The translations under genes and the position numbers were made by a program. From a virus, in IMG/VR virus record IMGVR_UViG_3300046796_000469, positions 1 to 33,016 of that record: a stretch of 33,016 nt of DNA; one strand, 5' to 3'. Positions within the stretch are counted from its first letter, which is position 1. Every line of letters starts with the position of its first letter. This document shows, in pieces, positions 1 to 33,016 of this stretch. The notes below the pieces were generated by a model, which worked only from the letters and a program-made list of their open reading frames with translations, had not been told where the DNA came from and did not search any database.

Positions 1-2850
1 GCTGTAGAGGGCGACCTCGTCGATCAAACCGCTGGCATAGGTCAACGTGTCGTGGCGACGCCCGATCTCAAGCGCGAACGTGACGGGCCCCAAGTCCAGC
101 GTCGCCACACCTGTGCTATCCAGCACCCCATCGACGTAGATCCGTGCCGTCGTTCCGGTGATGGTCGCGGCAACATGGTGCCACTGGCCGTCGTTGATCA
201 CGCGCGTGCCCCGGAACCACCCGTTACCAGTCCAGAGTTCCAGGCGGCCGTCGGCGAGGCTTTCACTCGCGGCGAAGAAGAACCCTTTGAAGTTGCCAGC
301 CCCGTAGTGATTGATGATGTCAAGCGGGGTCGAGCCGGAGAAGCGGACCCACGCTTCGACCGAGAAGTCGGCGGTCGGTGCGAGCGGGGCCGCGTGCGGG
401 ACGGAGATGTAGCCGGTGGTGCCGTTGAACAGCGCCGCCGTGTCGCTGGCGATCGCACCGGGTTGGGCGAGGGTCACCCCGCCGGTGATGGTGCCCGCGT
501 AGCCGTGCCCCGAGCTGTCGGCGGCGGTCAGCCCTGAGGCCTCCCCGAGACGCCAGTAGCCGGTGGGGGCGTCGGCGAGGATGCGCTGCGCGTAGCTGAC
601 GATGCCCGCCTGGTAGTGCGCGGCGATCGTGGCGGCGGAGAGCGCGACCGAGTAGAGCGCGCACTCGTCGAGCGTGCCGACCAGCTCGGCGCCGCTGACA
701 GTAAAGCCTTCGATCGTCCCGAGCGCTTTGGCCTGCGACGTGCCGATGAAGGGCAGCGTGCGGCCGGTCCATGTCGCGTTCTGGTAGGCCTGCACGCCAT
801 TGAGGTAGACGCGGATTGCGGTGCCGTCCCAGAGAGCGACGACGTGCGTCGGGATCCCGTCGGGGACGATCACACCCGTGTTGATGAAGTCGGAGGCACC
901 CTCGATGAACCCGACATAGAGCACGAGCTGCCCCGAGGGGCCCGCCGCGAACGTCACTTCGAAGGCGCCCTGCGACGCGTAGAGCCGCGCGAAGCCGTTC
1001 TGCGTGCCCGCGCGCTTCACCCACAGCTCGATCGACATCCGCGACGGTTGCGGAATGCCGGGGAGGTTGACACCGTTGAGCGGCGTGCCGGGGAGCGCGA
1101 GCGCCGCGTCGGAGCCAGCGACCAGGCTGGGCGCGCCGAGGAGGACGCCGCCGTTGTAGGCGCCGGGGTGATTGTTGCCACTGGCGTCAGCCGCGACGAG
1201 CCCCGCCGTCTCGCCCAGCCGCCAGTAGCCGAGCGGCGTGTCGAGCAGGATGCGATCGCGATAGGCGGTGCCGCCACTCGGCGGTGAGAGCGGCGGCGCG
1301 GCCAGCACGATCCCTTCCCCGCCTGCACCGGCGGCGACGTCCTTGTCGCCGATCACGATCGGGCCGGCGTTGGCCGGGTCGGGCGAGATGAGCAGCTGGC
1401 GGAAGGGGAGGTCGTCGTCGATGTCGGCCGTGGGCAGGGTGACGCCGAGCTGGTAGTGCGCCTGCACCTGCGCGGCGGTGAGGGCGTAGTAGTAGAACGC
1501 CAGCTCGTCGACTAGGCTCGCCTTCAAGCTGTCGGGGCCATCGACGGCGGAGAGGCAGAACAGCTTCTGCAGACTGATCGACGGGACCGGCGGGTTGGGT
1601 CCCACGACCGCCCCATCGGCGACGCCATTGAGATAGAAGGTGAGCGCGCCCGCCTGCACCACGACCACGACGTGGTAGCGCCGGCCATTGACCAGCGGCG
1701 TGTTGTTGTAGCGGACGTCGGGGCCGAAGAAGTTGAGGCGGTTGAAGTAGGGCCCGTAGGTGCTGCCCATCTTGTACAGCCCAATGAACCCCGGCGACGG
1801 CCCGATGAAGATCGTCTGATAGTCCTGCGCGGCGGCGTTGTCGCCGTTGGGCGTCAGCCACAGCTCGATGCTGAAGGTCGTGCCGGTGATGAGCGGCGGG
1901 CAGGTGCCCACGTAGGCTGTCGTGCCGTCGAAGGCGAGGCCCCGCGTCGCGTCGGCGAGCCCCGGCACGCCGTAGGTGACGCCGGCAGCGGAAGCGAGCG
2001 TGATCGGCCGCGCGCCAGCGCTGTCGGCGAGGATGAGGCCGCTGGCTTCGTCCAGGTGCCAGTAGGCGGTCGGTTGATCGGCGAGCACGCGCGCGGCGTA
2101 AGGGTTTGCGAGACTCGCGGCGGCGTGCGCGGCGATCTGCTGCGGGGTGAGGGCGCGCGGATAGATCGCCAGCTCATCGATCACACCGGTGAAGCAGGTA
2201 CCGCTCTCCGCGTAGCCGATGTAGCGGAACCCGGCGGCTGACCCCCAGATGTTCAGCTGACGCCCCGCGTCGGTGGTGTCGGTGAAGATCAGCGCGCCAT
2301 CGAGATAGACGCGCAGCGCCGTCTCGTCCCAGGTGACGGCGAGGTGCGATCGCTTGGTGATCGTCGCCGTGATCTTCCACGCGGGCGACCCGCCGATCGT
2401 GTTCAGGAACACGCCGAGGCCGCCGGAATAATCCACGGAGACGTCGAGGGGGAAGTTGATCACCGACCCCGACGACCAGATGCGGGGGAACGGCAAGACG
2501 GGCGCCCCGCTCGTCGGCTTGACGATCGCTTCGATCGTGATGAACCGGGGGATCGGGAAGTTGGGGATCCGCACGCCCGCGAACGTCGAGGTGTCGACGG
2601 TCACCAGCTGCATCGCCGAGCCGAGATCGGTGAGCGGCGGCACCCCGAGAGTCAGCGCTGGTGTGGCGCCGACGTAGGTGCCGGAATAGCTGCCGACCGC
2701 ATCGACCGCCGTGACGGCGCCCGGGCCCTCGTTCAGCCGCCAGAAGGCCATCGGCTGATCGGCGAGCACCGCCTGGCCATAGCTGTCGTAGACCGCCGAC
2801 AGCCGCGTCGGCCCCGTGGCAGCGAGCGGCAGCGCGTAGCTCCGCACCAT
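1..2850 (-). CDS. Multi-LamG virion adhesion protein (C-terminus beyond left edge)
   Basis: The frame is open from ATG at 2850 to the window edge, so 950 residues are visible and the C-terminus is missing. It contains four tandem LamG/concanavalin-A-like jelly-roll domains (LamG_3 type). Each opens with a (F/Y)W-x-L-x-E box and an A-x-D-x-x-G turn (near residues 35, 263, 541 and 763). Each closes with an (I/V/L)DE-x-A-x-Y-type box (aspartates near 225, 448, 728 and 944). A linker near residues 481-520 begins LPFRQLL and resembles the adjacent 103-residue protein. LamG folds usually bind glycans or proteins. From its place after the head and neck genes I infer a tail fibre, receptor-binding or virion-surface adhesin. 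The start lies one base after the upstream stop, suggesting translational coupling. The ligand is unknown. Confidence 0.88.
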   Translation of the reverse strand, partial: MVRSYALPLAATGPTRLSAVYDSYGQAVLADQPMAFWRLNEGPGAVTAVDAVGSYSGTYVGATPALTLGVPPLTDLGSAMQLVTVDTSTFAGVRIPNFPIPRFITIEAIVKPTSGAPVLPFPRIWSSGSVINFPLDVSVDYSGGLGVFLNTIGGSPAWKITATITKRSHLAVTWDETALRVYLDGALIFTDTTDAGRQLNIWGSAAGFRYIGYAESGTCFTGVIDELAIYPRALTPQQIAAHAAASLANPYAARVLADQPTAYWHLDEASGLILADSAGARPITLASAAGVTYGVPGLADATRGLAFDGTTAYVGTCPPLITGTTFSIELWLTPNGDNAAAQDYQTIFIGPSPGFIGLYKMGSTYGPYFNRLNFFGPDVRYNNTPLVNGRRYHVVVVVQAGALTFYLNGVADGAVVGPNPPVPSISLQKLFCLSAVDGPDSLKASLVDELAFYYYALTAAQVQAHYQLGVTLPTADIDDDLPFRQLLISPDPANAGPIVIGDKDVAAGAGGEGIVLAAPPLSPPSGGTAYRDRILLDTPLGYWRLGETAGLVAADASGNNHPGAYNGGVLLGAPSLVAGSDAALALPGTPLNGVNLPGIPQPSRMSIELWVKRAGTQNGFARLYASQGAFEVTFAAGPSGQLVLYVGFIEGASDFINTGVIVPDGIPTHVVALWDGTAIRVYLNGVQAYQNATWTGRTLPFIGTSQAKALGTIEGFTVSGAELVGTLDECALYSVALSAATIAAHYQAGIVSYAQRILADAPTGYWRLGEASGLTAADSSGHGYAGTITGGVTLAQPGAIASDTAALFNGTTGYISVPHAAPLAPTADFSVEAWVRFSGSTPLDIINHYGAGNFKGFFFAASESLADGRLELWTGNGWFRGTRVINDGQWHHVAATITGTTARIYVDGVLDSTGVATLDLGPVTFALEIGRRHDTLTYASGLIDEVALYS

Positions 2851-2851
2851 G

Positions 2852-3163
2852 TCAGTAGGGAATGCCCAGGACCTGCAGCGTCCCGCCGGCGCCCACCGCC
2901 CAGAGATCACCCAGCTTGATCGGCCCGGTCGCAAACGGCCCGAGCGACGTCGGGTCGGCGCCGACCAGGATCGGCAGGCCGGTGGCGACCGTCACCGCGT
3001 TGCTGCTCCCGAGATAGATCGGTGCGCCGCTGGCCTGCAGCAGCAGCTGGCGGTACGGGATGTCGCTGGCCGCGTCAGCGACACCCGCCACCCCGACGCC
3101 GTAGGCATCACTGAGCCGCTTCGGCGCGGCGCTGAGCACGACCGCGTAGCTGCGCAGACCCAT
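2852..3163 (-). CDS. Small virion-associated protein, 103 aa
   Basis: A 103-residue protein with a strong GAGGAGG ribosome site ahead of ATG 3163. The middle reads IPYRQLLLQ, then a short beta-rich stretch (PIYLGSS, GLPILVGAD), and the C-terminus contains GDLWAVGAGGTLQVLG. In my recollection this resembles small phage structural proteins that end in a LWAVG-x-(G/S)-x-(L/V)-x-VLG strand pair, often described as putative virion or capsid-associated beta proteins. It is coupled to the LamG gene downstream. That gene carries a related (L/I)P(F/Y)RQLL segment inside its linker, so the two probably assemble on the same structure or share ancestry. Function is not assigned. Confidence 0.82.
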   Translation of the reverse strand: MGLRSYAVVLSAAPKRLSDAYGVGVAGVADAASDIPYRQLLLQASGAPIYLGSSNAVTVATGLPILVGADPTSLGPFATGPIKLGDLWAVGAGGTLQVLGIPY

Positions 3164-3188
3164 CGAGAACCTCCTCGCGCGCCTGCGC

Positions 3189-3479
3189 CTACTGCTGATC
3201 GATCGTGCCGGGGTTGCGGTCCTGCAGCGTCGGCGGCTCGGGCGGCGTCTCGCTCGGCTGGTAGCGGTTGGGCAGCGAGGGCAGCCCTGAGACTGAGTTC
3301 TCCGACTCGCTGCCGTCGGGTGTCGGGACCGAGGGGTTCTGCCACGCGACCTGCGTCAGGCCGTTGGGATCATCGACCGTGATCGAGGGATCGGACCCGG
3401 AGCTGGTGATGCTGTCGCCACCGAGATCGCTGGAGCTGGGCATCCCCGGGTTGTCCCAGAAAGTTTTCAGATCAGACAT
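3189..3479 (-). CDS. Hypothetical acidic, proline/serine-rich protein, 96 aa
   Basis: A 96-residue, acidic, low-complexity protein rich in Ser, Pro, Asp and Gly, with few hydrophobic residues and no recognisable domain. It begins MSDLKTFWDNPG and ends with a Pro/Glu-rich tail, as expected of an intrinsically disordered virion component or linker. ATG 3479 follows a clear AGGAG site, and the gene lies 10 bp after its upstream neighbour in the leftward virion operon. Its place between the neck adaptor and the LamG protein suggests a head-tail or tail-attachment role. This is inferred from position only. Confidence 0.75.
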   Translation of the reverse strand: MSDLKTFWDNPGMPSSSDLGGDSITSSGSDPSITVDDPNGLTQVAWQNPSVPTPDGSESENSVSGLPSLPNRYQPSETPPEPPTLQDRNPGTIDQQ

Positions 3480-3489
3480 GAAGGTTCTC

Positions 3490-4215
3490 CTACCAGTAGC
3501 CGCTCAAGCTGGCGTCGGTGGCGCGCGGGTCGCCCGCGGCGAGGCCGCAGCAGCACTCCTGCCAGCTGTCCCAGAGATCGTCGGGGTATTGCTCGTCGTC
3601 GCGCAGCGAGAGGGCCTGCAGCCCGAGGCGAAACTCGGTCGCCTTGGCCTGCGCGAGCCCCGCGTTGAAGTACGGGTTGGTCTTGTCGGGCGTCCCCGGC
3701 CAGAGCGCCGCCTGCGCGAGCGCACCGGCCACGAGTACCTCGCCGCTGTTGGCGAGCACGCCGGGGAAGACGCTGGTGTCGTCGAGGCGATCGACCTGGC
3801 GGTGGTAGACGCAGGTCAGGGTGGAGACCGCGCCGTACGGGTGATAGAGATAGCGCGCGCGCCCGACGCTGCCCGCGGTCGTGGAGGGCGTCGCCGCGAC
3901 CAGCGCGAGCACCTGGCCCTGCGACGTCTGGCCAGGGTCGGCGATCGCCAGCTCCTCCAGCGAGTAGCGGAACGGGATGCGCACCTGACGTGATTGATCG
4001 ACGATCACCTTCCAGGCACCGAAGTCGGCCGGGACGGTCAGGTACTGATCCGTGGCGAGCGGGGTGACGACCAGCTCACCACGGTTGAAGCCCCAGTGCC
4101 GGTACGCCAGCAGCTGCTTGTAGGCGGCGTTGACCCACTCGCGCGCGAGGAAGGTCGGCGCCGCCGGGCAGTAGAGGCGTACCGTGCGCCAGCAGTAGCC
4201 GAAGTCATCCGCCAT
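3490..4215 (-). CDS. Neck adaptor / head-completion-like protein, 241 aa
   Basis: A 241-residue protein whose architecture resembles phage adaptor (head-to-tail connector) proteins of the SU10/P22 gp4 type. An N-terminal helical segment (residues 15-45, containing AREWVNAAYKQLL) is followed by a VPADF box near 61. A beta-rich middle (90-150) precedes a helical C-terminal part with acidic DDEQYPDDLWD residues. The W-x-N-x-A-x(3-4)-L pattern followed later by (V/L)P-x-DF is typical of this class in my recollection. Adaptors dock as a ring under the portal and seal the filled head. Position two genes beyond the capsid cluster agrees. Unusual is the Cys run CCCG near residue 218. Family assignment is by pattern, not by search. 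Confidence 0.8.
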   Translation of the reverse strand: MADDFGYCWRTVRLYCPAAPTFLAREWVNAAYKQLLAYRHWGFNRGELVVTPLATDQYLTVPADFGAWKVIVDQSRQVRIPFRYSLEELAIADPGQTSQGQVLALVAATPSTTAGSVGRARYLYHPYGAVSTLTCVYHRQVDRLDDTSVFPGVLANSGEVLVAGALAQAALWPGTPDKTNPYFNAGLAQAKATEFRLGLQALSLRDDEQYPDDLWDSWQECCCGLAAGDPRATDASLSGYW

Positions 4216-4227
4216 CGGTCCACGGTC

Positions 4228-4548
4228 CTACTTGCCGATCGCTTCGAAGCGGCAGGTGTAGGCGGCGAGGTTGACGCCGCCGGCGACTTCGACGCCGGTC
4301 GTGCCCACCAGCCACTTGATCACGCCGCCGGTCGCCGTGGGCACCCAGACCGGATAGAGGAACAGGGTGCCGTTGGTCGCCGGGGTGAAGAGCATCAGCT
4401 CGATGCGCCCCATCCCCAGGTCGGCGCCCGCGATCGGATCGCCGCCAGAGACGTAGCTGGCGGGGCCGATGTAGCCACCGATCTTGCGGATGCGCGCCGA
4501 GCTGCTGTCGTGGTACTGCAGGTTGGTCTTGTCCAGTGTTCCGGTCAT
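4228..4548 (-). CDS. Conserved phage head-associated protein, 106 aa
   Basis: A 106-residue beta-rich protein ending VTL/YTCRF-x-AIGK-style (…YTCRFEAIGK). Proteins of this size with a YPTGG/VSGGD-x-I-x-A-x-LG segment and a terminal R-F-x-A-(I/L)GK signature are often found just downstream of the major capsid gene in phages, without a known function. Here VSGGDPIAGADLGMG (about residues 33-47) and the terminal FEAIGK match that pattern. It follows the probable decoration protein by 8 bp and starts at ATG 4548. Likely a minor capsid or decoration component; this is inferred from neighbourhood and recalled resemblance. Confidence 0.8.
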   Translation of the reverse strand: MTGTLDKTNLQYHDSSSARIRKIGGYIGPASYVSGGDPIAGADLGMGRIELMLFTPATNGTLFLYPVWVPTATGGVIKWLVGTTGVEVAGGVNLAAYTCRFEAIGK

Positions 4549-4556
4549 GGAGGCTC

Positions 4557-5126
4557 CTACACCACGTCAGGCAGATTGAGATCCACCAGGACCTTCTGGT
4601 TGCCGGTGCCGCCGGTGACGTCGGTCACCTTGACCGGGCCGGCGACGGTGCCCAGCGGCTGGGTGGTCGGCGCGGTGCCCGCGGCGAGGAGCACGCCCAG
4701 GTCGGTCGCGCCACCGAGGATCGAGTCCCCGACCACGGCCGCCGCGACGTTGGCGTCAGAGGCGCGCACCGGGCACGGGCCGCCGATCTGGATCGCGGTG
4801 TAGTTGCCCTTGGCCGGGGCCACGACGCCGATCACGCCCGCGACCTGGTTGAGCGTGGTGCCGCCCGCGGTGCCGACCAGATAGAGCGAGCGGTCGGTCC
4901 AGTAGACCGGCTGACCGGTCTTGGGCGCGGCGGCGGTCGCCGGGTCGATGCGCACCAGCTGGAAGCGCTTGGCGCGGGGCGGCACCCCGGGGGTGCTGCG
5001 TCCGGTCGGATGCTGCATGGTGAAGCGGGCCCCGAGCGTGCCCGGCTCCATCAGTGAGGCGGCGTCTTCCTTGGTCGGGTCGCCGCTCTGGAGGTAGACG
5101 GCATTCTGTTCGAAGATGTTGGGCAT
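4557..5126 (-). CDS. Probable capsid decoration/stabilising protein, 189 aa
   Basis: The reading frame extends to 5162, but the best start is ATG 5126 (MPNIFEQNAVYLQ), which has a GGAG site 6 bases upstream and lies just after the capsid stop. The 189-residue product has a Gly/Val/Ala-rich beta composition (repeated VAGVIGVV, VKVTDVTGG) and no membrane segment or enzymatic motif. Its location directly behind the major capsid gene and its beta-rich composition suggest a head decoration or stabilising protein. No family is firmly recognised. Confidence 0.82.
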   Translation of the reverse strand: MPNIFEQNAVYLQSGDPTKEDAASLMEPGTLGARFTMQHPTGRSTPGVPPRAKRFQLVRIDPATAAAPKTGQPVYWTDRSLYLVGTAGGTTLNQVAGVIGVVAPAKGNYTAIQIGGPCPVRASDANVAAAVVGDSILGGATDLGVLLAAGTAPTTQPLGTVAGPVKVTDVTGGTGNQKVLVDLNLPDVV

Positions 5127-5136
5127 GGCTGGTCTC

Positions 5137-6189
5137 CTAGCTCCCGATCCCCTTGAGCACACGCGAGAGGCGGAGCGCCTTCACGGTGAGGTTGCCGGCG
5201 AAGAGGATCTGCCCGGCGACCTGGTTGTCCTGCCGCGCCCCTTTGAAGCCGGTGAAGCCGAAGGCGAACTTGCGCGACTGCGCGATGTAGAGCCGGATGT
5301 AGGCGTCGTCGCCTTGGGGCCCGAAGTTCAGCCACCAGAACGTCTCGTTGGCGGCGAAGTAGTTGCCCAGGTCGTCGTCGTTGACGCCGTCGGCGCCGGG
5401 GCAGTACTGCGACATCGTGATCGTCGCCTTGTCGAACTTCATCCCCGGCCAGTTGATCTCGGGCTGGGTGGTGTCGATGATCTGGTGCGGCAGGAAGTTC
5501 TCGGCGATGAACCCCATGCAGCGGTTGGTGGTGATGCCGATGGTCGGCGCCTCGTTGCCGAGCACGCAGCTGAAGTAGCTGTGGCGCAGCACGCGGTAGG
5601 AGATCGGCGAGCCGGCCAGGTCCGACGCGATGAGCCCGGCGGGCGGGTCGAGCGCGGGGCTGACGTCGGCGCGCGTCTGGCCGCCGTAGGACGGGAAGGT
5701 CGCGCCGGTCCAGGAGGTGTCGCCGGTGCGGCAGAACGCCTCCTCCATGCCGTTGATCTCCATCGAGCGATCGTCGCCAGCGAGCGCCTGGCCGTGGTGG
5801 AACGCCGCGATCTCCAGGATCGCCGACATGGTGAGCGAGGCCTGCGCCATGTCGGTGCGGATCACGCTGAACGCGGCGCGCGGCCCGGCGAGTTCGACTT
5901 CCAGGTCTTCCAGGAATTCGGTGATGCCGACCTGGTAGTAGCGCGGCCCGAAGAGCAGGCCGGTGCGGGTCTGGCGGCGGACGATGTCGAACGAGCTACC
6001 TTTGCGGTAGGCCCCGCCCTTCATCGGCTTGTACATGAAGTTTTCTTGAATCTGCGGCCCGACCCACTTGCGCGAGAAGCGAGACTTCGCCATCGCGATG
6101 AAGGGGCCCGCCTTGAAGTAGCCGTCCACCACCCCAGGTTCGATCTCCTTGGTGACGGTGGTGTTGACTTCATCGAGCTGGATTGCCAC
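5137..6189 (-). CDS. Major capsid protein, 350 aa
   Basis: A 350-residue protein starting at GTG 6189 with an ideal AGGAGG site 5 bases upstream. It has the layout of HK97-fold phage major capsid proteins of the type with a GG-x-Y-R-x-G box (residues 58-64) and a following stretch in which an aromatic pair (RYYQVGI) leads to a long helix rich in acidic and hydrophobic residues (about 90-130). The latter region (TEFLEDLEVELAGPRAAFSVI onward) corresponds to the spine-helix region of that family. It sits between scaffold and decoration genes, the normal position. The C-terminus (LFAGNLTVKALRLSRVL) resembles the closing strands of the P-domain. Assignment is by pattern and context. Confidence 0.88.
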   Translation of the reverse strand: MAIQLDEVNTTVTKEIEPGVVDGYFKAGPFIAMAKSRFSRKWVGPQIQENFMYKPMKGGAYRKGSSFDIVRRQTRTGLLFGPRYYQVGITEFLEDLEVELAGPRAAFSVIRTDMAQASLTMSAILEIAAFHHGQALAGDDRSMEINGMEEAFCRTGDTSWTGATFPSYGGQTRADVSPALDPPAGLIASDLAGSPISYRVLRHSYFSCVLGNEAPTIGITTNRCMGFIAENFLPHQIIDTTQPEINWPGMKFDKATITMSQYCPGADGVNDDDLGNYFAANETFWWLNFGPQGDDAYIRLYIAQSRKFAFGFTGFKGARQDNQVAGQILFAGNLTVKALRLSRVLKGIGS

Positions 6190-6250
6190 GTCTGCCTCCT
6201 GCGGCTGCGCGCGCGCGACGATCGGCTAGCGGCTGATCGACGCGGGCGTG

Positions 6251-7054
6251 CTAGGTCTGTTTGGCGGCGACCAGCCGCTCGTACTCAGCGACCGCTGAGT
6301 CGAGGGTGTGCGCCGCGGTCCCGTCTTTGGTCGTGAGCACGTCGAGCGGCGAGGCTTCACTGCGCAGCGGGAACGGCTGCCCCGCGCTCTGGCGCGTGCG
6401 TTCCGCGAAGCGTTTGTCGACCTCGTCGTTGATGCGCTTGTCTTCGGCTTCCTTGTTTTTCGCGGCGATGCGCTCGCCGTACTTCTCGTGGTAGGCGTCC
6501 TGCAGCGAGAAGACCCGCCCGGGCTGTCCGACGATCGGCCGTCCGAGCTTCGGGTTGTTCACCAGCTCGGTCATGTCGAGCGGCTCGCCGAAAACGTGCT
6601 GGTGCCAGCCGGCCTGGGTGGCGATGAACCCGGAGACCGCGATGTAGTCGCGGCCTGCCTCGTTGATCGCGTCGTCGGCGATCTTGCGCATCTCGGCGGC
6701 GGTCATCGCCGGGGTCTGGAGCGCGGGCTTGTCACCGGCGGGCGGATGGTCGCCGTTGCCGTTGCCATTGCCGGGACGCACCGCGCCCTCGCGCGCGGCC
6801 TTGAGCGCCGCCTCGTTGTCCTTGTACCAGCCGTCGAGTTTCTGGTAGTACTCGGTCAACGACGTCTCCTTCTCCCGCAGCGTGTCCATGTTGCGGCTGT
6901 AGTCGGAGCGGGCCAGCGTGCCGTCGCCCAGCAGGGTGACGGCGTCTTTCGCCTCCGCCGCGTCGAAGACCGCCTTCGCCTGTGCCTGCAGCTCCGCCGG
7001 GAGCTTGGCGAGCACGCCAGCGATGAAGGACTGACCCGATTCGAATGCACCCAT
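6251..7054 (-). CDS. Scaffolding protein, 267 aa
   Basis: A 267-residue charged, mostly helical protein. Residues 1-95 hold Ala/Glu/Lys-rich helices with coiled-coil character (EKETSLTEYYQKLDGWYKDNEAAL). Residues 96-115 form a Gly/Asn/Pro linker, and the C-terminal part again has charged helices (KNKEAEDKRINDEVDKRF). Helix-linker-helix proteins encoded directly upstream of the major capsid gene are typical capsid assembly scaffolds. They fill the procapsid core and leave during packaging. No protease motif is visible. ATG 7054 follows an AGGAG sequence 11 bases upstream, a slightly long spacing. Confidence 0.82.
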   Translation of the reverse strand: MGAFESGQSFIAGVLAKLPAELQAQAKAVFDAAEAKDAVTLLGDGTLARSDYSRNMDTLREKETSLTEYYQKLDGWYKDNEAALKAAREGAVRPGNGNGNGDHPPAGDKPALQTPAMTAAEMRKIADDAINEAGRDYIAVSGFIATQAGWHQHVFGEPLDMTELVNNPKLGRPIVGQPGRVFSLQDAYHEKYGERIAAKNKEAEDKRINDEVDKRFAERTRQSAGQPFPLRSEASPLDVLTTKDGTAAHTLDSAVAEYERLVAAKQT

Positions 7055-7150
7055 GACGAACTCGACTCCTGCACGCGGTCAGGCAAGAGCTGATGGGGAT
7101 CCTTCGCAGGAGGCGAGCAAGATCCGGCAGCTCCTCTACGCGCGTGCTGT

Positions 7151-7200
7151 TGGGGGTGGCGTCGGTGGTGTCGTGGTGGGTGTCGTCGTCGTCGTCGAGC
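7151..7200. repeat. GTC/GTGG microsatellite in a 174-bp intergenic gap
   Basis: The gap 7055-7228 between the scaffold and IPT/TIG genes contains a biased tract: GGTGGCGTCGGTGGTGTCG, then five GTC triplets at about 7177-7192. No start codon with a ribosome site is visible on either strand. On the minus strand one frame would encode a Thr/Pro-rich string directly after the TAG stop of the IPT/TIG gene. This is either chance from the repeat or a lost or read-through C-terminal tail. Confidence 0.55.
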
Positions 7201-7228
7201 GGAAGATCGATCGAGCGGAGCGCGCGAG

Positions 7229-7762
7229 CTACATCGGCGTGATCAGATCCATCGCGGGCACCGGCAGCGAGGGGTGCGCCGGAGGGAGCGGGACCTCGCG
7301 CGGCGGATCGAAGACAAACAGCAGGGTGTCGGTCTCCTCGGGCACGCCTTCGACGAGCGTGCGCACCAGCACCGGGATCGCCGGGTCGGCGCCGAGCCAG
7401 AGCGTCATGTCGACGATGGTGGTCAGCTCGGTGTCGGAGACGAAGGTGGTCGGCTCATCCTGGCTCGCGAAGTTGATCACCGAGCTGGCGTCGAAGCCGG
7501 AGCCGATGACGCGGATCGCGAAGGTCGGGTCGCCGATCGCGGCTGAGGGCGGCAGCAGTGACGTGAGCGCGGTCGTCGGCGCATCGACGTCGCGAGCGAC
7601 CGCGCGGCCACCCACGCCGGTGCCTTTCGGCTGCACGACGGGCGGGGCCTCGCGCGCGGGGAGATCGTGGTCGGGATGCGCACCGGGGTGCTTGCCCGCC
7701 TGGAACGCTTTCTCCGCGTCGGCTTCTTCCTTGATCTCCGGTCGATCATCCTTCTTCGTCAT
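7229..7762 (-). CDS. IPT/TIG (immunoglobulin-like) domain virion protein, 177 aa
   Basis: A 177-residue protein. The N-terminal third (1-60) is charged and probably disordered (KKDDRPEIKEEADAEKAF). From about residue 64 there is an IPT/TIG-type Ig-like fold pattern: L-x-x-L-x-P-x-x-A-x-x-G at the first strand, then I-x-V-x-GSGF near 84-90, a D-x-S-S-V-I-x-F turn, and alternating strands (TELTTIVDM, PVLVRT). The GSGF turn in the second strand is characteristic. Such domains often decorate phage heads or tails and are thought to give weak attachment to surface glycans. The gene sits upstream of the scaffold in the virion operon. The Pro-rich C-terminus ends at TAG 7229. Confidence 0.8.
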   Translation of the reverse strand: MTKKDDRPEIKEEADAEKAFQAGKHPGAHPDHDLPAREAPPVVQPKGTGVGGRAVARDVDAPTTALTSLLPPSAAIGDPTFAIRVIGSGFDASSVINFASQDEPTTFVSDTELTTIVDMTLWLGADPAIPVLVRTLVEGVPEETDTLLFVFDPPREVPLPPAHPSLPVPAMDLITPM

Positions 7763-7784
7763 GGCGAGATCCTCTCTGCGAAAA

Positions 7785-8189
7785 CTACACGGAGCCCGGC
7801 CCCGAGATGCCGCGGTCCATGCCGCCCATCGGCGGCGCGGGGCCGGCGGCGGTCGGCGACACGGGGCCGGAGCCGTTGCTCATCAGGGTGGCGAGATACT
7901 GCTGCACCAGGTCCTTGATCATCGAGAGCTGCGCCGCCTGGTCGGGCGTGATCTGCGCCCAGGAGTCGAGCAGGTCGCCCATCGCCGAGGCGGATTGCGT
8001 GATGCCGGTCAGGACCTCGGGCGGCATCTGGCCGGTGGGGATCGAACCGGCGAGGCCCTTCATCGAGAAGCCGCCGGGCGCGCCCGGGGGCATCCCGCCC
8101 ATCGAAGTCGGCGAGGGCGGGGGTTGGTCGAGCGCGGCGCTGCCCGGTGTCGGGCCGGTGCCGGGGAAGCCAGCGGGCGGGAAAGCCAT
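7785..8189 (-). CDS. Hypothetical Pro/Gly/Met-rich virion protein, 134 aa
   Basis: The product starts MAFPPAGFPG at ATG 8189, whose A is shared with the stop of the upstream 50-residue gene (TGATG). Residues 1-60 are Pro/Gly-rich. Residues 65-110 form a probable amphipathic helix pair (TGITQSASAMGDLLDSW and QAAQLSMIKDLVQQYLATL), and the tail is again Gly/Pro/Met-rich. No known domain is recognised. Its position just upstream of the IPT/TIG and scaffold genes suggests a minor head or internal protein. The N-terminus MAFPP is shared with the gene at 8350-8574, which may reflect local duplication. Confidence 0.75.
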   Translation of the reverse strand: MAFPPAGFPGTGPTPGSAALDQPPPSPTSMGGMPPGAPGGFSMKGLAGSIPTGQMPPEVLTGITQSASAMGDLLDSWAQITPDQAAQLSMIKDLVQQYLATLMSNGSGPVSPTAAGPAPPMGGMDRGISGPGSV

Positions 8190-8341
8190 CAGCGTTTGCC
8201 TCCGCGCAGGCCGCTGCGCTTGCTGTAGCTGGAGGGCTTGGAGCTGCCCTTCTTGCCGGGGTACTTTTTCGGCAGCCCGCCGGGGGCGCCGCCCAGGTCC
8301 GCGTCGACCGGGGTCTTGGGTGCGATCTTCTTGGTGAACAT
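8189..8341 (-). CDS. Small basic Gly/Lys-rich protein, 50 aa
   Basis: A 50-residue, strongly basic protein that starts MFTKKIAPKTP and ends SKRSGLRGGKR. Lys, Arg, Ser, Gly and Pro dominate, so it is probably unstructured and could bind DNA or RNA. The start at ATG 8341 and the TGATG overlap with the next gene support translation. It is one of three consecutive small basic or glycine-rich genes between the leftward promoter region at about 8800 and the scaffold. A DNA-condensing or internal head peptide is possible, but function is unknown. Confidence 0.68.
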   Translation of the reverse strand: MFTKKIAPKTPVDADLGGAPGGLPKKYPGKKGSSKPSSYSKRSGLRGGKR

Positions 8342-8349
8342 GGCGAGGC

Positions 8350-8574
8350 CTAGCGCCGCCCGCCCTTGAAGTTGGCGACGCCCCCGCCCTTGCGGAAGCC
8401 GCCGAACTTGGAGCCGCCGCCACCACCCGCGGTCATCGTGCGCGGGCCGCCGAAGTTCTTCTTGCTCGGGTTCTTGCCGCCACCGAGCTTGACGGCGGGC
8501 GAGACCGCGAGGTCGCCGGCGGCGTCGGGGTCGGCGGCGAGGGAGGCGGAGGCTGCTTTCGGGGGGAAGGCCAT
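8350..8574 (-). CDS. Small Gly/Lys-rich basic protein, 74 aa
   Basis: A 74-residue protein. The N-terminal half is Ala/Asp-rich (MAFPPKAASASLAAD) and the C-terminal half is Gly/Lys/Phe-rich, with GGGGGSKFGGFRKGGG repeats ending in FKGGRR. This resembles RGG-like nucleic-acid-binding tails. ATG 8574 has an AAGGA site 8 bases upstream, and the neighbours are 8 and 12 bp away in the same direction. It may be an internal virion protein or a nucleic-acid-associated peptide. No family is recognised. Confidence 0.7.
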   Translation of the reverse strand: MAFPPKAASASLAADPDAAGDLAVSPAVKLGGGKNPSKKNFGGPRTMTAGGGGGSKFGGFRKGGGVANFKGGRR

Positions 8575-8586
8575 TGGGGAGATCCT

Positions 8587-8763
8587 TCAGCGCTTGGAGA
8601 GCGAGCGGGGAGCGGTAGGGGAGGTCGGCTTGCGCCCTTCCCACTTGCTGCTCCCCGGCTTGCCCTTGTTGATCGACGCGTAGAACACACGCTTGCCCTT
8701 CTCGCCGCCGTAGTGCGATTGCATCGAGGCCAGGACCTTGTCGCCCGAGGGCGTGAGAGGCAT
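8587..8763 (-). CDS. Conserved short phage protein (YG-x-KGK-x-VFYAS type), 58 aa
   Basis: A 58-residue basic protein starting MPLTPSGDKVLASM at ATG 8763, which has GGAG immediately upstream. The central box HYGGEKGKRVFYASINKG (residues 17-34) matches a widespread phage microprotein pattern, in which a short N-terminal helix precedes YG-x(2)-KG-x(2)-VFYAS-x-N-(K/A)G. That pattern is usually found near portal or capsid genes. Its function is unknown; the charge and position suggest a virion or packaging accessory role. It is the first gene of the second leftward transcription unit, 27 bases from the 18-bp motif at 8791-8808. Confidence 0.8.
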   Translation of the reverse strand: MPLTPSGDKVLASMQSHYGGEKGKRVFYASINKGKPGSSKWEGRKPTSPTAPRSLSKR

Positions 8764-8790
8764 CTCCAGGTAGGGTCGCTGGCGATTCGG

Positions 8791-8808
8791 GGTTTGTCTA
8801 GTCCCCCC
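8791..8808 (-). promoter_or_regulatory. 18-bp intergenic motif, copy 1
   Basis: GGTTTGTCTAGTCCCCCC on the plus strand is identical over 18 bases to 20190-20207, and its CTAGTCCCCCC core recurs at 32289-32299. All three lie in divergent intergenic regions. Read leftward it is followed after 27 bases by the start of the 58-residue gene, so it may be a promoter or leader element for leftward virion transcription. Its role is inferred. Confidence 0.65.
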
Positions 8809-8820
8809 GCGCGCGTGCGG

Positions 8821-8826
8821 TAGAAT
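8821..8826 (+). promoter_or_regulatory. Candidate rightward -10 box TAGAAT
   Basis: GGTAGAATGG at 8819-8828 is identical to the 10 bases around the -10 box at 25909-25914. A transcript beginning 7-9 bases after TAGAAT would start almost on ATG 8835, implying a leaderless mRNA. The best -35-like hexamer, TTGTCT at 8794-8799, lies 21 bases away, longer than optimal, and belongs to the 18-bp motif. Confidence 0.45.
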
Positions 8827-8834
8827 GGCTGGTG

Positions 8835-9035
8835 ATGAGTCTCTGGCACCGCGGCAAGTGTCCCAACTGCGGCTTCCCCGTGCTGGTCGCGCGCTGGCCG
8901 ACGCTCGGCGCGGCGCTGGCGGATCACGATCGCCACTGCCACCCGGAGATCTTCCGCGCCTCGCCGAAAGACGCGCCGCTCATCGCGGCGGCGGCGGCCC
9001 GGTGGGATCGGCGTCCTCCGGCTGCCCCGCGGTAG
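8835..9035 (+). CDS. Isolated rightward zinc-finger-like protein, 66 aa
   Basis: A 66-residue protein on the opposite strand to the surrounding virion genes. It carries CPNCG (residues 9-13) followed 18 residues later by HDRHCH, a CxxC…HxxHxH arrangement that could bind zinc. A GTG in frame one codon earlier is an alternative start. There is no Shine-Dalgarno sequence, but a TAGAAT box ends 8 bases upstream, so the message may be leaderless. The last 56 bases overlap, tail to tail, the end of the leftward gene at 8980. Possibly a small regulator produced apart from the virion operon. The zinc motif and separate promoter favour a real gene, but there is no family match. Confidence 0.55.
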   Translation: MSLWHRGKCPNCGFPVLVARWPTLGAALADHDRHCHPEIFRASPKDAPLIAAAAARWDRRPPAAPR

Positions 9036-10533
9036 CCGCGTTCCAGTGGTGGAGGAGGAGCGGCAGCAGCGCGCTGCTGGAGATGTAGCCGCCCGGCCAC
9101 TTCGCCCCACGCACCCGATCCGGGTCCAGCATCGCGTTCTTCTCGTGCAGGCCGAGACGTCGCAGGATGTCGTAGGGCCCGCCCACCGACTTGATCCCTT
9201 TGTCGGATCGGATCCCTTCCCAGCTCGCCGCCATCGAGGTGAGCGGCGGCCGCTCGGGATACATCGCGCGCCACATCTCGACCAGCCCTTCGGAGAGTTG
9301 CTTGTTGAGGCGCAGCTCGCCGGCGGGCCCGGTGAACGGGTCGCCGGTCAGCTCGCGCATCTTGGCGCGGAGCGCCGGCAGCTCCTCGGACCACTTGCCG
9401 GTGGCGCCGCCCGAGGCGGTAGTGACGTGCTCGTCGAGCGGCGGCAGCGACTCGGTGCCCTGCAGCATCCCGCTCATGCGCGGTACCTTCGGGCCCGAGA
9501 GCGGTTCGCCCGCCATCGAGCGGTTGATGTTGGGGCGGCGGGAGGGCAGGCCGAGGCCGAGCCGAGCGAACTCGGGCTGCTCCATGGGCGAGAAGCCGCT
9601 CGGGCCCAGCGTGCGCGCGTAGGCGCGGTTGGCCTGGAGCGTATTGACCATCGGATCGTTGAGTGGCGAGATCGCGCCCCAGAGATCGGAGTAGAGCTTG
9701 ATCTCGCGCGGGTCAGGGCCGAACCCTTCGCGAACGCCCGGCTGCGTGAGCGGTCCCCAGTTGGCCGGGATCTCCTCGCCGTAGAGGCCGTAGCGCGCCC
9801 AGCGCCCGATCGCGTCTGGCGTCGGCAGGATCAGGCCGGTGTCGGGGTCGCGGTAGATGCTGTCGGCCCAGCGGCCGCGCGAGGGCGGCTCGCTCTGCAG
9901 GGCCTGCTCTAATTCTGGGAGCGCCGCCTTGAGCGATGGGAAGCGCTTGGTGACGTTGTCGATCGCCTGCATGACGTGCTCGGCGTCGCGCCCGCTGAGC
10001 ACGGTGTTGGAGTAGCGGCCCGGCGTGCCGCGGCGCCAGGTCGCGGGGCCCAGCTCGCGTAGCGCGGCGGGACGCAGATCGCCCAAAGCGGCGGCCTCGA
10101 CCGGCCCACCGACCGCTTCAGTCGATCCGACGATGAAGCCAGGCGGTGGGCCCGCGCCCTTCATCCACGCGACGTCGCCATAGGGATCAGCGGCTCGCAC
10201 CGCGCGCGGGCGCCCCGGCCCGAGGACATGCTCGGCGACGTCCTGCGCCGGGTTGGCACTCGTCATCAGCGAGGAGAGCGAGAGCGACGGCGGCACGTAG
10301 CGCTCGCCGACCACCGGCGCGCCGATGTGACTGACCGGCACCTGCGCGTGGCTGACCGCGAGCGGCGGTTCGATGGGCTGCGCCGCCAGGTACGCGGCGC
10401 CAGGGGAGAGCGTCGGCTGCGCGGACTGGCGCGGCGGCGCGAGCGCAGGCGCGGGTGTGGTCTGCCCGGCCTTCACCGCGTCGGCCTCAGCGAGGATCGC
10501 TTGCACCCACGGCGGCGTCTGGGGGTCAGGCAT
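8980..10533 (-). CDS. Large hypothetical virion-module protein, 517 aa
   Basis: A 517-residue protein with no recognised domain. It begins MPDPQT, as does the ADP-ribosyltransferase-like neighbour, and the DNA around the two starts is also shared. Residues 1-110 are Pro/Ala-rich and likely disordered. The middle and C-terminal parts are mixed alpha/beta with Trp-rich motifs (GKWSEELPALRAKMREL and EMWRAMYPERPP). The end is Pro-rich, with DPTGPPPPR. A GAGGTGA ribosome site precedes ATG 10533, and a 6-bp gap separates it from the upstream gene. Position between portal and scaffold suggests an internal or ejected head protein. This is inference only. Confidence 0.75.
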   Translation of the reverse strand: MPDPQTPPWVQAILAEADAVKAGQTTPAPALAPPRQSAQPTLSPGAAYLAAQPIEPPLAVSHAQVPVSHIGAPVVGERYVPPSLSLSSLMTSANPAQDVAEHVLGPGRPRAVRAADPYGDVAWMKGAGPPPGFIVGSTEAVGGPVEAAALGDLRPAALRELGPATWRRGTPGRYSNTVLSGRDAEHVMQAIDNVTKRFPSLKAALPELEQALQSEPPSRGRWADSIYRDPDTGLILPTPDAIGRWARYGLYGEEIPANWGPLTQPGVREGFGPDPREIKLYSDLWGAISPLNDPMVNTLQANRAYARTLGPSGFSPMEQPEFARLGLGLPSRRPNINRSMAGEPLSGPKVPRMSGMLQGTESLPPLDEHVTTASGGATGKWSEELPALRAKMRELTGDPFTGPAGELRLNKQLSEGLVEMWRAMYPERPPLTSMAASWEGIRSDKGIKSVGGPYDILRRLGLHEKNAMLDPDRVRGAKWPGGYISSSALLPLLLHHWNAATAGQPEDADPTGPPPPR

Positions 10534-10539
10534 GATCGA

Positions 10540-12165
10540 TCACCTCACCGGCTGCACGGGCGGCGGCGTGCCGACCTGGTTGCGCGACGCGCCGTAGGCG
10601 GCCCCAGCGGCCAGCGGCGGGAGGAGGCCGTACTTGCGCATGATGGCGATCTTCTTGTCGTCGAACATCACGTAGTTCGACGTCTGCGGCTTGTTCGCCT
10701 CGGCGAGTCGCGCGGTCACCGAGGCGATGCGGTCCTGCAGCGAGGCGACCCACGGGTCCTCCAGCGCCATGCCCGCGCGCGGGTACGGGGCGGTGCGCCG
10801 GGTCAGCTCGGTCTGCAGATCGGCCAGCTCGCGCTGGAGATACTCCGGGTTCTCTTTCGCCCGTGAGAGCTGATCGAGATACTGCACCCCGGGGACGCCG
10901 GCATCGCGCAAGCGCGCCGACGCCGCGCTCGGGTCGCCGAGCTGCGTGGCGAGATCCTGGTAGAGCGCTTCGCCGTAGTCGCGCGCGTGTCCTGCCGACA
11001 TCTCCGCCCGCGCCTGGGCGACGGTGTCGGCCGCGCTGCGGCTGCCGAGCGTGCCGCTGTGATAGCGGACGGCGCCGCCCGCGTCGCGCTGCACGACGGT
11101 CCACTGGCCGGGCGTGGCGCTCGGGCCAAACGTCCCCGCCGCGACATCGGCAGGCGTGACCTGGTGCGGCTGCCACTGCCACGCGGTGGGATTTTTCCCG
11201 ACCTGCTGCCCGGCGAACGCCTGCTGAATGTGCGGCGACTGCTCGCGCAACGGTTTGTCCCAGGCAAGCAGATGCTGCGGGTCGACGTTGAGGTTGACCT
11301 CGTACATGTGCCCGGGCTTCGACAGCGACACGCCCGCCTCTTGCATCCGGTGCAGCGAGAGCCGTTGATCGCGGAGGGTGTTGTAGAGCGTGGAGTCTTT
11401 CTGGGCGATGGCGTTGTTCAGGCCATTCTCCAGCTCGCCGTCGATCATGCTGAGCGCGTCCTCGACGGCGAGCGGACGCCCCAGGCTCGCGTACTGGTGC
11501 GCTTTGGTCGCGAGGCGCGTGGCGATCATCTGATCGGCGTCCTTCCCGAGGAAGAGCGCCGACGGCGTCGCGGGTGTCGAGGGAACGAGCTGCCCGCCCA
11601 CGAAGACGTCGGGGCGCGTGGAGAGACTCGCGCGGTAGGTTTCCGCGGTGGGCTCGGCGCCCGCGAAGTAGATCCCGCGCCCGTAGCTGGCGGCGCCCTG
11701 GCCGGTGCCGATCTTGGAGATGTCGAAGCGATCGAAGTCGTGCGGTGAGCCGTGGTAGGCGCGAATGCCCTGCGCCGCCTCCTCGCCCGCGGTGAGCGCG
11801 TTGCGGCCGGTGACCAGGGCCTTCGCCCCGCCGACCAGCGGCATCGCGGCCATCGCCAGCTCGCCGGCTTTCGCGGCCTGCGTGTCGCCGCCGCCGCCGA
11901 CCACCGCGCCGCGGATCGCTTCGGTCGCCGCGCCGATCGGATCGTGGGTGATGCGCTGCCAGAGTGACTGCTGCAGCTCGGGGTTGGGCAGCGGGGTGTC
12001 GGGGCGGCCGGTGGTCGGCAGCGTCGGCAGGATCGTGCGCGGGTAGCGCGGCGTCGTCGCCGACAGGCCGGTGACGACCGTGCCGGCGTCGAGCGGCTGG
12101 CGCGGGCCCTGCCACGGCGCGTCGGAGGTCGGGTAGCGCGGATCGGAGGTCTGGGGGTCAGGCAT
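10540..12165 (-). CDS. ADP-ribosyltransferase-like domain protein, 541 aa
   Basis: A 541-residue protein. Residues 1-70 are Pro-rich. Residues 80-130 are Ala/Gly-rich and helical (GAVVGGGGD, AAMPLVGGAKALV), like a membrane-active or linker segment. From residue 136 it carries a phage ADP-ribosyltransferase-like pattern: AYHGSPHDFDRFD (H138 is the candidate first triad residue), then GAASYGRGIYFA (161-167; Y161 or the later Y166 as second). Near the C-terminus SNYVMFDDKKI (about 496-506) corresponds to the closing strand of that fold. This combination is typical of polyvalent or injected phage proteins. The target, and whether it is active, are unknown. Its position beside the portal suggests packaging in the head and delivery at infection. 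The start overlaps the preceding gene by 8 bases. Confidence 0.78.
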   Translation of the reverse strand: MPDPQTSDPRYPTSDAPWQGPRQPLDAGTVVTGLSATTPRYPRTILPTLPTTGRPDTPLPNPELQQSLWQRITHDPIGAATEAIRGAVVGGGGDTQAAKAGELAMAAMPLVGGAKALVTGRNALTAGEEAAQGIRAYHGSPHDFDRFDISKIGTGQGAASYGRGIYFAGAEPTAETYRASLSTRPDVFVGGQLVPSTPATPSALFLGKDADQMIATRLATKAHQYASLGRPLAVEDALSMIDGELENGLNNAIAQKDSTLYNTLRDQRLSLHRMQEAGVSLSKPGHMYEVNLNVDPQHLLAWDKPLREQSPHIQQAFAGQQVGKNPTAWQWQPHQVTPADVAAGTFGPSATPGQWTVVQRDAGGAVRYHSGTLGSRSAADTVAQARAEMSAGHARDYGEALYQDLATQLGDPSAASARLRDAGVPGVQYLDQLSRAKENPEYLQRELADLQTELTRRTAPYPRAGMALEDPWVASLQDRIASVTARLAEANKPQTSNYVMFDDKKIAIMRKYGLLPPLAAGAAYGASRNQVGTPPPVQPVR

Positions 12166-12454
12166 CCTCGGGCCTCACGGTGAGGAAGCGCGGCGTGGCG
12201 TCGCCCAGGTAGGCGCCGATCGTGTTGTAGGCGAAAAACTCCTCGGCGTCCTCCTCGCTCATGCCGTCGCCGACCATCGCGGCGATCACCGCGCGCTCGT
12301 CGTAGAGCACCGCCAGCTCCTGGCCGAAGCCCATGATCAAGCCGAGGATCGCGTGATCGAAGTGCGACGGCGGGTCGAAGAAGATCAGCTCGATCTCGTG
12401 GTCGGCGGCGTAGCGGGAGAGCCGGGCGCGCGCATCACTGATGGGGGTGGCCAT
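12158..12454 (-). CDS. Conserved small phage protein (acidic), 98 aa
   Basis: A 98-residue protein starting MATPISDARARL at ATG 12454. It contains FFDPPSHFDHAILGL, then AVLYDERAVIAAMVGDGMSEEDAEEFFAYNTIGAYLGDATPRF. I recognise this as a common phage protein type: an FD-x-x-x-x-D-x-AI(L/I)G start, a VVYDY/VLYDE strand, and a (M/L)-x-EE-A-x-E(F/W)-x(2)-(Y/F)NT(I/V)-x-(A/G) ending. It has no assigned function. It lies between portal and ADP-ribosyltransferase genes in the leftward operon. The two acidic helices could form a small alpha/beta protein-binding domain. Confidence 0.82.
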   Translation of the reverse strand: MATPISDARARLSRYAADHEIELIFFDPPSHFDHAILGLIMGFGQELAVLYDERAVIAAMVGDGMSEEDAEEFFAYNTIGAYLGDATPRFLTVRPEDA

Positions 12455-12465
12455 GGCACTGCTCG

Positions 12466-14622
12466 CTACTTCTTGCTCTCGGTGATCGTCGAGCGGCCGC
12501 CGGGTTTGTCGTTCTTGGTTTCCTGCTGCGGCGGCGCACCGCCACTGGCTTTGCGGCCCGCGGGGTTCTCGGTCTGCCCGATGCCGAGCGCGGCCTGCGC
12601 CTGCAGGCGCTCGGTGACGGTGACCGGCACACGCAGCTCCAGGATGGTGCCGCCGGTCTGATCGATGGTGAAGGTGCGGCCCGAGGCCTGGTCGGTGTAC
12701 TGGGGCAGCGGCATCTGGCCGGTGGCCATCGCCTGGAGTGCGCCGGGCGTGTTCTGCACCTGGGCGAGCATCTGGCTGAGGACGTCCGGCGGAGGAGGAC
12801 TGAGCGGCGGCAGCGGGATCGCCGGCGGCGCGCCGACGTTGGGCGTCTCCAGCGTTTCGTGCAGCGACCAGAAGTCGTAGTAGCCCATGCGGGCGAGCTG
12901 CACGCGCATCATCTTGCGCTCGGTGGCGTCCATCGCCAGCACGCTGTTGGGCGCGACCACGAAGATGAACTGCTTGTGGAACCACATCGCGCGCTGGTCG
13001 CGGGAGGTGGTGTCGGCGTCCAGCTCCGGGGTGTAGCCGGGCTGCCCCGGGTGGAGCGCGGGGACGAATTGATCGGGGTCGAAGTCGAACTCGTTCAGCA
13101 TCTGGCCGCCCTGGCCGAGGATCTGAATGCGCTTCTGGGTCGAGAGGAACTGGAAGTAGTTGCACTTGACCATCTCGGAGAAGTCGCGCAGGAACAGCTC
13201 GACCTGGCGCGCCTCGTTGCGGATCTCCGGGGTGAGCGCTTCGTAGTACTTCTGGATGGTGTCGGCCGACGGCATCTGCCGCAGCTGGAGGAGCGCCGAG
13301 AGGTTGGCGGTGCCACTGAGGTCGGCGAACTTCTGGGTGAGCTTCTCCCACATCTCGATCCCGAGTTGAATGATCGAGGGGTTGGGCCCTTCCTCTTTTT
13401 TCCAGGGGTCGCCGAAGCCGGGCATCACCTTGACGCGCTTGCCGGGGCGGCGCGGGTCCATCAGCTTCATCGTCGCTTCGGAGACCGCGGTGCGGTTGTA
13501 GGTGATGTCGGGGTTGGTCCACTGCCGCATGGCGAGGCGCACGTCCTGCACGGTGTCGTTGATCGCGTCCTGGAGCGGGAGCAGATCGTTGAACAGCGGA
13601 ATGCCGAGGAACTGCCAGGGCACCGACCAGAGCTTGAGGCGGCAGAACGGGAACATCCCGTGCCAGTAGGTGTTGGGGCCGTCGTAGATGATGGTGTCGT
13701 CGGTGGCCACGAGCAGGCGGCCGCGCGGGTAGAGCGGCTGACCGGGGGCGGCGAGGTAGGCCCAGTTGGCGCCCGCCTGCCCCATGGCGATCGGCTTGTC
13801 GGTGAGGTTGCGCGTGCGGTCGCGGAAGTAGGCGCGGTAGACGACGATCGCGCCGGCGCGCGCTTTCTTGAGCGTGCCCGCGGTGCCCGGCCAGGCGATC
13901 GAGTCGAGCGGATCGGCGGGCGAGAGCAGACGCGAGAGGCCGGTGCGGAAGCGCCCCATCACCTGACCGAGCAGCGTGTCGGGCGAGGCTTTGAACAGGT
14001 GCGCCTTGGTGGGGTACATCCCTCGGAGGACGTTCACCGTGTGCTCTTCGCGGAAGCAGACGCCTTCCCACAGCTGCGCGGAGCGGCCGAACGACGGGCG
14101 CAGCGGCAGGGTGTCGCGCGGGTCGCGCGCGGTCAGCTGGTGCGCGCCGCCCATCGGCGCGTGCGGATCCCAGTCGATCACCAGGTCGCCGGTGCCGCCG
14201 GCCAGGGAGTACTTGACGCAGTCCCCGAGGTCCAGGTCCATCATGGTGGTCACCCACTCGGCCATGAGGTACTGGTTGAGCATGTTGGCCTGGACCTGGT
14301 ACTCGGGGTTGGCCTTCCAGCCGGCGACCGGTTTCAGATCGGTGATCGCCGAGACGTGCGCCTGCATCGCTTTGCGCGTCTCGTTGATCGTGACCTGCGG
14401 GAGGTAGGGCAGCTTGCAGGTTTCGGGCGAGCGCTGGTTGCCGACGATGTAGTCCTGCGCCTTGCCGATCAGATCGTAGGACGGGTCTTGGCGATTGATC
14501 AGGTCGCCTTCTTGGACCCACTCGCGCAGCCAGCCGACCACGCGCGGGTCGCCGTGCTGCAGCGTGTCGGTGGTGGCGACCGGGAGCGCGGGGATGCCCG
14601 AGGGGGAGAGGGTGGCGGCCAT
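12466..14622 (-). CDS. Portal protein, 718 aa
   Basis: A 718-residue protein with the length and layout of podovirus-type portal proteins. The N-terminal wing region includes Y-x-x-I-G-K-A-Q-D-Y-I-x-G-N-Q-R-S (about 49-65) and the ETRKAMQAHVSAITDLKP helix (about 80-98), which is characteristic of this class. A central crown/stem region includes FPFCRLKLWSVPWQFLGIPLFNDLLPLQDAINDTVQDV (about 325-362), equivalent to the long stem helices, and the C-terminus is a Pro/Gln-rich extension. The portal forms the dodecameric DNA entry ring that docks terminase and adaptor. ATG 14622 directly follows the upstream stop (TAGATG). Confidence 0.88.
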   Translation of the reverse strand: MAATLSPSGIPALPVATTDTLQHGDPRVVGWLREWVQEGDLINRQDPSYDLIGKAQDYIVGNQRSPETCKLPYLPQVTINETRKAMQAHVSAITDLKPVAGWKANPEYQVQANMLNQYLMAEWVTTMMDLDLGDCVKYSLAGGTGDLVIDWDPHAPMGGAHQLTARDPRDTLPLRPSFGRSAQLWEGVCFREEHTVNVLRGMYPTKAHLFKASPDTLLGQVMGRFRTGLSRLLSPADPLDSIAWPGTAGTLKKARAGAIVVYRAYFRDRTRNLTDKPIAMGQAGANWAYLAAPGQPLYPRGRLLVATDDTIIYDGPNTYWHGMFPFCRLKLWSVPWQFLGIPLFNDLLPLQDAINDTVQDVRLAMRQWTNPDITYNRTAVSEATMKLMDPRRPGKRVKVMPGFGDPWKKEEGPNPSIIQLGIEMWEKLTQKFADLSGTANLSALLQLRQMPSADTIQKYYEALTPEIRNEARQVELFLRDFSEMVKCNYFQFLSTQKRIQILGQGGQMLNEFDFDPDQFVPALHPGQPGYTPELDADTTSRDQRAMWFHKQFIFVVAPNSVLAMDATERKMMRVQLARMGYYDFWSLHETLETPNVGAPPAIPLPPLSPPPPDVLSQMLAQVQNTPGALQAMATGQMPLPQYTDQASGRTFTIDQTGGTILELRVPVTVTERLQAQAALGIGQTENPAGRKASGGAPPQQETKNDKPGGRSTITESKK

Positions 14623-15120
14623 CTAGCGCTCCAGACTGTCGAGGGCGGAGGGCGTGGCGTCGCTGATGCCGGGGCCGTACTCGGTGTCGGCGACCGAGGC
14701 GTGGCGCTTGAGATCGGCGGCGTGCTGCTTCACCCAGGAAGGGTCGGGTGCCTCGCCGCCGGTCCACCCGGGGTGCAGGCTGTGGACGTCCTTGTTGCTG
14801 TCGGTGTTGGCCCAGCGGCGGAACACCAGCGGCTGCCCCTCGCCGTTGCGATAGGCCTGCTCGCTCTCGCGCTCGACGCGCCGCATGGTGTGCAGCGAGT
14901 CGATCTCGACCGGGTGGCCGCGGCCATCGCGTGTGGTGAAGCCGCGGAAGCCGGCGGTCTTCACCCCGCCGATGTCCATCGCGCGGGTGGTCGGGATGTA
15001 GGCGGTCTGGCGGCCGCAGTGCAGCGGCGCGCCGGCGGTGGCGCCGATGGCGATCGGGATGTTCACATCGACCAGCACCTGGCCGCAGACCTGACACCAG
15101 AAGTCGTGGAGCGCCATCAT
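14623..15120 (-). CDS. FmdB-like zinc-ribbon phage protein, 165 aa
   Basis: A 165-residue protein. Residues 6-14 (DFWCQVCGQ) and LHCGR near 33-37 form an FmdB-type zinc-ribbon start. The middle (GGVKTAGFRGFTTRDGRGHPVEIDSLHTMRRVERESEQAYRNGEGQPLVFRRW, about 51-103) is a pattern I associate with phage proteins encoded between terminase and portal. It is written here by key motifs only: FRGF-x-T-x-DG, RR-x-ERESE and GEGQPLVFR. The role is unknown and is possibly nucleoprotein assembly. ATG 15120 overlaps the upstream microprotein stop (TGATG); a second ATG follows at 15117. Confidence 0.8.
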   Translation of the reverse strand: MMALHDFWCQVCGQVLVDVNIPIAIGATAGAPLHCGRQTAYIPTTRAMDIGGVKTAGFRGFTTRDGRGHPVEIDSLHTMRRVERESEQAYRNGEGQPLVFRRWANTDSNKDVHSLHPGWTGGEAPDPSWVKQHAADLKRHASVADTEYGPGISDATPSALDSLER

Positions 15121-15203
15121 CAGCCTCGCTTCACCAGGACGCCGATCGCCCAGAGCAGCGCCAGCGCAATCAGCAGCACGATCCCCGCGTCGGTGATCTT
15201 CAT
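15120..15203 (-). CDS. One-helix membrane microprotein, 27 aa
   Basis: A 27-residue product, MKITDAG then IVLLIALALLWAIGVL and a terminal KRG. It is a single transmembrane helix with a positive C-terminal end. It overlaps both neighbours by single-base TGATG junctions, which supports real, coupled translation despite its size. Phage microproteins of this kind may be lysis or envelope accessory factors, but nothing specific can be said here. Confidence 0.68.
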   Translation of the reverse strand: MKITDAGIVLLIALALLWAIGVLVKRG

Positions 15204-15370
15204 CAGCGCCCGACCTTCGGGTGGAAGCGGCGCACTTCGATCGGCCAGAGGAAGATCACCCAGGTGTAGATCGGACTGCGCCAGCTGCTGCCGCCGCGCC
15301 AGAAGAAGGGCTTCCACCGCGGCCAGATCAGGAGCTGATAGGCGCCGATGTTCCAGTGGCGGCGGAGCAC
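15203..15370 (-). CDS. Small aromatic-rich basic protein, 55 aa
   Basis: A 55-residue protein from GTG 15370, reading MLRRHWNIGAYQLLIWPRWKP and continuing FFWRGGSSWRSPIYTWVIFLWPIEVRRFHPKVGR. It has seven tryptophans, many arginines and one short hydrophobic stretch (IYTWVIFLWPI), suggesting an interfacial membrane-associated peptide. The stop shares a base with the next start (TGATG), and the start directly abuts the preceding zinc-ribbon stop. No family is recognised. The coupling on both sides is the main evidence for a gene. Confidence 0.66.
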   Translation of the reverse strand: MLRRHWNIGAYQLLIWPRWKPFFWRGGSSWRSPIYTWVIFLWPIEVRRFHPKVGR

Positions 15371-15502
15371 TTAGCGGATCCTCCGGTGGGCGACGATGCG
15401 CTTGCAGGGGCGGCAGCGCCAGAGCGCGAACAGGGCGAAGCCGCCGCGGCCCTTGCGGCCGTACTCCTGCAGCAGCGCCGTTCCACAGTGCGGGCACCAC
15501 AC
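15371..15502 (-). CDS. Zinc-ribbon microprotein, 43 aa
   Basis: A 43-residue basic protein from GTG 15502: MWCPHCGTALLQEYGRKG, then a short hydrophobic link, then WRCRPCKRIVAHRRIR. The CPHC and CRPC knuckles, 25 residues apart, form a complete four-cysteine zinc ribbon, with a basic tail fitted to nucleic-acid or protein binding. A GGGGGAG site lies just upstream, and the start follows the previous stop by 2 bases. Function is unknown. Confidence 0.72.
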   Translation of the reverse strand: MWCPHCGTALLQEYGRKGRGGFALFALWRCRPCKRIVAHRRIR

Positions 15503-15504
15503 CG

Positions 15505-15705
15505 TTACTCCCCCTCGGCCAGGACCTGGATCGCCGCGACCAGATCCGATCGCTGCGCGCTGCCCGCGATCGCGCGCGCCAGGCAGCGCAGCTTGTAGGC
15601 TTCGATCGTCTCGTAGAGGTCGCGCCAGTCCTCGACGCTGGCCGGTTGCACCGCCAGGCGGTCCAGCTCCCGCACCAGCGCCCGCGTCCGCGTGTCGATC
15701 GGCAT
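15505..15705 (-). CDS. Hypothetical helical protein, 66 aa
   Basis: A 66-residue, largely helical protein (MPIDTRTRALVRELDRLA… SVEDWRDLYETIEAYKLRCLARAIAGSAQRSDLVAAIQVLAEGE) with alternating charged and hydrophobic residues. This suggests a small helical bundle or dimer. ATG 15705 has a strong GGAGGGAG site upstream. It lies between the ribbon-helix-helix-like gene and the zinc-ribbon microprotein. No family is recognised. Confidence 0.74.
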   Translation of the reverse strand: MPIDTRTRALVRELDRLAVQPASVEDWRDLYETIEAYKLRCLARAIAGSAQRSDLVAAIQVLAEGE

Positions 15706-15722
15706 CGTCAGCTCCCTCCGCC

Positions 15723-16160
15723 TCAGGCGCCGTGGTAGAAGAGTTCATCCTCGATGCGCCCGACCACCGCGCGCATCTCCTGCTCGACCGAATGGCCACG
15801 CTTGCGCGCGCGGTGCTGCAGCTCCTCCAGCTGGCCGGGCGTGAACGGGAGGCGCACGTCGCCGATGCGGATGGAGGCGAGGCGCTCGACCGCCTTGACG
15901 AGGTCGGCGGGGGTGCGGGTGGTGCCCAGGCCGGTGATCTCTTCGATCGTGTTGCACTCGGCGCGCGAGAGGTGCAAGCCAGGCGTGACTTCGATCGCGC
16001 TGGCGTAGTCGCCCAGCAGCTTGTGGATCCGATTCAGGCTGTCTTCCAGCTGCTCCTTGATCGCGCCGCGGCTAGGCGCGGGAGCGGTCGTCGCCGAAGT
16101 AGAGCCCTTCTTGTCCGGCGTCGGTGAGGGAGTAGACATCGTCGCTGACCGTGTCGCCAT
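15723..16160 (-). CDS. Ribbon-helix-helix-like protein overlapping the terminase end, 145 aa
   Basis: The open frame begins well inside the terminase gene. ATG 16160 is the best start because GGAG lies 7 bases upstream; ATG 16139 is an alternative without a ribosome site. Either overlaps the terminase end by 68-89 bases in another frame. Residues 1-30 are Ser/Thr/Pro-rich, 35-60 a helix (AIKEQLEDSLNRIHKLL). The C-terminal 45 residues (DVRLPFTPGQLEELQHRARKRGHSVEQEMRAVVGRIEDEL) have the strand-helix-GHSVEQE-helix pattern of Arc/FitA-type ribbon-helix-helix DNA-binding domains. It may be a regulator or a packaging accessory. Assignment is by pattern only. Confidence 0.72.
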   Translation of the reverse strand: MATRSATMSTPSPTPDKKGSTSATTAPAPSRGAIKEQLEDSLNRIHKLLGDYASAIEVTPGLHLSRAECNTIEEITGLGTTRTPADLVKAVERLASIRIGDVRLPFTPGQLEELQHRARKRGHSVEQEMRAVVGRIEDELFYHGA

Positions 16161-18402
16161 GTTCGATCTCCAGGTCGTCGGCTTCCTCAGCGGTCGCCGG
16201 CGAATTGCGATAGTCCAGGCGGGCGCGCTCGCCGCGCTCCTGGTTGAAGGTGTCCAGAGCGGCCTTGCGGCGCCGGCGCTCGGCGACCGGTTCGATCTCC
16301 CCGCCCGACATGCGCCACGCGACGTAGTAGCCGATCGCACTGCTCATCACCGCGTCGTCGTGCTGGCCGCGGGCGGCCTCGGCTTCCCCGATTGTCGAGG
16401 CGGTCACGAAGTGGCGCAACTCCCCCCTGGTGATCGGACTGTTGAGGATGAAGTCGGGCAGGGTCGAGACCGGGTCGATCGTGGTGATCGCGCCGTAGTA
16501 GGAGGCCAGGAGCAGCGGGCGGGTGCGCGGGCTGGTCATCCAGCCGATGCGGGTCGAGTAGCGGCGGCTGGGGGTGGCGGCGTCGGCATACTCCCAGACG
16601 TAGAAGTAGCTGTAGCCCAGGTGCAGCTGCAGCGTGTCCTGGGTGGCCAGGCCGTGGTTGTTGGTCTCGATCGCCGCCATCGCCTCGACGCCGTCGGCGT
16701 CGCAGTAGTAGCGGCCGATGGCGTCGGCGATGAAGGCCAGCGCCTTGGGGTCGAGCTTGTTGGTGCAGTACTGCGCGACCTGCTCGGCGGGCTCTTCGAT
16801 CGTCGGCTGGCGGATGACGTCGATGATCGAGTAGTCGAGCCCGAGGCCGTCGCTGACGTCGACCGACATGATGTAGCGGCGCGGGCCGCGGGGGCGCGGA
16901 TACTCCCAGATGGCGAAGACCGATTGGCGCAGGTTGGGGAGCTGCTTGAGCTGCGCGGGGTCGAGGCGGCGGAAGCCGTAGCCGGGCGGCACCGGGTTGG
17001 TGTCGTGCGCCAGGGCCGAGCCGCGCAGGCCGCCGTGCGGCGAGAGCGGCGGGACCGGACGCTTGGGCTGCAGATCGATCGAGCCGGGGGCGAGGAGCGA
17101 CTCCGCGTCACTGGGCGCCATCGCCTCGCGCCGCAGGCGGGCGATGTCCATCGCCGGCTCGACGACCCAGACGTCCTTCAGCGGGCGGATCGATCCGGCG
17201 CGGTCGATCGCTTCGAGCTGCTCCAGGGTGAAGACCGAGCGTCCCGCGTACTGGAAGCACTCGTGATCGTCGGCCGGATACTCCTTGAGGAACTTGTAGA
17301 GCAGGCCCTTGGCCTCGTAGAAGCGGCGGGTGGTCTCGTACCAATAGAGCTGCTCGCGGGAGAGGGTGACCGTCTTGCCGCCATACCACTTCGGCGAGTC
17401 GCGCTCGCACTTGGCGGCGTGCGCCAGGGTCGAGACGGAGGGGGACCAGTCGACCGGGGCGGGCAGCGCGTACTTCTTCGGCTCGGCACTCCACGGGATG
17501 AAGACGTTGGAGAAGCGGCCTTCACCCGCGCCGCTGGCGAGCCAGTGGGTGTGCCACCAGTCGCCGGCAAACTCCGCGGTCGCTTCGTAGAGCACCAGGG
17601 TGTCGGGCGCGTAGGGGATGGCGGGGAGCAGCGCCGTGTCGAGCTGCTCGGGGTTCTCCCAGGTCGGCAGCTCGGAGATGTGGACGACCGAGTAGGTCTG
17701 GCCGCGGCCGATCGATCCCTTGTTGCCTTCGACGCCGCTGACTGACTGGAGCGCACCGCGGGTCGACTTGCCCCACGCCGTCTTGAGCGACGAGCTGTTG
17801 GAGAGCGTCAGCTCGCGGTTCTTGGTGAAGTAGATCTTGTCGGGGCGCAGGAACCAGGGCAGCTGGTCGTAGAGGCGCACCACCATGCGGAACAGGTACC
17901 CCGCCTGCTCCTCGACGTCAGCGCCGCTGAGGCCGCGGATGTGCGCGCGGGTGACCAGGCGGTGGGCGACCAGCGCTTCGGAGAGGGTGGAGACCCCGAG
18001 CTGGCGCGCCTTGAGGATGTTGAGGAGGAGGCCGTCGGGGCTGCCGCTTTTCACATGCGCGAGCTGCAGGCGTGCGAGCTGGTCGAGCACCAGCTGCTGG
18101 CTCTCCCAGAGCGGGCAGAGGCGGCGCAGGCCGTGGCCTTCTTCGTCGATCCAGCAGAAGCGCTCGGCGAAGTAGGGGAAGTCGAAGATCACGCGCAGCT
18201 TGGTCGCGTTGATGAAGCGCTGCTCCTCCTGGTCGAGCGGGCGGAGCATCTGGCCGGTGGCGTCGTCGCGCGCCTGCATCACCGCGGCGGTCAGCACCGC
18301 GGCGTCGTCGGTCGAGTACCAGGGCAGGCCGTCAGGGAAGACGCCGCGGAAGTCGTGCTCGACCTGGGCTTCGTCCTCGGCGATGAGATCGGGATGGTAC
18401 AT
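16072..18402 (-). CDS. terL: Terminase large subunit, 776 aa
   Basis: A 776-residue packaging motor. The ATPase domain has the Walker A box KARQLGVST (131-139), of the terminase RQxGxST type, and the Walker B strand YSVVHISE (237-244), with E244 as likely catalytic carboxylate. The C-terminal nuclease domain has IMSVDVSDG (D515), AAIETNNHG (E579) and HDDAVMSS (D682/D683), matching the RNase-H-like three-carboxylate metal site. It translocates DNA through the portal and cuts the concatemer. ATG 18402 has a GGGGAG site upstream. A family-typical ATPase-nuclease gap is lengthened here by a Pro-rich insert at about 430-475. The gene follows the probable small subunit by 18 bases. Confidence 0.95.
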   Translation of the reverse strand: MYHPDLIAEDEAQVEHDFRGVFPDGLPWYSTDDAAVLTAAVMQARDDATGQMLRPLDQEEQRFINATKLRVIFDFPYFAERFCWIDEEGHGLRRLCPLWESQQLVLDQLARLQLAHVKSGSPDGLLLNILKARQLGVSTLSEALVAHRLVTRAHIRGLSGADVEEQAGYLFRMVVRLYDQLPWFLRPDKIYFTKNRELTLSNSSSLKTAWGKSTRGALQSVSGVEGNKGSIGRGQTYSVVHISELPTWENPEQLDTALLPAIPYAPDTLVLYEATAEFAGDWWHTHWLASGAGEGRFSNVFIPWSAEPKKYALPAPVDWSPSVSTLAHAAKCERDSPKWYGGKTVTLSREQLYWYETTRRFYEAKGLLYKFLKEYPADDHECFQYAGRSVFTLEQLEAIDRAGSIRPLKDVWVVEPAMDIARLRREAMAPSDAESLLAPGSIDLQPKRPVPPLSPHGGLRGSALAHDTNPVPPGYGFRRLDPAQLKQLPNLRQSVFAIWEYPRPRGPRRYIMSVDVSDGLGLDYSIIDVIRQPTIEEPAEQVAQYCTNKLDPKALAFIADAIGRYYCDADGVEAMAAIETNNHGLATQDTLQLHLGYSYFYVWEYADAATPSRRYSTRIGWMTSPRTRPLLLASYYGAITTIDPVSTLPDFILNSPITRGELRHFVTASTIGEAEAARGQHDDAVMSSAIGYYVAWRMSGGEIEPVAERRRRKAALDTFNQERGERARLDYRNSPATAEEADDLEIEHGDTVSDDVYSLTDAGQEGLYFGDDRSRA

Positions 18403-18420
18403 CGAGCGGCTCCCCTGCCC

Positions 18421-19311
18421 TCAGCTGGGGAGCGGCGCGTCGGCGTCCTCCTCATCGTCGTCGATGTCTGAAGGGGCGTCGGGATCTTCCGGCTCGTCGC
18501 GCGGCGTGCGATCTTCGGCGGGGTCGTCGACCGGGTGCGGCGGTTCGCGCGGGTCGTCGCGCAGCTCGGCGTCGACCAGGCGCATCGGCGCCGAGGCGCG
18601 CTGCCGCCGCGGCGAGTAGAGCAGATCGCCCACCGCCTGCTGCAGCTGCTCCAGGGAGCCGGGGCCGGTCGAGAGCGCCTGGTTGGCGTTGATCTGGTTC
18701 TGCTGCACCATCACGCCTGCCTTGCGCTCGATGAGGCGCCCGAGTTCCAGCGCGAGTTTCTGCCGATCGAGATCGGGGGCGACCAGCACGGTGCCCACGC
18801 CGCGGCACGCGGGGCAGTCGGAGGTGCCCGGGGTGGTCGGGGCGCCGTAGCAGCGCGGGCAGGGCTCGGGCAGCGGGAGCGCGCGGCGCATGACGTCGGC
18901 CACGATCGCCGGCAGCTCCTGGGTGATGCGCTGCGCGGCGTCGATGTGCGCCTGGACGAAGAGCGCTTTCTTGTAGCTGGCGAAGAGGTCAGCCACCGTG
19001 AGGCCCGCGTAGGCGCAGAGCCGGCGCAGCGACCAGCTGGCGTAGGCCGGGTCGAGCAGGCAGTTGACCACCTTGTCGCTGCAGGTGTCGGAGTCGGCGA
19101 CCGCCAGGGTCTGCAGCAGCTTGGTGCGGCCGCCGACCGCGGTGAGGAAGGTCTCGATCGCCTGGCCGGCGAGATCCAGCTCGGTGTCGCTGAGCACGGT
19201 GGGCGTGCGTGCGGCGGCGGGGACGAGCGCCGAGGTCTGCCGGTGCGTCGTGCGGCGCTGCGTGGTGCTGCGCGCGGATTGACCGGGCGTGTTCTGCAGG
19301 CGGATCGACAT
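18421..19311 (-). CDS. Probable terminase small subunit with DnaJ-like zinc finger, 296 aa
   Basis: A 296-residue protein directly upstream of the large terminase. Residues 1-40 are basic and disordered. Residues 42-145 are helical, with a helix-turn-helix-like part (SWSLRRLCAYAGLTVADLFASYKKAL, about 92-117), like small terminase DNA-recognition domains. Residues 151-173 hold two C-x-x-C-x-G knuckles (CPRCYG and CPACRGVG) resembling half of a DnaJ zinc finger. A charged helix follows, and then a long acidic tail (last 50 residues, DDDEEDAD). Small terminases select phage DNA for packaging. ATG 19311 overlaps the preceding stop. Function is inferred from position and helix-turn-helix pattern. 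Confidence 0.8.
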   Translation of the reverse strand: MSIRLQNTPGQSARSTTQRRTTHRQTSALVPAAARTPTVLSDTELDLAGQAIETFLTAVGGRTKLLQTLAVADSDTCSDKVVNCLLDPAYASWSLRRLCAYAGLTVADLFASYKKALFVQAHIDAAQRITQELPAIVADVMRRALPLPEPCPRCYGAPTTPGTSDCPACRGVGTVLVAPDLDRQKLALELGRLIERKAGVMVQQNQINANQALSTGPGSLEQLQQAVGDLLYSPRRQRASAPMRLVDAELRDDPREPPHPVDDPAEDRTPRDEPEDPDAPSDIDDDEEDADAPLPS

Positions 19312-19553
19312 CAGCCCTCGCTCGCCGCGCCCGCGGTCTCGACCACCGAGTCGGGATCGTTGAACACCACCGCCTTGATCGCCCACATCGCGGTCTGCTC
19401 GTTGTTGGTCAGCGCCACCGACTGCTGCCGGCTGGGCGGGCACAGCTCTTTGATCTTCCGCTCGACCAGCGAGAACAGTTCGCGCAGCTCGGTGATGCGC
19501 GCGAGGCCGTCGGGGCTGGGCGCGTGGTAGGCGTAGGGCTTGTCGATGGGCAT
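19311..19553 (-). CDS. Acb2/Tad1-hook-like cyclic-nucleotide sponge candidate, 80 aa
   Basis: An 80-residue helical protein whose core, YAYHAPSPDGLARITELRE (7-25) followed by KELCPPSRQQSVALTN (35-50) and EQTAMWAIKAVV (52-63), matches the Acb2/Tad1 hook domain pattern as I recall it: (Y)-x-P-x(3)-(Q/L)-x-RI-x-x-(L/V)R, then CPPSRE-x-S-x-ALT-x-(L/N)E-x-A-x-MWA. Acb2 proteins bind cyclic di- or trinucleotides and block CBASS; Tad1 counters Thoeris. If real, this phage carries an anti-defence sponge at the head of its packaging operon. ATG 19553 has an AAGGA site upstream. Ligand binding is not proven by sequence. Confidence 0.72.
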   Translation of the reverse strand: MPIDKPYAYHAPSPDGLARITELRELFSLVERKIKELCPPSRQQSVALTNNEQTAMWAIKAVVFNDPDSVVETAGAASEG

Positions 19554-19567
19554 GGCGGCGGTCCTTG

Positions 19568-19789
19568 TCAGTCCTGGTAGCGCCGGATGACGCGATAGCC
19601 GAGCACGCTGAGCGCGATCAGCCCGGGCAGCGGCGTGGCGTAGGGCGAGCGCGGCACCAACATCGGCGGTTGCTCGCGCAGGAAGCGCGCCACCTCGCGG
19701 CGATCCGGCGTCCGCGTGGCGGTGAGCATGTCGGGCGGCAGCACCAGGCGCCGGCGATGGAAGCGCAGCGGGCGATCGGCCTGTTTCAT
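19568..19789 (-). CDS. Hypothetical basic protein with C-terminal hydrophobic helix, 73 aa
   Basis: A 73-residue protein, very basic at the N-terminus (KQADRPLRFHRRRLVLPPD), with a possible membrane-associated helix at the end (PLPGLIALSVLGYRVIRRYQD). It could be a small membrane-anchored or virion protein. The start overlaps the preceding gene by the ATGA arrangement, consistent with translational coupling. No family is recognised. Confidence 0.72.
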   Translation of the reverse strand: MKQADRPLRFHRRRLVLPPDMLTATRTPDRREVARFLREQPPMLVPRSPYATPLPGLIALSVLGYRVIRRYQD

Positions 19790-20163
19790 CGGCGCTCCTC
19801 CATCAGTCGAGCGAGTTCGTCGTCGCGCGCGGTGAGGCGCGCGGCCAGGTCGTGGGTCTTCTCGTCGGCCAAGTGGATCAGGATCTCCTCATCATCCGGG
19901 GTGTGGCCGGTGTGCGCCTGCTGCCGACTGATGAAGTCGAGCGCGAGGCTCGCTTCGACCGGGTCGAGATGGGTGACGCCGGTGTCGGCGCGCACGATCG
20001 ATCGATCGGCGGGCGAGAGCGGCGCGAGCTGCGGGGCGTAGCGGTCGGCGAGGCGCGCCAGCAGCTGGGTCTGGGCGTCGAGTGTGCCCGCGATGCGTGC
20101 GAGATCCGCGCTGATGCGCCGGAGCAGGAGCGCTGCGGCGAGGCGACGGAACAGGGCGGGCAC
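19786..20163 (-). CDS. Hypothetical coiled-coil protein, first gene of the leftward operon, 125 aa
   Basis: A 125-residue helical protein: a hydrophobic/basic N-terminus (LFRRLAAALLLRRI), a long helix with a leucine pattern (ADLARIAGTLDAQTQLLARLADRY), then HLDPVEASLALDFISRQQAHTGHTPDDEEILIHLADEKT and a charged coiled coil at the end. The usual start GTG 20163 overlaps an AGGAGG sequence, too close to act as its ribosome site, so the true start may be a later non-ATG codon such as CTG 20154. It lies 27 bases from the 18-bp motif at 20190-20207 and probably begins the packaging operon. Function is unknown. Confidence 0.72.
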   Translation of the reverse strand: MPALFRRLAAALLLRRISADLARIAGTLDAQTQLLARLADRYAPQLAPLSPADRSIVRADTGVTHLDPVEASLALDFISRQQAHTGHTPDDEEILIHLADEKTHDLAARLTARDDELARLMEERR

Positions 20164-20189
20164 CTCCTGACCCTCACCCGAGTCGGGCG

Positions 20190-20207
20190 GGTTTGTCTAG
20201 TCCCCCC
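20190..20207 (-). promoter_or_regulatory. 18-bp intergenic motif, copy 2
   Basis: GGTTTGTCTAGTCCCCCC, identical to 8791-8808. Read leftward, 26 bases separate it from the GTG at 20163, almost the same distance as at copy 1 (27 bases). Equal spacing to two leftward gene starts favours a leftward promoter or leader element. An AT-rich stretch lies immediately on the upstream (right) side. Confidence 0.65.
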
Positions 20208-20264
20208 TGCAGAAAATTTGGCGGGAAAAATTTATGGCTGAGTGCGGCTGTGCCTGGTTCCATA

Positions 20265-20279
20265 CCCCCCGGCGGGGGG
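20265..20279. terminator. Six-G:C hairpin with 3-base loop
   Basis: CCCCCC at 20265-20270 pairs with GGGGGG at 20274-20279 around GGC. There is no T-tract after it on either strand, so it is not a standard intrinsic terminator. It could be a pause, attenuator or protein-binding site between the two divergent units. Confidence 0.35.
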
Positions 20280-20322
20280 CTCGCGGACAATGACCGGCCC
20301 CTACGCGCCCTGTCCGGCCCGG

Positions 20323-20394
20323 CCAGCTGCAGGCGCGCGGCGCCCACCAGCTGCAGGCGCGTCGGCCCTGCCAGCTGGGCTGAGCTGGGCTGGG
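20323..20394. repeat. 24-bp iteron-like direct repeats (three units)
   Basis: CCAGCTG recurs at exactly 24-base intervals, at 20323, 20347 and 20371. The first two units share CCAGCTGCAGGCGCG (15 bases), and the third diverges into the GGGCT tract. A further ACCAGCTGCC occurs at 20431. Regular spacing near two turns of DNA is typical of iterons or multi-site protein binding. Confidence 0.55.
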
Positions 20395-20420
20395 CTGGGC
20401 TGGGCGGGGCGAGGGGCGGG
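20377..20420 (+). repeat. GGGCT tandem tract, G-quadruplex-capable
   Basis: Runs of three or four G occur at 20377, 20387, 20392, 20397, 20402, 20406, 20413 and 20418, mostly separated by CT or C. This satisfies the simple four-tract G-quadruplex rule several times over, with one- and two-base loops. All G runs lie on the plus strand, that is, the non-template strand for rightward transcription. Confidence 0.7.
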
Positions 20421-20630
20421 ACCAGCTGCCGGGGAGCCGGGAGGGGCGAAAGCGCACCACCTTCGCCCCCAAAGCGAAAGTCTCCAGAGCTAAGCTGTTG
20501 CAGCGTAAGGAGTTATCGGCGAGCGTCTGATAAGGAAGGTTATGTTACCCTGCGGCTGGGCTGGGCAAGAGTCGTGCCAGCCTCGCGAGGCGCTGCCTGT
20601 TGTCACCTTTTCGTCAGTCTCGATGCACTT

Positions 20631-20715
20631 CTGTCAGCCTGACAGGTGACTTTCCCCGGCAGCTGCAGGCCCGATCAGCGGTTTTCCTGACAATCTGACA
20701 GGTTGACAGGTTGGC
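20631..20715. promoter_or_regulatory. TGACAG operator-like cluster
   Basis: CTGTCAG-C-CTGACAG at 20631-20645 is a perfect 7-bp inverted repeat with one central base. Further half-sites follow as direct copies: CTGACA (20687-20692), CTGACAGG (20695-20702) and TTGACAGG (20703-20710). The last one contains the -35 hexamer of the promoter below. This is the layout of a repressor or activator binding region over an early promoter. The cognate protein is not identified. Confidence 0.55.
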
Positions 20716-20732
20716 GAGGTTCGTGCTCTACT
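20703..20732 (+). promoter_or_regulatory. Rightward sigma70-like promoter with extended -10
   Basis: TTGACA (20703-20708) is a perfect -35 hexamer. After 18 bases comes TCTACT (20727-20732, four of six matches), preceded by TGC as an extended -10. Transcription would begin near 20740 and run into the rightward gene block after a leader of about 510 bases. The -35 box lies inside a TGACAGG repeat, so it is probably regulated. Confidence 0.55.
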
Positions 20733-20950
20733 GCTGAGTGGGCCGACGCCCCGACACCGACCCGACGCTCTCTGACAACCGAAGCGCCCAGCCAGAACCA
20801 CCGAGGCGGGCCGAATACCCCAACAGCGCGTCAGCCCGCAGAGGGCGGCGTGGACCGTAAGGCAGGCCATGGAAGGCCAGCCGAGACCGGCTCCCGCCAG
20901 ACAGATAGCGACGTAGCACGCAGGCTTTGAGACTCGCACAGTGGAAAGGA

Positions 20951-20969
20951 GGCGCCCGGAGAGGGCGCC
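20951..20969 (+). other. Leader stem-loop
   Basis: GGCGCCC (20951-20957) pairs perfectly with GGGCGCC (20963-20969) around a 5-base GGAGA loop. An AAAGGA sequence precedes it. No T-tract follows. It is part of the long structured leader of the rightward unit. Confidence 0.45.
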
Positions 20970-21085
20970 CCTCAAGTGCAGCCGCTCACCACTTCAGTCT
21001 CATACATCGCCGCGCCGGTAGTCCCGGCACCGTGCAAGGTCGGCTCTGACCACTGAACGCCAGACTTGGGAAGCGCACCGCTCTA

Positions 21086-21177
21086 CAGCCGCTGGCACCG
21101 GCTGAGTGAGCCCCGACACGACCCGCAGCACCGCAGCTGCGGCACCACCCTGACCGCCGCAGGCTCGACCTGCGGCG
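21086..21177 (+). other. Series of leader stem-loops
   Basis: CAGCCG (21086-21091) pairs with CGGCTG (21099-21104). CCGCAGCTGCGG at 21131-21142 is a perfect palindrome. CGCCGCAGG (21155-21163) pairs with CCTGCGGCG (21169-21177) around CTCGA. These consecutive hairpins make the last part of the leader highly structured. They could control processing or translation of the first rightward genes, or be a small RNA. No known RNA family is recognised. Confidence 0.45.
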
Positions 21178-21183
21178 ACCCGT

Positions 21184-21250
21184 TTGAGCTTCACCCTGAC
21201 CCGAGTGACAGCGGGTCAGACGAGGCGCTCAAGCCTCAGAACAGGACACC
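21184..21250 (+). promoter_or_regulatory. Start-associated element 1: nested hairpin plus AGGACACC
   Basis: TTGAGC (21184-21189) pairs with GCTCAA (21227-21232). Inside it TGACCCG (21197-21203) pairs with CGGGTCA (21212-21218). AGGACACC at 21243-21250 then precedes ATG 21252 by one base. It is the first of ten such start elements. Confidence 0.6.
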
Positions 21251-21251
21251 C

Positions 21252-21446
21252 ATGAACCGTGACCGCCTCTACACCTACACCGTCTGCCACGCACCCAACG
21301 CGCTGGGCCTGACCGGCGACTGGCTGATCTATGACGGCGACAGCGACCGGCTGGTGGGGCGCATGGCCCCCGAGACGGCCCGCCGGATCTACGGCGCGCT
21401 GCAGCTGCACCCCCGCACCGAGACCGACCCCAGCACCACCACGTAG
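21252..21446 (+). CDS. Hypothetical small protein, first rightward gene, 64 aa
   Basis: A 64-residue protein from ATG 21252 (MNRDRLYTYTVCHAPNALGLTGDWLIYDGDSDRLVGRM…). The frame extends upstream without a better start, and the AGGACACC element fixes the start here. It has a short beta-rich fold (DWLIYDGDSDRLVGRM) and then an amphipathic helix (PETARRIYGALQL). No domain is recognised. It is the first gene after the long leader, ahead of the DUF932 gene. Confidence 0.72.
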   Translation: MNRDRLYTYTVCHAPNALGLTGDWLIYDGDSDRLVGRMAPETARRIYGALQLHPRTETDPSTTT

Positions 21447-21504
21447 CGACCGACCGACCGGCGACCCGAGACCGGCTGCAGACATCCCGCCTGCGGCCCA
21501 CCAT

Positions 21505-21533
21505 GCTCCCTGCGGGGAGCGGAAAGCGACACC
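21505..21533 (+). promoter_or_regulatory. Start-associated element 2 (DUF932 gene)
   Basis: GCTCCC-TGCG-GGGAGC (21505-21520) is a perfect 6-bp hairpin with a tetraloop. It is followed directly by GGAAAGCGACACC (21521-21533), a variant with one extra C relative to GGAAAGGACACC at 26572-26583. ATG 21541 follows 7 bases later. Confidence 0.6.
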
Positions 21534-21540
21534 TATCACC

Positions 21541-22566
21541 ATGTCCGCCAACATTGCGACCATCGACAACACCGACGCGATCGCCTACCTCGACTCGACC
21601 CCGTGGCACGGTTTGGGCGAGAACCTGCTGCAGCGGATGCGCGCCGCGACCCCCGACCAGTATGTGGACATCGCGCTCGACGCCGCGCGGATGCGCTACA
21701 GCGTCGGCTCCCTCCCGATGTATCTCGCGGACGGCACCCAGATCAAAGGCCACATGGCCAGCGTGCGCTACGGCCAGGACGGCACGGTCGCGGCGACCTT
21801 CGGGCCGGTCGGGGTCGGCCACACCCACATCCAGAACGAAGAGGCAGTCGCCATCCTGCGGCCCATGGCCGAGCAGTTTGGCTGCGTGCCTGCAGCCGCG
21901 GGCGCGCTGGGCGACGGGGAGCGCTGCTGGATGCTGATGCGGCTGACCGACGCAACCATCACCGTCGTGCCGGGGGATGACGTGCGCGGCTACTTCCTGC
22001 TGACGTGGGGGCACAACGGCCAGATCAGCGTGACCGGCTTGGGCACCGGCGTCCGCGTCATCTGCCAGAACACGCTGGCGCTGGCGATGCACGGGCGCAA
22101 GGCGTGGTTCACCGTGCGCCACACGGCGTCCGCCTCGCAGCGGCTGGACGAGGCGGCAGGCATCATCGCCAAGGTGATGAAGGCCATGCAGGTGACCGGC
22201 GAGACGTTCGCCAGCATGGCGGCGCGCAACCTGAGCGCTGCGGACGTGCAGGCCTTCATCACGGCGGTCATCCCCAACACCGACCCCAAGGCTGACAAGG
22301 TCAGCAAGGTCATCGAGGCGCGCCGCGAGACCATCACCCAGCTGGTGACGGTCGGCAAGGGTGCGGCCATGGCCAACCAGCTGGTCCCCGGCGTCAGCCT
22401 CTGGGGCGCCTACAACGCCATCACCGAGTACTTCGACCATGTGCGCCCCGCTGAGGCGCAGAGCGAGGCGGGCCTGCTCAACGCGCAGACGAGCGCGTTG
22501 TTTGGCGGCAACGCCGACATCAAGGCGCAGGCGCTGACCGTCGCCCAGCAGCTGCTGGCGAGCTAG
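21541..22566 (+). CDS. DUF932 phage/plasmid-like protein, 341 aa
   Basis: A 341-residue protein that I recognise as a DUF932 (phage/plasmid-like, TIGR03299-type) member. Characteristic features are the early PWHGLGENL box (residues 21-29), RYSVGSLPMYL, then the G-x-V-G-x-x-(Y/H) region GVGHTHIQNEEAV (about 87-99), a VICQNTLALAM box (about 173-183) and the R-H-T-A-S sequence at about 195. DUF932 proteins are common in early regions of phages and on plasmids, and their biochemical role is unsettled. It has normal length for the family. It is preceded by a start-associated hairpin and followed by GACCGACCGGCGACCC, a sequence also found after the previous gene. Confidence 0.93.
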   Translation: MSANIATIDNTDAIAYLDSTPWHGLGENLLQRMRAATPDQYVDIALDAARMRYSVGSLPMYLADGTQIKGHMASVRYGQDGTVAATFGPVGVGHTHIQNEEAVAILRPMAEQFGCVPAAAGALGDGERCWMLMRLTDATITVVPGDDVRGYFLLTWGHNGQISVTGLGTGVRVICQNTLALAMHGRKAWFTVRHTASASQRLDEAAGIIAKVMKAMQVTGETFASMAARNLSAADVQAFITAVIPNTDPKADKVSKVIEARRETITQLVTVGKGAAMANQLVPGVSLWGAYNAITEYFDHVRPAEAQSEAGLLNAQTSALFGGNADIKAQALTVAQQLLAS

Positions 22567-22609
22567 ACCCGACCGACCGGCGACCCTCCATCAGCCACTA
22601 GGGGATGGC

Positions 22610-22694
22610 AGCGGGCAGGCGTATCCTGCCCGCTGGAACCCACGCGGTGCGACATCCAAACGACGCACCGGCTGCAGGGCATGAACAGGACACC
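22610..22694 (+). promoter_or_regulatory. Start-associated element 3: two hairpins plus AGGACACC
   Basis: AGCGGGCAGG (22610-22619) pairs perfectly with CCTGCCCGCT (22625-22634). CGGTGCG (22645-22651) pairs with CGCACCG (22664-22670). AGGACACC at 22687-22694 precedes ATG 22700 by 5 bases. Confidence 0.65.
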
Positions 22695-22699
22695 AGAGC

Positions 22700-23185
22700 A
22701 TGGCGACGACCACGACGACCACGACGACCCCGCGCATTCAGCCCGCGCGCTACTCCAGCACCTGCCGCCGCTGCGGCCAGCTGATCACCCCCGGCGACCT
22801 GATCAGCATCGCAGGGCGCGGGCAGACCTTCCACGCCAGCTGCACCGCGACCCCCGCGCCGCAGCCGCAGGCGCCGACCACCACGGGCGCGCCGAGCGAC
22901 GCGCAGCTGATGACCGCGGCGCTGGCCGCGACCATCCGGCAGACCTTCACCGGCTTGCTGGCCATGGACGCGCGGCTGGGTGACGTCGAGCCGGTCTGGA
23001 GCCAGGACGAGGACATGCTGGCCGATGGGCCGGACCCCGACCCGCTGCCGCCCCCGGTGGTGGTCGCCCCGCTGCCGGTGACCCGCAAGGCGCAGACGGC
23101 CCGCGCGCCGCGCAAGGCGACCCGCAAGGCGACGTTCACCCCCGCGGCCATGGCGCAGCCCCTGAGCGCTGACGACCTGCTGTAG
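22700..23185 (+). CDS. Zinc-finger protein with Thr-rich start, 161 aa
   Basis: A 161-residue protein. It opens MATTTTTTTTPRIQP, a threonine run. Residues 21-48 form a four-ligand knuckle: CRRCGQLITPGDLI… and then FHASC, with CxxC and HxxC spaced as in treble-clef or RING-like small zinc folds. The middle is helical (QLMTAALAATIRQTFTGLLAMD) and the end is basic/Pro-rich (RKAQTARAPRKATRKATF). It may bind nucleic acid through the basic tail. The start is fixed by the AGGACACC element. Function is unknown. Confidence 0.8.
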   Translation: MATTTTTTTTPRIQPARYSSTCRRCGQLITPGDLISIAGRGQTFHASCTATPAPQPQAPTTTGAPSDAQLMTAALAATIRQTFTGLLAMDARLGDVEPVWSQDEDMLADGPDPDPLPPPVVVAPLPVTRKAQTARAPRKATRKATFTPAAMAQPLSADDLL

Positions 23186-23199
23186 ACCGACCTGAGGCG

Positions 23200-23255
23200 G
23201 CTGCTGGCATCCCGCCAGCAGCTGCAGGCAACCCGCGACCCTTTGAGAGGACACC
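23200..23255 (+). promoter_or_regulatory. Start-associated element 4: hairpin plus AGGACACC
   Basis: GCTGCTGGC (23200-23208) pairs perfectly with GCCAGCAGC (23214-23222) around a 5-base loop. AGGACACC at 23248-23255 precedes GTG 23261 by 5 bases. Confidence 0.65.
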
Positions 23256-23260
23256 CAACC

Positions 23261-23923
23261 GTGGCGAGAGCAACCTACGAGCAAGAGCAACAGCAGATCA
23301 CCGACGCAATCGCGCAGCTGCCCGAGACCTTCGGCCTGCGCGCCTTCCCCGGCAAGCGCTACCGGCTGGCGCCGCGCGCGTCCCACTTCGTCAGCGAGGG
23401 CGAGGTGCAGCTGGTGGTGCAGGCGGAGATGACCGCCGACGAGCAGCAGAAGTACCACCTGCAGCCGTGGGCCGACTTCGGGCGCAACACGCTGGCGCAC
23501 CTGCTGCGCGAGCTGACCTGCGCGAGCATGAGCGGCACCAGCTGCTGCGACCGGCCTGTCGGGCACGCGGGCCCGCATGGCTGCTACGACGGCAACAGCA
23601 GCGGGCGCGCCAGCTGGATGGGCGGGCAGGTGGTCCCGGCGATGCAGGTGCAGGCGCAGCCGCAGCGGGTGCGCAGCAACCGGCACAAGACCTTCTCCGA
23701 CGTCGAGCGCGACATCCGCAGCTACTACGAGGCGAAGCAGGGCGAGCGCAACCGCGACGCGGAGCTGACCGCCCTGAAGGTCGCGAGCCGTGCGCTGCAC
23801 CTCGCGCTGGATCTGGTCGAGCCCGTCAACGTGCAGCGGGTGACGTCGGCGCGCGAGACCGTCATCGCGTTGATCCGCTGCCGGGTGCTGGAGCTGGAGC
23901 GCGCCGAGAAAGGGGGGCGCTGA
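23261..23923 (+). CDS. Hypothetical protein with Cys/His cluster, 220 aa
   Basis: A 220-residue protein starting at GTG 23261 (MARATYEQEQQQI). An upstream TTG frame exists, but the AGGACACC element lies between, so the later start is preferred. Near residues 85-110 there is a cluster of Cys and His (LTCASMSGTSCCDRPVGHAGPHGCYDG) that could bind metal. The C-terminal 90 residues are helical and charged (VERDIRSYYEAKQGERNRDAELTALKVASRALHLALDLV). No family is recognised. It overlaps the next gene by one base (TGATG). Confidence 0.78.
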   Translation: MARATYEQEQQQITDAIAQLPETFGLRAFPGKRYRLAPRASHFVSEGEVQLVVQAEMTADEQQKYHLQPWADFGRNTLAHLLRELTCASMSGTSCCDRPVGHAGPHGCYDGNSSGRASWMGGQVVPAMQVQAQPQRVRSNRHKTFSDVERDIRSYYEAKQGERNRDAELTALKVASRALHLALDLVEPVNVQRVTSARETVIALIRCRVLELERAEKGGR

Positions 23924-24195
23924 TGCGTCCCACCCTCGACCAGCTGGCGCTGCTGCTGCAGGACGAGGACGGCCTGCAGCCGCTGACGATCCACAACTGC
24001 GAGCGCTACGGCAGCAAGACCTACGTCTACATCCGCTGCCGCCATCTGGTGCAGCGGGCGCGCGTCGAGGAGACGCTGACCGCGGCAGGCGTCTGGGTGA
24101 ACCCGCGCTACTGCCGCAGGCAGGGCGGCTGCAAGGAGGACAGCCCGATCATCGAGGCGCGCGTGCGCCACAACCCCCGCGCCAGAGGCGAGTAG
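23923..24195 (+). CDS. Hypothetical protein, 90 aa
   Basis: A 90-residue protein from ATG 23923, whose A is shared with the preceding stop. The predicted order is a short helix (DQLALLLQDEDG), a beta strand with YVYIRCRHLVQRARVEETL, then CRRQGGC (64-70) and a C-terminal strand (SPIIEARVRHNP). It may be a small alpha/beta domain, and the cysteines could bind metal. No family is recognised. Confidence 0.75.
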   Translation: MRPTLDQLALLLQDEDGLQPLTIHNCERYGSKTYVYIRCRHLVQRARVEETLTAAGVWVNPRYCRRQGGCKEDSPIIEARVRHNPRARGE

Positions 24196-24224
24196 GCGAG
24201 GCGTGAGGCGGTGCTAGAAACGCG

Positions 24225-24301
24225 GGCCAGCAGCTGCAGGCGAGAGCGAGCGCAGCGGCTGCTGGCCGGTCGGGCGAATGGACGCCCTTTGAAGAGGCAC
24301 C
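24225..24301 (+). promoter_or_regulatory. Start-associated element 5: hairpins plus AGAGGCACC
   Basis: GGCCAGCAGC (24225-24234) pairs perfectly with GCTGCTGGCC (24258-24267). A second hairpin, GGGCG with CGCCC (about 24272-24287), follows. GAAGAGGCACC (24291-24301) is a shortened variant, 4 bases before ATG 24306. Confidence 0.6.
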
Positions 24302-24305
24302 TACG

Positions 24306-24515
24306 ATGGCGAAGTATCTGGTAAGCGCGGAGCAGACCGTGCGACGGACAAAAGTGTTTGAGGCGGCGAGTGCGGCGGAGGCCGAGCAGCGGGCGCGCGA
24401 GGAGCTGGGCGACACCTTCCACCGGCCCACCAGCAGCGCGCTGGCGTGGACCGAGGACGACGAGCAGGACGGGCCGCAGGTGCTCACCGACAACACGACG
24501 GAGATCGAACGATGA
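24306..24515 (+). CDS. Small DpnD/PcfM-like protein, 69 aa
   Basis: A 69-residue acidic protein. MAKYLVSAEQTVRRTKVFEAASAAEAEQRAREELGDTF has the strand-strand-helix pattern of DpnD/PcfM-like small domains, in which a V-x-V-E-A-x-(S/D)-x-x-EA-x-x-(K/R)A-x(2)-E motif links the second strand and helix. The tail is acidic (EDDEQDGP). Proteins of this type are frequent in phage and plasmid early operons, without a known role. The start is set by the start-associated element, and it overlaps the next gene by ATGA. Confidence 0.75.
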   Translation: MAKYLVSAEQTVRRTKVFEAASAAEAEQRAREELGDTFHRPTSSALAWTEDDEQDGPQVLTDNTTEIER

Positions 24516-24610
24516 GCCCGCAACAGCTGCTGGCGTACGCGCTGCTGACCGGCATCGCGCTGGGGTACCTGGCCTGCTGGGCCGTGCATCGGATCGGGGG
24601 TGGGCGATGA
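24512..24610 (+). CDS. One-helix membrane microprotein, 32 aa
   Basis: A 32-residue peptide, MSPQQLLAYALLTGIALGYLA and then CWAVHRIGGGR: one hydrophobic helix with a basic C-terminal end. It overlaps the previous gene by ATGA and the next by ATGA, an arrangement shared by most genes here, which supports translation. It is one of three such microproteins in the rightward block. Function is unknown. Confidence 0.66.
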   Translation: MSPQQLLAYALLTGIALGYLACWAVHRIGGGR

Positions 24611-24861
24611 GGTACGACATCACCCTGACGCGGGAGCGCTGGGAGTACGTGACCGTGCAGATCAGCGCCGACGACGAGGCGGCAGCAGCGGCTGCTGCCG
24701 CGCGCCTGCTCACCGACCACGCAGCAGTGCAGCGGCTGGCGTGGGCAGCGGGTGACCCCGTCGAGGACCAAGGCACGCCCGAGGTGCTGAGCATCGAGGC
24801 ACGGGCGACCGAGGACGACGACCAGAACGACAGCAGCCGGTACTACGCACCCAACGACTAA
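24607..24861 (+). CDS. Small acidic alpha/beta protein, 84 aa
   Basis: An 84-residue protein: MRYDITLTRERWEYVTVQISADDEAAAAAAAARLLTD… again shows a strand-strand-helix start similar to the gene at 24306, ending in an acidic low-complexity tail. The helix is an alanine run (eight Ala in a row interrupted once). The relation to the 69-residue neighbour suggests duplication of a DpnD/PcfM-like unit. It overlaps the membrane microprotein by ATGA. No function is known. Confidence 0.72.
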   Translation: MRYDITLTRERWEYVTVQISADDEAAAAAAAARLLTDHAAVQRLAWAAGDPVEDQGTPEVLSIEARATEDDDQNDSSRYYAPND

Positions 24862-24883
24862 CCAAGCGGCGCTGCGGCGCTGC

Positions 24884-24933
24884 CAGCTGCAGGGGCCAGG
24901 ACGCCGCCTGCAGCTGCTGACAGAGAGGACACA
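24884..24933 (+). promoter_or_regulatory. Start-associated element 6: hairpin plus AGGACACA
   Basis: CAGCTGCAGG (24884-24893) pairs perfectly with CCTGCAGCTG (24907-24916). AGGACACA at 24926-24933, one mismatch from the consensus, precedes ATG 24939 by 5 bases. Confidence 0.62.
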
Positions 24934-24938
24934 GAGCG

Positions 24939-25868
24939 ATGACTGAGACCAAGACGACCCTGAACCACTGCGCCGTCTGCGGCACGTCCATCGAGGGATG
25001 GGCGACCCGCTGCGAGGCGTGCGGCGGCGAGACCGGCGGCACCTACCGCCTCTCCTGTTTCTTCCGCGACCTGCCAGTGGCGGGCGACACCGAGATGGGC
25101 GAGACGCTGCGCCGCAAGCTGGCGGCGATGACGGCGGGCGAACGGCAGGAGCTGGGCGAGGCGGCGCGGCAGCTGCTGCGCGCGACGACGCCTCCGCTGC
25201 CTGCGGGCGAGACGACGATCGAGCTGCTGCGCATGGTGGCGGAGGATGCGGCCAACCTGATCGGCTGCAACTGCAGCTACACCACGCTGTCCGAGCAGCG
25301 CTGCGACGGCACCTGCACCCACAGCATGGCGACCCGCGCGCTGCAGCAGCTGCAGGCGCAGGCGCGCTGGCTGGACGACCTGAACTGGGACGCCAGCGGC
25401 TACACGACCCTGAGCCGCGCGGCGCTGCAGGAGCTGGTGGCGCAGGAGGACGGCAAGCAGGCGCCGCCTGCAGCGGCGACGGCGCTGGCGCAGGTGGTCG
25501 GCACCGTCTCGATTGAGGGCGGGATTGCGACTCTGCCCGATGGGTCCACAGTGGACCTGAAGGCGGAGCAGGAGCAGGCGCAGGCCCGCTGGTGTCAGCG
25601 GCTGATCGACGCCTACGGCGCGCTGCTGGCGGGCGATGTCTTCTTCGACCCGCAAGGCGAGAGTGAAGACGCGCAGCTGGAAGGCGCGACCGAACCGCTG
25701 GGCGAGCTGGTCGTCGAGGCGCACCAGTACCTGGCACGCGGACAGAAGGCGGCACACTGCTGGTACTGCCAGCAGCTGCTGGCGCCAGGCGCGGCCAGCT
25801 GCCCCAACTGCCAGAAGTATCAGCTGACGTCGAGCGACTGGCACGGGAAGGACGAGGCTCGAGGATGA
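24939..25868 (+). CDS. Protein with zinc ribbons at both ends, 309 aa
   Basis: A 309-residue protein. The N-terminus has CAVCG and CEACGG knuckles (residues 11-30), a complete zinc ribbon. The C-terminus has CWYC and CPNC knuckles (about 276-294), a second ribbon of similar type. In between are helices with GETLRRKLAAMTAGERQELG and IELLRMVAEDAANLIG, and a Cys-rich loop (GCNCSYTTLSEQRCDGTC, about 108-126) that may bind another metal. A charged middle follows. Multiple zinc ribbons suggest a nucleic-acid- or protein-binding adaptor. No catalytic motif is seen. It is the largest rightward gene after DUF932, preceded by a start-associated hairpin. Confidence 0.82.
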   Translation: MTETKTTLNHCAVCGTSIEGWATRCEACGGETGGTYRLSCFFRDLPVAGDTEMGETLRRKLAAMTAGERQELGEAARQLLRATTPPLPAGETTIELLRMVAEDAANLIGCNCSYTTLSEQRCDGTCTHSMATRALQQLQAQARWLDDLNWDASGYTTLSRAALQELVAQEDGKQAPPAAATALAQVVGTVSIEGGIATLPDGSTVDLKAEQEQAQARWCQRLIDAYGALLAGDVFFDPQGESEDAQLEGATEPLGELVVEAHQYLARGQKAAHCWYCQQLLAPGAASCPNCQKYQLTSSDWHGKDEARG

Positions 25869-25872
25869 GCGA

Positions 25873-25914
25873 CATGCATATGCTTGACTGAGAGAAGCAT
25901 ATGCATGGTAGAAT
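25873..25914 (+). promoter_or_regulatory. Promoter inside a 13-bp perfect inverted repeat
   Basis: CATGCATATGCTT (25873-25885) and AAGCATATGCATG (25895-25907) form a perfect 13-bp inverted repeat with a 9-base centre. TTGACT (25884-25889) is a -35 box. After 19 bases TAGAAT (25909-25914) is a -10 box with a TGG extension. The -35 box and most of the spacer lie within the repeat, as in a promoter controlled by a dimeric repressor. It would drive genes from 25975. Part of the repeat recurs at 31835-31846. Confidence 0.68.
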
Positions 25915-25939
25915 GGACGACGCGACCAACACGGTAACC

Positions 25940-25970
25940 GCCAGCTGCGGCTGGCCTGAGAGAGGACACC
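25940..25970 (+). promoter_or_regulatory. Start-associated element 7: hairpin plus AGGACACC
   Basis: GCCAGC (25940-25945) pairs with GCTGGC (25950-25955) around a 4-base loop. AGGACACC at 25963-25970 precedes ATG 25975 by 4 bases. Confidence 0.62.
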
Positions 25971-25974
25971 TGCG

Positions 25975-26184
25975 ATGACCGAGGACATGAAGACCTACCG
26001 CTGCCCGACCGACCCCGTCTACTGCGGCGACGGCGAGTACATCACCGGCTGCGGCGAGACGTTCACGGCGACACCGGATCGCGAGGGGCTGGTGGACTGC
26101 CCGCACTGCGGCATCTGGTTCAGCCCGCGCCGGGAACCGGCGACCGACATCACCACGCCTGCAGCTGGGAAGGGAGGCCGGTGA
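25975..26184 (+). CDS. Zinc-ribbon protein, 69 aa
   Basis: A 69-residue protein, MTEDMKTYRCPTDPVYCGDG, then CGETFTATPD and CPHCGIWFSPRRE. The cysteines at about 10, 17, 26, 42 and 45 suggest one zinc ribbon in which the second knuckle is CPHCG. It is immediately downstream of the inverted-repeat promoter, so it may be the first gene of a separately controlled group. It overlaps the next gene by one base (TGATG). Function is unknown. Confidence 0.8.
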   Translation: MTEDMKTYRCPTDPVYCGDGEYITGCGETFTATPDREGLVDCPHCGIWFSPRREPATDITTPAAGKGGR

Positions 26185-26498
26185 TGGCGGACACGATTCA
26201 GATCCACAAGGCCGCAGCGATCAAGCTGTTCACCGACTGGCACGTTGACGAGGGCACCAGCCGCGCCGAGGCGCGCAACTACGCACGGCGGCTGTGGACG
26301 CGACTGGAGGCGGAGGCGACCGAGGCGGGCATCGCGGCGCAGGCGCAGCTGCGGGAGGCCGAGCGCAAGGCCCGCGCGGCGCAGCCCAAGACGCTGTCGC
26401 TGCACGACACCATCGCGCTGCACCACGCGCTGGCGCCGACCGAGGCGACGGCGGCACACATGGCGGTGATGGCGAAGAAGGGCGCGAAGGACCAGTAG
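26184..26498 (+). CDS. Helical hypothetical protein, 104 aa
   Basis: A 104-residue, almost wholly helical protein rich in Ala, Arg and Glu (AEARNYARRLWTRLEAEATEAGIAAQAQLREAERKARAAQ). It ends in a short basic tail. It probably forms a coiled coil or helical hairpin. ATG 26184 overlaps the previous stop; GTG 26181 is an alternative. No family is recognised. Confidence 0.75.
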   Translation: MADTIQIHKAAAIKLFTDWHVDEGTSRAEARNYARRLWTRLEAEATEAGIAAQAQLREAERKARAAQPKTLSLHDTIALHHALAPTEATAAHMAVMAKKGAKDQ

Positions 26499-26551
26499 GC
26501 GTGCTGTGCCTGCAGCTGCGAGGGAGACGGCCCATCCCTCCAGCTGCGGCC

Positions 26552-26583
26552 AGAGCAATTCTGCTCTCACCGGAAAGGACACC
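26552..26583 (+). promoter_or_regulatory. Start-associated element 8: hairpin plus AGGACACC
   Basis: AGAGCA (26552-26557) pairs with TGCTCT (26562-26567) around ATTC. A further pair, GAGGGA (26520-26525) with TCCCTC (26535-26540), lies upstream. AGGACACC at 26576-26583 precedes ATG 26588 by 4 bases. Confidence 0.65.
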
Positions 26584-26587
26584 TGAG

Positions 26588-27193
26588 ATGGCAACGAAGA
26601 AGGCGACCAACGACAGCAAAGGCAACGCACTCTACCTGCGTGTGGTCGAGACGCGCGACAACGGCTACTTCCACCTGCGGGCGCAGGTCTGCACCCAGCG
26701 CTACGAGGCGAGCGAGCACAGCGAGTGGAAACCGTACGGCGTGGAGGACGACTACTCCGACGGGCTGAAGTACACCCACCTGCGCAGCAGCTGCCAGGGC
26801 GACAACGGCACGCAGCGCGCCGCCGACTCGTTCAAGGCGGTCTACGGCTTCGACACCGAGTACCACGACGCCTACCGCCTCGACCTGCGCCAGCTGCGGC
26901 GGATGACCAAGACGCTGGAGCTGGTCGAGCGCAAGCTGGCCAAGCTGCAGGAGGCGCGCGGCTACGTCCGCAGCTACGGCGAGTACCTGGGACGGGTCGC
27001 CGAGGTGCTGGGCTGCGTGGGCATGGTCTTCGATCGTGACTCGCAGGTCGCGCTGCGCACCGGCCAGCGCTACCAGTGGATGAGCGTCGGGGATGGCGTC
27101 AACCACGCCAACCACCGCATCTACCTCTGGCAGCAGGAAGCGGTCGAGCGCGACGGGCGCCCGCAGCTGGCGGGAGAGGAGGCCGCGTCGTGA
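26588..27193 (+). CDS. Hypothetical protein, 201 aa
   Basis: A 201-residue protein (MATKKATNDSKGNALYLRVVETRDNGYF…). Residues 12-60 are beta-rich, followed by a region of tyrosine/acidic character (GFDTEYHDAYRLDLRQLRRMTKTLELVERKLAKLQ, about 98-132) that turns into a long amphipathic helix with coiled-coil character. The C-terminus (NHANHRIYLWQQEAVERD) is mixed. No domain is recognised and no catalytic motif is seen. The start is fixed by the AGGACACC element, and it overlaps the next gene by GTGA. Confidence 0.78.
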   Translation: MATKKATNDSKGNALYLRVVETRDNGYFHLRAQVCTQRYEASEHSEWKPYGVEDDYSDGLKYTHLRSSCQGDNGTQRAADSFKAVYGFDTEYHDAYRLDLRQLRRMTKTLELVERKLAKLQEARGYVRSYGEYLGRVAEVLGCVGMVFDRDSQVALRTGQRYQWMSVGDGVNHANHRIYLWQQEAVERDGRPQLAGEEAAS

Positions 27194-27450
27194 TCGGCCT
27201 GCGCGTGCGACTGCGCATCGAGGACGAGGACACCGACAACGAGGGCGAGCGGCGCGTGATGCCGGTCGGCACATGGGGCACCGTCCACGGGGTCAACCAC
27301 ACCACGCCCGAGGGCGTCGTCTACTACGACGTCGTCTGGGACAACGACGGCTGGACCGTCTGGTCAGCCGAGGAGCTGCGACGCGACACCGACATCCACC
27401 ACCACCAACAGGACGCAGCATCAGCTGCAGAGAAAGGACACCGACCGTGA
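27190..27450 (+). CDS. SH3-like small beta protein, 86 aa
   Basis: An 86-residue protein from GTG 27190. Residues 1-60 have an SH3/KOW-like beta pattern: G-x-RVRLR at the start, VGTWGTVHGVN, then VVYYDVVWDNDGWTVWSAEELR. Small barrels of this kind in phages often bind nucleic acid or partner proteins. The C-terminal 25 residues are His/Gln/Ala-rich and contain the AGGACACC element of the next gene within their coding DNA. It overlaps both neighbours by GTGA. Confidence 0.76.
   Translation: MIGLRVRLRIEDEDTDNEGERRVMPVGTWGTVHGVNHTTPEGVVYYDVVWDNDGWTVWSAEELRRDTDIHHHQQDAASAAEKGHRP
27435..27442 (+). promoter_or_regulatory. Start-associated element 9: AGGACACC inside coding sequence
   Basis: AGGACACC (27435-27442), 4 bases before GTG 27447, lies inside the end of the preceding gene. 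A CAGCTGCAG sequence precedes it, but no strong hairpin is evident. Its conservation inside a coding region argues that the sequence itself is selected. Confidence 0.6.
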
Positions 27451-27800
27451 CGACCCAACTGTTTCGCATCGCCATCCGCCGCAAGGAGACCGACAAGCGC
27501 AAGAACGCGACCGTGTACCACTACGTGGTGATGGCGACCACGCTGGAGGAGGCCAAGACGCTGGCCGTCGCCAAGTGGGTGGACCCGCCCGAGTACGACT
27601 ACCGCACCAACGACCTCGACAAGATCGCTGCCGTGAGCGGCAACGCGATGGAGACGCTGGTCTACAACTCGGACATCCGCGGGTCGAGCACCAAGGGCGA
27701 GCTGCCCGAGACGCTGCCCACCGCGGAGGCCGTCGAGGCGGCGCGGGCGGTGCTCGCCGCGTTTGAGGCGGCGTACGCCGAGCCCGAGGTGGCGTCGTGA
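27447..27800 (+). CDS. Hypothetical alpha/beta protein, 117 aa
   Basis: A 117-residue protein, MTTQLFRIAIRRKETDKRKNATVYHYVVMATTLEEAKTLAVAKWV…, with strand-strand-helix order like the small proteins at 24306 and 24607, suggesting the same DpnD/PcfM-like fold in larger form. The C-terminus is an alanine/glutamate helix (AVEAARAVLAAFEAAYAEPE). It overlaps both neighbours by GTGA. No function is known. Confidence 0.75.
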   Translation: MTTQLFRIAIRRKETDKRKNATVYHYVVMATTLEEAKTLAVAKWVDPPEYDYRTNDLDKIAAVSGNAMETLVYNSDIRGSSTKGELPETLPTAEAVEAARAVLAAFEAAYAEPEVAS

Positions 27801-28093
27801 AGCGCCGCACCATGTCGTACGACGAGCTGGAGACGCGCCGCCTCGCGCGCAGTTCCGGCAGCAACGCGATCATCACGATCCGCGCGGCGCTGGCGCACCA
27901 GCGGGAGGCGGATGCGTGGCGCCAGCTGGCGGCGCAGGCGGGCATCGAGCCGCCTGACAACGTGCGGCTGTGGGAGGGCCGCGCCGACGTCGCCGAGGCG
28001 CAGGCCATTGCCTACGCACGACGCGCGGGCCACTGGGCCAACGACGCGCTGGCCATGGCGGCAGCGGAGACGGGCGAGGTGACCCGTGGCTGA
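27797..28093 (+). CDS. Helical hypothetical protein, 98 aa
   Basis: A 98-residue basic to neutral helical protein (SYDELETRRLARSSGSNAIITIRAALAHQREADAWRQLAAQAG…) starting at GTG 27797, overlapping the preceding stop. It ends GEVTRG. The DNA for this end and the next start (GGCGAGGTGACCCGTGGCT) is repeated almost exactly 298 bases later at the next junction. No family is recognised. Confidence 0.73.
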   Translation: MKRRTMSYDELETRRLARSSGSNAIITIRAALAHQREADAWRQLAAQAGIEPPDNVRLWEGRADVAEAQAIAYARRAGHWANDALAMAAAETGEVTRG

Positions 28094-28391
28094 GAACCGT
28101 ACCGCCTACTCGGTGCGGGAGGGCGAGCCGCCGGTCCTGCACGCCTACAGCGTCATCATCACCCCCAAGCGGGTGGCGCTGCGCTGCCCTGCGCTGTTCG
28201 TCGGGGCGATGTACTGCGAGGTGCTGCCGTCGCGCTTCGCGTGGACCGAGCGCGAGGCGTGGGCGCTCTTCCTGGCCGCGCAGCAGCGCAGCCTGACGGA
28301 GGCGCGCGAGGGGGTCGCCTGGCTTGAGGGGCAGATCGCGGCGGCGCAGCAGCAGCTGGCAGCGGGCGAGGGCGAGGTGACCGGTGGCTAA
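28086..28391 (+). CDS. Hypothetical protein with C-terminal coiled coil, 101 aa
   Basis: A 101-residue protein from GTG 28086. The N-terminal half is beta-rich (HAYSVIITPKRVALRCPALF), and the second half is a helix of Ala/Glu/Gln repeats (QRSLTEAREGVAWLEGQIAAAQQQLAAGEG) with coiled-coil character. GAGGTGA gives a ribosome site 4 bases before the start. It ends GEVTGG, parallel to the preceding gene. No family is recognised. Confidence 0.73.
   Translation: MAENRTAYSVREGEPPVLHAYSVIITPKRVALRCPALFVGAMYCEVLPSRFAWTEREAWALFLAAQQRSLTEAREGVAWLEGQIAAAQQQLAAGEGEVTGG

Positions 28392-33016: not shown

Follow-up and report, generated by a model that had tools for sequence, protein, structure and literature searches.

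The question raised by this locus is whether a small gene lying among the packaging genes of a soil phage encodes a free-standing sponge of the Acb2/Tad1 family, which soaks up chemical alarm signals that bacteria use against viruses, or instead a part of the virus particle. The window (the whole stretch of DNA that was analysed) is a viral record of 33,016 bases, and the gene, here called acb2-like, runs on the minus strand from an ATG start at 19553 to 19311 and encodes an 80 amino acid product with the sequence MPIDKPYAYHAPSPDGLARITELRELFSLVERKIKELCPPSRQQSVALTNNEQTAMWAIKAVVFNDPDSVVETAGAASEG. The leftward operon begins with genes for a 125 amino acid protein (19786-20163, minus strand; no PHROG match and only a sub-threshold Pfam match) and a 73 amino acid protein (19568-19789, minus strand; no PHROG or Pfam match), neither with an assigned function, and continues through the acb2-like gene to a 297 amino acid protein (18421-19314, minus strand) and the 776 amino acid terminase large subunit (16072-18402, minus strand), the last recognised by PHROG matches. 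By its position the 297 amino acid protein is a probable small terminase, its match to phrog_17382 being weak, and an HTH small-terminase-like gene occupies the same place in a prophage-like locus of Limnoglobus roseus (L059). The 14 nucleotide gap between the acb2-like ATG and the upstream 73 amino acid gene (19554-19567, minus strand) contains a Shine-Dalgarno-like AAGGA 8 nucleotides before the ATG, and the TGA stop overlaps the ATG of the 297 amino acid gene as TGATG. This stop-start overlap within an operon suggests that the acb2-like gene is produced together with the packaging genes in the window phage, and late action of the protein would fit such a position. A preliminary description of the DNA was correct in giving the gene the same direction as the terminase and virion genes, and in assigning it to the packaging operon, but it is the third open reading frame of that operon and not, as was stated, its head.

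Scans for sigma-70 promoters and terminators between 18300 and 21400 gave nothing above chance, including in the stretch separating the leftward and rightward gene blocks (20164-21000), where no sigma-70-like promoter was found, and no tRNA was found. The rightward block opposite the packaging operon looks like an early region, and close to its start is a gene for a DUF932 protein (21331-22566, plus strand; E 9.8e-42). The probable small terminase contains a zinc-finger-like motif (CPRCYG...CPACRGVG) and has a weak Anti-TRAP match below the cut-off. Within the structural block, a 541 amino acid protein (10540-12165, minus strand) gave a weak match, below the curated cut-off (E 9e-05), to ART-PolyVal, the ADP-ribosyltransferase found in polyvalent proteins.

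The 80 amino acid open reading frame is a real gene and a member of the Acb2/Tad1 hairpin family rather than a chance reading frame, since it matches a family profile, has relatives at many loci and is under strong purifying selection. The match to PF24729 (Acb2/Tad1, hairpin domain; E = 1e-12) covers profile positions 1-56 of 58 and scores 48.5 bits against a curated gathering cut-off of 27 bits; the experimentally studied Acb2 proteins T4 Vs.4 and PaP2 p26 match this profile too. Relatives with 66-100% identity are encoded at 54 IMG/VR loci, and comparison with one of them (L004) showed that 50 of 70 third codon positions differ, compared to 8 second positions, with 47 synonymous and 10 non-synonymous codons. 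The core motif on which the family had been proposed is present with a different spacing, reading S-R-x-x-S-x-A-L-T-x-x-E-x-x-A-M-W-A and not ending in E-x-A-x-MWA.

An AlphaFold model built with 30 relatives (pLDDT 83) predicts two long helices, H14-37 and H42-64, packed as an antiparallel hairpin. The protein is thus hairpin only, as in a stand-alone Acb2, and the 13 residues that precede helix 1 leave no place for the N-terminal antiparallel beta-sheet domain that marks Tad1. Foldseek placed T4 Vs.4 and PaP2 Acb2, both with cGAMP, at ranks 1-3 of 350,542 chains, with E-values of 0.8-1.5 which are not significant alone, so that only the ranking is informative. The top VIA-align match was Acb2 homolog 43 with 3'cADPR (9ptq; Z 7.8, rmsd 2.4, 68 of 68 residues, 21% identity), a modest score, as expected for small hairpins, given that unrelated two-helix proteins reach Z 6.6; 7uq2 and 8h2x/8h2j were further structural matches. 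The fold would therefore not prove membership by itself, and it is the profile that does so. A PDB profile search with the 30 relatives returned only six hits, among them 9ptq, PaP2 Acb2 (8ixz/8h2j), Tad1 (8kbe) and Vs.4 (7uq2), each of these weak (E 0.009-1). A single-sequence PDB search had produced a nucleoporin match, which was discarded as chance (E 1.4), the profile search being needed instead. Comparison with the hook family by profile and structure, which the preliminary description had named as its check, thus yielded both a PF24729 match and a predicted two-helix hairpin and, together with the alignment of functional residues described below, bears out the family assignment.

Alignment with the characterised proteins places Y9 opposite T4 Y8 and PaP2 Y11, R24 opposite PaP2 K26 (a conservative change), R42 opposite PaP2 R67 and T49 opposite T4 T68, while the C-terminal D-P-D-S pairs with Q-P-E-E and Q-P-D-S of T4 and PaP2 Acb2. 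The signal-pocket positions T4 Y8, PaP2 K26 and T4 T68 thus all have counterparts here; we take PaP2 K26 to be a signal-pocket residue, and R67 presumably lines the trinucleotide site. In T4 Vs.4 the Y8A mutant is binding-deficient for cyclic dinucleotides and the escaper F82C shows diminished binding (PMC12657218), the latter residue being aligned ambiguously, at V63/F64, and the natural variant T68M also has lowered binding (PMC12657230). Y9, R24, R42, T49 and F64 are invariant across 47 distinct relatives, partly through ascertainment, as these relatives were fetched with short exact-peptide patterns. In a wider sample taking in Paenibacillus, Arthrobacter and planctomycete loci, T4 and PaP2, T49 alone is invariant, position 24 is R or K, and Y9 is replaced by H in a divergent Acb2-family protein (L084). 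The close relatives share a clade signature consisting of the N-terminus IDKPYAYHKPS and the tail FNDP.

We consider it highly probable that the gene encodes a compact, free-standing sponge of the Acb2 type. Its copies would come together, probably as a hexamer like that of characterised Acb2, and a pocket formed by Y9, R24 and T49 with the conserved C-terminal F-N-D-P tail may hold a nucleotide-derived alarm signal, made by CBASS or Thoeris-type enzymes of the host, tightly and uncut, such that the host effector would stay off once the signal was sequestered. The 80 residue sequence does not by itself reveal the ligand. A cADPR-type ligand, as in Thoeris-type systems, would be no less likely than a CBASS cyclic dinucleotide, because the closest solved relative, which is equally short, binds 3'cADPR.

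It is also possible, though we do not favour it, that the sponge acts mainly on cyclic trinucleotides (cA3, cAAG) bound at the trimer interface, against NucC-type CBASS or type III CRISPR; this is a sub-case of the sponge reading, and the confidence placed in the two overlaps. Acb2 has a higher affinity for cA3 and cAAG than for dinucleotides (reviewed in PMC12043709) and R42, the counterpart of PaP2 R67, is invariant in close relatives, but conservation is equally high at the other pocket, to which Y9, R24 and the C-terminal tail belong, and both sites may be used.

The position of the gene, whose product is 66-90% identical in related soil phages, was compared by neighbouring gene clusters, with identities assigned for terminase, AAA, UDG-PolA, PDDEXK and DUF3987. 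It lies near terminase or portal genes in 27 sequences including the window, close to replication or recombination genes (for UDG-DNA polymerase A, AAA or a PDDEXK nuclease) in 17 and elsewhere in 11. All 30 records checked contain exactly one copy; 21 of them have the same kind of terminase and 15 a strong match to the UDG-PolA protein (E below 1e-130), which puts both placements inside a single broad phage group. The acb2 gene tree (4 starred branches of 44) was too short to resolve changes of place, and these were judged on the terminase tree instead, where the packaging and replication placements require at least five changes and a locus with the gene on the replication side (L043) is sister, on short branches, to one with it on the packaging side (L032). 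In L002, whose portal and TerL are 82% and 75% identical to those of the window, the gene stands just before the portal and not before the small terminase. Outside IMG/VR, it precedes the small and large terminase in the L. roseus locus, stands two genes before the terminase in Arthrobacter phage Jasmine and adjoins SSB, near a DNA polymerase, in Paenibacillus phage Heath.

Several Paenibacillus phages carry a PF24729 gene (86 bits; L058:3989-4204) that public records label a putative phosphomannomutase, which is probably an annotation error. At the thresholds applied, neither Pfam nor PHROG matched the 177 amino acid protein encoded at 7229-7762 of the window (minus strand); of the loci fetched for the acb2-like gene, 11 contained relatives of it by tblastn, often within a few genes of the acb2-like one. 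A pattern search of bacterial genomes gave the prophage-like locus of L. roseus as its single hit, and the profile matched in 5 of 297 genomes of the class of Limnoglobus, one being Limnoglobus itself; these matches hint at the host of the window phage without fixing it. The divergent open reading frame of L084 (1444-1683), also from a genome of this class, directly follows one of 394 amino acids.

A role as regulator or sink of a metabolic nucleotide of phage or host, rather than of an immune signal, appears improbable to us: the strong conservation of the relatives fetched (66-90% identity), with no obvious diversifying core positions, would accord with it, but the variable position suggests an accessory gene and every characterised Acb2/Tad1 hairpin protein is, to our knowledge, an immune-signal sponge. 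That the hairpin was recruited for packaging or as a virion component (such as a terminase cofactor) with loss of signal binding, a role for which the preliminary description had left room, is rejected on comparative gene position as the least probable reading, since despite the recurrent terminase-side location (in the window, L001, many IMG/VR loci, the L. roseus locus and phage Jasmine) related phages whose terminase of the same kind lies elsewhere keep their single copy in the replication module, the Paenibacillus phage gene adjoins SSB, and the binding residues remain conserved. A sponge acting in trans is the best explanation, because the signal-binding residues are conserved and each phage has one copy, in either module. 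As relatives carry the gene elsewhere, its function does not depend on where in the genome it lies, and the differing positions that accompany closely related terminases speak against a virion role and favour a free sponge that rides in a late operon in the window phage; most likely the protein serves as a portable shield and not as a virion component.

The 80 amino acid protein carries the compact branch of this established sponge family into uncultivated soil phages. Interesting, though of secondary weight, is that among phages whose terminases are related the gene changes place between the replication and the packaging module with hardly any change in the protein. The timing of counter-defence thereby becomes testable, with one sponge in an early and in a late setting. 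More speculatively, and on balance rather unlikely, the compact IDKPYAYH...FNDP clade may be a sponge tuned to one signal (a cADPR isomer or one as yet undescribed) in soil bacteria, Planctomycetota possibly among them, and moved by phages between early and late modules to match the trigger of host defence, for example late with capsid proteins.

Among known systems, Acb2 homolog 43 (9ptq) belongs to the same family and, like the 80 amino acid protein, is a compact hairpin without a long insertion between the helices; in the profile alignment the two share G16, R42, S45, T49, E52, K60 and A61, but identity is about 21% and the extended IDKPYAYH N-terminus and FNDP C-terminal signature set the 80 amino acid protein apart. 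T4 Vs.4 (7uq2; 19% identity) agrees at Y8, T68, M75, W76 and P84 (Y9, T49, M56, W57 and P67 here) but has 20 extra inter-helix residues, and its gene has vs.3 and vs.5 on either side, in a group of small genes. PaP2 p26 Acb2 (8h2j; 25% identity) aligns at Y11, K26, R67, T74 and P90-D91-S92 but has 24 extra residues between its helices, and its gene is on the primase/MazG/PolA side of the PaP2 genome. The short hairpin of the 80 amino acid protein is thus due to the absence of the 20-24 residue inter-helix insertion of T4 and PaP2. Tad1 (8kbe) has a helix-2 stretch, SRENACALTHVEEALMWM, close to the motif of the 80 amino acid protein, but carries an N-terminal beta-sheet domain (PMC12043709) that the latter does without.
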